From: Umboniibacter marinipuniceus
GTDB taxonomy: Bacteria > Pseudomonadota > Gammaproteobacteria > Pseudomonadales > DSM-25080
Direction: 5' to 3'
Assembly (NCBI RefSeq): GCF_003688415.1
Contig: NZ_REFJ01000001.1
Coordinates: 292,645 to 356,644, forward strand
Length of the DNA: 64,000 nt
The notes beneath the pieces are model-generated. The model was not told where the DNA came from. It did no database searches and was given only the letters and a program-made list of their open reading frames with translations. Within the stretch, counting starts at the first letter, position 1. The number at the start of each line of letters is the position of its first letter. Positions 1-64,000 of the stretch are shown here, piece by piece. A program made the position numbers and the translations under genes.

Positions 1-1086
1 GAAAGCACCCCGTCTACCTCAAACATCATGGCGTATGCGAATATTGTTCGCGAACGCGCAACCGTCCGACAGCTAATCACGGCGGCGAATGAAATTTCCC
101 GCACCAGCTTGGCGCCCGCAGGGATGGATTCTGACTCGCTATTGCAGCTGGCAGAGCGAAAAGTCGCCGACATCGCGGAGAATCGTCCGAAGCAAGGCGG
201 TTGGTTGGATGCTAAAGAGTTACTTGATAAGTCCGTTGAAAAAATTACCGAGCTATTTGAGTCTGAAGACGGCCTAACGGGTTTGTCTACCGGTTGGGAT
301 AGCCTTGATGATATGACCTCGGGTTGGCAAGAGCAGGATTTAGTGATCATTGCAGCGCGACCTTCCATGGGTAAAACCACGCTTGCCATGAACACCGTGG
401 AGAAGGCGGCGCTAAGCCAGTCGCAACCTGTATGCGTATTCAGTTTAGAAATGCCGGCCGAGCAGTTAATGATGAGGATGTTGGCTTCAGTTGGGCGAAT
501 AGATCAGACACGTATTCGTACTGGCCAGTTAGAGCACGATGACTGGCCTAAGCTCACCGCTGCCATTGAGCAGTTGCGCGATACCAAGCTGTTTATTGAT
601 GACACGCCGGGCTTGTCGCCTGCTGATATACGCGCGCGCCTGCGTCGAATTGAGCGAGAGCACGGCAAGGTAGCCATGGTAATGGTGGATTATCTTCAGC
701 TGATGCGTATCTCCGGTTTTAGCGAAGGCAGAACCCAGGAAATATCCGAAATTTCGCGCTCATTAAAAGCCATTGCGCGAGAATTTAAGTGTCCCATGTT
801 GGCGCTGAGTCAGCTTAACCGCTCTTTGGAGCAGCGCCCGAATAAGCGCCCCGTCAACTCCGATTTGCGTGAATCCGGAGCAATTGAGCAGGATGCTGAT
901 ATCATTATGTTCATCTATCGAGATGAGGTTTACAACGAAGATAGTCCAGATCGCGGCGTAGCCGAATTGATTATTGGTAAGCAGCGTAACGGTCCTATTG
1001 GTACCACACGTGTCGCCTTCGTAGGTAAACTCTCTCGTTTCGAAAATCTCTCGCCAGATCAATATGGCGGGGACTACGACGAGTAA
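1..1086 (+). CDS. dnaB: Replicative DNA helicase DnaB (5' end outside window)
   Basis: This is the hexameric replicative helicase that unwinds DNA at the fork. The reading frame is open from base 1, so the gene starts upstream; about the first 100 residues of a roughly 460-470 aa protein are missing. The visible part begins in the N-terminal domain, just before the A-Y-A-x-I-V-R-E-R block typical of DnaB, passes the linker, and contains the RecA-like motor. Walker A (ARPSMGKTT) is at about nt 355-381, the D-Y-L-Q-L Walker B block near 687-702, and S-Q-L-N-R-S-L-E-Q-R then D-L-R-E-S-G near 808-880. panC follows 9 nt after the stop. A possible loader pair for this helicase lies at 47.9-49.6 kb. 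The family call is certain. Confidence 0.97.
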   Translation, partial: ESTPSTSNIMAYANIVRERATVRQLITAANEISRTSLAPAGMDSDSLLQLAERKVADIAENRPKQGGWLDAKELLDKSVEKITELFESEDGLTGLSTGWDSLDDMTSGWQEQDLVIIAARPSMGKTTLAMNTVEKAALSQSQPVCVFSLEMPAEQLMMRMLASVGRIDQTRIRTGQLEHDDWPKLTAAIEQLRDTKLFIDDTPGLSPADIRARLRRIEREHGKVAMVMVDYLQLMRISGFSEGRTQEISEISRSLKAIAREFKCPMLALSQLNRSLEQRPNKRPVNSDLRESGAIEQDADIIMFIYRDEVYNEDSPDRGVAELIIGKQRNGPIGTTRVAFVGKLSRFENLSPDQYGGDYDE

Positions 1087-1095
1087 TTCATTGTT

Positions 1096-1944
1096 ATGAA
1101 AGTAATCGAATCCATCGCTGAGTTACGTTCGGCATTAGCGATATTTCGCGCTCAGGGTAAACGCATCAGTTTTGTACCAACCATGGGCAACCTCCACGAG
1201 GGACACCTTCAGCTCGTGCGATTAGCGCGTGAGCAGTCTGATATCGTGGTGGCGAGTATCTTTGTTAATCCACTGCAATTCGGCTTGAACGAAGATTGGG
1301 AACAGTATCCACGGACCTTCGAACCAGACTGTGAAAAGCTTGCTTCGGTGGATTGTGATTTTTTGCTTTATCCAAGGGAAGCCGAAGTCTATCCAACAGG
1401 AATGGCGAACCAGACCCGTGTGAGCGTCCCTACCATGACTGACATCCTCTGCGGCGCCAGTCGCCCAGGTCATTTTGAAGGGGTGACAACAATTGTCGCC
1501 AAACTCTTCAATATGGTTCAGCCAGACGTCGCTATTTTCGGCATCAAGGACTATCAGCAGCTAGCCGTGATTCGTAAAATGACAACGGACTTATGCTTGC
1601 CGATTGAAATTGTCGCAGCACCCATCGCGCGCGATCATGACGGTTTGGCGCTGTCCTCACGAAACGGTTATTTAGACGAATTCGAGCGGCCCATTGCGGC
1701 CGAGGTATATCAGAGCTTGTGCCTGGCGAAGTCGCTACTTGATGAAGGGCGCAGGGATTTTGGTGCTATTGAACAGGCAGCGGAAGCGCACTTGGTTAAT
1801 CACGGCATGCGTATTGACTACTTCAGTATTCGACGGAACCATGATCTTGAGCCTGCCGGCCTGGATGATACTAATCTGGTGGTCTTAGTTGCGGTGTATT
1901 TGGGTAATACCCGTCTTATTGATAACATCGAAATTAGCCTTTAA
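1096..1944 (+). CDS. panC: Pantoate--beta-alanine ligase
   Basis: PanC joins pantoate and beta-alanine with ATP to give pantothenate, the last step before coenzyme A synthesis. At 282 aa it has the normal family length. The nucleotidyltransferase motif is complete: P-T-M-G-N-L-H-E-G-H near residues 28-37 with the HxGH-type signature, F-V-N-P-L-Q-F near 59, G-x-x-R-P-G-H-F-E-G-V near 123-133, and a KMSKS-like L-S-S-R-N near 184. The ATG lies 9 nt after the dnaB stop without a clear Shine-Dalgarno sequence, so it is probably read by coupling or readthrough from dnaB. It sits apart from panB, which is not in the window. Confidence 0.97.
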   Translation: MKVIESIAELRSALAIFRAQGKRISFVPTMGNLHEGHLQLVRLAREQSDIVVASIFVNPLQFGLNEDWEQYPRTFEPDCEKLASVDCDFLLYPREAEVYPTGMANQTRVSVPTMTDILCGASRPGHFEGVTTIVAKLFNMVQPDVAIFGIKDYQQLAVIRKMTTDLCLPIEIVAAPIARDHDGLALSSRNGYLDEFERPIAAEVYQSLCLAKSLLDEGRRDFGAIEQAAEAHLVNHGMRIDYFSIRRNHDLEPAGLDDTNLVVLVAVYLGNTRLIDNIEISL

Positions 1945-1968
1945 TCGCATTTGTTATTCGTTAAGTTC

Positions 1969-1993
1969 CTGCTTGTAATTAAATTACAGGCAG
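1969..1993. promoter_or_regulatory. Near-perfect 25-bp dyad upstream of acs
   Basis: Twelve-base arms flank a single central A at 1981; the only mismatch is the pair 1973/1989. The inner 17 bases (1973-1989) read TTGTAATTAAATTACAG. The same arms with another 5-base centre recur at 2117-2133, which favours a protein-binding site over a chance hairpin. It lies just after panC and about 235 bp before the acs start. Confidence 0.55.
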
Positions 1994-2033
1994 CGACTGG
2001 CTTTCCAAATGATAAGCTTCCCACTATTCGTGG

Positions 2034-2057
2034 GTTTAAGTGTAATATTGCTTAAAC
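2034..2057. promoter_or_regulatory. GTTTAAG / CTTAAAC dyad upstream of acs
   Basis: Perfect 7-base arms (2034-2040 and 2051-2057) are separated by 10 bases. Immediately before it is a short hairpin, CCCAC-tattc-GTGGG followed by TTT, which could weakly terminate panC transcription. The function is inferred only from position in the dyad-rich acs leader. Confidence 0.3.
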
Positions 2058-2116
2058 AACTAGCCTGTAGACATTTTGTGTCATTCTTCGTGTCACCCTA
2101 ATTTGACTGGAATCCC

Positions 2117-2133
2117 TTGTAAATTTATTACAG
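2117..2133. promoter_or_regulatory. Second TTGTAA-N5-TTACAG operator-like site before acs
   Basis: The site reads TTGTAAATTTATTACAG, identical in both outer arms to 1973-1989 but with a different 5-base centre. Start-to-start distance between the two is 144 bp. It lies about 30 bp before a TATATT -10-like element at 2162-2167, where a repressor or activator of acs could act. Confidence 0.55.
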
Positions 2134-2142
2134 TCGGCTTTT

Positions 2143-2158
2143 AAAATTGATCAATTTT
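2143..2158. promoter_or_regulatory. Perfect 16-bp palindrome at the acs promoter
   Basis: AAAATTGATCAATTTT is a perfect palindrome directly before the likely acs -10 (TATATT, 2162-2167). The core TTGATCAA resembles half of an FNR/CRP-type site but lacks the normal spacing, so the binding protein is not assigned. It overlaps where a -35 would be expected, and no good -35 is visible. Confidence 0.4.
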
Positions 2159-2205
2159 CGTTATATTGCTCGCCATAAGATAACAATAAATTGAGGTAAT
2201 TCACG

Positions 2206-4143
2206 ATGATTGCACACGCAATTCGTAAGGTTTCCGAAGCGGATACTGCCAACACACACTGTGATCTTGCTCGCTACGAGGCGATGTACGCTAAGTCCGT
2301 CAACGAACCTGAAATATTCTGGGCAGAGCAAGCCGAGGAATTCCTGAACTTTAGTAAAAAGTGGGATTCGGTCATGCGCCAAGACTTTTCGCGTGGCGAA
2401 GCCGCGTGGTTTGAAGGTGCGTCACTGAACGTTGCTGAAAACTGTATTGATCGACACCTGCCAACGCGTGCCGATCAGACCGCCCTGATTTGGGAAGGCG
2501 ACAACCCCGAAGACAGTAAGCATATTAGCTATCAGATGCTCTCGGACGAAGTGAATAAACTTGCGAACGTCCTACGACACCGTGGGGTCAAGAAGGGTGA
2601 CCGGGTGTGTATCTACATGCCAATGATTCCCGAGGCAACCTACGCCATGTTGGCATGTGCCCGAATTGGCGCTATCCATTCAGTTGTTTTTGGTGGTTTC
2701 TCTCCAGAGGCGTTAAAGGATCGCATTAATGACGCTACCTGTAGCGCCTTGATTACCGCGGATGAAGGTGTTCGAGGTGGCCGCCAAGTGCCGCTAAAGG
2801 TGAATGCGGATCTCGCCTTAGAGGCATGTCCTAGTGTTCACACCAGTATTGTGGTGAAGCGTACGGGAGCCGACGTAAGCTGGAATGATGCCCGCGATGT
2901 CTGGTATCACGAGGCAACCAGTCAAGTCAGTACAGAATGCGTTGCTGAACAGATGGCTGCGGAAGATCCGCTATTTATTCTTTACACCTCCGGCTCTACC
3001 GGCACGCCAAAGGGTGTACTCCATACTACTGCTGGCTACTTGCTGCAGGCAGCGATGACGTTTAAGTACACCTTTGACTACCAAGAAGGTGATGTGTATT
3101 GGTGCACGGCCGATGTCGGCTGGGTAACGGGTCACTCTTATATTGTTTATGGTCCGCTTGCTAATGGTGCGACATCGTTGATGTTTGAGGGGGTGCCAAC
3201 CTACCCAGATGCAGGGCGCTGCTGGGATATCTGCGATAAGCATAATGTGGCAATCTTCTACACTGCGCCTACCGCTATTCGCGCACTGATGGGTGCCGGT
3301 GACGAATACGTAACCCGATCAAGTCGCAAGAGTCTGCGTCTCTTGGGAACCGTGGGAGAGCCAATTAATCCAGAGGCATGGCAGTGGTACCACGATGTGG
3401 TTGGCGAGACACGCTGTCCAATTGTTGATACCTGGTGGCAGACGGAAACGGGTGCACACATGCTAACACCCCTACCTGGTGCGACTGACCTGAAACCGGG
3501 CTCGGCAACTCGACCATTCTTCGGTGTTGTGCCAGCATTACTTGATGGCGACGGTAAGGAAGTGGAAGGGCCAGGCGAGGGTTCGCTGGTCATTAAGAAC
3601 ACCTGGCCTAGTCAAATTCGATCTGTTTACGGTGATCACAAACGTTGCATCGATACCTATTACACTACCTACCCAGGATACTACTTTGCCGGTGACGGTG
3701 CTCGCCGTGACGAGGATGGTTACTACTGGATTACCGGGCGTGTTGACGATGTGCTAAACGTTTCGGGGCACCGAATGGGTACCGCAGAAGTAGAGAGTGC
3801 ACTGGTTGAGCATACCTCGGTGAATGAAGCGGCGGTTGTTGGTTATCCGCACGACATCAAAGGTCAGGGTATCTATGCCTACGTTACTTTGATGGCAGGA
3901 GCGGAAGTGACCGACGAACTTCAGCAGGAACTTCGCCAAATCTGTACCCAGGAAATTGGTGCTATCGCAAAGCCAGACATCATTCAAATTGCGCCAGGTT
4001 TACCAAAAACACGCTCTGGAAAAATCATGCGCCGTATTTTGCGTAAAGTTGCCTGTAATGAGATTGATACCCTTGGTGATACCTCAACGCTAGCAGACCC
4101 TTCTGTGGTGGATGCTATCATTGAGGGGCGAGTTAATCGCTAA
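2206..4143 (+). CDS. acs: Acetyl-coenzyme A synthetase
   Basis: AMP-forming acetate--CoA ligase: it activates acetate to acetyl-AMP and then acetyl-CoA, scavenging acetate in the cytoplasm. The 645 aa length matches the Acs family (about 650). The P-loop-like [11 protein letters not shown] is near residue 260, W-W-Q-T-E-T-G near 410, and the C-terminal [11 protein letters not shown] near 600-611, whose lysine is the site of reversible acetylation in this family. GAGG 9 nt before the ATG acts as ribosome site. The 261-bp leader holds several dyads, suggesting strong transcriptional control. The last 11 bp overlap the 3' end of the convergent SDR gene. Confidence 0.96.
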
Positions 4144-4792
4144 GCTGGCCTAGCTGTTGGATCTGCGCTGACGAAATGGTGCCGCTTAGGCCCCGTTCAT
4201 CAGCGCGGATCATGGCGCGTGCCAGTGTATCAACAGGAACGCGTCGAATGCCGCTCATGAAGGGTAGCCAATCGAAGAGAGCCATGAAGCGCGCCGCCCA
4301 TTTTTCACCAAATCGCTCATCGTTTCGAGCAGCTTGTGTAAGTAAGCTCGGCCGGTAGATCGCCAGCTTCGGTAGCGCAAGTGCTTGAAAATAATCCTCA
4401 GTCTCCCCCTTTATTCGAGAATAGAAACTCATTGCGCTGCGATTTGCCCCAACGGCACTGATCAAATGCACCTGTTCCACCTGATGTGCTGCGCACCACT
4501 CGCCCACTGCACAGATAAGATCCAAGTCAATGCGTTTAAAGGCGGCCTTGCTACCGGCTTTGGCTAACGTAGTGCCGAGGCAAATAAAGACAGTGTGAGG
4601 CTTGCCTTCTAAGGCTTGCACTGATTCCGGTGAGAGCTCAGGGATCAGTATTTCCGTGACGCTATCGGTTGTGTTACTAAGCGGACGGCGATTGATGCAG
4701 ACAAGTTCGTCAAAGGTCTGAAGCTGTGCAGCTTGTGCCACAAGCGCTTGTCCGGTGGCGCCGGTAGCGCCAAAAATCCATGCGGTTTTCAT
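4133..4792 (-). CDS. Atypical SDR, NAD(P)-binding oxidoreductase of the HTATIP2/YbjT type
   Basis: The 219-aa protein starts with a Rossmann glycine motif (I-F-G-A-T-G-A-T-G) and contains the C-L-G-T-T segment typical of the HTATIP2/TIP30-like atypical short-chain dehydrogenases. Y-S-R-I-K-G-E-T-E near residue 123 supplies the Tyr-x-x-x-Lys pair. The substrate is unknown and many relatives are only predicted reductases or regulators. AGGAG lies 8 nt before the ATG. It is convergent with acs and shares 11 bp with it at the stop codons, so no terminator can lie between them. Confidence 0.8.
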
Positions 4793-4914
4793 TCAAAGTC
4801 TCCTAGCTATTGCGCTACTAGAGCGCAAAAAGTGCCTGGCTGTCAACGAAGCGTTAGGCTGGCTGGCCGATATTCGCTAAACTAAGGCTAATTCATTAAT
4901 TGATGGAAGCTCTA

Positions 4915-6174
4915 ATGGGCCGCACACTCTATAGCATCTTATTAACGCTCCTTCTGCCAGTCCTGGTGCTGAGACTTTGGATAAAGGGGCGCAAGTCGCC
5001 GGCCTACCGAGCGCGTTGGTCCGAGCGAATGGGATATAGTCAACGCCAACGCCCCAGTGGTTCGTTAGTCTGGTTTCACACGGTTAGTGTTGGTGAAACC
5101 ATTGCGGCGGCACCCTTGATTGAAGCGGTGATGGCCGATGAACGCGTGAGTCGCGTACTGATAACTACTACCACGCCAACGGGTTCTGACCGCGTGAAAG
5201 CACTCTTTGGTGATCGGGTTGAACATGTCTATTGTCCGTGGGATACGCCAGGTTGCGTGAAGCGTTTTTTGCGTCGCTGGGAGCCAACCATTGCGGTAAT
5301 GATGGAAACCGAATTATGGCCCAATCTTATCGCCGGCCTAGAACTACGTTGCGTACCAACCATTCTCGCTAATGCGCGGTTATCGGAAAAGTCAGCGCAA
5401 GGCTATGCCAAGCTGCCGCGTATTACCAAACCAATGCTGAGCAGCTTCGAAGCCATCCTCGCTCAACACCATAACGATGCTCAGCGTTTTATAGCGCTTG
5501 GCGCTGCAACGGAAAAAGTTCATAAGGTTGGCAGTGTCAAATTCGACATTCAAATTACGCCGGCGCAGCGCAGTGCTGCCGAAGCGCTCAAACACCAATT
5601 TGGTGATCGCTTCGTTTGGATTGCGGCGAGTACTCATCGGGGCGAGGATGAGCAAATACTTGAAGCGCATGCTGCACTTCGCCAAGCGGTGCCCAATGCC
5701 TTGTTGGTCTTGGTGCCAAGACACCCGGAAAGGTTCGATCAGGTAGCGCAGCTTTGTCATCAGCTGGGGCCTACAGTTAGACGTTCATCGGCGGAATTAC
5801 CGCAAGACGATACGGCTGTCTATGTGGGTGATACCATGGGTGAAATGATGGTGATGTTCGGTGCCTGTTCCGCGGCACTGGTTGGCGGGAGTCTCATCGA
5901 GCATGGTGGCCACAATGTCTTAGAACCCGCGGTTTGGGGTATTCCTGTATTAAGCGGGCCGCATGTGCATAACTTCGAGGCAATTTGCCAAGAAATGCAG
6001 ACGGCGGGCGCGCTGATGATAGTGCCAAACAGCACCGAGTTATCGACTAGCCTGGTCCGTTTAGCAACTGATGCCATTGAATGCAAAGCACAGGGAGAGG
6101 CGGCCGCGGCATTTCTAGAGACTAAGCGTGGCGCACTAGCTGCGCAGTTAGCGCATATCTTGGCGCTGCTTTAA
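4915..6174 (+). CDS. waaA: 3-deoxy-D-manno-octulosonic acid (Kdo) transferase
   Basis: WaaA (KdtA) transfers Kdo from CMP-Kdo to lipid A precursor at the inner face of the cytoplasmic membrane, building the LPS inner core. An N-terminal hydrophobic anchor (about residues 4-22) is followed by R-x-R-W-x-E-R-M-G and a GT-B fold; W-F-H-T-V-S-V-G-E, M-E-T-E-L-W-P-N and G-G-S-L-I-E-H-G-G-H-N-x-L-E-P are all family signatures. I chose ATG 4915 (419 aa) because GGAAG lies 5 nt before it and the family normally starts close to the anchor; ATG 4903 and TTG 4900 are alternatives. A strong terminator follows at 6291. Confidence 0.96.
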   Translation: MGRTLYSILLTLLLPVLVLRLWIKGRKSPAYRARWSERMGYSQRQRPSGSLVWFHTVSVGETIAAAPLIEAVMADERVSRVLITTTTPTGSDRVKALFGDRVEHVYCPWDTPGCVKRFLRRWEPTIAVMMETELWPNLIAGLELRCVPTILANARLSEKSAQGYAKLPRITKPMLSSFEAILAQHHNDAQRFIALGAATEKVHKVGSVKFDIQITPAQRSAAEALKHQFGDRFVWIAASTHRGEDEQILEAHAALRQAVPNALLVLVPRHPERFDQVAQLCHQLGPTVRRSSAELPQDDTAVYVGDTMGEMMVMFGACSAALVGGSLIEHGGHNVLEPAVWGIPVLSGPHVHNFEAICQEMQTAGALMIVPNSTELSTSLVRLATDAIECKAQGEAAAAFLETKRGALAAQLAHILALL

Positions 6175-6290
6175 CGATTCTCATGACAATAGTTGGGGTA
6201 AAGCTTGAGTCATCTCGGTAGGTCGAGTTCCTGTTGGAGTCGAGATCGGGTAGAGGATGCGGTAGCGAGTTGAAGTGAAGGAATTGAAGA

Positions 6291-6322
6291 AGGGCTTTAG
6301 CGAATAGCTAAAGCCCTTTTTT
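6291..6322 (+). terminator. Rho-independent terminator of waaA
   Basis: A perfect 11-bp stem (AGGGCTTTAGC, 6291-6301, with its complement 6307-6317) and a 5-nt loop are followed by a run of T (6317-6322). It sits between waaA and the convergent tolC stop; the plus-strand U-tract makes it strongest for waaA. Confidence 0.93.
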
Positions 6323-6324
6323 GC

Positions 6325-7683
6325 TTAGTACGTTGATAGGTCCACGCGGTTCAACTGGTTCTCTGCGTCGAGCCAGTCATTCAGGCGTTGAATGTCTTCG
6401 GGGCTCAAACTACCCGCAACCTGCTTAAGCTGCAGCAGCGAGATGATGTAGTCGAAGCGGGCATTACTAAAGTTAGATTGCGCTCGGAAAAGTGCCTGCT
6501 GAGCGTTCAATACGTCAACGATATTTCGCGTACCCACTTCGTAGCCGGCCTGCGTTGCGTCCAGTGAGCTCTGTGCCGAGATGATGGCTTGCTGACGAGC
6601 ATCTACGGTAGCAACACCGGTAGTGGCCGTAAGATAGCTTGATCGAGCCTGCTGGGTGACGGCACGCTGAGTGCCAACGTGACGTTCTTTAGCAACGTTG
6701 AATTGCTCATGAGCACGGCGGCTAGAAGCATTCAGACCGCCGCCGGCGAACAATGGCATGCTCACACTTAGTGTGGCGCTCCAGCCATCGGTATCGGTAT
6801 CCCCAGCGGTAGGTAGTTCAACTTCTGAGGTTGATTGACCGTAGTCTGCAGATAAAGTGGCTTTCGGTCCGCGATTCCAGCTGGTAGCCGACGCAGTACG
6901 CTCAGCAGCATTCATCTGTGCCATGGAGACACGAAGGTCCAAGTTGTTTTCTAGGGACGCCGCTACCCATGGAGTTGGCGACGATGGGACCGGCTGAGTA
7001 ATTGGGAATTCTGACATAAGTGGTGCAACACTTGATTCCGGCTGGCCAGTGATGGCTTCTAGCGCTTCAAACTTAATGGCGACTTGGCCTTCAAGTTGAA
7101 TACGGTTAGCAATAACGCCATCCAGTGTTGAGCGTGCCTCGTAGACATCAGTGATGGCGATCAAGCCCACATCGTAGCGCTGTTGAGTTTGCTCGTACTG
7201 ACGGGTTAGCGCGGTTTCTTCAGCCTTTGATGTTTCAAGGTCTGATACGGCGCGAAGTACATCCAAGTAGGCTTGAACGACGCGAACGATCAGATCCTGT
7301 TGATCCGCGGCAAACTGAGCTTCCGCCGATGCAGTGGTGAATTCAGCAGATCGGAAGCTGAACCAGCGATTAGCGTCGAATACGGTTTGCGAGGCGCTAA
7401 CGCTCCAGCCGTAGCTGTCTGACTGACTAGGAGTGATGTTTGTGCCGTCATCAGACTCTCGGTCTGTCATGGTGTAGTTTGCCGATGCATTCACCTGCGG
7501 TAACAAACTAGAGAAACTAATATTCTCCTGTTCGATATTGGCACGGTAAGTGGCCTGGGCTGCGCGTAATGTTGGGTCATTTTCAAGGGCGCGTTGGTAT
7601 ACTTCAATAAGGTCACCAGCAAGGCTGAGAGGGCTGAGTGATACCAGTAGTGCAGTCGCAAGAGCTTTTCGCTTCAGTGCCAT
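6325..7683 (-). CDS. tolC: TolC family outer-membrane channel
   Basis: TolC-type outer-membrane factor that forms the exit duct for RND and ABC efflux pumps and type I secretion. The 452-aa precursor has a signal peptide (about residues 1-22, ending L-S-L-A-G) and two tandem OEP repeats, the internal duplication seen in TolC proteins: Y-x-R-A-L-E-N-D-P-x-L near the start and Y-E-V-G-T-R-N-I-V-D-V-L-N-A-Q near residue 375. Length is slightly below E. coli TolC (493). AAGGA precedes the ATG. The promoter region at 7684-7800 contains a short AT-rich tandem repeat. No pump genes are adjacent, which fits a shared TolC. Confidence 0.95.
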   Translation of the reverse strand: MALKRKALATALLVSLSPLSLAGDLIEVYQRALENDPTLRAAQATYRANIEQENISFSSLLPQVNASANYTMTDRESDDGTNITPSQSDSYGWSVSASQTVFDANRWFSFRSAEFTTASAEAQFAADQQDLIVRVVQAYLDVLRAVSDLETSKAEETALTRQYEQTQQRYDVGLIAITDVYEARSTLDGVIANRIQLEGQVAIKFEALEAITGQPESSVAPLMSEFPITQPVPSSPTPWVAASLENNLDLRVSMAQMNAAERTASATSWNRGPKATLSADYGQSTSEVELPTAGDTDTDGWSATLSVSMPLFAGGGLNASSRRAHEQFNVAKERHVGTQRAVTQQARSSYLTATTGVATVDARQQAIISAQSSLDATQAGYEVGTRNIVDVLNAQQALFRAQSNFSNARFDYIISLLQLKQVAGSLSPEDIQRLNDWLDAENQLNRVDLSTY

Positions 7684-7751
7684 GTTTGTTGATCCTTTAT
7701 GTGGTTATCGTCATAGTTTAGACGCTACACAGGTAAAATGGTTGCAGTTAA

Positions 7752-7770
7752 AATTTAATTTAATTTAATT
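7752..7770. repeat. AATTT x3.8 microrepeat in the tolC upstream region
   Basis: Nearly four head-to-tail copies of AATTT lie 69-87 bp upstream of the tolC start codon. Such an A/T-rich tract could act as an UP element for a tolC promoter, although I cannot place -35 and -10 boxes confidently. The rest of 7684-8005 (322 bp) holds no gene that I can support; its other structure is the hairpin at 7966. Confidence 0.5.
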
Positions 7771-7965
7771 GTTATACCACACTTGTACTGAATAAGTGTA
7801 CTGCGTGAATAACCTAGGCTTTACCCTAGCTTAGCGCTAGTAACGCAGTAAGGTGCGCAAAGATAAGGGCTAATACCCTGCAAGGAAGTTATACATAAGG
7901 GCTGGAGAAGCCAAAGATTTGGCGGTAAGCGGCGAAGTAACTAGGCTGGCACGCGCTGAGAGATA

Positions 7966-7994
7966 CGAGTCAGGGCTAGGGTCTCCCTGACTCG
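7966..7994 (-). terminator. Hairpin after the fimX-like gene, no U-tract
   Basis: A perfect 10-bp stem (CGAGTCAGGG with its complement, 7966-7975 and 7985-7994) and a 9-nt loop lie 12 bp beyond the stop of the leftward FimX-like gene. There is no T-run on either strand, so it may be an RNA-stabilising 3' end rather than an intrinsic terminator. Confidence 0.5.
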
Positions 7995-8005
7995 CTACAT
8001 AAAAC

Positions 8006-10063
8006 TCAGTAGAGTTCGAAGTCGTGCGCCATGTCATCACTCGGCGCCTGAACGTAGTAACCCTGAATGTGCTTAGCGCCGGATTGCCATAGCTTGTTAA
8101 TGATGGCAGCGTTTTCTACCATTGGAATAATGGTCTCGCGCTCTTCTTCATGTAACTGAGTTAGCAACGTTTGCAGCACCTTGGTGTCGCCGCCGTCTTG
8201 GAGGTCTTTGGTGTAAGATCCGTCTACCTTGACCCAGTCAATAATTAAGTGATTAAGCGTTTCGAACGGATTGAGTGATGACCCGAAGTGAGTTAGCGCG
8301 GCATGGCATTGCAAGCCCGCTAGCGATTCAGTGAGTCGCGCGGCATTCTTGAGGTTTCGGTTAACGTCTTTTTCGCTAAGCTGCATCACCAAGCTTTCGC
8401 GCGGAAGCCCTGCAGCATTGAATAGACTCCCGAGGAATGCTGGCAATCCATCATCGTTGAGTGCTGCCTCGGAGAGGTTAATTAGCAACTTGGTGTCGTG
8501 GCCATCACGAAGGTGAAGCGCCAGCTTCTTTGCCGCCTCACGGATAACCCAGCGATCGATGAGCGCGCCTAAGCCACTCTTGGCAACTTGCTCACGCCAC
8601 TCAGCGGGGCTAACTTCATTACCTTCCTCGTCAATAAGGCGTAACAGGACCTCATACAGTTCCTGGGTGTTACCGTGAATATTAATGATGGGCTGGAAGA
8701 GTAGTTTGAAACGCTCGTCAGCGAGGGCGCTCTTGACCTGTGTGATAATATCCTCGGTGGTTAGCTCGGGCTGAGCGTCGTCCGCAAATTCGAAGATAGC
8801 GGCGGCCTGGCTCAATTTAACCGCTGCAGCGTGTGCTTCTTTTGCGGCAGCTAAGAGATCATCAACGGAAGCGTGTACGCTACTGACTTGGCAAATTCCA
8901 GCGCGGAGGTGGAGCCGTGTGGACTTCTCGCCGCATTCCCAGACTTGTTTGTCGAGGCCGGCAATAACCACTTCGAGTTCAGCTAGGCATGCCGTTTCAT
9001 TCTGATATTGACTGACGAGGCAGAACTTTCCTTCGCCTAAGTTACCCCAACTGCCAAGTTGTTGATGGTTGTCTCTTAAATAACTGGCAATTTGTTCGAT
9101 GAGCAGTTCGCGTTCGCCCAAGTCAAAGGGGGCAGTAGCCTCAGCATAATCGGGAGCTTCAAAGTAACAGAGTTGGTGGCGCTTGCCGTCTTGAGTGTCA
9201 CGCATTGCCTGTTGGGTGCGCTCAATAAACTGGCGGCGCTCCATTAAGGTAGGCATTTCAAACTCGGTGGCCGCGATGGTTTGCTCGCCGAAATTCAATC
9301 GGTGGCTGGGGATAACAATTTCATTACAGGCTTCGCCATCATACTCAGTGGTGCGAATCAACATGACTACGTCAAAGTCTTCGCCCTCGCAGGTTGTCAT
9401 TTGAGTGTTCAGCTGCTTTTGCTCCGCGGCATCTTCACCTGTTGCCAACTTGGAAAGTTGTTTCTGGTATTGCGTGTCCGACACTAAGTCGGCAATTGGC
9501 GTAACGATTAGGTCATCTTCGTCCTCAAAGCCAAAGAGGTCTAGGAAGGCTCTATTTGAATAAAGGAACATGCCGTCCTGAAGATAGGCGGTAGGCGTAC
9601 GAAGGTCATCTAGTAGGTAGGCCGCTTTCACATCGGACGCCTGTTGGTTGAGCTCAGCTTGACGGCGCAATTGACGCTGTTGGCGATTAGCGAATTCACG
9701 CTTTACTACTGCAATTAGGTGTTGATCATGGTCATGCATGATGGCATCTACAGCACTTAGCTTTAGCGCCTGGATTACCGTGGCGGGGTGATCATCTTCA
9801 TGACAGAGCACTAAAGTGGGAATATCTAAGCGTTGTTTGCGAAAGCCTTGCAAGACTTCGCGGTAGCCCAAATTCGGATTATCGGCATCGATAATGCAGA
9901 GGTCCCACGTTTGATCAGCGGTGAGTTTGTCCAATAACTCAGGCGAGTGGACATACTGAGGTCGCAAGTTGATTCCAGCGCTTTCAAGCATGGAGATCAA
10001 GCGTGTGGATTCATGTTCATCTTGGTTAGCAACCAATAGCCGAATTCGTTCTGAAGTGTCCAT
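8006..10063 (-). CDS. fimX: FimX-like REC-PAS-GGDEF-EAL c-di-GMP receptor
   Basis: The 685-aa cytoplasmic protein has the domain order and length of FimX (691 aa in Pseudomonas aeruginosa), the c-di-GMP receptor controlling type IV pilus assembly and twitching. A receiver-like domain covers about residues 1-130, PAS about 155-265, a GGDEF-like domain without the GGDEF signature about 290-435, and an EAL domain to the C-terminus. The EAL signature reads Y-E-V-L-L-R-L, and the D-F-G-x-G-x-S segment reads H-F-G-S-S-L-N, as in catalytically dead FimX proteins. The C-terminal Q-G-Y-Y-V-Q is kept. It is therefore probably a receptor, not an enzyme. It stands alone between tolC and epmB; the pilus genes are elsewhere. 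Confidence 0.85.
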   Translation of the reverse strand: MDTSERIRLLVANQDEHESTRLISMLESAGINLRPQYVHSPELLDKLTADQTWDLCIIDADNPNLGYREVLQGFRKQRLDIPTLVLCHEDDHPATVIQALKLSAVDAIMHDHDQHLIAVVKREFANRQQRQLRRQAELNQQASDVKAAYLLDDLRTPTAYLQDGMFLYSNRAFLDLFGFEDEDDLIVTPIADLVSDTQYQKQLSKLATGEDAAEQKQLNTQMTTCEGEDFDVVMLIRTTEYDGEACNEIVIPSHRLNFGEQTIAATEFEMPTLMERRQFIERTQQAMRDTQDGKRHQLCYFEAPDYAEATAPFDLGERELLIEQIASYLRDNHQQLGSWGNLGEGKFCLVSQYQNETACLAELEVVIAGLDKQVWECGEKSTRLHLRAGICQVSSVHASVDDLLAAAKEAHAAAVKLSQAAAIFEFADDAQPELTTEDIITQVKSALADERFKLLFQPIINIHGNTQELYEVLLRLIDEEGNEVSPAEWREQVAKSGLGALIDRWVIREAAKKLALHLRDGHDTKLLINLSEAALNDDGLPAFLGSLFNAAGLPRESLVMQLSEKDVNRNLKNAARLTESLAGLQCHAALTHFGSSLNPFETLNHLIIDWVKVDGSYTKDLQDGGDTKVLQTLLTQLHEEERETIIPMVENAAIINKLWQSGAKHIQGYYVQAPSDDMAHDFELY

Positions 10064-10157
10064 AGTCTACCTAACTGTCAGTTAGTTCTATGGTAGCGAA
10101 TAAACGGGGCTTTAAGTAGCGAAATTTTAGGCGATGGATCACATTATTTAGAGTGCG

Positions 10158-11162
10158 TTAGAGGCCATTGCCGAAAACGGTTTTGGCACTACCTCCGGCC
10201 TCTTCGCGGCTGAGTTTCGGCGTTAGCGTGCCGGGTAGCAGCGCGCAGAGTTGCTGGTAAATACGGTTAATATCGTCGGCGGAGAGCTGAAAGTGTGCGG
10301 CGCCTTGAACCCGGTCGAGGAGATGAAGGTAGTAGGGTTGAATGTTGAGATCATCCAGCTTTTCACTGAGCACAGCGAGGGTTGTTGAGCAGTTGTTTAC
10401 ACCGGCAAGAAGGACGCTCTGATTAAACTGTCGAACGCCGCTACGGTGAAGTTTTAAGGCCGCTTCCGCTACCTCTTCATCAATTTCATTAGGGTGGTTG
10501 ATATGCCACACCAGTTGCGCATTCAGGCGAGTGTTTTGTAATAGCTGGCAGAGTTCGTTCGTGACTCTGGCAGGGATAACTAGCGGCAGGCGGGTATGAA
10601 TCCGTAGCCGTTTAATTTGAGGGTAAGCTTCAATCGCTCGAATCAAGGACTGCAGGCTTTTATCGTTAAGCATCAGAGGGTCGCCGCCGCTCAAGATTAC
10701 TTCGTTCACTTCCGGATGGTCACTGAGATAGCTGAGTGAACTCTGCCATTGTGCAGTGGATAGGCGATTATCTTCATAGGGAAAATGACGGCGAAAACAG
10801 TAGCGGCAGTTCACGGCACACTTACCGCTGAGCACCAACAGAATGCGGGACCGATATTTGTGAATGATGCCCGGCGCCACCGTGAATTCTGCCTCGGCCA
10901 ACGGGTCGGACGAGTAATCTGGGTGCTCAATTAGCTCATCACCAACGGTGAGAATCTGAGCAAGCAGAGGGTCTTTTGGGTCGCCTTTGCGGATCCGATT
11001 GGCGTAAGCCTGAGGAACCAATAGTGGGAAGTTAATAGCTTCGTCGTTGAAGCGATTATCGGCAACATCAACAGCGGCTAAAAGGGTTGTGCGACAGGTG
11101 AAGGCCTGCTGCAATTGTTGCTGCCAGCTCAGTGATTGAGATTCCCGATAAATTAGTGTCAT
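10158..11162 (-). CDS. epmB: EF-P beta-lysylation protein EpmB (lysine 2,3-aminomutase-like)
   Basis: Radical-SAM aminomutase that converts L-alpha-lysine to (R)-beta-lysine, the donor used by EpmA to modify elongation factor P. The cluster cysteines are in C-A-V-N-C-R-Y-C-F-R-R (CxxxCxxC), followed by the S-G-G-D-P-L-M-L block characteristic of the KamA family. The ATG at 11162 gives 334 aa, close to E. coli EpmB (342). The frame stays open another 114 bp upstream, but that extension is unlike the family and would run through the efp promoter. It is divergent from efp, its target, and epmA follows efp, so the full modification set is together. Confidence 0.95.
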   Translation of the reverse strand: MTLIYRESQSLSWQQQLQQAFTCRTTLLAAVDVADNRFNDEAINFPLLVPQAYANRIRKGDPKDPLLAQILTVGDELIEHPDYSSDPLAEAEFTVAPGIIHKYRSRILLVLSGKCAVNCRYCFRRHFPYEDNRLSTAQWQSSLSYLSDHPEVNEVILSGGDPLMLNDKSLQSLIRAIEAYPQIKRLRIHTRLPLVIPARVTNELCQLLQNTRLNAQLVWHINHPNEIDEEVAEAALKLHRSGVRQFNQSVLLAGVNNCSTTLAVLSEKLDDLNIQPYYLHLLDRVQGAAHFQLSADDINRIYQQLCALLPGTLTPKLSREEAGGSAKTVFGNGL

Positions 11163-11248
11163 AGCGCGCCTAACTGTTTTGGTTATTGTACTCGCCTCAG
11201 CAGCGCAAATTAAGTCCTCAAAGCTACTTAGTTTGCTGATTGCAAACG

Positions 11249-11277
11249 CTGACGAAACGGGCAGGCTGGTGTACAAT
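11249..11277 (+). promoter_or_regulatory. Predicted sigma-70 promoter of efp
   Basis: CTGACG (11249-11254, 4/6 to the -35 consensus) and TACAAT (11272-11277, 5/6 to the -10) are separated by exactly 17 bp. Transcription would start near 11284, leaving a leader of about 50 nt with a small GGAGC/GCTCC hairpin before the start codon. Confidence 0.6.
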
Positions 11278-11332
11278 GCTCAGATATCTATCTGAAGGAG
11301 CAATGCGCTCCGAAATTGTGAGGCGAATTAAA

Positions 11333-11902
11333 GTGGCTAATTTTTCTACCAACGAATTTAAAGGTGGCCTAAAGGTCATGCTAGACGGCGATCCATGTTC
11401 AATTGTTGAGAACGAATACGTTAAGCCGGGCAAAGGCCAGGCATTCAACCGTGTACGCTTGAAGAATCTGCGCACAGGACGCGTTTGGGAGCGTACCTTT
11501 AAGTCAGGTGAAAGCCTTGAAGCTGCTGATGTTATGGATGTTGAATTGGAGTACTTGTACAACGATGGCGAGTTCTGGCACTTCATGGACCCAAATACCT
11601 TTGATCAGTATCAAGCGGAAGAATCAGCCGTAGCAGACCAAAAGAACTGGCTTCGTGAACAGGATGTGATCACCGTAACCTTGTATAACGGCTCACCGCT
11701 AACGGTCACTCCGCCCAATCACGTTGTGCTAGAAGTTGCGCATACTGACCCGGGCCTTAAAGGTGATACTGCCCAGGGTGCAACAAAGCCCGCCACAATG
11801 ACAACCGGAGCAACCATTAAGGTTCCGCTGTTTGTTGAAATTGGTGACAAGCTTAAGATCGATACGCGTACCGGTGAATATCTCGGCCGCTCGAAAGACT
11901 AA
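11333..11902 (+). CDS. efp: Elongation factor P
   Basis: EF-P enters the ribosome between P and E sites and relieves stalling at polyproline stretches. With GTG 11333 the product is 189 aa (E. coli 188) and begins with the family-typical [12 protein letters not shown] lies about 10 nt upstream. An in-frame ATG at 11303 would add 10 residues but its GGAG is only 2 nt away. The domain I tip reads K-P-G-K-G-Q with Lys34, the residue beta-lysylated by EpmA/EpmB, both encoded next door. The three-domain structure is complete, ending R-T-G-E-Y-L-G-R. A second EF-P-type gene (yeiP) lies at 58 kb. Confidence 0.97.
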
Positions 11903-11906
11903 TCTT

Positions 11907-11927
11907 GACGCGCTGCGTAAGCGCGTC
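11907..11927 (+). terminator. efp-epmA intercistronic hairpin, no U-tract
   Basis: A perfect 8-bp stem, GACGCGCT (11907-11914) with AGCGCGTC (11920-11927), and a 5-nt loop begin 5 nt after the efp stop. There is no T-run. It may protect the abundant efp message or lower epmA expression. Confidence 0.45.
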
Positions 11928-11957
11928 CCGACGTGACGCACTGCGCGTGGAAACACT

Positions 11958-12893
11958 ATGGTATCTTGGCGCCCAACGGCTTCATTACAGTCGCTTCAGC
12001 AGCGAGCAAAGATTCTCGCGGACATCCGTCAGTTTCTTGCTAAGCGTGGCATTCTTGAAATTGAGGTGCCGCTACTGAGTGCAGCGGGCGGCACCGACCT
12101 TAATATCGAATTGCTGAAGATTGAAGGTGAAGATCGTTGGTTGGCAAGTTCACCCGAGTTCCCTCTTAAGCGTCTAGTTGCTGCCGGTTATGGTGACGTC
12201 TATGCGCTGCAGAAGGTCTTTCGAAAGGGTGAGAGCGGCCGTCGTCATAACAGCGAATTCACCATGCTGGAGTGGTACCGGGTTGGCTTCGATGAATTTC
12301 AACTAATGGATGAGGTTGAGGCGCTTTGCCAGGCTGTTTTCAATATGCCTGCAGCAACACAAGTGAGTTATCGCAAGCTGTTCATTGATTCGGTTAATCT
12401 TGACCCTTTCACAATAAATGATACGGAATTAGCTGCGGTAGGTGCCGGGCTATCAGGGCTAGATCCTACCGCGTTGGCCCGAGATGGCTGGCTTGATGTA
12501 ATCTTTAGTCACGCCATTGAGCCGGAGCTTGACGCGCCAGTGTTTATTTTTGACTTCCCGGCTAGTCAGTCGGCTTTGGCTAAAATTACTAACCGTGATT
12601 ATGGGCAAGTTGCCCAGCGGTTTGAGTTGGTTTATCAGGGTGTTGAGCTGGCCAATGGTTATTTCGAATTAACTGATGGTGAAGAGCAACGCCAGCGTTT
12701 TGAGCGCGAACTGGCGCTCCGAGCGCATCAAAAAAAGGCCGTTGTTGCCATGGATGAACACTTAATTGCTGCGCTTAACTCAGCGATGCCAAGCTGTGCA
12801 GGTGTCGCAATGGGCGTAGACCGTATCTGTATGCTAGCCGCGGCCACGCAAACGCTTTCTGAGGTAATTAGCTTTGACGACAACAACGCCTGA
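11958..12893 (+). CDS. epmA: EF-P--(R)-beta-lysine ligase EpmA
   Basis: EpmA (GenX/PoxA/YjeA) is a paralogue of the lysyl-tRNA synthetase catalytic domain that attaches (R)-beta-lysine to Lys34 of EF-P. The 311-aa protein lacks the tRNA anticodon-binding domain, as expected (E. coli 325 aa). Class II synthetase motifs are visible: E-V-P-L-L near residue 36, F-R-K-G-E-S-G-R-R-H-N-S-E-F-T-M-L-E-W-Y motif 2 near 88-107, and G-V-A-M-G-V-D-R motif 3 near 285. It lies 55 nt after efp and its end overlaps the next gene by 20 nt. Confidence 0.96.
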   Translation: MVSWRPTASLQSLQQRAKILADIRQFLAKRGILEIEVPLLSAAGGTDLNIELLKIEGEDRWLASSPEFPLKRLVAAGYGDVYALQKVFRKGESGRRHNSEFTMLEWYRVGFDEFQLMDEVEALCQAVFNMPAATQVSYRKLFIDSVNLDPFTINDTELAAVGAGLSGLDPTALARDGWLDVIFSHAIEPELDAPVFIFDFPASQSALAKITNRDYGQVAQRFELVYQGVELANGYFELTDGEEQRQRFERELALRAHQKKAVVAMDEHLIAALNSAMPSCAGVAMGVDRICMLAAATQTLSEVISFDDNNA

Positions 12894-13515
12894 TTTTGAT
12901 ATTCGACGCCTCGATGCCACCGAGTATGAAAGTGCTGTCCCCCTGCTCTTTAGTTCAGGCCCCGAGGCATTCACTTGGTTGTATGGTAACGGAGATAAAC
13001 TAAGAGCCATGTCTTTTTTGGCTAACAGTTTTACTCGGGACGATACTGCATTGAGTCACAATAATATCTGGGGTGTTATCTCAGAGGGCTCTGTTATCGC
13101 TACCTTTATTCTGGCTAGCAAAGCTTCTGCAGAGGCCCTAGCGGGGCCCGGTATCACTCAAGTCTTTCGCTATTACGGCTTTAGCGCTGCGCTGGCATGT
13201 AGTTGGCGAGGGATTCGTTTGGAGCGAAGCTTGCCAGCGCCTAAACCCGATTGCCTGCACCTCAGCGGCATTGCGGTTGACGCTCAATTTCGGGGTCGCG
13301 GACTACTGCGGGAAATCGTGAATTTTGCTGATCAGAAGGCGTATGAAATGGCCTGCTCGAATTTGAGTTTAGATGTGGCGAAGAGTAACGCGCTCGCGAT
13401 GGCCATGTACCTACATTTAGGCTTTGTCCATCAGTACTCTCGCCCAGCACCGCATAAGTCGGTTCCAGGCTTTCACTATTTGACACGTATGGTTTTAGAC
13501 AGGGATGAAGAATGA
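12874..13515 (+). CDS. GNAT family N-acetyltransferase
   Basis: This 213-aa cytoplasmic protein has a GNAT acetyl-CoA-binding motif A (about residues 128-145, with L-S-G-I-A-V then R-G-R-G-L-L) and motif B ending Y-L-H-L-G-F near 175-182. The substrate is unknown. Its N-terminal half resembles GNATs with an extra N-terminal segment. The start is a TTG at 12874 inside the epmA 3' end, with GAGG 9 nt before it; the 20-nt overlap implies coupling. It also overlaps the VanZ-like gene by 4 nt (ATGA), so it is part of an efp-epmA-GNAT-vanZ-cysE transcript. Confidence 0.8.
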   Translation: MTTTTPDFDIRRLDATEYESAVPLLFSSGPEAFTWLYGNGDKLRAMSFLANSFTRDDTALSHNNIWGVISEGSVIATFILASKASAEALAGPGITQVFRYYGFSAALACSWRGIRLERSLPAPKPDCLHLSGIAVDAQFRGRGLLREIVNFADQKAYEMACSNLSLDVAKSNALAMAMYLHLGFVHQYSRPAPHKSVPGFHYLTRMVLDRDEE

Positions 13516-13874
13516 GTTTGTTGAAACGTTACTGGAAGGGCTTGGCCTGGTTCTCTGCCCTCTTTGTGATCATAGTCTGTAGTATTCCAGCGCCGCAAGT
13601 TCTGGATGTTCAGCATATTGATAAGCTGGAGCACGCCGTTGCGTTCGGTGGAATTTGTGGATTGTTCTTTTTTGCCTACCCTAACAAACGTTTCATGGTT
13701 TATCTTGGCAGTTTCTTGCTGGGTTTAGCGGTGGAATTGTTACAAGCCGTAATACCCTGGCGTTCGGCGGAAATGTTAGATTTGACTGCAGATGGAGTAG
13801 GAGTGATCTTAGCGATTATCGTTATTGAGCTATTCTTAGTCCCACGGATGCGTAAACGAGGTTTAATGAAATGA
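13512..13874 (+). CDS. VanZ-like small membrane protein
   Basis: The 120-aa protein has four predicted membrane segments (about 10-27, 45-60, 67-85, 93-112) and the VanZ-like family pattern: D-K-L-E-H-A-V-A-F-G near residue 36 and E-L-L-Q-A-V-I-P-W-R-S-A-E-M-L-D near 76-91, with the conserved acidic and histidine residues. The function of the family is not established outside teicoplanin resistance; in proteobacteria these are usually orphan membrane proteins. It overlaps both neighbours by 4 nt (ATGA), which indicates translational coupling. Confidence 0.8.
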   Translation: MSLLKRYWKGLAWFSALFVIIVCSIPAPQVLDVQHIDKLEHAVAFGGICGLFFFAYPNKRFMVYLGSFLLGLAVELLQAVIPWRSAEMLDLTADGVGVILAIIVIELFLVPRMRKRGLMK

Positions 13875-14668
13875 AAGCAGCCATGGCAGCGGAAAATGTC
13901 GTCGACTCAGTGTGGGCTGAGATTCAATACAATGCGGATGCCTGGGCGAGTGAAGAACCTTCGTTAGCTTCCTACCTTCACGCCACCATCTTAAAGCATA
14001 AAACCTTGCTTTCCGCGTTGAGCTATCATATTGCCTCAAAGCTAGATTGCACCGCGCTGCCGGCGTTGGCGATTCGTGAACTGGCCGAAGAGGCGCTAGC
14101 GGATCAGGTAGATTGTATACGGCTGGACTTAGCGGCCGTTCATGGCCGTGATCCTGCTTGTGACTCTAAGGCCACCGCATTTCTCTACTTTAAAGGTTTC
14201 TTGGCGCTGCAAAGCTATCGGGTAGCCCACTACCTTTGGGTCAACAACCGTCGCCCTATGGCGTTATTTTTTCAGAGTCAAATTTCCCATCGTTTAGGTG
14301 TGGATATCCACCCTGCTGCCAAAATTGGCAAGGGTGTGATGTTTGATCATGCCACTGGAATAGTGATTGGTGAAACCGCCGTGATCGAAGATATGGTGTC
14401 CATCCTCCATTCCGTCACCCTAGGCGGTACCGGTAAAGAATCCGACGATCGCCACCCAAAGATTCGCTACGGCGTGTTAGTGGGTGCAGGCGCCAAAGTG
14501 CTCGGTAATATTGAGGTTGGCGCGTGTGCACAAATTGCTGCCGGTAGTGTTGTGTTGAGGGATGTTGAGCCACGTACCGTTGTGGCGGGAGTGCCGGCTA
14601 CCGTTCGCGGTGAATCCACCTGTATTGAACCCGCCCAAACTATGGATCACAGCTTCTATAGTAACTAG
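13871..14668 (+). CDS. cysE: Serine O-acetyltransferase
   Basis: CysE makes O-acetylserine from L-serine and acetyl-CoA, the first step of cysteine synthesis. The 265-aa protein has the N-terminal helical SAT domain (about 10-115) and a left-handed beta-helix built of hexapeptide repeats (about 135-240), including D-I-H-P-A-A-K-I-G, D-H-A-T-G-I-V-I-G-E-T and H-S-V-T-L-G-G-T-G-K. Length fits the E. coli-type enzyme (273). The C-terminal tail, important for feedback inhibition and CysK binding, is present but does not end in the usual isoleucine. A 16-bp tandem duplication begins at its stop codon. Confidence 0.95.
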   Translation: MKAAMAAENVVDSVWAEIQYNADAWASEEPSLASYLHATILKHKTLLSALSYHIASKLDCTALPALAIRELAEEALADQVDCIRLDLAAVHGRDPACDSKATAFLYFKGFLALQSYRVAHYLWVNNRRPMALFFQSQISHRLGVDIHPAAKIGKGVMFDHATGIVIGETAVIEDMVSILHSVTLGGTGKESDDRHPKIRYGVLVGAGAKVLGNIEVGACAQIAAGSVVLRDVEPRTVVAGVPATVRGESTCIEPAQTMDHSFYSN

Positions 14669-14697
14669 CTTTAATGGTGAGTAGCTTTAATGGTGAG
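14666..14697. repeat. 16-bp tandem duplication starting at the cysE stop codon
   Basis: Two exact head-to-tail copies of TAGCTTTAATGGTGAG lie at 14666-14681 and 14682-14697. The first three bases of the first copy are the cysE stop, so the duplication copied the stop codon with 13 bases of downstream sequence. A third TAG follows. It looks like a replication-slippage event and leaves the protein unchanged. Confidence 0.9.
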
Positions 14698-14744
14698 TAG
14701 CGTCGGCAAAATGCCTCGGGCCGCCTTCAGGTTTTTCGTGGCTA

Positions 14745-14781
14745 CTTGGTGCGGCGCGGTAGGTGTTCCCGCCGCGCCAAG
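14745..14781. terminator. GC-rich hairpin between convergent cysE and srkA
   Basis: A 12-bp stem (14745-14756 with 14770-14781, one G-T pair) and a 13-nt loop end 2 bp before the srkA stop codon. No T-run follows on either strand. It is placed to act on both converging transcripts. Confidence 0.5.
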
Positions 14782-14783
14782 TG

Positions 14784-15764
14784 TCAGTAGGGGACTAAGC
14801 TGATTGGAGCCTCGTCTAACGCTGCAAGCTGCTCCCGCAACGCAAGGATTTGCTCTCCCCAGTACCGCTCACTATTAAACCAAGGGAAGTGCATTGGAAA
14901 TGCAGGGTCTTCCCAGCGCCTAGCTAGCCACCCGGTGTAGTGTAATAGTCGCATTGCACGGAGTGGTTCAATCAGCGCCAGTTCATTTTGGTCGAAATGA
15001 GTAAATAGCTCGTAATTTTCAATTATCGCATCAAGCTGCGCGGTTTTGTCGGCCCTATCCCCAGACAAAAACATCCACAGGTCTGCCATCGCGGGTCCCC
15101 GAATGCAGTCATCGAAATCTACAAAATGCGGGCGGTCATCGCGCCAGAGAATATTGCCGGGGTGACAGTCACCATGCAGAGCAATGAGCTTTGGATTGAC
15201 CTGCTTAAAAGCCGCTTCAATTTGCTCAATCATGTCGCCGCTCAGGTCCGCCCACTGAGAGCGATAGGCTTCACCTACCCAATCCCCCTCAATAATGAAA
15301 TCCCGTGCAATGTTGGCCATGCGGGCGTCACACATTGAATCGCGTAAGCTGAGATCCACCTGCTGGCCCAGCTGGTGGATCTCCCCCAAGGCACGTCCTA
15401 ATTTTTCTAGATGATCGAAATTATCGAGCTCAGGCGCGTGGCCACCTTGGCGCTTAAAAATACTGAAGCGGAAATCTTTGTGGGTGAAGAGGGTCTGTCC
15501 GCCAATGGCTATTGGCGGTACCACAGACATCTCAGCGTTGGCCAAATGACGAGTAAACTGGTGCTCGGCGATGATTTGGTCGTTAGTCCAGCGGTTGGGG
15601 CGATAAAATTTTGCAATCAGCGGGACCTCGTCCTCAATGCCTACCTGCCAAACTCTATTTTCGTAACTATTCAGTGGAAATAATCGCAAGTCGCTGAAGT
15701 AGCCAAGTGATTCTACCGCTTCAATAACGGCGTCTTGATCTAGTTCGTACCAAATATGTTGCAT
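14784..15764 (-). CDS. srkA: Stress response kinase A (YihE family)
   Basis: SrkA is a serine/threonine protein kinase of the aminoglycoside-phosphotransferase fold that protects cells from stress-induced death. The 326-aa length matches E. coli SrkA (328). The N-lobe N-S-Y-E-N-R-V-W-Q-V and I-A-K-F-Y-R-P-N-R-W around residues 31-58 carries the ATP-binding lysine, and the catalytic loop L-H-G-D-C-H-P-G-N-I-L-W plus V-D-F-D-D-C-I-R-G-P-A give the Brenner motif and metal-binding aspartate. It is followed on the left only by the hairpin shared with cysE. Confidence 0.92.
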   Translation of the reverse strand: MQHIWYELDQDAVIEAVESLGYFSDLRLFPLNSYENRVWQVGIEDEVPLIAKFYRPNRWTNDQIIAEHQFTRHLANAEMSVVPPIAIGGQTLFTHKDFRFSIFKRQGGHAPELDNFDHLEKLGRALGEIHQLGQQVDLSLRDSMCDARMANIARDFIIEGDWVGEAYRSQWADLSGDMIEQIEAAFKQVNPKLIALHGDCHPGNILWRDDRPHFVDFDDCIRGPAMADLWMFLSGDRADKTAQLDAIIENYELFTHFDQNELALIEPLRAMRLLHYTGWLARRWEDPAFPMHFPWFNSERYWGEQILALREQLAALDEAPISLVPY

Positions 15765-15820
15765 AGTGAGCGATATCCCAGAAGTATCTCGCTAGTGTAC
15801 TCTGTTTTCGGTGGCGGGCG

Positions 15821-16606
15821 TTAATAATCAGCATTGCTGAGCCAGTAACAGTCGCCATAGCCGGGCCTTGGTGTTCGCGCGACAGTCCAAACTTCAACAT
15901 ACTTAGCGCCGGCGTCTCGGAGGGTCTCGGTGGCTCTGCTGAGGGTTGAGCCCGTGGTGTGAATATCATCCACGATGGCTATGCGCTCGGGGACGGTTTG
16001 AGTTGCCTCGAAGGGGTTATCGCGTCGCCACCGCTGCGTTGCGTTGCGGCCCTTAACGTTGGCACTTGACGATACACGCAGGAGCGGTTGCACACGGTTT
16101 CGATAGCGCCAGGTCATTCCCTTAAGAATGGCCTCAACCTGATTGAAACCTCGCTCGCGAAAACGCCGGCGACTGATGGGGATGGGAATGATGGCATCCG
16201 GCAGTGAACCAACTCTCTGGGCGCTTAGATATTGCTCTAGCAATTGTCCGAGAAGGGCGCCCAAATCCAGACGTTCAGACTGCTTTAGATTACTAAGCGC
16301 CCAGCGAATTTCGAGGCGATAGTAACAGGCAGAGTACGCGATATCCCAGTTATGCGGTGGGCATGCTAAGCAATGATCAGCGCTCCGCTGAAGTGGGTGG
16401 GCACAACGACGACAGGCCTGCCTATTCCAGGGTAATTCATTCGCGCAGGGGCCGCAGCATCGATCCGGCCAAACGCAGCTGCAGCGACAAAATGGGCACT
16501 CGAACGGTAATTCAGTCATCAGGCTTTGTGCAGCTTGTCGCCAGTGTAAACCATCTGGCGAAATTTGGTTGACAATCGAGCGTAGCTTTCGCAGGATGTG
16601 CTCCAT
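15821..16606 (-). CDS. comF: ComF family phosphoribosyltransferase-like protein
   Basis: The ComF/GntX-type protein has an N-terminal zinc-binding region (C-P-F-C then C-G-P-C, C-R-R-C then C-L-A-C) followed by a type I phosphoribosyltransferase fold with the PRPP loop I-A-I-V-D-D-I-H-T-T-G-S-T-L near residues 214-227. ComF is needed for DNA uptake in some competent bacteria; the reaction, if any, is unknown. ATG 16606 gives 261 aa; the frame is open further upstream but that part overlaps the bioB promoter and start. Divergence from bioB is the arrangement seen in Pseudomonas. Confidence 0.9.
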   Translation of the reverse strand: MEHILRKLRSIVNQISPDGLHWRQAAQSLMTELPFECPFCRCSCVWPDRCCGPCANELPWNRQACRRCAHPLQRSADHCLACPPHNWDIAYSACYYRLEIRWALSNLKQSERLDLGALLGQLLEQYLSAQRVGSLPDAIIPIPISRRRFRERGFNQVEAILKGMTWRYRNRVQPLLRVSSSANVKGRNATQRWRRDNPFEATQTVPERIAIVDDIHTTGSTLSRATETLRDAGAKYVEVWTVARTPRPGYGDCYWLSNADY

Positions 16607-16659
16607 AGAGAACCTTTGCGTAGGCGCTACAACAGTGAAGTTGGTGCCTATCGCCCTAA

Positions 16660-16665
16660 TATAAT
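16660..16665 (+). promoter_or_regulatory. Likely -10 box of the bio operon
   Basis: A perfect TATAAT lies 17 bp before the bioB ATG in the 76-bp interval to comF. The -35 is poor. I see no BirA operator of the E. coli type (TTGTAAACC and its inverted half), so biotin repression would need another mechanism or a diverged site. Confidence 0.5.
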
Positions 16666-16682
16666 GAATTGCGAGAACTACT

Positions 16683-17705
16683 ATGACTGCATCCTCACCT
16701 GTAACCCGCCACGATTGGTCGGTGGCTGAAGTATCTGAGTTATTTAATAAACCACTTAACGACTTACTGTTCGAAGCGCAGTCAACGCATCGCCAGCACT
16801 TTGATCCTAACCAGGTGCAAGTCAGCCGTTTGTTATCCATCAAGACCGGCGCCTGCCCAGAAGACTGTACCTACTGCCCTCAGAGTGCACGCTACGATAC
16901 GGGTCTTGAACGCGAACGCTTGATGGAGTTGCAGCGTGTGGTTGAAGAGGCTAAAGATGCCAAGGCAACCGGAGCAACCCGTTTTTGCATGGGCGCGGCA
17001 TGGCGCAGTCCGAAAGCAAAAGACATGCCCTATGTCGTTGAGATGGTGAAGGAAGTCAAGGCTCTGGGCCTGGAAACCTGTATGACGCTAGGCATGCTGT
17101 CTGACGATAAAGCGCAAGCGCTTGCGGATGCCGGGCTGGATTACTACAACCACAACTTGGATACATCGCCCGAATATTATGGCGAAATTATCACAACACG
17201 TACCTACTCAGATCGCTTGGAAACCTTGCAGAATGTCCGTAACTCTGGGATGAAGGTTTGCGCCGGTGGTATCGTAGGTCTGGGCGAGGAGCAGCGCGAT
17301 CGAGCTGGATTGCTAGTTCAGCTAGCTAATCTGCCGATGCACCCAGAATCGGTACCCATCAACCAGCTAGTGGCCTGTGCGGGAACGCCATTGGAGGGTC
17401 AAGAAGTCTTGGATCCTATTGAGTTTATTCGCACTATCGCCGTGGCTCGAATTATCATGCCAACGAGTTATGTTCGCCTTTCGGCTGGTCGTGAAGAAAT
17501 GTCCGATGAAATGCAGGCCATGGCTTTCTTCGCAGGGGCAAACTCCATCTTCTACGGTGAGAAACTTCTTACCACACCTAACCCCGAGTCGAACGATGAT
17601 CTTAAGCTGTTTGCCCGTTTGGGTATCAACCGCGAAGAGCTGAAAGATCAGCCAGTTAAACCTGTAGCAAAAACCTTCTATGACGCTATGGATGCTGCGT
17701 GCTAA
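16683..17705 (+). CDS. bioB: Biotin synthase
   Basis: BioB inserts sulphur into dethiobiotin to form biotin, the last step of the pathway. The radical-SAM motif is [10 protein letters not shown] near residues 57-66 (CxxxCxxC). The cysteine and arginine ligands of the auxiliary [2Fe-2S] cluster are in the segments [20 protein letters not shown] and V-R-L-S-A-G-R. At 340 aa it is the usual length (E. coli 346). It is the first gene of a tight bioB-F-HC-D operon; bioF starts inside its last codons. Confidence 0.97.
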
Positions 17706-18802
17706 TTGATCGGCTAACAGCGCGATTGAAGCTGGCTGAACAGGAGAATGCCAAGCGTCAAATTCGTGTGCGCCATGGTGTGGATTTCGCCAGTAACGAT
17801 TACCTAGGCTTCAGTCAGCGAGAGGAGCTAAAGCGTGCAGCTAAGGCGACCATTGATAGTCATGGTGTAGGGGGCAGAGCCTCGCATCTTGTCATGGGTC
17901 ATACCCAACACCATGAATTGCTCTCGCAGCAGGCCGCTGAGCTGTTTGGCTATGAGGCTGCCATGGTGTTTTCATCTGGCTACGCTGCAAATCTTGGCAT
18001 TATAGCTACGTTGCTTACTAAGGGTGACCGGGTACTTCACGACCGTCTAAATCATGCGAGCTTGTTGGATGGCGGTGCACTGAGTGGTGCCAACTTCCGA
18101 CGATTTCGTCACAACGATGTGGCACAACTACGAGATTTCCTCAGTCGCTCCAACGAGCCCACTTTAGTGGCGATCGAAAGCGTTTATTCCATGGATGGTG
18201 ATGTGGCTGACCTGGTTGAGATCCAGGCTGCCTGCCAGGAGTTTGGTGCCACGTTACTTGTGGATGACGCGCATGGGGTGGGCGTCATTGGGCATCATGG
18301 CCGTGGTGCCAGTACGGCCATTAAGCCGGATATATTGATGGTGGCATGCGGCAAAGCTTTGGGCTCCTATGGGGCGCTAGTTTGTGGTTCAAAGGAGTTA
18401 ATTGCTGGTTTGAGTAACTTCAGTCGAACCTATGTTTACACCACCGCTCTTCCGCCAGCGCAGGCCGCGGCAAGCTCCGCAGCACTCGCACTGCTGCAAG
18501 CAAATGATAGCGCCATCGCCACACTGCAGAGCAATATTGCTCACTTTCGTTACTGTGCTGAAGACTCGGGACTGTTATTAAGCGCAAGTCATAGTGCCAT
18601 TCAACCCATCCATGTTGGCGACAACACACGGTTGATGAATCTTGCTGAGCACCTTGAGGCAAAGGGTTTTCTAGTGGGGGCGATTCGTGCCCCAACCGTA
18701 GCAAAGGGCTCGGAACGCTTACGCATTTCACTATCGGCTGCGCATACCCCTGCGCAGATTGAACAACTTATTTCGGAGGTCAGACGTAGTGACCTTATTT
18801 AG
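17699..18802 (+). CDS. bioF: 8-amino-7-oxononanoate synthase
   Basis: BioF is a PLP-dependent alpha-oxoamine synthase condensing pimeloyl-ACP (or pimeloyl-CoA) with alanine. The 367-aa protein shows the full family pattern: F-A-S-N-D-Y-L-G near residue 28, [11 protein letters not shown] near 57, [10 protein letters not shown] near 189 and the PLP lysine in [11 protein letters not shown] near 220. The start is a GTG overlapping the bioB stop by 7 nt, and the 3' end overlaps bioHC by 14 nt, so the operon is translationally coupled. Confidence 0.96.
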
Positions 18803-20270
18803 CCATATAATCCCTCATTTAGGCGCTTCGCAGTGTGACCAGGCTAACGTCAAAACCCAGCAGGCGGAGTTTGATTCGTCCTTGGCGCTGGTTTTCAATG
18901 GTTGGGGCTTTCAAGCTGGCGCCTGGCAGGCCTTGAGTAATGAGCTCAATACTCGCTTGCAGGTGGTGGATCAACCTGCAGATAGTGACTACAACGAATG
19001 GTTTGAAGCGCTCTATCAGCAGCTAAAGGATCAGCGACCAAGAGTTATCGCGTGGTCATTAGGTGTTCAAGTAGTGGCGCGCTTGCAGCAGCGTGGTGTC
19101 ATCTTTGAATCAGTGTTTGCCATTGCGGGGCGAGCCTCATTCATTGTTGAAGCGGGACGCGGGCTGAAATTGGCTGACCTCGCCAAATTCCAAAAGCGTG
19201 TTGCAAAGGGGGGAGCGCGAGCGCGCGCGTATTTTGCCGCGTTAGTTTCACACGGTGGGCCACTCGCTCACGATGCTTCCGCCATTACCCGCTATCTTCA
19301 GCCGGAACTGGCCGACTACGGTCGCAGTCTGGCCGATCTCGCGGCCACCGTTTCCGTGACTCACGGCGCCTCCTATGTGTTGGGGGGATTGGATGCGTTG
19401 GTGGCGCCACTGCCGGAGATTGAGGCCGAGGTGGAAGTGCTGGCAGAGCAGTCCCATGATTTACCTCTCGCCGCGCCAAAACAGTTGGGCGAGCTTATCC
19501 AGCAGTATTGGTTACGTGAACGCCAGCGAAAGGTTGCTCGCAGTTTCTCCCGAGCGGTGGATAGTTACGCAGAATCCTCAAGCCTTCAGCAACGTGTGGC
19601 CGATTCGCTATTGGCCGAAGTGACCTTGCCGGAGGCAGGTTTGCTGGTGGACTTGGGGAGCGGCACCGGCTATTGTGCCCAGCAACTCCAAACGCGTTTC
19701 TCGGGCGAGCTCTTATGTATTGACCTGAGTCCAGAGATGGTAGCGCATACTCGCCAGCTAGGATTTCGTTCAACAGTGGGCGATGCGCAGGCGTTACCGT
19801 TGGAAGATAATAGTGTGGATGTATTGGTAAGTAGCTTGGCTATTCAATGGTGTCCCAACCCGGCTGGCGTCTTTGCAGAGATTGCTCGGGTATTAAAACC
19901 CAACGGTAGGGCTTGGATTGCTACGCTGGGTGAGCTGAGTCTAGCTGAGTTGAGAACGTCGGCCGAAGTCGCCGGTGTTGGCAATCGAGTCAACGACTTT
20001 CCCGCGCACACTGACTGGCTGGCGTTTGCCAGGGCATCGCTACTGAACAGTCAGCTTCAGCGTTATCAGGCACCGGTGGAGGCGAGCAGTTTTTCTGACT
20101 TGCTTAAACATCTTCGCGGTGTTGGAGCCAACTGTGTCCTGAACGCACCCCGAAAGCCGCTCACTCGGTCAAATTTGCAAAGCTGGGGCAAGGCTGCACG
20201 TGAAGCCGGTGGCGGTAGCTATCGCACTCACTATGATGTGGTTCAGCTCACACTGACTAAGTTGAATTAG
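18789..20270 (+). CDS. bioHC: Bifunctional BioH-BioC fusion
   Basis: The 493-aa protein joins the two pimelate-masking enzymes. Residues about 25-245 form an alpha/beta hydrolase like BioH, with F-N-G-W-G oxyanion region (36-40), nucleophile Ser90 in A-W-S-L-G, and likely Asp202 (G-G-L-D-A-L-V) and His223 (Q-S-H-D). Residues about 248-493 are the BioC methyltransferase, with SAM loop D-L-G-S-G-T-G at 288-294. BioC methylates malonyl-ACP so the fatty-acid machinery builds a pimeloyl chain, and BioH removes the methyl group. I chose GTG 18789 because GGAGG lies 9 nt before it. Such fusions are known in Saccharophagus/Teredinibacter. Confidence 0.93.
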   Translation: MTLFSHIIPHLGASQCDQANVKTQQAEFDSSLALVFNGWGFQAGAWQALSNELNTRLQVVDQPADSDYNEWFEALYQQLKDQRPRVIAWSLGVQVVARLQQRGVIFESVFAIAGRASFIVEAGRGLKLADLAKFQKRVAKGGARARAYFAALVSHGGPLAHDASAITRYLQPELADYGRSLADLAATVSVTHGASYVLGGLDALVAPLPEIEAEVEVLAEQSHDLPLAAPKQLGELIQQYWLRERQRKVARSFSRAVDSYAESSSLQQRVADSLLAEVTLPEAGLLVDLGSGTGYCAQQLQTRFSGELLCIDLSPEMVAHTRQLGFRSTVGDAQALPLEDNSVDVLVSSLAIQWCPNPAGVFAEIARVLKPNGRAWIATLGELSLAELRTSAEVAGVGNRVNDFPAHTDWLAFARASLLNSQLQRYQAPVEASSFSDLLKHLRGVGANCVLNAPRKPLTRSNLQSWGKAAREAGGGSYRTHYDVVQLTLTKLN

Positions 20271-20278
20271 GATTGATC

Positions 20279-20965
20279 ATGAAAAAGCACCGATACTTCA
20301 TCGCCGGGACCAACACCGATGTTGGTAAAACCTATGTTGCCGAGGCAATACTCTGGGCGGCTCAATCTCAAGCCTTGAGTACGGTTGGCCTTAAGCCAAT
20401 TGCGGCGGGATCAGAATTACACGACGGTAAACTTCGCAATGAAGATGCGCTGAATCTCATGCGGGCTTCCACGGTTCAACTTCCCTATCAGCTGGTCAAT
20501 CCAGTCTGTCTTGAGGCGGCTATTGCCCCACATATTGCGGCAAACGATGAAGGTAAGCGATTAAACGCTGTGGGCATCACCGGCAAGATTCGTGGCGCCC
20601 TGATGACGCCAGTAGACTTTGCGCTGGTCGAGGGTGCCGGTGGTTGGCGTGTACCGCTAAATGATCGCGAATACGTCTCAGATATCGCCCGCGAGCTGGG
20701 ATTTGGCGTAATTTTGGTCATTGATATGACCTTGGGCTGCCTTAGCCATGCCATGCTGACCGTTGAGGCGATTCGCCGTGATGGTTTGCCATTCGTTGGC
20801 TGGGTGGCCAATAGCGCGACGGGGCAAATGCCGCGCTTTGAGGAAAATCTTGCCACACTCAAGCAGCGCCTTCCTGCACCATGTCTTGGTGTGGTTCCTT
20901 TTCAGGCAGAGCAATCTGCTAAAGCCGCCGCCTCGTATATAGCTATACAGACGTTAGTTGGCTAA
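20279..20965 (+). CDS. bioD: Dethiobiotin synthetase
   Basis: BioD closes the ureido ring of diaminopelargonic acid with CO2 and ATP to give dethiobiotin. The 228-aa protein starts with the P-loop G-T-N-T-D-V-G-K-T near residue 10, then L-K-P-I-A-A-G, and has V-E-G-A-G-G-W near residue 122. ATG 20279 is preceded by AGGA at 6 nt; an in-frame TTG at 20273 is less likely. It is the last gene of the operon, 8 nt after bioHC. bioA, needed for the preceding step, is not in the window. Confidence 0.96.
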   Translation: MKKHRYFIAGTNTDVGKTYVAEAILWAAQSQALSTVGLKPIAAGSELHDGKLRNEDALNLMRASTVQLPYQLVNPVCLEAAIAPHIAANDEGKRLNAVGITGKIRGALMTPVDFALVEGAGGWRVPLNDREYVSDIARELGFGVILVIDMTLGCLSHAMLTVEAIRRDGLPFVGWVANSATGQMPRFEENLATLKQRLPAPCLGVVPFQAEQSAKAAASYIAIQTLVG

Positions 20966-21046
20966 TCGCTAAAACTATTTGCGACTATTGAGTCACAAAA
21001 TGCCCGTTTTTAAGAAGGCACTGCGTACGCATATGTTGGCCTAGTA

Positions 21047-21070
21047 GAAGCCCTATTAAATAAGGGCTTC
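21047..21070 (+). terminator. Hairpin downstream of bioD, no U-tract
   Basis: Perfect 8-bp arms GAAGCCCT (21047-21054) and AGGGCTTC (21063-21070) flank an AT-only loop about 80 bp after bioD. There is no T-run. The rest of 20966-21280 holds the fadE promoter and operator and no gene that I can see. Confidence 0.4.
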
Positions 21071-21172
21071 ACGCTAGTCGCCTGGGTGACGGCATTGCGA
21101 ATTTCAATCGCGCAAACTGTTCAGATTCGTCTAAATTTAAGGGCATCGTAGCAACTAGGTGTTGTCCAAATC

Positions 21173-21201
21173 TTGACACGTTATGGCCTTAAACGTATGT
21201 T
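21173..21201 (+). promoter_or_regulatory. Sigma-70 promoter of the fadE gene
   Basis: A perfect -35 (TTGACA, 21173-21178) and a TATGTT -10 (21196-21201) are separated by 17 bp. The PsrA-type dyad begins on the last base of the -10. A second TATAAT at 21260-21265 lacks a convincing -35. Confidence 0.7.
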
Positions 21202-21218
21202 TCAAACAAGTGTTTGAA
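21201..21218. promoter_or_regulatory. PsrA-type operator on the fadE promoter
   Basis: TTCAAACAAGTGTTTGAA is a perfect inverted repeat with 7-base arms and a 4-base centre. Its core CAAAC-N4-GTTTG fits the published consensus of PsrA, the TetR-family fatty-acid-responsive repressor of beta-oxidation genes in Pseudomonas and relatives. Placement across the -10 and start point is typical for repression. psrA itself is not in the window. Confidence 0.75.
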
Positions 21219-21280
21219 TAGTAGCTCGGTCTGCGCCCTCGTTTCGGCGCCCGCATTGGTATAATTAAGAGGTTCTCCAC

Positions 21281-23083
21281 ATGGCAGATTATAAAGCCCC
21301 ATTACGCGATATTCGTTTCGTTCGCGATGAAATTTTCGACTTCAATACGCTCTACACTAAGATCAACGGTGGCGAGGATGCTACACCAGATATGGTTGAT
21401 GCCATCCTTGACGAGATCGGTCGTTTTGCTGAGCAGGAAATTGCGCCGACCAACGTAACCGGTGATCGTGAAGGTTGTAAACTTGGCGAAGATGGTGTGA
21501 TTGCGCCAAGTGGCTTTAAAGAAGTTTACCAGAAGTTCGTAGAGGGCGGCTGGCCTTCACTTTCTGCTGACCCTGAGTTCGGTGGTCAAGGCTTGCCAGT
21601 TTCGCTGGGCATGACCGTCTCTGAAATTGTGGGACAGGCAAACTGGTCTTGGGGAATGTACCCAGGTCTTTCGCACGGCGCGAAGCACCTGCTTGAAGCT
21701 CACGGCTCAACTGAACAAAAAGACACCTTCCTGCCGCGCATGGTTTCTGGTGAGTGGACCGGTACCATGTGTCTAACTGAGCCACACTGTGGTTCTGACC
21801 TTGGTCTTCTCCGTACCAAGGCAGAAGCTAACGCCGATGGTAGCTACTCTATTACCGGCACAAAGATTTTCATCTCTGCAGGTGATCATGACATGGCTGA
21901 TAACATCATTCATTTGGTGTTGGCGCGTGTTCCTGGATCGCCAGCGGGAACTAAAGGTATTTCGATTTTCGTTGTACCTAAGAATAACCTCGATGACAGC
22001 GGTAACGTTGCCGAGCGTAACGCAGTAAGCTGTGGCGCGCTTGAGCACAAGATGGGCATCCACGGTAATGCAACTTGTGTGATGAACTTTGACGGTGCCA
22101 AAGGCTTCCTTATTGGCGAGCAGAACAAGGGTTTGAGCTATATGTTCACCATGATGAACTCAGCTCGTATCGGTACCGCATTCCAAGGTTTAGCGCATTC
22201 GGAGCTGGCTATTCAGCACGCCACTGAGTACGCTCGCGATCGTCTACAGATGCGTTCACTATCAGGTAAGAAGAACCCTGACGGCCCTGCGGACCCAATT
22301 ATTGTTCACCCAGACGTTCGCCGTATGCTACTTACTATTAAGTCGCTGACAGAAGGTATGCGTATGATGGGCTACCACATGGCCTATAACGCGGACATCG
22401 TTAGCGATGGTAAGGATGAGGAAGAGCGCAAAGTTGCTGATGACCTGCTTTCTATCCTTACTCCAATTGGTAAGGCGTTCATGACGGAAGTAGGTTGTGA
22501 AGCTGCAAGCTTGGGCGTTCAAGTATTTGGCGGACATGGCTACACAGCGGAATGGCCAGCCGAGCAAAACATGCGTGACTGCCGTATCTCTACCATCTAC
22601 GAAGGGACTACCGGAATTCAGGGTCTTGACCTGCTAGGCCGTAAAGTATTGGGCTCGGGTGGCGAACTATTAAAGCCGCTAACGAAAGAAATCTATGTGT
22701 TCGCGAAAGAGAACCTAGAAAACGAAACCATTGGCGGTTACTCAGTGAAGCTACAGGAGCTAACCAAAGAGTGGGGCGAGCTGACCATGCATATCGGTAT
22801 GCTGGCGATGGAAAACCCAGAAGAAGTAGGCGCAGCGTCAGTTGATTACTTGATGTATGCGGGTTACGTCTGCATGGCATACTACTGGGCTCAGATGGCC
22901 AAGACAGCTGCTGAAAAGCTTGCTGCGGGAACGTCAGAGACTGCCTTCTACGAAGCGAAGTTGCACACGGCGAAGTTCTACTTCGCGCGCATCTTGCCAC
23001 GTACCATTACCTTGGCAGCAACCATGAAGGCGCCGCTCGATACGCTGATGGATATGGCCGAAGAGCAGTTCGTTATCTCCTAA
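21281..23083 (+). CDS. Acyl-CoA dehydrogenase, large C-terminally extended FadE type
   Basis: This FAD-dependent enzyme catalyses the first step of fatty-acid beta-oxidation. At 600 aa it belongs to the long family with an extra C-terminal domain, like Pseudomonas PA0506-PA0508, which also lie next to the biotin genes. Visible motifs are M-C-L-T-E-P-H-C-G-S-D-L-G (FAD/substrate) near residue 165, S-I-T-G-T-K-I-F-I-S-A-G-D-H near 191, and the catalytic glutamate in I-Y-E-G-T-T-G-I-Q near 440. AGAGG lies about 10 nt before the ATG. A promoter with PsrA-type operator precedes it and a strong terminator follows. Confidence 0.93.
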   Translation: MADYKAPLRDIRFVRDEIFDFNTLYTKINGGEDATPDMVDAILDEIGRFAEQEIAPTNVTGDREGCKLGEDGVIAPSGFKEVYQKFVEGGWPSLSADPEFGGQGLPVSLGMTVSEIVGQANWSWGMYPGLSHGAKHLLEAHGSTEQKDTFLPRMVSGEWTGTMCLTEPHCGSDLGLLRTKAEANADGSYSITGTKIFISAGDHDMADNIIHLVLARVPGSPAGTKGISIFVVPKNNLDDSGNVAERNAVSCGALEHKMGIHGNATCVMNFDGAKGFLIGEQNKGLSYMFTMMNSARIGTAFQGLAHSELAIQHATEYARDRLQMRSLSGKKNPDGPADPIIVHPDVRRMLLTIKSLTEGMRMMGYHMAYNADIVSDGKDEEERKVADDLLSILTPIGKAFMTEVGCEAASLGVQVFGGHGYTAEWPAEQNMRDCRISTIYEGTTGIQGLDLLGRKVLGSGGELLKPLTKEIYVFAKENLENETIGGYSVKLQELTKEWGELTMHIGMLAMENPEEVGAASVDYLMYAGYVCMAYYWAQMAKTAAEKLAAGTSETAFYEAKLHTAKFYFARILPRTITLAATMKAPLDTLMDMAEEQFVIS

Positions 23084-23089
23084 GACCCC

Positions 23090-23121
23090 AAGGCCGCTGG
23101 ATTAATTCAGCGGCCTTTTTT
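23090..23121 (+). terminator. Rho-independent terminator between the two fadE genes
   Basis: A perfect 10-bp stem, AAGGCCGCTG (23090-23099) with its complement (23108-23117), and an 8-nt loop are followed by T at 23116-23121. It lies 7 bp past the first fadE stop, so the second gene depends on readthrough or its own promoter. Confidence 0.92.
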
Positions 23122-23152
23122 AACACACTTCCTTTCTCTAGTTGAGGCTCCT

Positions 23153-24820
23153 ATGTCTGCACTCAATGAAATGCAATTTCTCCTTCGTGATGTCTTCCAG
23201 CTTGAAGACAGCTGGCAGGCCAGTGAACGCTTTGCCGATTACACCGCTGAGCTTGGCGATGCGATTCTAAGCGAAGCCGATAAATTCGCCCGCGAAGCAC
23301 TCGCGCCAATCAATCGTTCTGGTGATGAAGAGGGCTGTAGGCTCGAAGCTGATGGCGTTCACACGCCAACGGGTTTTGTCGAAGCCTGGGCCGCCTTTTC
23401 CGCAGGTGGTTGGCCGTCTATGGCGGGTGACCCGGCTTGGGGTGGCCAAGGGATGCCAAAAGCGCTCTCGGTGATGGCCGATGAACTCTTCTACTCGGCC
23501 AATTCAAGCTTTATGTTGTACTCCACATTGAGTGTAGGGGCAGCGTTGTGTATCGATGCACATGGTAGTGAGCAGCTAAAGGAAACCTATCTTCCAGCCC
23601 TCTATGAAGGGCGTTGGGCAGGCGTTATGGATCTCACTGAGCCTCATGCGGGCTCTGACCTAGGTTTGTTGCGTACCAAGGCACAGGACTTGGGTAATGG
23701 TGAATACGCGATCGAAGGTAATAAGATGTTTATTACCGGTGGTGATCAGGATATGACCGAGAACGTGATTCACCTCGTACTTGCTCGTCTTGAAGGCGCA
23801 CCGGCTGGCTATCGCGGTATTTCACTCTTCTTGGTGCCTAAATTCCATGTCAATGCTGACGGCAGCTTGGGTGATAAGAATGCTGTTACTGTAGGTTCTA
23901 TTGAGCACAAAATGGGTATCAACGCCTCGGCAACCTGTGTGGTAAATTTTGACGGCGCCAAAGGCTATTTAGTCGGCGAAGCAAATCGCGGTCTGCAGGC
24001 GATGTTTACCATGATGAACTATGAACGCTTGTCTATTGGCGTGCAGGGTCTAGCGTCTGGTGTGGCATCCTATGATGCGGCGATGAACTATGCCGCAGAG
24101 CGCAAACAAGGCAGCGTAGGTGGCGAACTAGCTGCCATCAATCGACATGCCGACGTGAAGCGTATGCTCTTAACGATGCGTGTTCTGGCTGATGCCGGGC
24201 GAGCATTGGCGGTCTATGCCGCCCATTGCCTAGATAGCTCCAAGAGCGAAGACAGTACAGAGATGGCGCAGCGCGCGGCGCTGCTCACTCCAGTAGTTAA
24301 AGCCTTCCTAACGGATCAAGGCTTCGAGAGCTGTGTGATTGGTCAGCAGGTGTTCGGCGGCCATGGCTATGTGCGCGAATGGGGTCAGGAGCAATGGGTC
24401 AGAGACGCACGTATTGCACAGATCTACGAGGGAACGAATGGTATTCAAGCGCAGGACTTGGTGAAGCGTAAGGTCTGTGTGGATGATGCTCGCGCGCTTA
24501 AAGCAATGCTTAATGATTTCCTCAAGACAACGCCCGATGAGCCGTTCACATTGGCTGCTCAGCAATTTGTTGCCTTAAGTGAGGAAATGGTCGCAATACT
24601 AGCAGAGCACCCCGGTCGCGAAGGGGCAATCAGCGTGGACTATCTTCATGCGCTAGGCTATCTGAGTTACTACCATTTCTTGCTTCGGATGGTCGCTGCG
24701 GCTCAAGGCGATGACCTCAGTGAACGTCAACGACGTCTAGCATTCTTCGAGATGCGTATTTTTCCACGATTCAATGCGCTACTCACCTCAATTAAGGCGG
24801 GTTTGACGGTAGATTTGTAG
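23153..24820 (+). CDS. Acyl-CoA dehydrogenase, second FadE-type paralogue
   Basis: The 555-aa paralogue of the preceding gene shares the same architecture: D-L-T-E-P-H-A-G-S-D-L-G near residue 160, I-E-G-N-K-M-F-I-T-G-G-D near 185, and the catalytic glutamate in I-Y-E-G-T-N-G-I-Q near 425. It is about 45 residues shorter, mainly in the middle loop and C-terminal extension. GAGG precedes the ATG. The pair resembles the Pseudomonas PA0506/PA0507/PA0508 group, where paralogues differ in chain-length preference. Which chain length each handles cannot be read from the sequence. Confidence 0.92.
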   Translation: MSALNEMQFLLRDVFQLEDSWQASERFADYTAELGDAILSEADKFAREALAPINRSGDEEGCRLEADGVHTPTGFVEAWAAFSAGGWPSMAGDPAWGGQGMPKALSVMADELFYSANSSFMLYSTLSVGAALCIDAHGSEQLKETYLPALYEGRWAGVMDLTEPHAGSDLGLLRTKAQDLGNGEYAIEGNKMFITGGDQDMTENVIHLVLARLEGAPAGYRGISLFLVPKFHVNADGSLGDKNAVTVGSIEHKMGINASATCVVNFDGAKGYLVGEANRGLQAMFTMMNYERLSIGVQGLASGVASYDAAMNYAAERKQGSVGGELAAINRHADVKRMLLTMRVLADAGRALAVYAAHCLDSSKSEDSTEMAQRAALLTPVVKAFLTDQGFESCVIGQQVFGGHGYVREWGQEQWVRDARIAQIYEGTNGIQAQDLVKRKVCVDDARALKAMLNDFLKTTPDEPFTLAAQQFVALSEEMVAILAEHPGREGAISVDYLHALGYLSYYHFLLRMVAAAQGDDLSERQRRLAFFEMRIFPRFNALLTSIKAGLTVDL

Positions 24821-24843
24821 CGCTAAGAAGTGCTTGTTTTTAG

Positions 24844-24866
24844 CTCAGGGTTCACGTTACCCTGAG
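24844..24866. terminator. Inverted repeat after the second fadE gene
   Basis: CTCAGGGT (24844-24851) and ACCCTGAG (24859-24866) flank a 7-nt loop, and the stem can be extended by flanking T and A runs. The T-run lies before rather than after the stem on the plus strand, so termination efficiency is uncertain. Confidence 0.55.
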
Positions 24867-24897
24867 TTAAAAATAATAACCCTAAGCGGACTGAACT

Positions 24898-25101
24898 ATG
24901 CGCGATAAAGAAGACTTGAGTCCTGAAGATTTGGCTCGTGTTGAAGAGTATCTTAATTCCACTATCCACCAAACTGACCGCGGAGAATTCAAATTCTGGC
25001 GCCTTATGGGTGTGTTGAGCGTTGTGCTCATTGCCTTCGGTGCGCTCGCTATGTATGTGGCTATCGAAACTGGCGTTTGGAATTCTGGGCGTTGGTTATA
25101 A
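24898..25101 (+). CDS. DUF3094 family small membrane protein
   Basis: The 67-aa protein has an acidic N-terminus with E-D-L-A-R-V-E-E-Y-L-N, matching the DUF3094 pattern known from Pseudomonas and relatives, then one transmembrane helix (about residues 37-58). Function is unknown. The ribosome site is weak and the gene may have its own promoter, since a hairpin separates it from fadE. It is convergent with the EVE gene, 27 bp away. Confidence 0.75.
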   Translation: MRDKEDLSPEDLARVEEYLNSTIHQTDRGEFKFWRLMGVLSVVLIAFGALAMYVAIETGVWNSGRWL

Positions 25102-25128
25102 GCGAATTTCAATCGAACTGAAGCGGCG

Positions 25129-25590
25129 CTATCGGGCTTCGGACATGGCCACAATTTCCGCAAAATGTTCGGCAGAAACGGGCATCACTGACAGTCTACT
25201 TGCTTTAATCAGAAGCAACCCGGCTAATTTCTCATTGGCTTTCATGGCCGCCAACGGCACACGCTTGAGGGCCCGCTCGAAGGCGATGTCTACCTGAAAC
25301 CACCGCGGTACTTCGTGGCTGGCTTTGGGGTCGAAATAGTGACTGTTTGGGTCGAACTGCGTAGGGTCTGGGTAGGCCGTTTTTACTACCTTGGCAATGC
25401 CAACTACGCCCACGGCTTTACAGCTAGAGTGATAAAACAACACCAAGTCTCCCAATGCCATATCGTCGCGCATAAAGTTACGAGCTTGGTAGTTGCGTAC
25501 GCCATTCCAACCCTCGCCGGTTTTCCCTAGCGCTTTTAAATCGCTAATCGAAAAGTCATCGGGTTCAGACTTGAGCAGCCAGTAGTTCAT
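25129..25590 (-). CDS. EVE domain-containing protein
   Basis: The 153-aa protein is a single EVE domain, a PUA-like fold that binds modified bases in DNA or RNA. It starts with the signature M-N-Y-W-L-L-K-S-E-P-D-D-F-S, then G-V-R-N-Y-Q-A-R-N near residue 30, and L-V-L-F-Y-H-S near 48. The biological role of bacterial stand-alone EVE proteins is largely unknown. It begins 3 bp after the tatC stop and ends the leftward ubi-his-tat operon, so it is probably a constitutive housekeeping gene here and not part of a defence island. Confidence 0.9.
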   Translation of the reverse strand: MNYWLLKSEPDDFSISDLKALGKTGEGWNGVRNYQARNFMRDDMALGDLVLFYHSSCKAVGVVGIAKVVKTAYPDPTQFDPNSHYFDPKASHEVPRWFQVDIAFERALKRVPLAAMKANEKLAGLLLIKASRLSVMPVSAEHFAEIVAMSEAR

Positions 25591-25593
25591 GGG

Positions 25594-26367
25594 CTAGCTA
25601 GCATCCTGCTCTGGGCTGTCAGTTTGGTCATCGCTAGTTTTTCGGGAGCGTTGAATCATCTTGGCAAAGAAACTACCTACCTCAAAGAGCATCCACATCG
25701 GCACGGCCAAGAGTGTCTGTGAAATGATATCGGGCGGCGTCAGCAGCATGCCCACCACGAAGCATCCCACAATGATATACGGGCGCTTCTGCCCCAGCTT
25801 ATCAGCGTCGATAGCACCTACCCATGCGAGGATAAACACCGCGACGGGAATCTCGAAGGCAATGCCAAAGGCTAGCATGAGCTTAATAACGAAGTTTAGG
25901 TAGAGATTGATGTCGGTCATTACCGCTACGCCTTCGGGTCCCACCGAGGTGAAGAAGCCAAAGACCAGAGGGAAGACAACGAAATAACAAAAAGCCATGC
26001 CGCCATAGAAAAGCGCAACGGATGAAAAGAGTAACGGCGCTACGATGTGTCGCTCACGCTTATACAAACCCGGGGCGATAAATGCCCATATCTGCCACAG
26101 AACAATAGGAATGGCGGTCACGAAGGCTAACATTAGCGTTAGCTTGAAGGGCGTGAGGAACGGTGATGCGACTTCGGTCGCAATCATCGATGAACCCTCG
26201 GGTAAATAACGGCGTAGAGGCTCAGAGACAATTTGATAGAGTTCGTTGGCGAAGGGGAATAAACAGAGGAACACCACAAATACCGACGCGAACATTTTCA
26301 GTAAACGGCTACGGAGTTCGATTAGATGACCCACAAAAGTCGATTTTTCAGCCGTAGTTTCGCTCAC
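25594..26367 (-). CDS. tatC: Sec-independent protein translocase TatC
   Basis: TatC is the six-helix membrane receptor of the twin-arginine pathway, which exports folded proteins; with TatB it recognises the RR signal peptide. The 257-aa protein has the N-terminal H-L-I-E-L-R-S-R-L motif, the conserved F-x-x-P region of the first periplasmic loop and six hydrophobic segments. The tail is acidic. Its ATG overlaps the tatB stop by 4 nt (ATGA). The tatABC order is complete and the hisE/hisI/ubiB genes upstream are arranged as in Pseudomonas. Confidence 0.97.
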
Positions 26368-26924
26368 AGTTGGTCCTTGTTTCCCGGCTTCGGGGTTTCG
26401 GCGGAGGTGTTCGAGGCCAATTCGGCGTTCGATTCTGAAAGCTTTGACTGTACTTCATCGAAAGTGTCTTCTGCTGCGTTTGACGTTATCGACATCTGTT
26501 TGGCTAACTCCGCTTCCGCTTGACGGATTGCGGCAAGCTCCTTCTTGGCCTTAATCACTGCCAGTTCATCCGCTTGGGTGTTATCGCCACTGACAGCAGG
26601 TTCTGCCGCAGCGCTTCCTCGGCGCGGTTTCTGCTCGCCAATAGTTTTGAATCTTTGGATATTATCGGTGGTTTCTTTAACGGTCGCTTCAATCGCGGCC
26701 TTGCTTTCGCCCAGCGATTTCATGATGTTTTCATTGTGGAGTTGGCGGCGTATATCGTCGGCACCAATCTCTCGCTCGATCTCCTCGCGGGTGTCATTGA
26801 TGGTACGCTTCGCACGTCCCCACCAGTAGATCCCTTTGCGGGCTACTTCCGGCATGCGATCGGGGCCAAGTACGAGCAGGCCCACAATCATCACTAGGAG
26901 AAACTCCAGAAAACCGATGTCCAT
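26364..26924 (-). CDS. tatB: Sec-independent protein translocase TatB
   Basis: TatB is the single-pass partner of TatC in substrate recognition. The 186-aa protein shows [25 protein letters not shown], the TatB hallmark with the glutamate in the membrane segment and G-P at the hinge, followed by an amphipathic helix and a long charged, alanine- and glutamate-rich tail. It is 9 bp after tatA. The length is near E. coli TatB (171). Confidence 0.95.
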
Positions 26925-26933
26925 GCGCGGCGA

Positions 26934-27182
26934 TTAGTCCTGCTTGGTCTTTTCGGTGCTTTCCGTCGGCGCGGCCTTGCTGGCTTCGTCGCTACTGAGT
27001 TTCTCAGCCGGTGCGGCGCCTTTTTCTTCCTCTTTCTTTGCTGCGTCGTCATCGCCCATTGATGACTTGAAGCCCTTGATCATTTTACCTAGATCAGAAC
27101 CTAAGCCGCCTAAACGCTTGGTGCCAAACAGTAGCACTACAATGAGTAGGATGATCAGAATTTGCCAAATACTCGGCGCCAT
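26934..27182 (-). CDS. tatA: Sec-independent protein translocase TatA
   Basis: TatA oligomerises to form the translocation path of the Tat system. The 82-aa protein has one N-terminal helix (about residues 4-20), the F-G hinge followed by T-K-R-L, and the amphipathic helix [12 protein letters not shown], then an acidic/lysine-rich tail. All match E. coli TatA (89 aa). It is 13 bp after hisE. Confidence 0.96.
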
Positions 27183-27195
27183 AATTAACTCCTTT

Positions 27196-27525
27196 TTAGC
27201 CTCGTGAGGCCTTTTCTTCTAGTCCGGATTGCTGCGTGCGCGAGGCAAGCACCTGTGTAACGTCATTGATGCTCAAGCCCAAGTGATTGAGCAAAACCAT
27301 CATGTGAAACAGCACGTCAGCTGCTTCCTTAGGTAGTGATTCACGATCGCTACCGTTTTCATAATCTTTGGCGGCTAAAAGCAACTCAGTGCATTCTTCA
27401 CCCACTTTTTCTAAGATCTTGTTCAGGCCTTTGTTGTGGAGTTGAGAAACATAAGAGCTATTCTCATCTGCGGTATTGATTCGCGCTTGAATTGTTGCTT
27501 CAAGCTGCGCAATTATGTCATTCAT
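27196..27525 (-). CDS. hisE: Phosphoribosyl-ATP pyrophosphatase
   Basis: HisE hydrolyses phosphoribosyl-ATP to phosphoribosyl-AMP, step 2 of histidine synthesis. The 109-aa all-helical MazG-like protein has the metal-binding E-E-C-T-E-L and K-E-A-A-D-V-L-F-H motifs. It is separate from HisI, unlike the fused E. coli HisIE, and overlaps hisI by 8 nt. The pair sits apart from the other his genes, as in Pseudomonas. Confidence 0.95.
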
Positions 27526-27904
27526 TATACATCGCCTTGGGGCTTTTGATCACATTTTGGTTGATCTGCCAACCATTGTCACTCGCTGTTTTATAAAAAC
27601 AGTTACCACGACCAGTATGACAGGCAATTCCACCAACTTGCTCTACGGTTAGCAAGATTGTATCGCCGTCACAATCTAGCGCAAAGCGGTGCAGTTTTTG
27701 CACGTTGCCGCTTTGTTCTCCCTTACGCCATAGCGACTGCCGAGATCGAGAGTAGTAGACGGCTCGCTGTTCTTGAAGCGTAAGCGTAACGGCTTCGGCG
27801 TTCATCCAGGCCATCATCAGTACGTCTTTTGAGTGCACGCACTGAGCGATAGCGGCCACAAGTCCCTGTTCATTGAACTTAATGTCATTCAGAAAGTCAT
27901 TCAT
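27518..27904 (-). CDS. hisI: Phosphoribosyl-AMP cyclohydrolase
   Basis: HisI opens the purine ring of phosphoribosyl-AMP, step 3 of histidine synthesis. The 128-aa zinc enzyme shows D-V-L-M-M-A-W-M-N, Y-Y-S-R-S-R-Q-S-L-W-R-K-G-E near residues 50-63, D-C-D-G-D-T metal ligands near 78-83 and the C-H-T-G-R-G-N-C-F cysteines near 94. It lies 31 bp after ubiB. Confidence 0.96.
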   Translation of the reverse strand: MNDFLNDIKFNEQGLVAAIAQCVHSKDVLMMAWMNAEAVTLTLQEQRAVYYSRSRQSLWRKGEQSGNVQKLHRFALDCDGDTILLTVEQVGGIACHTGRGNCFYKTASDNGWQINQNVIKSPKAMYNE

Positions 27905-27935
27905 AGCGTTGTTGGCCTCTTAATTCCTTTGCTTC

Positions 27936-29558
27936 CTATGCGCGGCTTAAGCGGGCAATGACCCAGCCTATGGCAAGTCCGCCACACACTAGCGCTGTTT
28001 CGCGATTGAGTAGTTCCGGCCAGGCAACGCCAGCGCTCACCCCAGCAGCGATGCCGACCACCAAGCTAACTGAACCAAGCGTTCGACGACGAACTGGCTT
28101 CCTGTCCACTTGCTTTGCTTCAACGACCGTGCCGCTTGGCTTGGCAGCCTGCTGAATCGCGTCGAAGAGCAGGTTGGGAACTTGCGGGAATTTCTCTAGC
28201 CAATCTGGCCCATAGCGCTTTAACTCTTGCCACAGCGTGGTGGGTTTAAAACGATCCTTCAACCAGTTCTCTAAAAACGGGTGGGCTGTAGCCCAAATAT
28301 CGAGTTGTGGATAGAGCTGGCGGCCCATGCCCTCAATATTGAGGAGTGTTTTCTGGAGTAAGACCAGTTGTGGCTGAACCTGCATGTCAAACTGCCTTGC
28401 CGTTTGGAAGAGGTTGACCAGCACGTTACCGAATGAGATTTCGCCCAACGGCTTTTCAAAGATGGGTTCGCAGACTGAGCGAATAGTGGTTTCAAAATCA
28501 CCAACGCGGGTAGTAGCGGGCACCCAGCCAGAATCAATGTGAAGTTCCGCGACCTGACGGTAATCGCGGCGGAAAATCGCCAACAAATTACGTGCCAAAT
28601 AGTACTGGTCTTCACGACTGAGCGAGCCGGCTATTGCACAGTCCACTGCCATATAAGTTGGGTCGCTTGGATGCTCACGGCTGACGAAGATATTTCCGGG
28701 ATGCATGTCGGCGTGAAAGAAGTTCTCTTCAAATACCTGGGTGAAAAATATTTCCACGCCACGTTCGGCTAGAATCTTGAGGTTGGTGTTTTGAGCTGCT
28801 ATCTGCGCCATGTCATTAACGGGAATGCCGTCAATATATTCGGAGACCATGACCGCTTCAGTGCAATAATCCCAGTAGACTTCGGGAAGATAGAGAAGCC
28901 CCTTTTGCTGTGCGTTACGGCGAAATAGCGACGCGTTGCCCGCTTCAATGCGAAGGTCTAGCTCGCGCGCAATGGTAAGCTGGTACTCACTAACCACTTC
29001 GGTAGGTCGTAAGCGCTTAGCGTCGGGTAGCCACTGCAGAGCCTTACGAGCAAGCCAGTGCATGAGGGCGATGTCGTCGTCAATAACGGAGCCTAGATCT
29101 GGTCGAAGACACTTAATGACTACTTGTGTTCCATCTAATAGCGTTGCTCGATGGACTTGCGCAACACTCGCGGATGCGAGCGGTTCTTTCTCAACCTCTG
29201 CAAACATTTCGTCTAGCGGTCGCTGAAGACTCTGCTCAACTCGCGCTAGGAATAACGGGCCTGGATAGGGCGTAACCTTATCCTGAAGGTAGGCAAGTTG
29301 CTGGGCGATGTCATGTGGGATGAGATCTGGCCGAGTTGACAACAGTTGGCCAAATTTAACGAAGATAGGGCCAAGTGATTCGAGACATGCCCGAATTCTT
29401 TCCCCCATGGGCTTCGCTTGCCAAGTGCGATCGGTTGGCCCCAGAAGTACGAGTATTAGTTTAGCGCCGAAGGGCAAACGATGTGCTACAAGTTCGTGTA
29501 CGCCAAAGCGTTTAAGTTGTCGAAGCACCACAAAGGCACGTTTGAGGGCGCGAAACAT
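27936..29558 (-). CDS. ubiB: Ubiquinone biosynthesis ATPase/kinase-like protein UbiB
   Basis: UbiB is an atypical protein-kinase-like ATPase that supports coenzyme Q synthesis, probably by handling the lipid intermediates. ATG 29558 gives 540 aa (E. coli 546); it overlaps the ubiJ stop as TAATG and has GGAAG 8 nt upstream, so I prefer it over ATG 29573, which has no ribosome site. The K-x-G-Q region (F-V-K-F-G-Q), the alanine-rich loop A-S-A-S-V-A-Q-V-H that replaces the glycine loop, and the H-A-D-M-H-P-G-N catalytic-like loop are present. Two hydrophobic helices close the C-terminus. Confidence 0.95.
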   Translation of the reverse strand: MFRALKRAFVVLRQLKRFGVHELVAHRLPFGAKLILVLLGPTDRTWQAKPMGERIRACLESLGPIFVKFGQLLSTRPDLIPHDIAQQLAYLQDKVTPYPGPLFLARVEQSLQRPLDEMFAEVEKEPLASASVAQVHRATLLDGTQVVIKCLRPDLGSVIDDDIALMHWLARKALQWLPDAKRLRPTEVVSEYQLTIARELDLRIEAGNASLFRRNAQQKGLLYLPEVYWDYCTEAVMVSEYIDGIPVNDMAQIAAQNTNLKILAERGVEIFFTQVFEENFFHADMHPGNIFVSREHPSDPTYMAVDCAIAGSLSREDQYYLARNLLAIFRRDYRQVAELHIDSGWVPATTRVGDFETTIRSVCEPIFEKPLGEISFGNVLVNLFQTARQFDMQVQPQLVLLQKTLLNIEGMGRQLYPQLDIWATAHPFLENWLKDRFKPTTLWQELKRYGPDWLEKFPQVPNLLFDAIQQAAKPSGTVVEAKQVDRKPVRRRTLGSVSLVVGIAAGVSAGVAWPELLNRETALVCGGLAIGWVIARLSRA

Positions 29559-30157
29559 TAGCGAGACTTCCATTGATTGAAACGCGCTTCCAAGCGCTCG
29601 AAACGACGCTGGACGTCACGGACGTCAGCGGAGAATTGTGCCAACTCTTCAGGGGAGGGAGCCAGTCGGGCTTCGTAGTGGATTGACTCCCCAGCGAGGC
29701 GATCAAAGGAGGTTTTTGCTTGCTTTAGCCCAGACCAAAGTTTGCGAGCGCCACTACCGAGTTGATGAGCAGCAATCGGGCCGATCCAATCCGCTAGCTT
29801 CCCCTCGGGATCAAGGTCCAGTTTTGGCAGCGCTTCATTGAGCTGAATAAGTACACCAGTTTGGCCATGCGCTTTGACGCCGCTGTCAATCAGCGCATTA
29901 CTCTCGGGATTACGTGCCATAGCGACGAATTCAGCGGCGCTGCCACTGAGTTCAAGGTGTACTTCACCCGCGTATTGCTGGTAGAGATTGATCTCAGCTC
30001 CGGAGAAAATAGCAAATAAGGTCATACTAGGGGACGTGATGCTCAGCTTTAACACGCAGCCATTAAGCGGTGCCAATACGTGCTCGGCACCAGCGTCTAG
30101 GGAGAGAGCACCATTCACAGCGTGTTCCAATGCTGCGGTGGCGGCAATCTGGATCAA
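29558..30157 (-). CDS. ubiJ: Ubiquinone biosynthesis accessory factor UbiJ
   Basis: UbiJ holds the aerobic Q-biosynthesis complex together and carries an N-terminal SCP2 lipid-binding domain (about residues 15-115), followed by a C-terminal helical region ending in a coiled coil with [11 protein letters not shown]. The 199-aa length matches E. coli UbiJ (201). The start is a TTG overlapping the ubiE stop (TTGA) and the stop overlaps ubiB, so ubiE-ubiJ-ubiB is fully coupled. Confidence 0.9.
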
Positions 30158-30903
30158 GGTTTAACGCCTCGGTGTAGAGCGACGATGCCGCCAGTTAAAT
30201 TGTCATATTTGGTGTTCACGAAGCCCGCATCGTCCATCATGCCACGCAGGGTTTCTTGGTCTGGGTGCATGCGAATCGACTCAGCTAAGTAGCGATAGGA
30301 GTCGGCGTCATCGGTGATCAATTTACCCATAAATGGGAGCGCCTTGAAGCTGTAGGTATCGTAAACTTTGGATAGCAGCGGGTTGCTAGGTTTAGAGAAT
30401 TCCAGCACCAATACTCTGCCACCTGGCTTGAGTACACGGAGGAAAGATCGCAGCGCCGCATCCTTATCGGTTACGTTACGCAAGCCAAAGGCAATAGTTA
30501 GGCAGTCGAAGTAGTCATCGGGGAATGGCAGGCATTCGGCATTCGCTTGGCAGTATTGAACCTGAGCCCCAACGCCCTTATCAATCAGGCGGTCACGCCC
30601 TACGTTAAGCATTGAGCTATTGATGTCAGCGAGAACTACCTGCCCTTCGCTGCCAACGAGTTTGGAAAAGGCAAGCGTGAGATCGCCGGTACCGCCAGCA
30701 ATGTCTAGTACTTTAGAGCCAGGACGAACGGCCGAGCATTCAATTGTGTATTTCTTCCACAGACGGTGAACGCCTCCGGACATCAAATCATTCATGATGT
30801 CGTATTTGGCGGCAACGGAGTGGAAAACACCCGCGACTTTCTCGACTTTCTCTTCAACGGGTACTTCAGTGTAACCAAAGTGGGTCTTATCGTGCTTGCT
30901 CAT
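30154..30903 (-). CDS. ubiE: Ubiquinone/menaquinone biosynthesis C-methyltransferase
   Basis: UbiE is the SAM-dependent C-methyltransferase of ubiquinone (and menaquinone) synthesis. The 249-aa protein has T-H-F-G-Y-x-x-V-P near the start, [11 protein letters not shown]-x-H-R-L-W-K near residues 34-50, SAM motif [11 protein letters not shown] near 65 and F-G-L-R-N-V-T-D near 138, all family signatures. AAGG lies 7 nt before the ATG. It is the first gene of the leftward nine-gene operon that ends with the EVE gene. Confidence 0.97.
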
Positions 30904-30965
30904 GCTTGAACCTTAGTTAATTGAACGATCATTCTAACCTGAAAGGGATCGCAAAATTAAGGGAA

Positions 30966-32003
30966 TTATTCGTGTTCTATGGGTGAGTTTAAGGCGATGT
31001 CACGGCGATACTTAGCGGGTGACATTCCCGTCCAGCGCTTAAAGGCGCGGGAGAAACTGCTAGCGTCATAGAAGCCTAAGTTATACGTAATGTCGGCAAT
31101 GGAAAGATTACTTTGGCGGATATATTGCATAGCCAACTCACGCCGCGTGTTGTCTAACAGGGACTTGAAATTGGTGCCGGCAGCAGTAAGTTTACGGTGA
31201 AGGCTCCGCGTACTCATATGTAGGGCATCGGCCACGCGTTCCTGAGAGGGTTCGCCAGCGACAAGTAGTTCTAGAATAAGCTGATAAACTCGGTGGCTGA
31301 TGTCCGCCTTGTCCATGCGGGCCAAGTATTCGGCCATAATACGCTCACAGCTTTGCAAGATCTCTGGATTGGCGGTTGGTAGAGGAGCCTCTACTTGGGC
31401 AGCGTCCATTTCAATAAACCAGCGCTCCGACTCAAAGTGAACGGGGCAGCCGAAGGCCTGTTCGAAGAAGTCGCGATCATTGTCTTCTCTACGTTTGAGG
31501 TGCACGGCAATGGGCTTGTTCTCGGGGTTGAGGTCAATTTCACGGGCCATACGGACACACAGGAGCATGCTTGCCTCTACGCCGTGATGACTTAGCGAGT
31601 TGGGCTCAGTAAGTAGGTACTCAATTTGATACACGCCATCCTGTTTATTGAGCGCGAACTGCATGGTGGTGGTAATGATTCGCGAAAAGCGCGCCGAACG
31701 GGAAAAGGCGTCGTACAAGCTGGTAGCCGCGAAGTTAGCCATCGTCATAGCGTGTAGCGTGGTGGCGTGCACGAACATCGGCACGCTTAAGCCAAATCGG
31801 GGGTCGCCGGTTGCCCGTTCCGCTAAGTCCCAAAGTTTATTAAGCTTTGGACTAGGCAAGCGGGTATTCGGGTCACCACAAACGCTGACGTCAATGCCTG
31901 CTTCGCGCAGTAATTTGTCACCGTTCACCCCACGTGCGTCAAGCGTTCGCTTGATCGCCAGCGCCCAGGTGCCAATGGTGGTGGTTTGAGAGGCCAACTT
32001 CAT
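30966..32003 (-). CDS. AraC family transcriptional regulator (PF12625-type N-terminal domain)
   Basis: The 345-aa protein has an N-terminal ligand-binding domain of the arabinose-bd-like kind (about residues 20-210) and a C-terminal pair of AraC helix-turn-helices (about 235-335) with the signature R-x-x-L-A-M-Q-Y-I-R ... D-I-T-Y-N-L-G-F-Y-D-A-S-S-F-S-R-A-F-K-R-W-T-G-M-S-P. Relatives include OruR and other Pseudomonas regulators of amino-acid or lipid catabolism; the ligand is unknown. I chose ATG 32003; TTG 32012 is also in frame. It diverges from nudF across about 160 bp and may control itself or a distant target. Confidence 0.88.
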   Translation of the reverse strand: MKLASQTTTIGTWALAIKRTLDARGVNGDKLLREAGIDVSVCGDPNTRLPSPKLNKLWDLAERATGDPRFGLSVPMFVHATTLHAMTMANFAATSLYDAFSRSARFSRIITTTMQFALNKQDGVYQIEYLLTEPNSLSHHGVEASMLLCVRMAREIDLNPENKPIAVHLKRREDNDRDFFEQAFGCPVHFESERWFIEMDAAQVEAPLPTANPEILQSCERIMAEYLARMDKADISHRVYQLILELLVAGEPSQERVADALHMSTRSLHRKLTAAGTNFKSLLDNTRRELAMQYIRQSNLSIADITYNLGFYDASSFSRAFKRWTGMSPAKYRRDIALNSPIEHE

Positions 32004-32165
32004 AGTGCGCAACTTTACTCATCTATTATTGGGAAACGGTAGCGTCTAGTATAAGGGAATTACGGAGAAAAATAAGCCGTTGCGTAGAATGCCTCAGGCA
32101 ACCCTGTGATTTCGCTAGGAGTTATTAGGCTTCGCATTTTTATTAACCCCTGTTCAGGAAAGATT

Positions 32166-32777
32166 ATGAATAAGCAACTTGGTAAGGATGACGTAGAAGT
32201 CGGTTCACAGGAAGTCTGCTACGACGGCTTCTTTCGGATCTCCAAGCTTACCCTTCGTCATCGCAAGTTTGATGGTGAAACAACTCCCTGGTTCACTCGC
32301 GAGCTTTTTCAACGTGGTCATGCGGTGGGTGTTCTACTCTACGATCGCCGTATACAACGCGTGGCACTCGTGGAGCAGTTTAGGATTGGTGCGCTAGCGC
32401 GTGAAGGTTCGCCTTGGCTTCATGAAATTGTGGCAGGCATGATTGATACGGCGGAAGGGCCAAGAGAAGTGGCGGCACGAGAATGCTTTGAGGAGGCTGG
32501 GGTTGTCGTGACGGGTGATCAGTTGATCCCAATTTGCGACTACTTGGTAAGCCCTGGCGGTGTAGACGAACGTTTCTATTTGTATTGCGCATTGGTGGAT
32601 TTAGAGAATGTAGGAGGTGTCTTTGGCTTGGAGTCGGAACACGAAGATATTCGTTTGGCCACCTATTCTATAGAGGAGGCTCAGCAACTCATGGCAAGCG
32701 GTGGTGTGGATAACTCGGCCACAATTATTTGCCTCCAATGGCTGTTGCTGAACTTCGCGAGTCTTGGCGAGAAGTGA
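32166..32777 (+). CDS. nudF: ADP-ribose pyrophosphatase (Nudix hydrolase)
   Basis: NudF cleaves ADP-ribose to AMP and ribose 5-phosphate. The 203-aa protein has the complete Nudix box with G at the start, then E, R-E-x-x-E-E-x-G near residues 93-116, and the downstream S-P-G-G-V-D-E loop typical of ADP-ribose-specific enzymes. ATG 32166 has AGGAA 6 nt upstream; the longer open frame to 32106 has no support. It heads the nudF-yqiB-cpdA-yqiA-parE string, in the same order as E. coli. Confidence 0.94.
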   Translation: MNKQLGKDDVEVGSQEVCYDGFFRISKLTLRHRKFDGETTPWFTRELFQRGHAVGVLLYDRRIQRVALVEQFRIGALAREGSPWLHEIVAGMIDTAEGPREVAARECFEEAGVVVTGDQLIPICDYLVSPGGVDERFYLYCALVDLENVGGVFGLESEHEDIRLATYSIEEAQQLMASGGVDNSATIICLQWLLLNFASLGEK

Positions 32778-33214
32778 AGTACTCCGTAGACTTGGCCGGG
32801 CTGCAGCGCGACGGCGAACTCATTTATCTGCTGTTATCTCGTTTTCTGGGGGAAATGCCGCTGCACGCGAGCCGAACGTTGGTAATGGGAGATCAAGGCC
32901 ATCAGAACGACGTCCATCTTGAAGTGATTGAGGTCACGCCCTATACCGCTGTGATTCAGTTGACCCCAGAATCTAACGCTTCGTACACTCAAGGTTTTGC
33001 CATGCAAATTAGAGTCTATCATGATGCGTGTATCGCCGATATTGTTCGCTGCGACCACCTGCACCAATTGCTGCCGAAATACCCTTATCCCAATGACCGC
33101 ATGTTGCAACCCGATGAGAAAGCTCAATTGCATCGTTTTGTTCGCGAATGGCTGGCGCACTGTGATAAATTTGGTAGAAGTCCGATGAACTGGGAGTGGC
33201 CATGGAAGGAATAG
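32738..33214 (+). CDS. yqiB: DUF1249 family protein (YqiB)
   Basis: YqiB homologue of unknown function. The 158-aa protein shows the family core: E-V-I-E-V-T-P-Y-T-A-V-I-Q-L, M-Q-I-R-V-Y-H-D-A-x-I-A-D-I and Y-P-Y-P-N-D-R-M-L-Q-P-D-E-K-A-Q-L-H-R-F, where relatives have Y-P-N-K-x-x-H-Q-R-D-E-K. ATG 32738 lies inside the nudF 3' end (40-nt overlap); a TTG at 32729 is also possible. It is part of the coupled string to parE. Confidence 0.88.
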   Translation: MAVAELRESWREVKYSVDLAGLQRDGELIYLLLSRFLGEMPLHASRTLVMGDQGHQNDVHLEVIEVTPYTAVIQLTPESNASYTQGFAMQIRVYHDACIADIVRCDHLHQLLPKYPYPNDRMLQPDEKAQLHRFVREWLAHCDKFGRSPMNWEWPWKE

Positions 33215-33945
33215 TTGCAAAGATTGCGCAAATTAGCGATTGTCATTTTAGTGCAATCACCAAACCTAAGTTTGTAACGGGTTGTACTGCGGTATTAGAG
33301 GATATCGCCGAAAATCCGGTTGATTTACTGGTTGTTAGTGGTGATATCGCCGACGATGGCTGTGTCGAAGCCTACCGAGAGATAGCGGAACTCGTTCAGC
33401 GAATTCTCCCTAGCACCCCGGTGGTTTGGGTGCCGGGTAATCACGATGATCCAGATGTCATGGAACGTGAACTTAAGCAGCCCTTAGTACGTGAGTGGCA
33501 ATTTCCCGGTTGGAAGCTTGCCTTTTTAAACTCCGCCGTACCGCGCAAGGTTTGGGGGCGCATTGGTAAACCACAGTTGAGTAGTTTTGGTCAGTGGCTG
33601 TCTACTACCGCCGATCACGTGGGGGTATTTGTCCACCACCCGCCTCTGCCAGTAGGGACGGCGTGGATTGATCCTCAGCGCCTTCGCGATGCCGATGAAC
33701 TCGCAGAGATATTGTCAGCGCATGCACAGGTGAAATGGTTAGCAAATGGTCACGTTCATCAGGAAAAGCAAGATATCTTTGCCGGGGTTGATTGGTATTG
33801 TACCCCCGCAACGAGCCGTCAGTTCATGGCGGGAGCGCAGGATTTCGCCCTAGATAAAAGCCTAAGACCTGGCTATCGTCGCTTCAGTCTTCATGCAAAT
33901 GGTAGCTATGACACAGCGGTTCACCGCGTTGGAGTGATTGATTGA
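33202..33945 (+). CDS. cpdA: 3',5'-cyclic-AMP phosphodiesterase CpdA-like metallophosphoesterase
   Basis: The class III cyclic nucleotide phosphodiesterase/metallophosphatase of 247 aa carries all metal-binding motifs: I-S-D-C-H (D-x-H), S-G-D-I-A-D-D-G (G-D-x-x-D), P-G-N-H-D-D (G-N-H-D), V-H-H-P-P and G-H-V-H. In E. coli the equivalent gene hydrolyses cAMP. ATG 33202 has GGGAG 5 nt upstream; a GTG at 33196 is in frame too. It overlaps yqiB by 13 nt and yqiA by 4 nt. Confidence 0.92.
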   Translation: MEGIVAKIAQISDCHFSAITKPKFVTGCTAVLEDIAENPVDLLVVSGDIADDGCVEAYREIAELVQRILPSTPVVWVPGNHDDPDVMERELKQPLVREWQFPGWKLAFLNSAVPRKVWGRIGKPQLSSFGQWLSTTADHVGVFVHHPPLPVGTAWIDPQRLRDADELAEILSAHAQVKWLANGHVHQEKQDIFAGVDWYCTPATSRQFMAGAQDFALDKSLRPGYRRFSLHANGSYDTAVHRVGVID

Positions 33946-34514
33946 AAGACCTGCTGTACCTTCACGGCTTTGCCAGTTCACCGCAATCCCTAAAGGCTCA
34001 GCAAACCCTTGCCTGGTACGCTGACCATCACCCATCCGTCCGGGTGCATGCGCCGCAGCTGGCGATCTCGCCTGAGCAGGCGTGGCAGCAGATTGGTCAG
34101 CTGGTGACAAGTACGCAACCCAGCGGGGTGATTGGCTCGTCCCTGGGCGGATTCTATGCCAACGCGGTACACCGAAATTTTGAGATCCCTGCAGTGATGA
34201 TTAATCCAGCGGTAACGCCTGCAGACTCGCTGCGAGCGCGGATTGGTAGTAATAAGTTTTGGCACTCAGAGCAGTATTTTGATTTTACTCAAGCTGACGT
34301 CGACTTTCTGGCTGGCCTGACCAGTGGCGAGATAGGTATACCGCAATCTTTGTGGTTGATGGTTCAGACACATGATGAGACACTAGATTTTAAACAGGCG
34401 ACGGAGCACTATTCTCGTGCTAGATGCTCCATTGAGTACGGGGGTAATCACAGTTTTGTGGATTATCCACGTTACCTCCCCGCCATTCACCGATTTTTAT
34501 CACGATTTGTGTGA
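33942..34514 (+). CDS. yqiA: YqiA-type esterase (alpha/beta hydrolase)
   Basis: The 190-aa esterase has Y-L-H-G-F-A-S-S-P near the start, the nucleophile elbow G-S-S-L-G-G-F-Y-A near residue 66, and the late G-G-N-H-S-F with the catalytic histidine near 170. E. coli YqiA hydrolyses short acyl-CoA and p-nitrophenyl esters in vitro; its physiological substrate is unknown. The start codon is TTG, overlapping the cpdA stop as TTGA, and the stop overlaps an in-frame GTG upstream of parE. Confidence 0.92.
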   Translation: MKDLLYLHGFASSPQSLKAQQTLAWYADHHPSVRVHAPQLAISPEQAWQQIGQLVTSTQPSGVIGSSLGGFYANAVHRNFEIPAVMINPAVTPADSLRARIGSNKFWHSEQYFDFTQADVDFLAGLTSGEIGIPQSLWLMVQTHDETLDFKQATEHYSRARCSIEYGGNHSFVDYPRYLPAIHRFLSRFV

Positions 34515-34522
34515 CGGAAGCT

Positions 34523-36406
34523 ATGTCGAACTACACCTCAGAATCGATTGAAGTACTAACCGGCTTGGACCCAGTCCGAAAACGCCCAGGTATGTACACG
34601 GAAACCACCCGACCGAACCACTTGGCGCAAGAAATCATCGACAACTCAGTGGATGAAGCGATTGCGGGGCATTGTAACAAGATTGATGTGGTGCTCTTCA
34701 AAGATGGATCAATGTCGGTTACCGATAATGGCCGTGGAATGCCAGTGGATATGCACCCAGAGCAAGGTAAGCCGGGTGTTGAAGTTATTCTCACCACCTT
34801 GCACTCGGGCGGTAAGTTTAGCAACGATAACTATCAGTTCTCAGGCGGTTTGCACGGTGTTGGTGTCTCGGTAGTGAATGCGCTGAGTTTGGGGCTTGAG
34901 GTGACGATTCGCCGTGGTGGTGAAGTGCACCGCATGAGCTTTCGCGACGGCAACAAGGCTAGCGACTTAAGTGTCATTGATAGTTGTGGGCAGCGTAACA
35001 CTGGTACTCAAGTTCGTTTCATGCCGGATCCAAAATACTTCGATTCGCCCAAGTTTTCCCTGAGTAGACTTCGCCACGTGCTCCGCGCTAAAGCAGTCCT
35101 CTGTCCAGGGCTTACTGTCAACTTCCATGACGAAGCCTCCGGTGAAAAAGATCAATGGTTCTACAAAGATGGCCTTAAAGATTACCTTTCTGGCCGAACT
35201 AATGGCTGGGAAGTGCTCCCGTCAGCCCCATTTGTGGGTACTTTTTCGGCTACGAGCGAAGCTGCCGAGTGGGCAGTACAATGGTTGCCCGAAGGTGGCG
35301 AACTGACCACTGAGAGCTATGTAAACTTGATTCCAACCGCTCAGGGAGGAACTCATGTTAATGGGTTGCGAACAGGTCTGTTGGAAGCCATCCGTGAGTT
35401 CTGCGAGTTCCGCAGTCTAATGCCTCGGGGTATTAAGCTTAGCCCGGAAGATATTTGGGATAAGTGCTCCTATGTGCTCTCCGCTAAATTGGCGGATCCC
35501 CAGTTTTCAGGGCAAACCAAAGAACGTTTATCATCACGTGAAGCCGCAAGTTTTATCAGTGGTGTCGCAAAAGACGCCTTCGGACTTTGGTTAAATCAGC
35601 ACACGGCTGAAGCCGAAGCGATTGCCGAAATGTGCATCAACAATGCGCAATCGCGCCTAAGAAAAGCAAAAAAGGTAACGCGAAAGAAAGTCACCAGTGG
35701 TCCGGCGTTGCCAGGTAAGCTTGCCGATTGTTCTAGCGCCGAGACTGAACGTGGCGAACTATTTCTCGTTGAGGGTGACTCGGCGGGTGGTTCGGCTAAA
35801 CAGGCTCGCGATCGTATCTTCCAGGCTATTTTGCCACTGCGCGGTAAGATCCTTAACACTTGGGAAGTGGATGCGGTGGATGTGTTGGCATCGCAAACGG
35901 TTCATGACGTTGCTATTGCCATAGGCGTAGAGCCCGGGTCTGATAATTTAGAGGGGCTGCGCTACGGTAAGATTTGTATTCTCGCCGATGCAGACTCCGA
36001 TGGACTCCACATTGCGACACTCCTCTGCGCGCTGTTTGTTCGTCACTTTAAACCGTTGGTCACCGCTGGGCATATTTATGTTTCGATGCCACCGCTATTC
36101 CGGATTGATTTGGGTAAAGAAGTTTACTATGCCCTGGATGAGCAAGAAAAAGAGCATATTTTGGAAAAGTTTCGCGTAGAGAAGAAACGTGGGACTCCTC
36201 ATGTACTCCGATTCAAAGGCTTGGGTGAGATGAACCCTGCACAACTTCGCGAAACGGTGATGAATCCAGATACGCGCCGCCTGATACAGCTCTATGTTGA
36301 AGCCGGCGATGACACCATGGGTACTATGGATATGCTCTTGGCGAAGAAGCGATCTGGTGATCGAAAAACCTGGCTGGAAGACAAGGGCAACTTGGCTGAG
36401 GTTTAG
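34523..36406 (+). CDS. parE: DNA topoisomerase IV subunit B
   Basis: ParE is the ATPase subunit of topoisomerase IV, which unlinks daughter chromosomes. The 627-aa protein (E. coli 630) has the GHKL ATPase domain with I-D-N-S-V-D-E-A and D-N-G-R-G-M-P-V, G-G-L-H-G-V-G-V-S-V-V-N-A-L, and the TOPRIM domain with L-V-E-G-D-S-A-G-G-S-A-K and D-A-D-S-D-G. The ATG at 34523 matches the start of relatives (S-N-Y-T-S-E-S-I-E-V-L); a GTG at 34511 overlapping the yqiA stop would add four residues. parC is not nearby. Confidence 0.96.
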   Translation: MSNYTSESIEVLTGLDPVRKRPGMYTETTRPNHLAQEIIDNSVDEAIAGHCNKIDVVLFKDGSMSVTDNGRGMPVDMHPEQGKPGVEVILTTLHSGGKFSNDNYQFSGGLHGVGVSVVNALSLGLEVTIRRGGEVHRMSFRDGNKASDLSVIDSCGQRNTGTQVRFMPDPKYFDSPKFSLSRLRHVLRAKAVLCPGLTVNFHDEASGEKDQWFYKDGLKDYLSGRTNGWEVLPSAPFVGTFSATSEAAEWAVQWLPEGGELTTESYVNLIPTAQGGTHVNGLRTGLLEAIREFCEFRSLMPRGIKLSPEDIWDKCSYVLSAKLADPQFSGQTKERLSSREAASFISGVAKDAFGLWLNQHTAEAEAIAEMCINNAQSRLRKAKKVTRKKVTSGPALPGKLADCSSAETERGELFLVEGDSAGGSAKQARDRIFQAILPLRGKILNTWEVDAVDVLASQTVHDVAIAIGVEPGSDNLEGLRYGKICILADADSDGLHIATLLCALFVRHFKPLVTAGHIYVSMPPLFRIDLGKEVYYALDEQEKEHILEKFRVEKKRGTPHVLRFKGLGEMNPAQLRETVMNPDTRRLIQLYVEAGDDTMGTMDMLLAKKRSGDRKTWLEDKGNLAEV

Positions 36407-36435
36407 CCACGGCCAAGTTCAATAGTTGTCCTCCG

Positions 36436-36834
36436 TCAGCAGGCAGCCTCCGTTTTTGCTACGACTATCCGATGCTTTTCCTGCTCAGCGATGACCGAAA
36501 TAATCGCTGGGCAGGTCTCAACATCTATCCATCTAGGCAACTTACTCAGGGCGAGCGCCCTACCATTAATCACCTCAACGCTGTCAGCGGCGACGCGATA
36601 GCCATAGGTACTGCTAAATGGCATATCACCGTCGGAGGTGGTTAATGTTTCGCCGAACAACTGCCATTCTTGATAGCGTCCAATGTAGTGATATGCCTCG
36701 CTAACTTGATTCGCTTCAAGCTCAGGGAGTTCGCTAATGCGTTGCGGAGAAAGCTCAAGCGCTCTTTCGCCGGATGATACGGCGTGAGTACTTAGCACCA
36801 GTGCGATGGCGACTAGACCTATTTTTTTTAACAT
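36436..36834 (-). CDS. Hypothetical secreted protein
   Basis: I do not recognise this 132-aa protein. It has a clear signal peptide (about residues 1-21, K-K-I-G-L-V-A-I-A-L-V-L-S-T-H-A), a mature part with alternating charged and aromatic residues and two cysteines, one near residue 108 and one at the very end, which could pair in the periplasm. GGAGG precedes the ATG, so it is efficiently translated. It starts 36 bp after the stop of the membrane XRE regulator on the same strand and is probably cotranscribed with it. Confidence 0.65.
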   Translation of the reverse strand: MLKKIGLVAIALVLSTHAVSSGERALELSPQRISELPELEANQVSEAYHYIGRYQEWQLFGETLTTSDGDMPFSSTYGYRVAADSVEVINGRALALSKLPRWIDVETCPAIISVIAEQEKHRIVVAKTEAAC

Positions 36835-36870
36835 TGAGCTGACCTCCGCATAATTGTCTATCTCTGCAAT

Positions 36871-37851
36871 TTAGTTGCCGTCTTTAACAAAGAGTTCCAT
36901 TAAACCAAGCAAAGCGGCGAAGAGTACGGCGCCAACGGGCCAAATAATCCAAGTAACGCCCCAATCCATTGTCCAGAGGCTCCATCCTAGGAATATCGCC
37001 ACGAGCAAAGGCCAGTAGAAGGCGGCCAGCTTTTCGGCACGTTTTGCGCGTTTACTCTTAACGGACTCCATGTCACGATCTTTTAGGATGTTATTATAGG
37101 CTTCGAATTCGCTTGAGGCTGGAATAACAAGGAACAGTCCCGCCGAGATCATTAGCATCAACACGATTAACATGAGCTTAACGAGGTCCTGCCCACCGTG
37201 GAGTAAAGCGGTTAACATCAGTGGCGCGAAGCTACTGATGAACAGAAATATGCCCAGTGATAAACGCCTATTATAAGTGGGGCGAAACTGCTTCAACTTT
37301 TCTTGAAACACACTATGCACGCCGTAACACAGTTCGAACTGCTCATTATCAATCGTGTCAAAATCTGCTTCATATTGATTCATCTTGATGAAGTAGCTTA
37401 CGCCCAGAGAGACCATCAATAGGATACTCATGATCCCGCCGGCGGTGGCGATATCATCGGAGATATTGAGTCGCCCAGATTCTTCCATTGCCATGAGGAA
37501 AAACAGTGGAATTACGGAACATACACATAAAATCACACCCTTAGTGGTGAGCGCAGCGGCGGCAATCTTGCTCTGGATATACTGATTCGCATGGTCCAGA
37601 TTAACCTGAATAGCGTTATTATCAATTCGCTCGTCAGTGGGTGTTGGGGCTTCTAATTCATCTCGGAGCAGGTAGTCCGTAGAGACTTCAAATAAGTTAG
37701 CTAGCATAAGGATCTTGTTAAGATCTGGAATGCTATTGGTACTCTCCCATTTAGAGATGGACTGCCTCGAAACGTTCATTTTCTCGGCTAGCTCCTCCTG
37801 AGACCAATTGGCTTGTTTACGTAGTTGGATAATTTTTGCGGCAAGTATCAT
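36871..37851 (-). CDS. Membrane-anchored XRE family transcriptional regulator
   Basis: The 326-aa protein combines an N-terminal Cro/C1-type helix-turn-helix (about residues 5-62: L-R-K-Q-A-N-W-S-Q-E-E-L-A-E-K-M-N then V-S-R-Q-S-I-S-K-W-E) with a C-terminal membrane region of about six hydrophobic segments in three pairs (about 103-122, 136-154, 197-216, 223-245, 276-292, 298-316). It could sense the envelope and repress DNA targets from the membrane. The HTH is of the type common in Firmicutes, but codon use looks like its neighbours. The 217-bp upstream region carries GGTTG/CAACC dyads, possibly its operators. The target may be itself, the downstream secreted protein, or the divergent exporter. 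Confidence 0.75.
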   Translation of the reverse strand: MILAAKIIQLRKQANWSQEELAEKMNVSRQSISKWESTNSIPDLNKILMLANLFEVSTDYLLRDELEAPTPTDERIDNNAIQVNLDHANQYIQSKIAAAALTTKGVILCVCSVIPLFFLMAMEESGRLNISDDIATAGGIMSILLMVSLGVSYFIKMNQYEADFDTIDNEQFELCYGVHSVFQEKLKQFRPTYNRRLSLGIFLFISSFAPLMLTALLHGGQDLVKLMLIVLMLMISAGLFLVIPASSEFEAYNNILKDRDMESVKSKRAKRAEKLAAFYWPLLVAIFLGWSLWTMDWGVTWIIWPVGAVLFAALLGLMELFVKDGN

Positions 37852-37900
37852 GGGTCCATCCCCTGGTGTTTAATTAAGCCTCTAGCTTAGAAAGCACAGT

Positions 37901-37947
37901 GGTTGCAAACTACCAAGTGTGCTTGTTTTATTGTCAACCAGCGGTTG
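37901..37947. promoter_or_regulatory. Two GGTTG/CAACC dyads between the XRE gene and the exporter
   Basis: The imperfect dyad GGTTG-CAAA-CTACC (37901-37914) and the perfect CAACC-AGC-GGTTG (37935-37947) lie 50-96 bp upstream of the XRE start in the divergent interval. Their shared half-site suggests operators for the neighbouring repressor. This is inferred from position and symmetry only. Confidence 0.4.
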
Positions 37948-38068
37948 CATTGTTGTTAAAATACTGGAAATCTGCAAAAAAAGTAATAATAGTTGTGCTA
38001 ATTCATCAGCTCGTTTGGAGCATGCCAGCGCGGATTGAATCATTCATTATGAGCAGGGAACACCCGCT

Positions 38069-38668
38069 ATGTTAGCTACATTTGTTGCCGGCTTCTCGCT
38101 AGGGCTATCACTAATTTTGGCGATTGGCTCGCAGAATGCTTTCGTATTGAAGCAAGGAATTAAGCGTCAGCATGTACTGGCCGTCTGCACCGTTTGCGCT
38201 ATTTCCGATGCCCTGCTCATTGCACTAGGTGTAGCGGGCTTTGGTGCGGTGGTGACTCAGTTTCCAAGTATTGAGCAGCTTGCTCGTTATGGTGGAGCCG
38301 CTTTTTTGTTGATCTACGGTGCATTGAGTTTTAAGTCAGCGTTCACACAACAACATGCGCTAGAGGCCGCAGAAAATGTTAACGCTTCACTGGGTAAGGC
38401 AGTACTGATGTGTTTAGCCTTCACCTGGCTTAATCCCCATGTATATTTGGATACCGTAATTCTACTGGGTTCAATCTCAACCCAGTATCACCCTAATCAG
38501 TTACTCTTTGCGCTAGGCGCCATGAGTGCCTCGCTTGTCTTCTTCTACTCACTGGGCTTTGGCTCGCGTTTTTTGGCGCCGCTCTTCAGTCAGCCTCGTG
38601 CGTGGAGGATACTTGAGTTCGTCGTGGGAATTATCATGGTTAGTATTGCCACGTCATTACTCTTTTAA
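38069..38668 (+). CDS. LysE/ArgO family amino-acid exporter
   Basis: The 199-aa inner-membrane protein has six predicted helices and the LysE-family start G-F-x-L-G-L-S-L-I-L-A-I-G-S-Q-N-A-F-V-L-K-Q-G (about residues 8-30), plus W-L-N-P-H-V-Y-L-D-T near 120-129, the signature of the ArgO/LysE arginine-lysine exporters. It probably exports basic amino acids. An AGGGAA site precedes the ATG. It diverges from the XRE gene. No LysG/ArgP-type activator is adjacent. Confidence 0.88.
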   Translation: MLATFVAGFSLGLSLILAIGSQNAFVLKQGIKRQHVLAVCTVCAISDALLIALGVAGFGAVVTQFPSIEQLARYGGAAFLLIYGALSFKSAFTQQHALEAAENVNASLGKAVLMCLAFTWLNPHVYLDTVILLGSISTQYHPNQLLFALGAMSASLVFFYSLGFGSRFLAPLFSQPRAWRILEFVVGIIMVSIATSLLF

Positions 38669-38795
38669 GGCTTTCGATCTAATTACGAACAGTTGTTAAC
38701 CAAATGTTTCAAGTCCACAGCTAAACGATTACTATTAATTAACATTAGCCCCAAATTTGAATCTACCAGCAAGTGCTTAAGTTGAGATAGTAGCC

Positions 38796-39695
38796 ATGAT
38801 ACAACGAATAATGCCCTCGATGCTCCGCGCCTTAGTTAAAGGCATTTCGTTATTACTCGCGGTCTGTTCCGCATCGGTATTTGCCAGCGAGATCCTCGAT
38901 CGCCGGATTGATGCTGAACGCCAATCGCATGACAACCCCTTCATCATTACCCAGCATCGCGCCAACTACATTCTTCCGTACACGTATTCTCCAGACCCAA
39001 GCCAAGCGCATTACAGCTTCTTCGGCAATCAACCTATGGACAAGGCCGAAGCTAAGTATCAGCTTTCTATTAAGGCACCTTTATATAGCGCGAGCGACGA
39101 TACTTTGGAAGGGTTGTATTTTGCTTTCACCTTGAAGAGCTGGTGGCAAGTGTATAACTCGGAAATATCGGCGCCGTTTCGTGAGACTAATTATGAGCCG
39201 GAACTTTTCTATCGTTGGACACCGCGCTATCAAATAGGTGAGCTAGATATCTTAGGACTTCAGCTGGGAATCAATCATCAGTCTAATGGCAGAACCAATC
39301 CGCTTTCGCGCAGCTGGAACCGAGTCGTAGGAACGATGATTGCCGAGACCGATAACTTCTTTTACGTGGCTAAACTCTGGTATCGCCTCCCTGAAGAGGA
39401 AAAGGATGATCCTAGTAATCCTGTAGGTGACGATAATCCCGATATTCTAGATTACATGGGAAATTTTGAATTCACCGTTGGGACTCGTTTTGAAGAGCTC
39501 GAGTTATCCTTGATGCTACGCAATAATTTATCCACCTCTAAGAACCGCGCATATTATGAGCTAAATGCTGCCTATCCACTTACCGAACGCTTCGATTTGT
39601 TACTGCAATACGCAAATGGTTATGGGGAAAGTTTGATTGATTATAATTACAAAGTGGAAAGATTCGGCATCGGCTTCCAATTTGCGACGCTCTAA
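38796..39695 (+). CDS. pldA: Outer-membrane phospholipase A1 (PldA)
   Basis: OMPLA is a calcium-dependent beta-barrel lipase of the outer membrane that removes mislocalised phospholipids. The precursor is 299 aa with a signal peptide (about 1-30, ending S-V-F-A-S). The active-site strand is intact: N-H-Q-S-N-G, supplying catalytic His and Ser, then S-R-S-W-N-R with the asparagine. Y-F/F-F residues and the aromatic girdle alternate as in barrels, and the protein ends in a hydrophobic strand (F-G-I-G-F-Q-F). ATG 38796 or 38814 could be the start. Confidence 0.93.
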   Translation: MIQRIMPSMLRALVKGISLLLAVCSASVFASEILDRRIDAERQSHDNPFIITQHRANYILPYTYSPDPSQAHYSFFGNQPMDKAEAKYQLSIKAPLYSASDDTLEGLYFAFTLKSWWQVYNSEISAPFRETNYEPELFYRWTPRYQIGELDILGLQLGINHQSNGRTNPLSRSWNRVVGTMIAETDNFFYVAKLWYRLPEEEKDDPSNPVGDDNPDILDYMGNFEFTVGTRFEELELSLMLRNNLSTSKNRAYYELNAAYPLTERFDLLLQYANGYGESLIDYNYKVERFGIGFQFATL

Positions 39696-39756
39696 AGGTA
39701 GCCTGGCAGGCTAGGGGCTAACCTCGAATCTATTCAATGAACATGGAGATAAAACG

Positions 39757-40224
39757 ATGAAAGCTTCCTCGCTAGCGATGGTTGTTCTAATAACACTACT
39801 TGTTGGCTGTACGTCGGCACCGCTTATTGACCGTGGTCCAACCACCATCACCTCAGCGAGTGCTGATGCGGAGAAGATTCAGCAAGCGATTGTTAACGGC
39901 GCGCAGTTTAAAGGTTGGCGCGTGGTCTCCATTGAGTCAGATCAGGTTATCCTGGATATTTACGTGCGTTCACACTACGTTAAAGTGGCTGTCGACTACT
40001 CCGATAGCCAATATCAGATTCGCTACGTTAGTAGCGAAAACCTTAATTATAATGAGAAGAAGGCGTCAATTCATCGCTCCTACAATCGCTGGATTGCCTA
40101 CTTAGATCAAGCAATTCAAATGTCGCTGCCGTATAGCGACGTTAGACCAGCGAGTACAGGTAACAGTGACTCATCCGCAGACATAGAGCCCAATTCGGGC
40201 ACTTCAACCGAGGCAGAACGCTAA
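39757..40224 (+). CDS. Conserved lipoprotein of unknown function
   Basis: The 155-aa precursor has a signal peptide with lipobox L-V-G-C (Cys18), so the mature protein is membrane-anchored by a lipid. The core, about residues 40-125, has a strand-rich pattern (G-W-R-V-V-S-I-E, V-I-L-D-I-Y-V-R-S-H-Y-V-K-V-A-V-D-Y, Y-Q-I-R-Y) followed by S-E-N-L-N-Y, I-H-R-S-Y-N-R-W-I, seen in many gammaproteobacterial lipoproteins that lack a function. The tail is serine/asparagine-rich and disordered. GGAGAT precedes the ATG. The stop overlaps the next start (TAATG). Confidence 0.75.
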   Translation: MKASSLAMVVLITLLVGCTSAPLIDRGPTTITSASADAEKIQQAIVNGAQFKGWRVVSIESDQVILDIYVRSHYVKVAVDYSDSQYQIRYVSSENLNYNEKKASIHRSYNRWIAYLDQAIQMSLPYSDVRPASTGNSDSSADIEPNSGTSTEAER

Positions 40225-40436
40225 TGTCAGATTTAGAGGTCCGACCCAGCCACGTTGGTTTATTTCTAGCAGTCGGCTTTTTTGGCGCGGGCGCCGTTGC
40301 AGGTTTGCTGCTGGGGCATTTCCTGTTGGGAGCTTCTGCGGGAGCGGTGATTGGCTCGCTAGTGGGGTTGAATGTGTTTTTGTTTCTTACTCGTCGTCAG
40401 CGCGATGCGAAGCGAGCTAAACAGTCTAAGGATTAG
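40224..40436 (+). CDS. Small glycine-rich membrane protein
   Basis: I do not recognise a family for this 70-aa protein. It has two closely packed hydrophobic helices (about residues 11-32 and 35-55) rich in Gly and Ala spaced as in glycine zippers (G-A-G-A-V-A-G-L-L-L-G, G-A-S-A-G-A-V-I-G), then a basic tail. The ATG overlaps the lipoprotein stop by one base (TAATG), so the two are coupled and may work together in the envelope. Its last 11 bp overlap the convergent mini-MerR gene. Confidence 0.6.
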   Translation: MSDLEVRPSHVGLFLAVGFFGAGAVAGLLLGHFLLGASAGAVIGSLVGLNVFLFLTRRQRDAKRAKQSKD

Positions 40437-40644
40437 ACTTGCCGAGAAAGCGCTGAATCTGTTCTTTACTGCAGCCTAAACGTTCCATCTGACTCATTCT
40501 ATTTAACATCAGAAGCGCTTCTTGGGTGTACATGCCGGACTGCTCACAGGGGAGTATTCCGGCCTGTGTTAATTCTCTGATGGTCGAAATTGGTTGCGAC
40601 GACATGGCGCACAACTCCGATAGCGAATAGCGTTGTGTAGACAT
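40426..40644 (-). CDS. Mini MerR-type helix-turn-helix protein
   Basis: The 72-aa protein is just a MerR-like winged helix: Y-S-L-S-E-L-C-A-M-S-S-Q-P-I-S-T-I-R (recognition part) followed by L-T-Q-A-G-I-L and M-S-Q-M-E-R-L-G-C-S-K-E-Q-I-Q-R-F-L, which aligns with the second helical part of MerR DNA-binding domains. It has no long dimerisation coil or ligand domain. It may be a DNA-binding subunit, an anti-regulator or a degenerate remnant. It ends inside the tail of the convergent membrane gene. Confidence 0.6.
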   Translation of the reverse strand: MSTQRYSLSELCAMSSQPISTIRELTQAGILPCEQSGMYTQEALLMLNRMSQMERLGCSKEQIQRFLGKSNP

Positions 40645-40727
40645 AATTTGGTACCTCTGGACTGATTAAAGAGTGTCCAGAGGGGATCTGCTATATGTGC
40701 AAACCGCATTTAGTGGAAAGCCGCAGG

Positions 40728-42233
40728 CTAGCGCCGACGCGGCTGCCTTGCTCCAGCTGGAGGTGTTACAGCGCTAGTTCTTCGGCGTGGCGTTGCGGCG
40801 GCTGCATTCGTATTTGTCTTGCGCTTAGCGGGCGCAGCCGTTTTCTCGCCACTACCCGGTCTTGGCTTAGCAGCGTTCTTGGGAGCAGCCTTCGCTCCGT
40901 GCTGACTCCCGGCGCGACGACTTGGCTTACTGGCCGATGGTGCTGACGATCCGCTCGACTTTCCCGCTCGACTTGGCTTGCGGCGACTATCTCGTTTTGG
41001 GGCACGATCGGTATTGTGAGCGCCGGCAGCACGTGCCTTGGGTTTTTTAGGCTTTTTGGGGCCCCTGGCGGGACGAATAGATGGGCTGACCGGAAGATCG
41101 TGATCCGGCTCAAAGCCATCAACGAGTTTACGCTCAATTAGTTTTTGCAAAAGGCGTTCAATCCCTTTGAGCTCCTCGATCTCGTCAGCGGCGACAAGTG
41201 AAACCGCAAGGCCAGTCTTTCCTGCGCGGCCCGTTCGGCCAATGCGGTGGACGTAGTCCTCCGGATTGCGCGGTAGGTCGAAGTTGACCACCACCGGCAT
41301 ATCTTCAATATCCAGCCCTCGCGCAGCAACATCGGTCGCAACGAGAATGTCGGCTTGACCTCGCTTAAAGGTACTTAATGCCTCGGTGCGCTGGCGTTGT
41401 GACTTATCGCCGTGGATGCCGACGGCCTTGAAGCGCTGTTGTTGAAGGCGTTTGACTAGCTTATCTACGCCTCGCTTAGTTTTACAGAATACCAACAGCT
41501 GAACCCAACTGTTCACTTCGATGATTTCGAGTAGCAACTCAGGCTTGAGTTTCTTATCCACAGGGTGAAGCCAGTGTTTGACTGAGCTAGCTGCGCCGAC
41601 TTTAGGTGCAGTATCTACTTCGAGTGGATCGCGCAGGCGAGTACGGGCGAAATCTCGGATAGAAGGGGAGAAGGTTGCCGAGAAAAGCAGATTCTGTCGC
41701 TGGGTTGGTAGCTTGTCGCAAATTCGATCTAGGTCTTCACGGAAGCCAAGGTCGAGCATACGATCAGCTTCATCCAGTACCAAGGTGCTAAATTGATCAT
41801 ACTTCACCGCATTCTGGCTCATTAAGTCTAGCAATCTACCGGGTGTAGCAATTAGCACGTGAGCACCGCGGCGAAGCTGCATGAGCTGTGGGTTAATGCT
41901 AACGCCGCCGTAAACCACTGCACAGCGAACGCGAAGATCCTGGCCATAGTGTTTAAACTGATCAAATACCTGCTGGGCGAGCTCTCGCGTAGGTACCAAA
42001 ATCAGATTCTGAACCTGGTTTTTCTCCAAAGGTGGAGCTTCATCGAAGAGATTGAGAATTGGCAGCGCGAAGCTGGCAGTTTTTCCTGAACCAGTCTGCG
42101 CCGATGCTAAAACATCTCGTCCACGCTGGACTCCGGGGATAACCGCTGCCTGAATAGCGGTGGGTTGAGTGTAGCCACTTTGTGCTACCGCACTGAGTAA
42201 CTCAGCACGCAGGAATAACGAATCAAAACTCAT
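40728..42233 (-). CDS. DEAD-box ATP-dependent RNA helicase, RhlE type
   Basis: The 501-aa helicase has the two RecA-like domains with all motifs: Q motif near residue 23, A-Q-T-G-S-G-K-T (I), P-T-R-E-L-A-Q-Q (Ia), V-L-D-E-A-D-R-M-L-D (II, D-E-A-D), S-A-T-F (III), A-R-G-L-D-I-E (V) and H-R-I-G-R-T-G-R-A-G (VI). RhlE proteins act in ribosome assembly and RNA turnover. The C-terminal 120 residues are a disordered, Lys/Arg/Ala/Pro-rich tail, typical for RNA binding. It is followed on the left by a gene-free 83-bp interval. Confidence 0.93.
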   Translation of the reverse strand: MSFDSLFLRAELLSAVAQSGYTQPTAIQAAVIPGVQRGRDVLASAQTGSGKTASFALPILNLFDEAPPLEKNQVQNLILVPTRELAQQVFDQFKHYGQDLRVRCAVVYGGVSINPQLMQLRRGAHVLIATPGRLLDLMSQNAVKYDQFSTLVLDEADRMLDLGFREDLDRICDKLPTQRQNLLFSATFSPSIRDFARTRLRDPLEVDTAPKVGAASSVKHWLHPVDKKLKPELLLEIIEVNSWVQLLVFCKTKRGVDKLVKRLQQQRFKAVGIHGDKSQRQRTEALSTFKRGQADILVATDVAARGLDIEDMPVVVNFDLPRNPEDYVHRIGRTGRAGKTGLAVSLVAADEIEELKGIERLLQKLIERKLVDGFEPDHDLPVSPSIRPARGPKKPKKPKARAAGAHNTDRAPKRDSRRKPSRAGKSSGSSAPSASKPSRRAGSQHGAKAAPKNAAKPRPGSGEKTAAPAKRKTNTNAAAATPRRRTSAVTPPAGARQPRRR

Positions 42234-42261
42234 GAGTGGTTGATACCTTGTGGAATCTGCA

Positions 42262-42280
42262 TTAACGCCGTTAGCGTTAA
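42262..42280 (-). terminator. Hairpin after the truncated LTA-like gene
   Basis: TTAACGC (42262-42268) and GCGTTAA (42274-42280) form a perfect 7-bp stem with a 5-nt loop, between the leftward membrane gene and the helicase start. No T-run follows. Confidence 0.4.
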
Positions 42281-42287
42281 CTGTAGT

Positions 42288-43034
42288 TTATTGTGGGGAA
42301 TTATCGCGATCGGGCATCCGCATACGAGTGCGAATAACGCTAAATGAGCTATTCGCGGCAAGATGGTTAGCGTGTTGATAGCTACTAAACTGTGCTGCTT
42401 CAGGCTTAAGTGGTGGCCCCCAGTAAATGGTCCCGCGCATGGCGACGGCGGCGACGATAATTAGTAGCGAAAAGATACCAAGTCGCTTCCAGTTGTTCTC
42501 GCGTCCAATGTTCCGACAACTAAGATCCGAAGCTCGTATTAGCTCATGGAGCAGCCCGCTGAATAAAATGGCTACCATTAACCAAATTACTGATTCCCAG
42601 CGCTGAGCCAGAGCCAGCCACGGGAGCTTCTCGCCATTGGCGAGCCATTGGTAGAAGGAACTGCCTTGTTCGGCACCAACAATCTGATAGAAGGAAATTG
42701 CCACGAGGCCGGTGATAATTGACGCGAGTCCCATAAAACTCAACCAAGCTCGCCACAGACTGCGAACTCTAAGACCCGAGGGAAAAGCACAGGCTATAAT
42801 CATGGGGATACATATCCATGTGCTCAACATAAGATCAAATCGAAAACCGTAAAATAGCGCTTCGGCGATGACTGGTAGAGGCAAGTAGAGCGTATCAGAA
42901 GGATAGGCTAACATGAGACAGACGCGTAAGAGCTGCTGGATCAATAGGATAGTTAGTAAAGACCTCAGCAAAAAGCGCAGGTCGGCCGATAGCCGATAGC
43001 GATGTTTGCGAAGTTTTTGCGATAACTTAACCAT
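42288..43034 (-). pseudogene. N-terminal membrane domain of an LTA-synthase/sulfatase family protein, catalytic domain missing
   Basis: The 248-aa product has about five membrane helices and matches the N-terminal half of gammaproteobacterial LTA-synthase-family phosphoglycerol/phosphoethanolamine transferases: F-Y-G-F-R-F-D-L near residue 62 and the late periplasmic block R-G-T-I-Y-W-G-P-P-L-K-P-E then A-N-H-L-A-A-N-S. In the family this block leads into an alkaline-phosphatase-like catalytic domain of about 350-400 residues with a threonine nucleophile. Here the frame stops about 20 residues later, and no such domain follows. The gene is therefore truncated, or a stand-alone membrane domain. 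The clean reading frame with normal codon use leaves open that it is a functional short protein. Confidence 0.6.
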
Positions 43035-43110
43035 AGTGTTCTAGCTATAGCGCCCTAGTCATGAAAAATTTATTGTGCACCATTATGACCCAACAAGCGA
43101 GGAGAGGCTA

Positions 43111-44178
43111 ATGCTAAGGCTGTTAATGATCATCACGGGATTGCTATTGAGCACAGCGGCTAAATCGGCGGTAATTTTGCAGTACCATCATGTTTCAGAT
43201 GATACCCCCGCATCAACGAGCATCTCCCCAGACTTATTTGCTCAGCATATGGCCTACGTAGAGGAGCTCGGCTATCAAGTCGTACCCTTGAGTGAGCTAG
43301 TGGCTAACTTGCGAAATGGTGAGGCCATTCCCGATGATGTTGTAGCCATCACCTTTGATGATGGATACAGCGATAATATGGCGGCGATCAAAGCTGAAAT
43401 CGTGCCGCGCGGTTGGCCCTTTACCATTTTTGTGCCGCCCCTGCTGATTGATCAACGCATCCGTGGGTACATGAGTTGGAATGAGCTAAATGAACTGAAA
43501 ACGCTGGGAGGTGAGTTATCGAACCACAGCTGGGAGCACAATCATCTAGCCGCAAAACTACCGGGTGAGTCAGACGAAGCCTGGTTAGCGCGCTTCCGTG
43601 AAGATCTACTCAAGGCCGAGGCCAGGATTGAAGCGATGACAGGTGAATCCCATAGGATTCTTGCCTATCCCTATGGTGAATTTTCACCGGAGATGCTTGA
43701 GGTGTTAGCTGAGGAAGGTTTCGCCGCAGTGGGGCAACAATCTGGTGCGGTGGGTGCACTATCCGATTTAGGGCACTTGCCAAGATTTCCATTTGGTGGG
43801 CCATACGGAACAGTCGAAGACTTTCATACCAAGGTCAGAACGTTAGCAATGCCGGTAGAGTCCGTGGTGCTAACCAGTGCTGATGAAACGCTAGTTAGCC
43901 ATATTCTCGACTACGGAAGTCCTTGGCCGCAAGCACATATAACGCTGCAGGATGACAGTGGTATCCGTGTTACCGGAATCAACTGCTTTGCATCGGGTTT
44001 AGGTGCACAAACGGTGGTCGCTGAAGGAGAAAACAGTTTCAGTGTTGTTGCCGATGGCGCACTTCAGAAGGGTCGTAGCCGATATAACTGTACAGCGGGA
44101 AGCAATCAACGACATCGCTTCTACTGGTTCTCTGTTCCAGTAGTGCAGCTGGATCAAGATGGTAATTGGGTTGACTAG
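43111..44178 (+). CDS. Secreted polysaccharide deacetylase (NodB-like)
   Basis: Carbohydrate esterase family 4-type deacetylase. The 355-aa precursor has a signal peptide (about 1-18, ending A-K-S-A) and a NodB domain (about 20-240): Q-Y-H-H-V near the start, T-F-D-D-G-Y-S-D-N near residue 91 with the metal/catalytic aspartates, S-N-H-S-W-E-H-N-H near 138 with the zinc histidines, and A-Y-P-Y-G-E-F near 190. A C-terminal beta-rich module of about 110 residues with two cysteines follows. ATG 43111 is preceded by GAGGAGAGG. The substrate could be peptidoglycan or exopolysaccharide such as PNAG. Confidence 0.85.
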   Translation: MLRLLMIITGLLLSTAAKSAVILQYHHVSDDTPASTSISPDLFAQHMAYVEELGYQVVPLSELVANLRNGEAIPDDVVAITFDDGYSDNMAAIKAEIVPRGWPFTIFVPPLLIDQRIRGYMSWNELNELKTLGGELSNHSWEHNHLAAKLPGESDEAWLARFREDLLKAEARIEAMTGESHRILAYPYGEFSPEMLEVLAEEGFAAVGQQSGAVGALSDLGHLPRFPFGGPYGTVEDFHTKVRTLAMPVESVVLTSADETLVSHILDYGSPWPQAHITLQDDSGIRVTGINCFASGLGAQTVVAEGENSFSVVADGALQKGRSRYNCTAGSNQRHRFYWFSVPVVQLDQDGNWVD

Positions 44179-44197
44179 CAGGTATCAGTTAGCCTAG

Positions 44198-44227
44198 GGG
44201 GCTCATCGGGGCTCGCAGGGGCTCACA
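44198..44227. repeat. 10-bp tandem repeat x3
   Basis: Three head-to-tail units start with GGGGCTC (44198-44207, 44208-44217, 44218-44227), followed by ATC, GCA and ACA. They lie in the 175-bp interval between the deacetylase and glucosaminidase stop codons. Confidence 0.75.
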
Positions 44228-44304
44228 GCTAGAAGCGGAGTTTCCGAGAGGATCAGAGCTGACTGTATTGGCATATAAACATGCTTGGACTGTTAAAGTA
44301 GGAT

Positions 44305-44330
44305 CGCCGCGGGCTAGGATACCCGCGGCG
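44305..44330. terminator. Perfect GC hairpin between two convergent genes
   Basis: CGCCGCGGG (44305-44313) and CCCGCGGCG (44322-44330) form a perfect 9-bp all-GC stem with an 8-nt loop, between the deacetylase (rightward) and the Bax-like gene (leftward). No T-run on either strand. Confidence 0.5.
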
Positions 44331-44353
44331 GCTGCTGGGCAATGGCTAGCAAG

Positions 44354-45187
44354 TTAATCTGTGAGTTTATTGACGCGAATGATGCTGCGCAACTCATCCA
44401 CATAGTGCTCGCCAATTCCTGAATAGCTCAGTAGTCCACCCACCATATCTGAGCCGGAAACGGGATGCCCATGTTCGTGGGCTTCAAGACGAATTTCTCT
44501 GGCGGGTTCATAGGCAGGGTGGCTATTAATGTTGTGAAAATAAGCGCGCACCGCGTCGTCCGGGTGGTCGAAGATTTGCACTTCATGGTGAGCGCCACTA
44601 GAGCGTTGTGATGGCACCAAGCCGCACCCTTCACGGAAGCACCACTGGCCGAAGAAGTTATTAGCTTGAACGGCGAAGCGAGAGGTGCCCCAGGCGGATT
44701 CAACGGCTGCTTGTGCGAGCGCCATGCTCATTGGAATCTCATCAACATGGCTGAGTAATTGCTCCTGATCGCACGGGTCAACGCGATACTCTTCACACCA
44801 AGGTGCTAGTTCTTCAGGGTTAGCTATGCTGCTAACGATCTCTCGCTCAGCCAACATGCGTTCGTTCTCGGCCGCTATAATTGGCCGGAAGTAGTCGAAG
44901 AAAGCCTGCTTCTTGGCTTTAGTGTCCGTGAAACTGCGAAAATCTGGTAAATCTTCCACTGGCGGTGGTGCGCGATCAACGCGAACCGGTGAGGTCGCTT
45001 GTCTTGTGTCGCTCGTCTCGACGTTCGAGAGGTTCGAGTTAGGGGTAGTGGATGAAGGCGTTGCGGAGTCAACAACACTGTCTTCTGAAGGAAGCGCTAC
45101 TTCCTTTGGTGTATCCACCATTACCAGCCAGCCAACTGCCACCGCGACGGTTAAAAATAGAATCAACAAAGATTGTTTTGAATTCAT
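44354..45187 (-). CDS. Bax-like glucosaminidase domain protein
   Basis: The 277-aa protein has an N-terminal membrane anchor (about residues 7-25), a Ser/Thr/Pro-rich linker to about residue 85 and a glucosaminidase (GH73-like) domain of the E. coli Bax type, with catalytic glutamate in A-Q-A-A-V-E-S-A-W-G-T-S-R-F and the N-N-F-F-G-Q-W-C-F block. It would cleave the glycan backbone of peptidoglycan from the periplasmic side. Two cysteines flank W-C-F-R-E-G-C-G. ATG 45187 has AAGGA about 10 nt upstream; ATG 45208 is an alternative. Confidence 0.85.
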   Translation of the reverse strand: MNSKQSLLILFLTVAVAVGWLVMVDTPKEVALPSEDSVVDSATPSSTTPNSNLSNVETSDTRQATSPVRVDRAPPPVEDLPDFRSFTDTKAKKQAFFDYFRPIIAAENERMLAEREIVSSIANPEELAPWCEEYRVDPCDQEQLLSHVDEIPMSMALAQAAVESAWGTSRFAVQANNFFGQWCFREGCGLVPSQRSSGAHHEVQIFDHPDDAVRAYFHNINSHPAYEPAREIRLEAHEHGHPVSGSDMVGGLLSYSGIGEHYVDELRSIIRVNKLTD

Positions 45188-45360
45188 TAAGCTATATTCC
45201 TTTATCATTATTTACGGCGACGTTGCAATGCGAGTCAGTTGGTATGGAGTTCTCTGACTAATGAGTTTAAACCATAAATGGCGCATTGCTAAAAAGCCGC
45301 GTTACAAGATGATATGCTAGCACGCTACGAGTTTTACGCTGCTTGGAGCAGGAGAGTAAA

Positions 45361-45966
45361 TTGCCCGATCAATCTTATCAAGTGCCAATAGGTCGTCATA
45401 TCACGGAAATCGAGGTCAAGAAGTCTCGATTTATCTGTTGGTTGGACTATGCAGAAGGGCGAGAGGATCTAAAGCGTCTCCTGGCTGAAGCGCGCAAGGC
45501 ACACCCAACTGCTAGTCATCACTGCTGGGCATTTACGAGTTTTAATGGCCGCCACGAAGGGCAAGGTGATGATGGCGAGCCCAAGGGTACCGCGGGGCGC
45601 CCCATACTCACTGTGCTCCAACACGCTGAGGTTAGTCATGTGGCCGCGGTGGTTATACGCTATTTCGGCGGCACTAAGCTGGGAACCGGCGGCTTAGCAA
45701 GAGCCTATGGCGAGGCGGCAAAACATGGCCTACAAACACTTGAGACGGAATACTATTCGCCCAAAGTTCGATTAAGCTTCGATGCGGGCTTTGAGCAGGA
45801 AGCACAGATTCGCTATATCGTTGCGCAGGCTGAGGCTGAAATCTTCGTGGAGTATGAGTCGTGCTTGAAAGTACTGGTAGACCTAAACGAGGCTAAACTG
45901 GACTTCGTGCGGGATCATCTGCGTCGAGATTTTCCACAGCTTGAAGTCCGTTTAGATGACGGTTAA
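45361..45966 (+). CDS. yigZ: YigZ/IMPACT family protein
   Basis: The 201-aa protein belongs to the UPF0029/YigZ family, related to eukaryotic IMPACT. N-terminal domain: E-V-K-K-S-R-F-I near residue 19, A-S-H-H-C-W-A-F near 46, D-D-G-E-P-K-G-T-A-G-R-P-I-L near 68 and R-Y-F-G-G-T-K-L-G-T-G-G-L-A-R-A-Y near 94. The C-terminal part is an EF-G domain IV/V-like fold, suggesting nucleic-acid or ribosome binding. Function is unclear. I chose TTG 45361 with GGAG 6 nt upstream; the frame also opens at TTG 45343. Confidence 0.9.
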   Translation: MPDQSYQVPIGRHITEIEVKKSRFICWLDYAEGREDLKRLLAEARKAHPTASHHCWAFTSFNGRHEGQGDDGEPKGTAGRPILTVLQHAEVSHVAAVVIRYFGGTKLGTGGLARAYGEAAKHGLQTLETEYYSPKVRLSFDAGFEQEAQIRYIVAQAEAEIFVEYESCLKVLVDLNEAKLDFVRDHLRRDFPQLEVRLDDG

Positions 45967-46021
45967 TGTAGCCCCCACCGCGATGACTCGTGTTTTCATC
46001 ATGCTGAATGAGTAGCTCCCA

Positions 46022-47794
46022 ATGTCAGGAAAAGTTTCACCACTTCGTCGATTATTACGTTATGCGGATGCCGATCGCCCGCAAGTTTATTGGGCAAGCT
46101 TTTGCTCGGTAGTGAATAAACTATTTGATATCGCCCCGGAAATTTTGATAGGCGTGGCCATTGATGTGGTGGTCCGGCAGGAGGAATCTTTTCTAGCGAG
46201 CTTGGGTATCGTTGACCCGGTTCATCAAATTATGTTGCTGGGCGTACTGACTTTCCTAATCTGGGCTGGTGAGTCACTGTTCGAATACTTCCATTTGGTT
46301 GCGTGGCGTAATTTGGCTCAACGACTTCAGCATCGTCTCCGAATTGACGCCTATGATCACCTCCAAAAGCAGGATCATAGTTATCTTGAGCAGCATAATA
46401 CCGGTCACTTTGTGGCGATTTTGAATGATGACGTCAATCAGCTGGAGCGCTTTCTTGACGGCGGAGCGAATGCGATGCTGCAAGTATTGACGGCGGTGAT
46501 TGGTGTGGGAACGGTGTTCTTCATTATTAACCCGACTATTGCCATGCTCGCATTCTTGCCTATCCCGGTAATTATCTATGGCGCTTTTTGGTTTCAAAAA
46601 CGTGCTGAGCCACGCTACAACAAGGTACGTGAGAAGGTTTCGCTGTTGAGCTCCCGCCTGAGCAATAACTTGAGCGGTGTGACAACTATTAAGAGCTTCA
46701 CGGCCGAAGCGCGAGAGAAATCTCGACTGGAGCAGGAGAGCACTGACTATGTCACCGCAAACCGAGAAGCGATTGCGGTCAGCTCAGCGTTTATTCCTGT
46801 TATTCGGATGGCGATCTTGACGGGTTTCCTCCTCACCTTTTGCGTAGGCGGTTATATGAGTCTTCAGGGTGACTTGGAGGTAGGCGCCTACGGGTTGTTA
46901 GTATTCTTGACTCAGCGTCTACTTTGGCCACTTACTCAACTTGCCAGTACGATTGATCTGTACGAACGTGCGATGGCTTCAACGCGTCGAATTTTAGATG
47001 TGCTCTCCGTGAAGTCTCAGCTTTCAAATGGTGGCCATAAGTTACCGGCCAAGTCAGTGAAGGGTGCCATAAGTATTGACAGTGTCAGCTTTGCGTATCA
47101 GTCGTCGCGACCGGTAATTAACCAACTTTCACTTGATATTCAACCGGGTACTACGGTGGCGTTTGTGGGGGCGACAGGCGCTGGTAAAAGCACCATTACT
47201 AAGCTACTACTTCGTTTCTATGATCCGAGTTCCGGCGCGGTGAAACTAGATGGAGTTAGCCTTACGGATTGGGATACGCAGTCCCTGCGAGATACTATTG
47301 GCCTAGTCAGCCAGGATGTCTTCCTGTTTCACGGGACGGTGCGCGAGAATATTGCCTTCGGCGAGCCAAATGCCAGTCTCGAAGCGGTAGAAAAGGCGGC
47401 TAAGTTGGCCGAAGCACATGAATTTATTAACGAGCTACCCAACGGCTATGACTCCATTGTGGGTGAGCGCGGTCAGAAACTCTCCGGTGGTCAGCGACAA
47501 CGTTTATCCATCGCACGGGCGTTACTTAAAGATCCTCGGGTGCTTATCTTGGATGAAGCAACTTCGGCAGTTGATAATGAAACCGAGGCCGCTATTCAGC
47601 GGTCACTGACGCAGATCCGTGAAGGTCGAACTTTGATCATGATTGCCCACCGTCTATCTACTATTGTCGATGCCGATCAGATTGTGGTGCTGGATAAGGG
47701 GCGCATCGTTCAGCAGGGTACTCATTCGGAGCTAGTGGCTGAAAACGGCATTTATCGCCAGCTTTGGGATGTTCAAACGGGTGGCGTAGCTTAG
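46022..47794 (+). CDS. ABC transporter, fused permease-ATPase (MsbA/MDR type exporter)
   Basis: The 590-aa half-transporter has six membrane helices (about 20-310) and a C-terminal nucleotide-binding domain (about 345-590). Motifs: Walker A G-A-T-G-A-G-K-S-T, Q loop V-S-Q-D-V-F-L-F, signature L-S-G-G-Q-R-Q-R-L-S, Walker B V-L-I-L-D-E-A-T-S-A-V-D-N and H-loop I-A-H-R-L-S-T. It would dimerise and export a lipid, peptide or drug; the substrate cannot be told. It is unlike MsbA proper in its neighbours: no lpxK follows. A 13-bp minisatellite begins 10 bp after the stop. Confidence 0.9.
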   Translation: MSGKVSPLRRLLRYADADRPQVYWASFCSVVNKLFDIAPEILIGVAIDVVVRQEESFLASLGIVDPVHQIMLLGVLTFLIWAGESLFEYFHLVAWRNLAQRLQHRLRIDAYDHLQKQDHSYLEQHNTGHFVAILNDDVNQLERFLDGGANAMLQVLTAVIGVGTVFFIINPTIAMLAFLPIPVIIYGAFWFQKRAEPRYNKVREKVSLLSSRLSNNLSGVTTIKSFTAEAREKSRLEQESTDYVTANREAIAVSSAFIPVIRMAILTGFLLTFCVGGYMSLQGDLEVGAYGLLVFLTQRLLWPLTQLASTIDLYERAMASTRRILDVLSVKSQLSNGGHKLPAKSVKGAISIDSVSFAYQSSRPVINQLSLDIQPGTTVAFVGATGAGKSTITKLLLRFYDPSSGAVKLDGVSLTDWDTQSLRDTIGLVSQDVFLFHGTVRENIAFGEPNASLEAVEKAAKLAEAHEFINELPNGYDSIVGERGQKLSGGQRQRLSIARALLKDPRVLILDEATSAVDNETEAAIQRSLTQIREGRTLIMIAHRLSTIVDADQIVVLDKGRIVQQGTHSELVAENGIYRQLWDVQTGGVA

Positions 47795-47803
47795 TCGGGC
47801 GTT

Positions 47804-47899
47804 GAGTTTAGGCTGAGAGTTTAGGCTGAGAGTTTAGGCTGAGAGTTTAGGCTGAGAGTTTAGGCTGAGAGTTTAGGCTGAGAGTTTAGGCTGAGAGTT
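47804..47899. repeat. 13-bp minisatellite, about 7.4 copies
   Basis: Seven exact head-to-tail copies of GAGTTTAGGCTGA (47804-47894) plus a 5-base partial copy lie between the ABC exporter stop and the phage-P-like stop. The period is not a multiple of 3, and no reading frame crosses it. Copies are identical, so the array is recent or actively homogenised; copy number may vary between strains. Confidence 0.95.
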
Positions 47900-47935
47900 G
47901 TTACATTTATAAGGTATGAGCTAGCGACCTAGCCG

Positions 47936-48583
47936 CTAGCTCATATTCAATTTTTTCTTGAGTGCCTTCATATTCTCCAGCTGCTCGGCCTTTGACAGCG
48001 GCTGCGAAATTTCACTTGGTAATTCTTTCACTTCGGGTGCAGGTATAAACTCACCCTCTACCACTTTCTGGCACCAGCTTTCGTAATGCTGAGTGAAAAT
48101 AGGCAACACCTTTTGCTCGGTCTCGGAGGCAATTAGATGCCAACCGGTAGCACTGCCAGCGTGGTATACAATGGGGTTGCTCCACTTGAAAGCGGCGCGC
48201 GGAGTAGGTGCGTTGCAGGCCTCAACATACGCAGCACGTACACCGGGTAAGTCATGCGCAGCAAACAACTCACGACGACAAAATTGTTGCATTTTGAATA
48301 GTGTTGGTAAGTACTCACTGTTGTTAATGAGTTTCTTTACCGCCTTCAAAATAATATCTGCCTCAAAACACTGCAGGGATTCAGCCCAGAGTCTTCGCAT
48401 GTGTGTGAGTGTTTGATCATCTTTGAAGGCAGCCAAAAACTGGTTGTGATAATTCAGGCGCAGAATGCCTACTACCTGATTAATGGCATCAATATGAGTT
48501 TCCGAAAAAACTGCTTTAGTTTGCCCAGCTGCGATCTTGGACGAGTTCCCCTGTTGATAGGTCACGCGTGGCTCTGTTGCCAT
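47936..48583 (-). CDS. Phage replication protein P-like (putative helicase loader)
   Basis: The 215-aa protein resembles lambda P-like replication proteins, which bind the replicative helicase DnaB and bring it to the origin. The family-like core is Y-H-N-Q-F-L-A-A-F-K-D-D-Q-T-L ... M-R-R-L-W-A-E-S-L near residues 47-75 and the helical block to about 110. No Walker motif is seen, so it is unlike the ATPase DnaC. Start ATG 48583 has AGGAG 7 nt upstream; it overlaps the DnaT-like gene by 68 bp. The pair looks like an E. coli dnaT-dnaC equivalent. No phage genes are near. I am sure of the neighbourhood but only moderately of the P assignment. Confidence 0.6.
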   Translation of the reverse strand: MATEPRVTYQQGNSSKIAAGQTKAVFSETHIDAINQVVGILRLNYHNQFLAAFKDDQTLTHMRRLWAESLQCFEADIILKAVKKLINNSEYLPTLFKMQQFCRRELFAAHDLPGVRAAYVEACNAPTPRAAFKWSNPIVYHAGSATGWHLIASETEQKVLPIFTQHYESWCQKVVEGEFIPAPEVKELPSEISQPLSKAEQLENMKALKKKLNMS

Positions 48584-49634
48584 GATTATCTCCTGTTGTC
48601 GACACGACACCCTGTTGGTGGCGTTGTGCCCAACGATGTTTAACATGCTGTAGAAACTTACTATTCCATGAACGATGTAGCTGTTGGCTTTCGCGCCAAT
48701 AGAGCACGAACTCACCCACTACGCTGGCGGCAAAATCGGCTGGGATATTAGCCATCGCGAGAATATCGATAACATCTCGGTCGGGCTGCCAATTCGGGGC
48801 GATAGGCTGCGGGTTGGTGTCATGCTTAATATTATGGGAATAGGACTGCCATTGGCGACGAATATGTTGCAGGAACTTTGAGTCCCATGTTGACGAACTG
48901 TCACCGCGTTCGCGCCAATAGAGTTTGAATTCTGGAACGCAGTCATCAATGAAGCTCTGTGGTACTCCATCTCTTAACAAAATATTAGTGACATCGTCGC
49001 CGGGAATCCAACCCTCGTTCAACGGCTGCTTGCGAGCGGACTCGGCCTCGTCTTGCTGATGCTCTCGCCATTTTCGGCGAACCTGAGCAGCAAACTTACT
49101 TCCCCACGCATTGTGTGCGGTGCCACGCTCGCGCCAATAACTAACGAACTCAGTAAGTTGTTCAAGTGCAAATTCTCGGCTTACGCCAAACTGAGTTAGC
49201 GTTCGCATATCGTCTTCACTTGGTTGCCAGTTTGGCGCCATGGGTGAAGCGGCGTTAAATTGTGTGGGGGTAGGCCGCGCAATGGCTTGGGTGACCGGAG
49301 CCATTCGCTGTTCAACGCTAGCTGATAATTGCTGTGGGATCAGCCGGTAAATAAGTTCATTACTTTCAGAAACTGGGGGTGAAGCAACGATAATTGCGGA
49401 CTGATTGTTCAGGCTTTGAATAATGCGTTGCAGGTCTTGAGTATTCCAAAAAGGGAATAGCTTTAGTAAGCGGGGACCTTCGAGTTTGACCCAGGCATGT
49501 CCGTCTTTACCTTTAACACCGCGAATGATTACTGCTTCATTCAAATGGCTCAGCAGCACAGCTTCTTCTAGCCCGTACTTGACGGCTAGTTCGCGCGCAA
49601 CGCTGATGGTGCTATTGGTTAATAACGCGGTCAT
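48516..49634 (-). CDS. Protein with three DnaT-type domains
   Basis: The 372-aa protein carries an N-terminal winged-helix-like region (residues about 1-95: I-S-V-A-R-E-L-A-V-K-Y-G-L-E-E-A-V-L-L) of the phage replication-organiser type, then a linker and three DnaT-like ssDNA-binding domains at about 134-190, 208-263 and 280-336. Each has N/G-W-x-P-x-x-D, then E-F-x-x-Y-W-R-E and W-x-S-K-F-x-x-x-V/I-R-R/K-x-W. E. coli DnaT is 179 aa with one such domain. The repeats are also similar at DNA level (CGCGCCAATA three times). The gene is followed by the P-like gene; together they are a likely primosome operon. ATG 49634 chosen. Confidence 0.8.
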   Translation of the reverse strand: MTALLTNSTISVARELAVKYGLEEAVLLSHLNEAVIIRGVKGKDGHAWVKLEGPRLLKLFPFWNTQDLQRIIQSLNNQSAIIVASPPVSESNELIYRLIPQQLSASVEQRMAPVTQAIARPTPTQFNAASPMAPNWQPSEDDMRTLTQFGVSREFALEQLTEFVSYWRERGTAHNAWGSKFAAQVRRKWREHQQDEAESARKQPLNEGWIPGDDVTNILLRDGVPQSFIDDCVPEFKLYWRERGDSSSTWDSKFLQHIRRQWQSYSHNIKHDTNPQPIAPNWQPDRDVIDILAMANIPADFAASVVGEFVLYWRESQQLHRSWNSKFLQHVKHRWAQRHQQGVVSTTGDNHGNRATRDLSTGELVQDRSWAN

Positions 49635-50181
49635 GTTTAACTCTCTACGATTGGTCAAACAGCATAACACAGCAATTCAGCTAAATTCATTAGGGAATTT
49701 ATGAAAACTGGGATGTGATCAAATCTACGTGAGTACTGTTAACCGCTTAGTTGAAAACCCCTATTTTGTCTCTTAAAGACATCTCTAGTGTCTCCTTAAG
49801 TATTGAATCCGAATCAAGGCTGGCGTAATGTAGGTGTACATGGAGTAGCATCGTTCACACTGAGTACTGTGTTGAGCGCTTTGGGGGAGGCTCGTTGTTC
49901 TTTGAATAGCGATTTGCTCCACAGTATATCGAGCGGGCATTTTTGCACACGGACGTGCTACTTCATGTACTTTAGCTTTCAATTTCGTTGTTCAGAGTCC
50001 GCTCAGCAATCTTAAAACTCCGCTCACAACGCTTTCGCGAACGATCCATCATCATTGTCCACAACCCGGTTTAACACCGCGGAAAGTCACCGTATCAGAA
50101 CGTCACTATCAGAAGTTGGCGACATGTGATTGCATCCTGTAACATCAAATACTTCCCTTTTATTCTTTGGAGCATAGCCCT
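49635..50181. other. 547-bp interval without a recognised gene
   Basis: No protein or RNA gene could be supported. It contains a hairpin-capable CTTAA/AGACA segment near 49772-49801, two copies of TGAGTACTGT (49730-49739 and 49861-49870), and a weak promoter for radA (TTGGCG at 50116, 18 bp before TAACAT at 50140-50145). It is the largest unexplained interval of the window, between the divergent dnaT-like and radA genes. Confidence 0.5.
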
Positions 50182-51561
50182 GTGGCAAAAACCAAGTCAG
50201 CCTTCGTCTGCAATGATTGCGGTTCAGATTATCCCCGTTGGCAGGGGCAGTGTAATGACTGCGGTGCTTGGAATACGCTTTCGGAGGTTCGCTTAGGGGG
50301 TGCCTCATCGCGAGCAAAGCCCGTGGCGGCGGCGCGAGGAGGCTACGCAGGATCTGCCGGCGGGCAAACCGTTCAGACACTCGCCGACATCAACTTAGAA
50401 GATTTGCCGCGTTTTAGCAGCGGTAGTGTTGAGTTTGACCGCGTACTTGGCGGCGGCATGGTTCCAGGCTCCGCGATTTTGATGGGCGGACACCCCGGAG
50501 CAGGTAAATCTACGTTGCTACTGGAGACGCTTTGCTACCTGGCGCAACAAAATAGCTGCTTGTATGTCACTGGTGAGGAGTCACTGCAACAGGTTGCCAT
50601 GCGTGCGAATAGATTGGGGTTGCCCGTCGACAAATTAAAAATGCTTTCCGAGACCAGCGTTGAGTCAATTTGTCAGGTTGCCGAGAAAGAGCAACCTAAG
50701 GTCATGGTGATTGACTCAATACAGGTTGTGCACATGGAGGACATAAGCTCGGCTCCCGGCTCGGTCTCTCAGGTTCGAGAATCAGCGGCCTTTCTGACCC
50801 GCTATGCAAAGCAAACGGGCACGGTGCTCCTATTGGTGGGACACGTGACAAAAGATGGTAGTTTGGCGGGGCCTAAAGTACTTGAGCATATGATTGATGC
50901 TTCGTTGCTGTTAGAAGGCACGCATGATTCGCGATTTCGGACACTTCGAGGGCAAAAGAATCGTTTTGGCGCGGTAAATGAACTAGGTGTCTTCGCAATG
51001 ACTGACAAGGGGCTCAAAGCGGTGGCAAATCCGTCTGCGATCTTCCTACAAAAGGATCAGGCCGTCAGTTCGGGCTCAGCAATTATGGCCGTTTGGGAGG
51101 GCACTCGCCCGCTTCTCGTTGAGCTTCAAGCGCTGGTGGATGATTCTCACACAGGGCACCCGAAGCGCGTAGCGGTAGGCCTAGATGCTAATCGTCTGTC
51201 AATGTTACTTGCTGTGCTTCATCGCCACGGAGGAATCATGGTGGGTGATCAGGACGTCTTCGTAAACGTAGTTGGCGGTGTGAAAGTATTAGAAACCTCG
51301 GCGGATCTGGCGCTGTTATGCGCGATTGTATCCAGTCTGAGAGATAACGCCCTGCCTCGAGATCTCTTGGTGTTTGGCGAAGTTGGTCTGAGCGGTGAAA
51401 TTCGTCCTGTCCCGTCAGGTCAAGAACGCTTACGCGAGGCGGTGAAACATGGTTTCACTCGCATTGTGCTACCAAAATCTAACGCGCCATCGGCTAAAAT
51501 CCCGGGTGTGGAAGTTGTCGCCGTTGCAACCCTCGCTGAAGCGTTGGAAGCGCTGTTTTAG
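50182..51561 (+). CDS. radA: DNA repair protein RadA
   Basis: RadA is a hexameric RecA-family helicase that drives branch migration in recombination. The 459-aa protein (E. coli 460) has a C4 zinc finger (C-N-D-C-G ... C-N-D-C-G), Walker [10 protein letters not shown], the RadA-specific [11 protein letters not shown] motif and a C-terminal Lon-like domain. I chose GTG 50182, since the product then begins A-K-T-K-S-A-F-V-C like its relatives, with GGAG 9 nt upstream. Its last 4 bp overlap the convergent mgsA gene. Confidence 0.96.
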
Positions 51562-51998
51562 GCGCCAACCTTACGGGCGCGATAAACACTGAAGTCTGGG
51601 GCTTTTGGGCTGTAATTTTCGCTGAAGAGTGGTGATTTAATCAAATAGTCTGCCGTGGCTTCGTTACAGGCCATTGGAATATTCCAAACTGCGGCTAAGC
51701 GCAGTAAAGCTTTTACATCGGGATCATGAGGCTGAGCTTCTAATGGGTCCCAAAAGAAAATCATCATGTCTAAACCGCCTTCGCAAATCAGCGCGCCAAT
51801 TTGTTGATCGCCGCCCAGCGGACCACTTTCGAAACAGTGTACGGGCGAATTCAGCGTCTTAGTAATTAGCTTCCCAGTGGTGCCCGTTGCGAATAACTGT
51901 TGGTCACGTAAATGTGCTTTATGGGTGTCTATCCAAGCCAAAAGAGCAGGTTTCATATTGTCGTGAGCAACCAAGGCAATGCGTTTGGTGGTGGGCAT
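51558..51998 (-). CDS. mgsA: Methylglyoxal synthase
   Basis: MgsA converts dihydroxyacetone phosphate to methylglyoxal and phosphate, a bypass of lower glycolysis under sugar-phosphate stress. The 146-aa protein (E. coli 152) has L-V-A-H-D-N-M-K near the start, A-T-G-T-T-G phosphate loop, and [12 protein letters not shown] with the catalytic aspartate. GGAG lies 7 nt before ATG 51998. It begins 13 bp after the cobalamin adenosyltransferase-like gene on the same strand, so it can be on the B12-riboswitch transcript. Confidence 0.94.
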
Positions 51999-52011
51999 GA
52001 TGAACTCCGTG

Positions 52012-52539
52012 TTAGTAAGACTGAGAAACAAAATTACGAATTGGGAAGCCCCTTCGTTTATTAATCACCATACTAACGCAGAATAGCCAGTTGGCGAGTA
52101 GGTTGGTAAAACGCACGAGTTCGCGCGGAACCGTAATGCCCTTCGCATCTAGCGCGACCATTTGGCGAATTACCTTCTTGCAATTGCACTTCGCGAGATT
52201 CAACTCGCTAACCGGAGCGGCGCCCTCGGGGAGGACGAAGCTGCTAACCGTATCGCCCAACTCAAGCTGATAATGTTTATAACTTTGTGTGAGCCAACTA
52301 ATGTGTCGCTCATGTATAGCTTGCTTGCCCCGAATCGAACCGTTGAGATGGAATGCCAGCTCAACGAGCGTTGCGATGTCCACGTTGATGTCTGCACAGC
52401 TGTCTTCCAAATACTGAGCTATTCCGCCTAGGCGCGCGGCCAATTCGTCGGTTAGCACTTCAAAATCACACAGTGGCGAAGCTTCGTAGATGAACGGGTA
52501 GACCAGCTCGTCAATCGAGCCTTTATGCTTAAGCGTCAT
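52012..52539 (-). CDS. Divergent PduO-type cobalamin adenosyltransferase homologue
   Basis: The 175-aa protein has the helical-bundle pattern of PduO-type ATP:cob(I)alamin adenosyltransferases, including S-F-V-L-P-E-G-A near residue 100 and the two C-terminal helices. The active-site positions are changed, however. The N-terminal T-G-D-x-G ATP motif is absent, the D-E-L-N block reads D-E-L-A, the C-R-R-A-E-R motif reads C-K-K-V-I-R, and N-R-L-S-D-x-L-F reads N-L-L-A-N-x-L-F. It may be an unusual enzyme or a corrinoid-binding pseudoenzyme. It overlaps btuD by 11 bp in the B12 operon, which supports a corrinoid role. ATG 52539 chosen; GTG 52554 possible. Confidence 0.7.
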
Positions 52540-53284
52540 TGTGGGTGCCCTCACTTGTTGCTACCGCTCGAATTAGGGGCGGCGACTGATCAAAGTCCAC
52601 TTGGAAACTTACTCCGAAGCTCGACTTGAGTTCCGCGGAGTTAAGTACACGTTCGGGCGAGCCGTCAGCTATTACCGCGCCCTCATGAATCAATAATAGC
52701 CGATCACAAAATTGTGCCGCAAGTTGAAGGTCGTGTAGCACCACCACAACGGCTTTTGCGGCTGTCGCCTCGGCGCGGATGCGCGACAGGAGCTCAAGTT
52801 GATAACGAGGGTCTAAAGCCGCTACGGGCTCATCGGCAAGGAGCAGTGTTGCGTCACTTGCGAGCGCACGGGCAAACCAAACTCGGGCTAGCTCACCCCC
52901 AGACAGAGAATCTAACTGGCGGTTAGCGAGCGAGACGAGATCAGCCTTTACTAGTGCTCGGTCAATGGCTGCATGATCTCCGTGAATTAAGGTTCCAAGC
53001 TCCACGGCATCGTGAACCGAAATTGGCCAATTCGTCTCGATGCTCTGCGGAATCCAGCTAATCAATCGCCCCCGTTCTTGCGCGGAGTATGTGCTGAGTA
53101 CTTTGTCTAGCAACTCGATGGTGCCATGCTCAGGCGGCAATAGTCCGGTGAGCGCTTTAATCAGTGTGGACTTCCCGGCGCCGTTAGGGCCAATAATTCC
53201 CACTACCTCGCCCTTGTTAATGGTTAAGGAAACGCTCCTAAGGCGTTGATCTAAGCAGACATTTTTTAGGGAGACTAAAGCCAT
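52529..53284 (-). CDS. btuD: Cobalamin ABC transporter ATP-binding protein BtuD
   Basis: ATPase of the vitamin B12 importer. The 251-aa protein has Walker A G-P-N-G-A-G-K-S-T, Q-loop W-I-P-Q, signature L-S-G-G-E-L-A-R-V, Walker B L-L-L-A-D-E-P and the H-loop V-V-L-H-D-L. It overlaps btuC by 10 bp and the ATR-like gene by 11 bp. The FecE/BtuD family also includes siderophore ATPases; the riboswitch and btuB point to cobalamin. Confidence 0.93.
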   Translation of the reverse strand: MALVSLKNVCLDQRLRSVSLTINKGEVVGIIGPNGAGKSTLIKALTGLLPPEHGTIELLDKVLSTYSAQERGRLISWIPQSIETNWPISVHDAVELGTLIHGDHAAIDRALVKADLVSLANRQLDSLSGGELARVWFARALASDATLLLADEPVAALDPRYQLELLSRIRAEATAAKAVVVVLHDLQLAAQFCDRLLLIHEGAVIADGSPERVLNSAELKSSFGVSFQVDFDQSPPLIRAVATSEGTHNDA

Positions 53285-54255
53285 TTCTTACGCTCCGAAA
53301 TTATCAGTTTGATAAACAGCGGGGCACCAAGGAGCGAGGTGACAACGCCAAGCTTGAGTTCCTGCCCTGAGGGGACGGCCCGTACGAATAGATCCGCTGC
53401 CACCACCAATGCCGCGCCACCAATCATAGCCGGAACCAGACTGCGGTCAGGGCGATGCCCCACCAATGGGCGAATGAGGTGCGGTACAATTAAGCCAACA
53501 AAGCCAATATTGCCGGCCACCGCCACGCAGCTTCCCACGGCGATGGCACTGCCAATAATGATCAGACGACCTTGACGTTTTGCGTTGAAACCGGACGTTT
53601 CTGCCACTTCTTCACCTAAGGTGAGGGCAAAGAGAAAGCGTTTCTGCGGCAGTATTAGCACGGCGGCTATCACTAGGCCAAGCAGCGCAATTGTAACGTG
53701 GTTATAGTCACGATTCGCCACCGAGCCGAGCAGCCAGAACACCAGTTCTTGCATGGCATAGGGGTTAGGTGCGAAATTTAACACCATCGCCAATAGTGCC
53801 GACGCGACAGTGGCAATAGCAAGTCCTGCAAGAATAAGGAGTGCCGGCCTACTAGAGCCAGCGAGCGCTAACACTCCCGACAAACATAATGCGGCTCCTA
53901 ACAGCGCGGCGGCAGGAATTACATAGCTGGCGGCTAATCCACCTACTGCAAAATAGAATGCCGCTGCCGCCCCGAGTGCGGCACCTTGTGAGGCGCCTAC
54001 TAGGCCAGGGTCAGCGAGAGGATTTCTCAGTAGCCCTTGCAGTGCTGCGCCAGCCAGTCCCAATGAAGCGCCACACAGCGCCGCAAGCAGTGTTCGTGGT
54101 AGCCGGATATCACCAATAACCATTGAGGCCAGCGAGGTTTCTTGGCTTAGGAGGTCCAGTAAGCCAGTGAGTGGCGAGACCCAAACGCTACCGAGTGATA
54201 GGGAAGTTAGCAGCAATACGGCCAGAATTAAGCCAAGTCGAAGATTTAACGCCAT
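53275..54255 (-). CDS. btuC: Cobalamin ABC transporter permease BtuC
   Basis: The FecCD-family permease of 326 aa has about ten membrane helices and the signatures R-L-P-R-T-L-L-A-A-L-C-G-A-S-L-G-L-A-G and G-N-I-G-F-V-G-L-I-V-P-H-L-I-R near residue 235, which contacts BtuD. It works as a dimer in the inner membrane, passing B12 from BtuF to the cytoplasm. It overlaps btuF by 10 bp and btuD by 10 bp. Confidence 0.93.
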   Translation of the reverse strand: MALNLRLGLILAVLLLTSLSLGSVWVSPLTGLLDLLSQETSLASMVIGDIRLPRTLLAALCGASLGLAGAALQGLLRNPLADPGLVGASQGAALGAAAAFYFAVGGLAASYVIPAAALLGAALCLSGVLALAGSSRPALLILAGLAIATVASALLAMVLNFAPNPYAMQELVFWLLGSVANRDYNHVTIALLGLVIAAVLILPQKRFLFALTLGEEVAETSGFNAKRQGRLIIIGSAIAVGSCVAVAGNIGFVGLIVPHLIRPLVGHRPDRSLVPAMIGGAALVVAADLFVRAVPSGQELKLGVVTSLLGAPLFIKLIISERKKWL

Positions 54256-55019
54256 GCGCGTAGTTCCTCAATTAATTTGAAGGTCCATGGGCCGGGACAT
54301 TGCCAACGCCAGTCATCCGAGCTGTAGATTTGTTGAGGCTTCAGTAGCTGCTTCCAAATGGGATGATCAAAGACTAGGTTCGCCAGTGCAGGGCTTTGAG
54401 GCGCGGCGATAAGTAGTCGATCAGGTGGACTGGCGATAACCCCTTCAAGATCAATCGCGGCGTATCCAGAATGATCGGAGTAGTTGCGAAACCCTATTTG
54501 TTCTAGCAGCTGATTTTCGAAGGTATCTAAACCTGTGGCAATGCCGTTAGATCCCAGTTTGAGCAGCAACGGCGCGTCCTCGCTTAACGGTGGCGCAGGT
54601 TGATATTGGGCTTCATATGGCTGCTCTGGCGATAGCCACGAGAGTAGGGTGCTATTTTGCTCGTCAACCGCGGCCAAGGTTTGAGGAAGTGTCAATATTT
54701 TTACCGGGTAGCCAAGCGCGGTGAGGCGCTCACGGAGTAGCCAAGCGTTATATTGCCCCACTACTATAAGGTCTGGGTTCAGGCTGATTAGCTGCTCAAG
54801 AGAACCGTCGTGAAGCGCATAGCTAGTCGTGTCAATCGGGCCTTTGTAACTGGCACTCAGCGGGCTGAGAGCGAGGATTTGGCTGGGCTCAGCATAGTGA
54901 GCCAGCAGCCAATCGCTACAGAGGTCGAGCGAGATGACTCGCTCGGGCCGATCAGAAGCTGTAGCTAACGATGAGAGAAGCAGTGCGGCCCAACTGGCCA
55001 AAACCGGTAACGCTCTCAT
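54246..55019 (-). CDS. btuF: Periplasmic cobalamin-binding protein BtuF
   Basis: The 257-aa precursor has a signal peptide (about 1-22, R-A-L-P-V-L-A-S-W-A-A-L-L-L-S-S-L-A-T-A) and the class III substrate-binding fold: R-V-I-S-L-D-L-C-S-D-W-L-L near residue 27, P-D-L-I-V-V-G near 79. It delivers B12 to BtuC. ATG 55019 lies inside the 3' end of btuB (68-bp overlap in another frame), so the signal-peptide codons share DNA with the last BtuB barrel strand. Confidence 0.9.
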   Translation of the reverse strand: MRALPVLASWAALLLSSLATASDRPERVISLDLCSDWLLAHYAEPSQILALSPLSASYKGPIDTTSYALHDGSLEQLISLNPDLIVVGQYNAWLLRERLTALGYPVKILTLPQTLAAVDEQNSTLLSWLSPEQPYEAQYQPAPPLSEDAPLLLKLGSNGIATGLDTFENQLLEQIGFRNYSDHSGYAAIDLEGVIASPPDRLLIAAPQSPALANLVFDHPIWKQLLKPQQIYSSDDWRWQCPGPWTFKLIEELRAWR

Positions 55020-56838
55020 AATCTTCGTCCATGAGGTTATTAACACCAAAGTTAACGGCGAATTCATTCGTTACTTGGTAACGAGCGCCGACGTCTAACG
55101 TGATATAGCTATCGAGTGTGGGATAGTTGGCGAATAACCAGTTGTAGTCGGTGCGGTCACCGGTATAACGAAGTTGCGTCCAAATCGCCGCCTGCTCAAC
55201 AATCTGCCAATTCACCATAGCATAGGCTTGATGTTTCGGGACACGCAAAGCGGGCTGTGGCTGAGGATTGTACTCTTTAGCGTCAGTGAAGGTGTAGTTG
55301 GCGCTGAACTGCCATGCCGAAGCAAACTGCTGCTGGTATTCCAGTGCTAGACCCTTTGCCTCGCTTGAGTCCACGTTTTCCATCTGTGAGTTGGGGAAGC
55401 TGCCCACCGAGCGAATGAGTTGCTTGGTATCTTGTTGGAATAACGTGGCGGAGAGCGTTATATCGTTGTGCTGCCAATCCAAGCCGATATCCGCCCCCTT
55501 TGAAGTTTCGGGCTTGAGCTGTGGGTTGCCGCCGAAATCGTAAAGCTCAAAGAGAGAAGGTGCTTTGAAGCCAGTCCCGTAGCTAGCGCGCAGGCTAAAA
55601 TCAGTCGATAACTGGTAGCGAAGCGTTCCCCGATAGCTCAGCTCAGTGCCAAAACGATCATGGTCGTCGTGTCGCAATCCTAGGGAGTAGCTGATTGCCT
55701 TTGTTTCGCCCATGAGCTGAGCAAAAACACTGTTGCTACTCACTGACTGCTTAGCAAAATAGGTAGTGCCTACCTCTTCATCAAGCTTGTCTGCGCCAAT
55801 AAGTAATTGGGCAGCGTCACTAAAGCGGTAGTTGGCGGTGACCTCGGAGTATTCGCGCTCACCTTCGGCAAGGTAGTCCTGCATGCCAGCAGGAATTCCC
55901 CAGCTTGGGTAGCCGGGCGAATAGCTGCTCGTTTCGTTAGTGTCTTTACCCTGAGTGTGCGCAATCATGAGCGAGAAGCTGTCATCGCTAGTCGCGAAGC
56001 TGGCGCTGGCGCGGAGGTACTGAGAGTGACGATCCTGCAGGTTTTCAAAGCCTGGCGCTTCGTCAATCGGCAGCCCCGTAGTTAGGTCGTCGGCGTCAAA
56101 GCCAACGGTATTCCTGCTGTCGTACCCCACGAGGTTAATGTCAAAGCCATTTAAGCGAGCACCTAATTGCACGTTGGCCGCATCGGATTCATAGCGATCC
56201 TTCTCGCTATTTCCTCTTGCTTCGCTCGCGGCTGAAATACCATCGGTTTGATAGTGACTGTATTGGAGGCCGCCATAAAAGGTTTCGTTATCAAAGCTTC
56301 CTGAGATCGCGGCTCGAGCCGTTTGATTACTCCCGACTTCGGCACTCAGGCCAAGACTCTGTTCCTTGCCGCTATTAGTGATGATATGAATTACACCACC
56401 CGAAGCATCGGTGCCGTATAAAACGCTTTGTGGGCCGTAGAGGATTTCAATCCGGGCGACACCAGTGAGGCGAAGGTTAGCTAAGTCTACGAAGCCCGTG
56501 ACGGGATCATTGATTCGCATGCCATCTAGTAGTACTAGAGTATGATTGGCCTCTTGGCCACGCAAGCGAATTTGGGTCAGCGCGCCGGCGCCACCATTAC
56601 TAGCGAGCGACACACCTGGGGCACGTTGAAGTGCTTCGCTGACGAAATAGATGCCTTGCTCACGGAGTTCGCTTCCGAGCAAACTGAAGCTAGTTGAACC
56701 CAGCTGATCAGCCGCCACAGGCATACGATGCGCGGTGACATTAATTTCTTCAAGGGATTGTTCTTCAGCGTAAAGTGAGGTGCTTAGAAAGGCCGCAACG
56801 CTAATAGCGCCCGCGGACCAAAGTGTTTTGTAGGTCAT
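54952..56838 (-). CDS. btuB: TonB-dependent vitamin B12 receptor BtuB
   Basis: BtuB imports cobalamin across the outer membrane with energy from TonB. The 628-aa precursor (E. coli 614) has a signal peptide (about 1-24, ending S-L-Y-A), a TonB box-like E-E-I-N-V-T-A-H-R near residues 29-37, a plug domain with V-S-L-A-S-N-G-G-A-G-A-L-T-Q-I-R-L-R-G and L-Y-G-P-Q-S-V-L-Y-G-T-D-A-S-G-G-V-I-H-I-I, and a 22-strand barrel ending in Y-S-F. ATG 56838 is used; the longer open frame reads through the riboswitch. A cobalamin riboswitch precedes it. Confidence 0.94.
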   Translation of the reverse strand: MTYKTLWSAGAISVAAFLSTSLYAEEQSLEEINVTAHRMPVAADQLGSTSFSLLGSELREQGIYFVSEALQRAPGVSLASNGGAGALTQIRLRGQEANHTLVLLDGMRINDPVTGFVDLANLRLTGVARIEILYGPQSVLYGTDASGGVIHIITNSGKEQSLGLSAEVGSNQTARAAISGSFDNETFYGGLQYSHYQTDGISAASEARGNSEKDRYESDAANVQLGARLNGFDINLVGYDSRNTVGFDADDLTTGLPIDEAPGFENLQDRHSQYLRASASFATSDDSFSLMIAHTQGKDTNETSSYSPGYPSWGIPAGMQDYLAEGEREYSEVTANYRFSDAAQLLIGADKLDEEVGTTYFAKQSVSSNSVFAQLMGETKAISYSLGLRHDDHDRFGTELSYRGTLRYQLSTDFSLRASYGTGFKAPSLFELYDFGGNPQLKPETSKGADIGLDWQHNDITLSATLFQQDTKQLIRSVGSFPNSQMENVDSSEAKGLALEYQQQFASAWQFSANYTFTDAKEYNPQPQPALRVPKHQAYAMVNWQIVEQAAIWTQLRYTGDRTDYNWLFANYPTLDSYITLDVGARYQVTNEFAVNFGVNNLMDEDYESVTGFGQLGRTASLIVSYSF

Positions 56839-56867
56839 GATATCTGCCGTGTTTATTAAGATTATTC

Positions 56868-56886
56868 GGCCTAGTTTGTCTAGGCC
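56868..56886 (-). promoter_or_regulatory. btuB leader hairpin close to the start codon
   Basis: GGCCTAG arms (56868-56874 and 56880-56886) form a perfect 7-bp stem with a 5-nt loop, 30 nt before the btuB ATG. It is part of the likely riboswitch expression platform; there is no U-run, so translational rather than transcriptional control is more likely. Confidence 0.5.
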
Positions 56887-56889
56887 GCC

Positions 56890-56953
56890 AACCCGCGTTG
56901 TCAGACGGCAATCCGCTTCGATCATTCACCCGATGAACGAGGGACAACGGGTT
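56890..56953 (-). promoter_or_regulatory. Expression platform helix of the cobalamin riboswitch
   Basis: On the minus strand the segment AACCCGTTGTC (56943-56953) can pair with GACAACGCGGGTT (56890-56902) with a 2-nt bulge. The 5' arm shares bases 56950-56953 with the closing stem of the aptamer, so the two helices compete. A smaller hairpin (TTCA/TGAA) is nested inside. Confidence 0.55.
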
Positions 56954-57117
56954 TTTGGCAGGTCTCCTGGCTACTAAGTCGGCAACAGCATCAGACCTTC
57001 CCAAATACATGGTGGTACACAAGTGACGATGTCTCGTTAGCTACAGTTGCGGGGACAGCTTCAATTAATGCGCCGAAGCGCTGAATTCCCTATTAATTCC
57101 GAAGGAAACCAAAAACC
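56950..57117 (-). ncRNA. Cobalamin (AdoCbl) riboswitch
   Basis: The leader of btuB on the minus strand has the B12 box AGCCAGGAGACCTGCC (56957-56972) and the conserved core CCCCGCAACTGT near 57044-57056. The closing P1 helix is perfect: GGTTTTTGG (57109-57117) with CCAAAAACC (56950-56958). All are in the correct order for a cobalamin riboswitch. When bound to adenosylcobalamin or related cobalamins it should lower expression of btuB-F-C-D and downstream genes. Confidence 0.96.
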
Positions 57118-57260
57118 TTTCAGGTGGTCGCATTATAGGGATGGGTGGAACGCGGTGCAAAGCTAATTAAGTTCAATATTACTGTTTAGCAGCTTCGGCT
57201 TCAGTTTCAGTTCTAAGGCATTTCAGAATACGGGGGCGATTGCTCTGCATGATTGATGGC

Positions 57261-57740
57261 CTATTGATTTTCAGTTAACTCAAGCTTTTGACCCGAAAAA
57301 GAGTCATATAAAGCCCTGTGGTGCGCTTTGGAGAAGGTGTCGTCACGTAGCTCGTAGTCCGCAATCCAGTTCAATAGCATGGGTAGGTTGGCATCTTGAT
57401 CGGCCTTCGAGGCGTATTTGTGAGGCTCCCAAGGTCGGTTCTTGGCGTTACTAAGGCAATCTTCTACTGGAAGGTTTAAAAAGATTATTTGGTCAGCCTG
57501 ATTAGAAAGGGGGGCTAGTAAGTCACTATAACAACCTTCGATGATCCATTGATTATGGCCTGAAATCGCGGCGTTAATTTGCGCTAGCGAGTCGCTAACC
57601 GGCCTTCGATTCGGCGGCGAGGTGTTTTCCCAAGCAAAGTTGTCGAGGTCTAAGTGCAGCGCTCCCTGGCGTTGACTAGTGCGCGCCGCTAGAGTCGATT
57701 TTCCTGAACCTGAATTACCGAAAATTAATATCTTGGTCAT
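57261..57740 (-). CDS. P-loop NTPase, adenylate kinase/FlaR-like
   Basis: The 159-aa protein has a Walker A loop G-N-S-G-S-G-K-S-T at residues 8-16 and, near 30-36, L-D-L-D-N-F-A-W, matching the small FlaR/topology-modulation-type kinases, with W-I-I-E-G-C-Y near 67 and I-F-L-N-L-P as Walker B. The substrate is unknown. It has its own likely promoter and no operon partner. It lies upstream, on the same strand, of the B12 riboswitch leader, separated by about 140 bp. Confidence 0.75.
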   Translation of the reverse strand: MTKILIFGNSGSGKSTLAARTSQRQGALHLDLDNFAWENTSPPNRRPVSDSLAQINAAISGHNQWIIEGCYSDLLAPLSNQADQIIFLNLPVEDCLSNAKNRPWEPHKYASKADQDANLPMLLNWIADYELRDDTFSKAHHRALYDSFSGQKLELTENQ

Positions 57741-57784
57741 CGTTTCTCCTTTGCCGCAGGGGAGTCGTGGTTAGTTTTTATGGG

Positions 57785-57850
57785 CTAACGCTCACGGTAG
57801 TCGAAGTTATTGTACATTTCTTCCATGAACGGCACGGCGCGTTGAGGCCA
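57785..57850 (-). pseudogene. Possible gene remnant (protein C-terminus without a gene)
   Basis: The minus strand reads W-P-Q-R-A-V-P-F-M-E-E-M-Y-N-N-F-D-Y-R-E-R and stop (57785-57787). This looks like a real protein C-terminus with proteobacterial codon use, but an in-frame TAG (57851-57853) cuts it off and the open stretch before that (to about 58042) does not look like a coding sequence. It could be the tail of a gene deleted from this place. The remainder of 57741-58059 holds the yeiP promoter (weak TTGCGT at 57999 and TAGCAT at 58021, 16 bp apart). Confidence 0.4.
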
Positions 57851-58059
57851 CTACTCCCACTTAACCTTGCTAGCTCTTTTACCATAGTATCCAAGGTTAG
57901 CATCAGTGGTTGATTTCCGAATAGCGAAAGACTCAACAGCACTATTAGCGATCGCAGTAATTAAATTCCTTGAGCGTGCTAACGTTTTAAACTGTAAGTT
58001 GCGTAAAGCTTTCGCTAAAATAGCATACAACTCGTCAACCAATTGTGGAGATTGCTGTT

Positions 58060-58626
58060 ATGCCACGCGCTGCAGAACTAAAGAAAGGCCAGGTGGTTCG
58101 TTATAAGGACCAAATGTGTATCGTTCGAATTATTGACGTACAAAACCCATCTGCGCGCGGAGCGGCAACGCTCTATAAAGTTAGATTCTCCACTATCCCG
58201 GACGGGGCAAAACTGGAAGATCGCTTTAAGGGCGACGATCAGCTTCCCGATGTGGATTTGATCCGCCGTGAAGTGACTTACTCCTATGACGATGGTGATT
58301 TCATGGTGTTCATGGATACCGAGGACTATAGCCAGTTTCCAGTCAGTCGCGAGGCACTGGGTGATCAGGTACTTTATATCAGTGAAGATCTTCAGGGGGC
58401 GTTAGCACTGATGGTGGATGGCAACGTGGTGGCGTTGGAACTACCGTCAACCATTGAATTGACCGTAGTGGATACGACTCCTGTCATCAAAGGTGCAAGC
58501 GCAGCCGCTAGGACGAAGCCGGCAACCTGTAACACTGGGCTCGTGGTACAAGTGCCCGAATACTTGGCCCCAGGCGAAAAAATTCGCGTCAATGTGGACG
58601 AAGCTCGCTACATTTCGCGTGCTTAG
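58060..58626 (+). CDS. yeiP: EF-P-like protein YeiP (EfpL)
   Basis: YeiP is the second EF-P paralogue of gammaproteobacteria. The 188-aa protein closely follows E. coli YeiP (190): M-P-R-A-x-E-L-K-K-G at the start, Q-N-P-S-A-R-G-A-A-T-L-Y-K at the domain I tip, R-F-K-G-D-D, and E-Y-L-x-P-G-E-K-I-R-V near the end. The tip carries Arg33 instead of the lysine modified in EF-P, so it is not a substrate of EpmA/B. ATG 58060 has GGAGA 9 nt upstream. It may help with other hard-to-translate motifs. Confidence 0.95.
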   Translation: MPRAAELKKGQVVRYKDQMCIVRIIDVQNPSARGAATLYKVRFSTIPDGAKLEDRFKGDDQLPDVDLIRREVTYSYDDGDFMVFMDTEDYSQFPVSREALGDQVLYISEDLQGALALMVDGNVVALELPSTIELTVVDTTPVIKGASAAARTKPATCNTGLVVQVPEYLAPGEKIRVNVDEARYISRA

Positions 58627-58637
58627 GTTGTTGCACC

Positions 58638-58695
58638 TTGCTTCCCAGAGAGAGTGTTGCGGCTGATTGCTTCCTAATAAGAGTGTGCTGATGGA
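58638..58695. repeat. Imperfect tandem repeat after yeiP
   Basis: Two diverged copies of a roughly 30-bp unit (TTGCTTCC ... AGAGTGT ... GCTGAT) follow each other. They lie between yeiP and the convergent LOG gene, with no reading frame. Confidence 0.45.
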
Positions 58696-58744
58696 TTACT
58701 TTAAAGGGGTTCGTTTAACGGTCCCTTCGAGTGTTGGAACTAAG

Positions 58745-59314
58745 CTACCACCATTTACTCTGCTCCTGGGGCTGATAGCGTTGCAGTTTTTCTATTAGAC
58801 CCGCAGCCGAAGCATCCTCCAATAGCAAACCTACATGCCGTTGGTGCATAAACCCCTCGGAGGCCGCGTGACTAAGGAACGCCAGAAGTTGGCTAAAGTA
58901 ACCTTGGCTATTTAACACACCAATCGCTTTGCCGTGAAACTCTAGTTGTGCCCAGGTGAGCGCCTCAAACAATTCCTCAAGTGTGCCCATGCCGCCCGGC
59001 AAAGCGATGAACGCGTCGGCTAAGTCGGCCATCATCGCCTTGCGCTGATGCATGTCATCTACTATATGCAGTTCGGTCAAACCCTGATGGGCCACTTCCT
59101 TTTCTACCAAACCCCGAGGCATCACGCCAATGACTTTCCCGCCAGCGGCGAGGCAAGCATCCGCCATTGCGCCCATGGAGCCAACATTCGCGCCACCATA
59201 GATAAGGGTGATCTGTTGTTCGGCTAGTAACTCTCCAAGGGTAGCTGCCTCTGCTAAATAGTGTGGCGCCACTTGGCCGGATGAACCACAGTAGACGCAA
59301 ATTCCTTTGATCAT
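58745..59314 (-). CDS. LOG family protein (TIGR00730 type)
   Basis: The 189-aa Rossmann-like protein has the LOG signature P-G-G-M-G-T-L-E-E near residues 106-114 and Y-G-G-A-N-V-G-S-M-G near 39. Plant LOGs release cytokinins from their ribotides; bacterial relatives are nucleoside 5'-monophosphate phosphoribohydrolases or of unknown role. Its ATG overlaps the GIY-YIG stop by 4 nt, so the two are cotranscribed. Confidence 0.9.
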   Translation of the reverse strand: MIKGICVYCGSSGQVAPHYLAEAATLGELLAEQQITLIYGGANVGSMGAMADACLAAGGKVIGVMPRGLVEKEVAHQGLTELHIVDDMHQRKAMMADLADAFIALPGGMGTLEELFEALTWAQLEFHGKAIGVLNSQGYFSQLLAFLSHAASEGFMHQRHVGLLLEDASAAGLIEKLQRYQPQEQSKWW

Positions 59315-59622
59315 GACTTAGCTCCAGCGATGAGGGCGAGTTTTCTTTGGCGAGACAGCTTTTTGACGGCGTACTCGCGTTTGAGGGCCGACGAATAGGA
59401 GTGGCCTAGTTCAGTCCAAACTAGCGCGCGGGGCTTGTGAGCGCGAGTGTATTTTGCGCCTTTACCGGCGCAGTGCGCTTGATATCTCGCTTTAACGTCA
59501 TTGCTGATACCGCAGTAGAGGGTGTTATCCACCGTCTCAATGAGGTAAACGGACCAATTTAGTTCGTCATTTTGCACAAAAACTGCCCTTTTTAGTGGGT
59601 CACTACGATTTACGCTTATCAT
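59311..59622 (-). CDS. GIY-YIG nuclease domain protein (YhbQ-like)
   Basis: The 103-aa protein is a single GIY-YIG domain of the UPF0213/YhbQ group: W-S-V-Y-L-I-E-T-x-D-N-T-L-Y-C-G-I-S-N-D near residues 23-42 and H-x-A-G-K-G-A-K-Y-T-R near 50. The substrate DNA is unknown; housekeeping role likely. It is coupled to the downstream LOG gene by ATGA. Divergent from ettA. Confidence 0.88.
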   Translation of the reverse strand: MISVNRSDPLKRAVFVQNDELNWSVYLIETVDNTLYCGISNDVKARYQAHCAGKGAKYTRAHKPRALVWTELGHSYSSALKREYAVKKLSRQRKLALIAGAKS

Positions 59623-59697
59623 CGCATAACGCAGTGTTACAATAAGCGGCTAGTATATAACGATCTCAACCGATTTTTATAAGGGTTCAAGAACACC

Positions 59698-61362
59698 ATG
59701 GCTGAATACGTTTTTTCAATGAATCGTGTGGGCAAAATCGTCCCGCCAAAACGTCACATTCTGAAGAATATCTCACTGTCATTTTTTCCTGGCGCCAAAA
59801 TTGGTGTGTTGGGTTTAAACGGTGCAGGTAAATCTACGCTACTGCGTATTATGGCGGGTGTAGACAAGGACTACGAAGGTGAGGCTCGGCCTATGCCAGG
59901 TATCAAGGTGGGCTACCTTGAACAGGAGCCACATCTCGATCCTGAAAAAGATGTTCGCGGTAACGTGGAAGACGGTGTTCGTGAAGCGGTTGATGCGCTG
60001 GCAGGATTAGAGCAGGTCTATGCGGACTACGCTGAGCCGGATGCTGATTTCGACGCGCTCGCTAAAAAGCAGGCACGTTTTGAGGATATTATTCAGGCAT
60101 GGGATGCGCACAACCTAGACAACCGTTTTGAAGTGGCCGCCAATGCATTGCGGCTCCCAGCATGGGATGCCGATGTGACTAAGTTGTCAGGGGGAGAACG
60201 CCGCCGTGTGGCGCTTTGTCGCCTGCTAATGTCACGCCCAGATATGTTGCTATTAGATGAGCCAACTAACCATTTGGATGCTGAATCGGTAGCGTGGTTA
60301 GAGCGATTCCTACTAGACTTCGATGGCACAGTTGTGGCTATTACCCACGATCGCTACTTCCTTGATAACTGCGCCGGTTGGATTCTTGAATTAGACCGCG
60401 GCGAAGGCATTCCATACGAAGGTAACTACACCACGTGGTTGGAGCAAAAAGAAGCGCGCCTGGCAATGGAAGCAAAGCAAGAAGCCGCGCATGCAAAAAC
60501 TATGAAGCACGAGCTTGAGTGGGCCCGTCAGAATCCAAAGGGGCGGAGAGCTAAGAACAAAGCTCGTTTAGCGCGCGTAGAAGAAATGAGTGGTCGCGAA
60601 TTCCAGAAACGTAACGAGACCAACGAGATCTACATTCCGCCAGGCGAACGTTTGGGTGACAAGGTGATAGAGTTTAATAATGTCACTAAGCGTTTTGACG
60701 ACAAGGTGCTTTATGAGGATTTAAGTTTCTCTATTCCCAAGGGTGCAATTGTCGGAATTGTTGGCGGTAACGGTGCCGGTAAGTCCACGCTATTCAAGCT
60801 AATCAATGGTCAAGAGCAGCCCGATGGCGGAAACATTGAGATTGGCGAAAGTGTGAAGTTGGCGTTCGTTGATCAGAGCCGCGATGCGTTGGATAACGAT
60901 AAAAGCGTTTGGGAGGAAGTGTCAGGTGGTTTGGATAACATCACTATTGGCAACTACACCACCTCAAGCAGAGCCTACGTAGGCCGTTTTAATTTCAAGG
61001 GAACAGACCAGCAAAAGCGCGTGGGTGATCTCTCGGGTGGTGAGCGTGGACGTTTGCACTTAGCGAACATTTTAAAACAGGGTGCTAACGTACTGTTGTT
61101 GGATGAGCCAACTAATGACTTGGATGTTGAAACATTACGAGCACTTGAAGAGGCGCTACTAAACTACCCAGGTTGTGCGATGGTTATTTCGCATGATCGT
61201 TGGTTCCTTGATCGCGTTGCGACCCATATTTTGGCGTTTGAAGGCGATTCGAAAGTAGTGTTCATGGAAGGCTCCTATGCTGACTATCACGAAGACTTGA
61301 TTGCTCGTCATGGCCCGAATTATGAGCCATCGCGCATTAAATACACCAAGCTAAAAGACTAG
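59698..61362 (+). CDS. ettA: Energy-dependent translational throttle protein EttA
   Basis: EttA is an ABC-F ATPase that binds the ribosomal E site and gates the first peptide bond according to cell energy. The 554-aa protein (E. coli 555) has two ABC domains with Walker A G-L-N-G-A-G-K-S-T and G-G-N-G-A-G-K-S-T, signatures L-S-G-G-E-R-R-R and L-S-G-G-E-R-G-R, Walker B L-L-L-D-E-P-T-N-H-L-D and L-L-L-D-E-P-T-N-D-L-D, and the linker/arm near 240-310. It ends with R-H-G-P-N-Y-E-P. A strong bidirectional terminator follows. Confidence 0.96.
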   Translation: MAEYVFSMNRVGKIVPPKRHILKNISLSFFPGAKIGVLGLNGAGKSTLLRIMAGVDKDYEGEARPMPGIKVGYLEQEPHLDPEKDVRGNVEDGVREAVDALAGLEQVYADYAEPDADFDALAKKQARFEDIIQAWDAHNLDNRFEVAANALRLPAWDADVTKLSGGERRRVALCRLLMSRPDMLLLDEPTNHLDAESVAWLERFLLDFDGTVVAITHDRYFLDNCAGWILELDRGEGIPYEGNYTTWLEQKEARLAMEAKQEAAHAKTMKHELEWARQNPKGRRAKNKARLARVEEMSGREFQKRNETNEIYIPPGERLGDKVIEFNNVTKRFDDKVLYEDLSFSIPKGAIVGIVGGNGAGKSTLFKLINGQEQPDGGNIEIGESVKLAFVDQSRDALDNDKSVWEEVSGGLDNITIGNYTTSSRAYVGRFNFKGTDQQKRVGDLSGGERGRLHLANILKQGANVLLLDEPTNDLDVETLRALEEALLNYPGCAMVISHDRWFLDRVATHILAFEGDSKVVFMEGSYADYHEDLIARHGPNYEPSRIKYTKLKD

Positions 61363-61403
61363 CTGCGCGCTCGCTCAGCTCTAATCTGGGTAGGCATTAC
61401 AAA

Positions 61404-61435
61404 GAAGGCGACTGATTATTCAGTCGCCTTCTTTT
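61404..61435. terminator. Bidirectional Rho-independent terminator
   Basis: A perfect 12-bp stem, GAAGGCGACTGA (61404-61415) with its complement (61420-61431), and a 4-nt loop are followed by TTTT on the plus strand; the minus strand has TTT after CTTC. It serves ettA and the convergent acyl-CoA dehydrogenase. Confidence 0.92.
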
Positions 61436-61487
61436 GTCTTAGCGTTAGTGAAACTAGGCGAAACCCGTTTCGTTCAGCCCTGCTCAC

Positions 61488-62621
61488 TTAGCGCCCAAGG
61501 ATGCTCCGCGCCACCACTTCCTTCATGATTTCTGAGCTTCCAGCGTAGATCGTTTGCACGCGTGCGTCTCGGTAGAAGCGAGAGATCTCGTATTCGTCCG
61601 TATAGCCGTAGCCGCCGTGAAGCTGTAGGCAAGTGTCCACCATCTTCAACTCCATTTCCGTGGACGCCAATTTGATCATCGCACCGTCATCCACGGTCAT
61701 TTGATCCTCAGCAAATTTACCCTTTAGCTTTTCGTAGAGTGCTCGACACATTTCCAGTTCAGTCTTTAACTCTGCCAGCTTAAAGCGGGTGTTCTGGAAC
61801 TGAGCGATACTTTGGCCAAATGCTTTGCGATCCGTCACGTATTCGCAAGTCATATCGAGCGCGCCTTGGGCATGGCCGATAGCTTGAATTGCACAACCTA
61901 AGCGTTCGCGAGGGAGCTCTTGCATCAGGTACATAAAACCTTTGCCTTCTTCGCCCAATAAACACTCTGCTGGCACCATGACGTCCTCAAAGAAGAGTTC
62001 CGCCGTGTCACTACTGTGTTGCCCCATCTTCTCCAGCTTTTTGCCCTTGGAGAATCCCGGCAAGGACGTATCCACAAGGAATAGCGAAATACCCTTGGCG
62101 CCCGCGGCTGGGTCTGTTTTAGCGCAGACAATAACCATGTCGGCGTGGATGCCGTTGGTGATGAAGATTTTCGAACCGTTCAGTCGGTAGAATTCACCTT
62201 CGCGAATTGCGGTGCTGCGCATACCTGCAACGTCACTGCCTGCACCCGGTTCAGTCATGCCAAGGGCGGTGACAATGTCACCACTCGCCATCCCTGGAAG
62301 CCAGCGTGCTCGCTGGTCATCGTTACCGATATTCATCACATAAGGTGCAACGATATTGGCATGGATGTTATAACCCGTTGCTAAGCCGAAATAACCACAA
62401 CGCGACAGCTCTTCCATAATCATCAGTGCAACATCAACACTGGTTTCAGAGCCGCCGAACTCTTCCGGCATATCAACTAACAGAAGGCCTGCTTCGCCCA
62501 TGGTGCGCCAAAAGTCCCGTGGCATACAGTGGTCTTGTTCCCACTGTTCGTAGTTTGGTGCCACTTCCTGTTCGAAGAAGCGCAAGACCATATCTTTAAA
62601 AAGTGTAATTTCTTCTGACAT
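61488..62621 (-). CDS. Acyl-CoA dehydrogenase, long-chain/isovaleryl active-site type
   Basis: The 377-aa flavoenzyme has G-M-T-E-P-G-A-G-S-D near residue 119, N-G-S-K-I-F-I-T-N-G near 147 and a C-terminal I-Y-A-G-S-S-E-I-M-K. At the position where most family members have the catalytic glutamate (I-Y-E-G-T) it has Ala, so the base must be the glutamate of E-L-P-R-E-R-L near residue 236, as in long-chain and isovaleryl-CoA dehydrogenases. Physiological substrate unknown (fatty acid or branched chain). Monocistronic; leader 62622-62761 contains the M20 3' hairpin. Confidence 0.9.
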   Translation of the reverse strand: MSEEITLFKDMVLRFFEQEVAPNYEQWEQDHCMPRDFWRTMGEAGLLLVDMPEEFGGSETSVDVALMIMEELSRCGYFGLATGYNIHANIVAPYVMNIGNDDQRARWLPGMASGDIVTALGMTEPGAGSDVAGMRSTAIREGEFYRLNGSKIFITNGIHADMVIVCAKTDPAAGAKGISLFLVDTSLPGFSKGKKLEKMGQHSSDTAELFFEDVMVPAECLLGEEGKGFMYLMQELPRERLGCAIQAIGHAQGALDMTCEYVTDRKAFGQSIAQFQNTRFKLAELKTELEMCRALYEKLKGKFAEDQMTVDDGAMIKLASTEMELKMVDTCLQLHGGYGYTDEYEISRFYRDARVQTIYAGSSEIMKEVVARSILGR

Positions 62622-62718
62622 ATTGCCCCCGTGAATGCTTTCTTATACGCATAGATATGGGGCTTAGATTAGCCTAGGGAGTGGGTTTAGTCTGTAACGA
62701 TTTGTGGCTGCTTAGTCA

Positions 62719-62751
62719 CGTCCGCGACAGGACGGCTTCCTGTCGCGGACG
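62719..62751 (-). terminator. Perfect 14-bp GC-rich hairpin after the M20 gene
   Basis: CGTCCGCGACAGGA (62719-62732) and its exact complement (62738-62751) flank a 5-nt loop, 10 bp beyond the M20 stop. It is the strongest of the U-tract-free hairpins in the window. It could end or stabilise the transcript and precedes the acyl-CoA dehydrogenase gene on the same strand. Confidence 0.6.
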
Positions 62752-62761
62752 CAAAGAGAGG

Positions 62762-64000
62762 CTATTGAGGGTATTCAGTAATCAAGCGATAGAACAACTC
62801 AACGCCGGTCTTCATGGCGCCATCTTCAACAACGAAGTAGGGAGTGTGGTGAGCTGGCGCGTCTTCGGGAGCTGTATCGGGATTGCGGCCTCCAAGGAAG
62901 AAGTAAACGCCAGGGACCTTTTCTTGGAAGAAACTAAAGTCCTCTGCGCCCGTGACCGCATTGCGCTCAAAAACCATGTCATCACCAGCGGTTCTTCTTG
63001 CTATGGGGAGCACGGCGCGTGTTAACGCTGGATCGTTGAAGGTAACTGGATAATTGCTACTGTATGGGAGGATTAGCTCAATATCAGTGCGGGTAGCCAT
63101 CGCGACGCCAGCCACTTTGCGATGCATAGCGGCCCAGATTTGATCGCGCATGTTGGGGTCCAAGGTTCGAATAGTACCCAGCATCTCAACTTCCTCGGGA
63201 ATGATATTGCTGCGAACACCGCCGTGAATCGCGCCCACGGTAACCACGGCGCCGGCGTTAATGAGTTCAGCCTCGCGGCTTACAATTGTTTGCAGTTGAT
63301 TGATAAGTTGCGCCGAGGCGACAATGGGATCAATCCCTCCCCAAGGGTACGCGCCATGTACTTGCTGACCTTTTACAATGATCTTAAAGTCTTGTACTGA
63401 AGCCATGATACCGCGTTCGCGATAACCTATTGCTCCCATCAGTTCGCCGGAACTAATGTGGATGCCGAACACGCTATCGATGTTGTGGCGCTCAAGCACG
63501 CCTTCTTTGACCATGAGTTCCGCACCCCCTTCCTCGCCTCGCGGCGCGCCTTCTTCTGCGGGCTGGAAAAGAAAGACTACTTTGCCACTAAAGGCATCGG
63601 TGTTGGCGGCGAGTAACTCAGCAGCGCCCATGAGCATAGCCACGTGCGTGTCGTGGCCACAGGCATGCATCACAGGGACCGCTTCGCCGTTATATTCGCC
63701 CATTGCGGTGGAGGCGAAGTCTAAGCCGGTTTGCTCTAAAACAGGTAGCGCGTCCATGTCAGCACGCAGTCCGATAGTTGGTCCCGGCTTTCCTGAATCG
63801 AGGATGCCTACTACACCCGTATGCGCCACACCGGTTTCCACTTCAATTCCAAGCGAGCTTAAGTGCTCAGCAATGTAGCTAGCCGTTTCAAACTCCCTAT
63901 TCGACAGTTCTGGGTTTTGGTGTAAATGATGCCGCCACTCAATAACCTGAGGTTCGATACTGGCAACTTGCTCTTTAATGGTATCAGCGGAACTAACGGT
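62762..64000 (-). CDS. M20 family amidohydrolase/peptidase (5' end outside window)
   Basis: Metal-dependent amidohydrolase of the M20D (hippuricase/IAA-amidohydrolase) type. The frame is open to the end of the window, so the start, possibly with a signal peptide, is missing; 412 residues are visible. The near-start motif is E-W-R-H-H-L-H-Q-N-P-E-L-S, followed by L-R-A-D-M-D-A-L-P, H-A-C-G-H-D-T-H, P-A-E-E-G (metal ligands and catalytic glutamate), the lid domain, and G-A-E-D-F-S-F-F near the C-terminus. It probably deacylates an N-acyl amino acid or similar amide. A perfect hairpin follows its stop. Confidence 0.9.
   Translation of the reverse strand, partial: TVSSADTIKEQVASIEPQVIEWRHHLHQNPELSNREFETASYIAEHLSSLGIEVETGVAHTGVVGILDSGKPGPTIGLRADMDALPVLEQTGLDFASTAMGEYNGEAVPVMHACGHDTHVAMLMGAAELLAANTDAFSGKVVFLFQPAEEGAPRGEEGGAELMVKEGVLERHNIDSVFGIHISSGELMGAIGYRERGIMASVQDFKIIVKGQQVHGAYPWGGIDPIVASAQLINQLQTIVSREAELINAGAVVTVGAIHGGVRSNIIPEEVEMLGTIRTLDPNMRDQIWAAMHRKVAGVAMATRTDIELILPYSSNYPVTFNDPALTRAVLPIARRTAGDDMVFERNAVTGAEDFSFFQEKVPGVYFFLGGRNPDTAPEDAPAHHTPYFVVEDGAMKTGVELFYRLITEYPQ

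Follow-up and report, generated by a model that had tools for sequence, protein, structure and literature searches.

A candidate DnaB-loading pair on the chromosome

Bacteria cannot do without helicase loading, yet a whole group of them seems to have swapped the ancestral loader for phage genes. Do two genes at positions 47936-49634 of the window (the whole 64,000-nucleotide stretch of Umboniibacter marinipuniceus DNA that was analysed) form the DnaB-loading system of such a lineage? The original prediction described a DnaT-type gene followed by a lambda-P-type gene without an ATPase motif, set among housekeeping genes, and read them as a domesticated phage loader in place of DciA or DnaC. Both genes are found on the minus strand with the corresponding Pfam matches:

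48516..49634, minus strand: dopC-type gene, 372 aa (PF17948 three times, orthologue alignment of 36 rows, AF2 model with mean pLDDT 83.8)
47936..48583, minus strand: dopE-type gene, 215 aa, putative DnaB loader of the lambda P type (PF06992 above cut-off, PHROG 109, hhalign, AF2, PDB fold match)
48516..48583, minus strand: 68-nt overlap of the two reading frames (sequence)
48590..48594, minus strand: AGGAG, probable ribosome-binding site of dopE (sequence; ahead of the second ATG)

The 68-nt overlap and the AGGAG before the dopE ATG support a single operon for the two genes. In relatives the commonest overlap is 89 nt, counted by longest-ORF start. The pair is flanked by genes for an ABC exporter (46022-47794) and RadA (50167-51561), with no phage genes, as predicted. 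A perfect 13-bp tandem repeat, GAGTTTAGGCTGA, fills 47804-47899 with 7.4 copies, in the gap where dopE and the ABC exporter gene converge. The C-terminal part of DnaB is encoded at 1-1086, about 47 kb from the pair, a distance that the original prediction did not mention; position alone is therefore no argument for a link between the pair and this gene, and we discarded it as uninformative.

Brezellec and colleagues reportedly named a pair derived from lambda O and P as DopC and DopE in 2017. We take the pair in the window to be this published DopC/DopE, on the basis of the 2017 title and a later citation. The title, on replacement by lambda genes, and the name DopE appear in a citing paper (PMC13326638). 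Cellvibrionales without both dna[CI] and dciA had been described the year before, and the question was left open there (Brezellec et al., 2016; PMC5109545). The window genome, whose closest named relatives are Cellvibrionales, has a chromosomal P-type gene with a lambda-O-type partner directly upstream and no dciA, dnaC or dnaI. The 2017 system is reportedly also a chromosomal, lambda-gene-derived pair in Cellvibrionales without dciA and dna[CI]; no difference was found in a comparison by title and citation. The pair is thus a member of the published, 'putative' DopC-DopE system. The idea is not new, and the label of an under-described system in the original prediction has to be given up, the replacement by lambda genes in Cellvibrionales having been proposed in 2017. 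We found no report in the literature of a direct test of that proposal, and the interest of the locus lies in the putative function of the pair and in the tail correlation described below.

The genome encodes neither DciA nor DnaC

A search for dnaC and dciA had been suggested as a check, and neither is present in the genome (2.69 Mb, 99.4% complete). Profile searching gave no DciA (PF05258), and the IstB/DnaC profile used for DnaC and DnaI matched only four long AAA+ proteins. Their lengths and N-terminal sequences identify them as DnaA, Lon, ClpB and PhoH, and a hidden DnaC among them was rejected. A DciA so diverged that it scores below the profile threshold is conceivable. The genome holds one P-type gene, one DnaT-type gene and PriA; by profile search PriC is absent and there is no recognisable PriB, the sole match being below cut-off and probably SSB. 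With its congeners, the locus is thus a clean case, free of dciA, dnaC, PriC and recognisable PriB.

DopE is a lambda-P-type protein

By sequence and predicted fold, DopE is a lambda-P-type protein. It matched PF06992 (Phage_lambda_P) with an E value of 4.8e-7, above the family cut-off, and PHROG 109, 'P-like helicase loader', with 5e-18. No ATPase family was matched at E values up to 1 in a profile search, which agrees with the predicted lack of an ATPase motif. A DopE profile built from 42 relatives aligned with lambda P in hhalign (prob 96.5, E 7.3e-10) over 181 columns, reaching the C-terminus. A DopE profile searched against the PDB by sequence gave no convincing match, and lambda P was seen there only by fold search. 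The best PDB match of the AF2 model (pLDDT 91) was DnaB-bound lambda P, 9oa1 (Foldseek E 2.3e-6; Z 10.9 over 205 residues), with a large overall rmsd of 10.4 and individual domains that superpose well. Three parts can be delimited:

48254..48499, minus strand: N-terminal helical domain, about residues 29-110, SPP1 G39P-like (1no1, Z 8.7, rmsd 1.8 over 67 residues)
48053..48253, minus strand: C-terminal helical domain, about residues 111-177, similar to the lambda P domain that is bound to DnaB (8v9s, Z 6.6, rmsd 2.1 over 66 residues)
47951..47992, minus strand: C-terminal helix, about residues 198-211, putatively touching the linker helix of DnaB (aligns with the C-terminal end of lambda P; role from PMC6391071)

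In lambda P, the C-terminal helix packs on the DnaB linker helix (PMC6391071), and the matching segment of DopE is conserved; the DopE N-terminus is variable except for a short AGxT stretch. From sequence and model we infer that DopE binds DnaB. The likeness to G39P lies in the fold of the N-terminal domain, whereas the C-terminal, lambda-P-like domain is outside the matched structure. DopE would share with DciA the role of DnaB loader, but the two proteins are unrelated.

DopC combines three DnaT domains with a lambda-O-like tail

DopC matched the DnaT family PF17948 in three stretches (E 2.6e-70). The original description as DnaT-type therefore holds for the domains, of which it did not mention that there are three and not one, and fails for the C-terminus, where the DnaT tail is absent and a lambda-O-like tail is found:

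49335..49616, minus strand: predicted N-terminal winged helix, about residues 7-100 (AF2 model; weak Foldseek matches)
49035..49241, minus strand: DnaT domain 1, about residues 132-200 (PF17948)
48825..49025, minus strand: DnaT domain 2, about residues 204-270 (PF17948)
48606..48809, minus strand: DnaT domain 3, about residues 276-343 (PF17948, E 1.1e-26 alone)
48519..48554, minus strand: C-terminal tail, about residues 361-372, ending DRSWAN, putative loader-docking peptide (orthologue alignment and related tails)

The best Foldseek matches of the winged helix were weak and were to initiators (4pql, 4pt7 and 5kbj; E 0.045-0.07, prob 0.99-1.00). Relatives carry three DnaT domains at 69 of 79 loci, four at nine and two at one, a partial ORF. 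In the tail, D367 and W370 are invariant among 36 aligned orthologues, and the tail is conserved despite being read through the dopE overlap. Related tails occur in the group-B proteins introduced below and in phage initiators whose loaders are P-type.

Compared with lambda O-P, the gene order is the same, DopE aligns with P over most of its length and the end of O, DLTNTDWIYGVDL, resembles that of DopC. However, three DnaT domains take the place of the lambda O C-terminal domain in DopC, the pair is chromosomal and conserved, and dopC lacks an origin with iterons: a search for an iteron-like array within the gene found only the DnaT-domain repeats and short, chance-like pairs. DopC is of the lambda-O type by its predicted winged helix and O-like tail, and the likeness lies in these parts and not in the middle. 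With E. coli DnaT-DnaC the pair has in common the DnaT domain and an adaptor gene that immediately precedes the gene for the loader. In contrast to that system, DopE is not AAA+, the DnaT domain is present three times and the tail differs from that of DnaT, which ends SEPDSQIPPGFRG. Tail, domain number and P-type partner contradict DopC as a full DnaT orthologue.

The pair seems to replace DciA across the order

Among 391 genomes of the order, 234 have a P-type gene, 122 have DciA, three have both and 38 have neither. The near-complete exclusion between the P-type gene and dciA (Fisher's p 8e-62) is a figure that ignores shared descent, so that the number of independent replacement events is small; the 38 genomes with neither gene mean that the profiles miss some loaders or that other types exist. 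By family, 28 are P-type only and 14 DciA only, and three otherwise DciA-bearing families contain one genome each with an additional P-type match. Neither DciA nor DopE was detected in G024, G038, G045, G047 and G054, of which G038 and G045 are estimated complete.

Pairing is strict: of 57 genomes, 37 have a clear DopE match, and these same 37 are the ones with a DnaT domain. Of 80 named or MAG relatives, 48 have RadA next to the pair and 19 have ParC there, some loci being cut by contig ends; the radA synteny spans families. Both genes are under strong purifying selection (dN/dS about 0.02), with dN/dS against a congener of 0.032/1.70 for DopC and 0.020/1.53 for DopE, dS being saturated in both. 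The pair is retained even in a 1.3-Mb genome estimated complete (G044).

This pattern bears on the possibility that the domesticated P-like protein is an anti-phage or DnaB-sequestering factor and that something else does the loading. Lambda P is known to be toxic to E. coli and to be able to sequester DnaB (PMC4926192). Near-universal retention where dciA is missing and the strict pairing with DopC suit a core function better, and we regard a sequestering role as very improbable.

Probable phage origin of the loader

A tree of 56 P-type proteins comprised chromosomal groups A (that of the window), B1 and B2 together with proteins from phages and viral contigs. Groups A and B1 form one clade with support of 97/97, and B2 stands apart, among phage proteins, at a poorly supported fork. 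These sequences are compatible with a single domestication behind A and B1 and perhaps a second one for B2, whose more diverged DopE may represent a separate event. The partners differ as well: in B1 (L182, L184, L186, L190 and L192) a short DnaT-domain protein of 143-178 aa with a W tail replaces the long DopC, and in B2 (L183, L185, L189 and L191) the partner has a single DnaT domain, and its last two residues are DW (DTDW, DLDW). The viral-contig protein L110 has a partner with the tail LTDCSW and no DnaT domain. When viral contigs were scanned, a single protein as query found no relative and an alignment query did; the hits obtained with YdaV and lambda P were for the most part near copies that contributed little diversity.

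Genes of the P and O types belong to phages, and some relatives carry extra prophage-type copies, several of them in G037, as might be expected if the pair were a prophage remnant or a recent horizontal acquisition with no core role. Purifying selection, housekeeping neighbours and radA synteny across families largely refute this explanation, as does the finding that nearly every member sampled from 28 families has the pair. The 97/97 clade of chromosomal proteins also speaks against it, though L110 sits inside group A on a weak branch. We rejected the remnant and leave it next to no weight. Of the five P-type matches in G037 (L186, L187 and L188), one is accompanied by a short DnaT protein and the others by longer, phage-like initiators, so that phage and resident loaders seem to coexist.

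A model for DnaB loading

We consider it likely, with a probability of roughly 85%, that the pair is DopC-DopE, a lambdoid-phage-derived initiation module that took over DnaB loading from DciA in this lineage. The proposed loader role is supported by lambda-P homology, the absence of dciA and dnaC, the exclusion with dciA, strict pairing, synteny and purifying selection. With the fold match, the same evidence strongly supports the domesticated loader of the original prediction. Of the results that the prediction named as refuting, neither a dciA or dnaC nor a prophage scar appeared. In our model, the C-terminal helical domain and the C-terminal helix are the parts with which DopE would grip the DnaB ring at subunit interfaces, before cracking it open and handing DnaB to single-stranded DNA. 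DopC would be the platform: at the opened origin, or at forks marked by PriA, its three DnaT domains would coat single-stranded DNA and its C-terminal tail would hold DopE-DnaB. The pair would act at both oriC and restart sites and would be essential.

Alternatively, the pair could serve restart only, DnaT-like and together with PriA, with oriC left to an unrecognised loader or to loader-free DnaB. PriA is present in the genome and DnaT domains belong to an E. coli restart protein (PMC13377028). However, DopE is of the loader type, its presence goes with the absence of dciA, the loader at oriC, throughout the order, and the DopC tail is not the DnaT tail. We therefore judge restriction to restart unlikely and favour action at both sites.

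The tail tends to follow the loader type

We compared the C-terminal ends of the proteins encoded directly upstream of loaders. Many partners of P-type loaders have acidic tails with a Trp: NTDW in lambda and relatives, NDTSW in Pseudomonas phage Tr60, DDLTW and similar in viral contigs, and LTDRSW in a prophage-type gene of G031. With DnaC-type loaders near YdaV/DnaC, E. coli DnaT, Rac YdaU and several phage proteins end in PDxxIPPGFRG or close variants, whereas the tails in more distant DnaC-type phages differ from this. Five P-type partners have another tail (phiV10, RothD, PdC23, Brookers and 587AP2).

For scoring, a matrix was made from DopC tails only and applied to 54 initiator-loader pairs. 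The 33 phage P-type partners outranked 12 controls (11 DnaC-type and one DnaB-type; Mann-Whitney p 1.9e-4), a moderate effect in hand-picked sets that share ancestry and for a motif spotted by eye before scoring. Against shuffles of the same residues, p was below 0.01 for 7/33 P-type partners, 0/12 controls and 6/9 group-B proteins; the lambda O tail reached only p 0.03.

The lambda O C-terminal region is held to bind P, and Oam29, which lacks only the last five residues of O, is inactive (PMC6022878). The idea of a loader-docking tail fits these genetics, and we infer from the sequences that the DopC tail docks the loader. More tentatively, at a little under even odds, the C-terminal 15-20 residues of initiators and adaptors may in general form a docking peptide that is specific for the loader type and moves together with it, acidic with Trp (LTDxSW, NTDW) for P-type loaders including DopC-DopE and PDxxIPPGFRG for DnaC-type loaders including E. 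coli DnaT-DnaC. The correlation could instead reflect genetic hitch-hiking, since the DNA that encodes the tail lies right against the loader gene, and a Shine-Dalgarno sequence can be contained in FRG-stop. If true, docking would account for the recruitment of DopE-DnaB by DopC and of DnaB-DnaC by DnaT, the latter stated as not known (PMC13377028). The correlation, which may be the new element here, is a concrete and cheap handle on helicase-loader recruitment by initiators and restart proteins.

Exceptions aside, the tail tends to follow the loader type even where the preceding domains are swapped. The viral-contig protein L263 has a lambda-O-like C-terminal domain, a DnaC-type loader and a DnaT-like tail of the PDxxIPPGFRG type; chromosomal group B has DnaT domains and a W tail.
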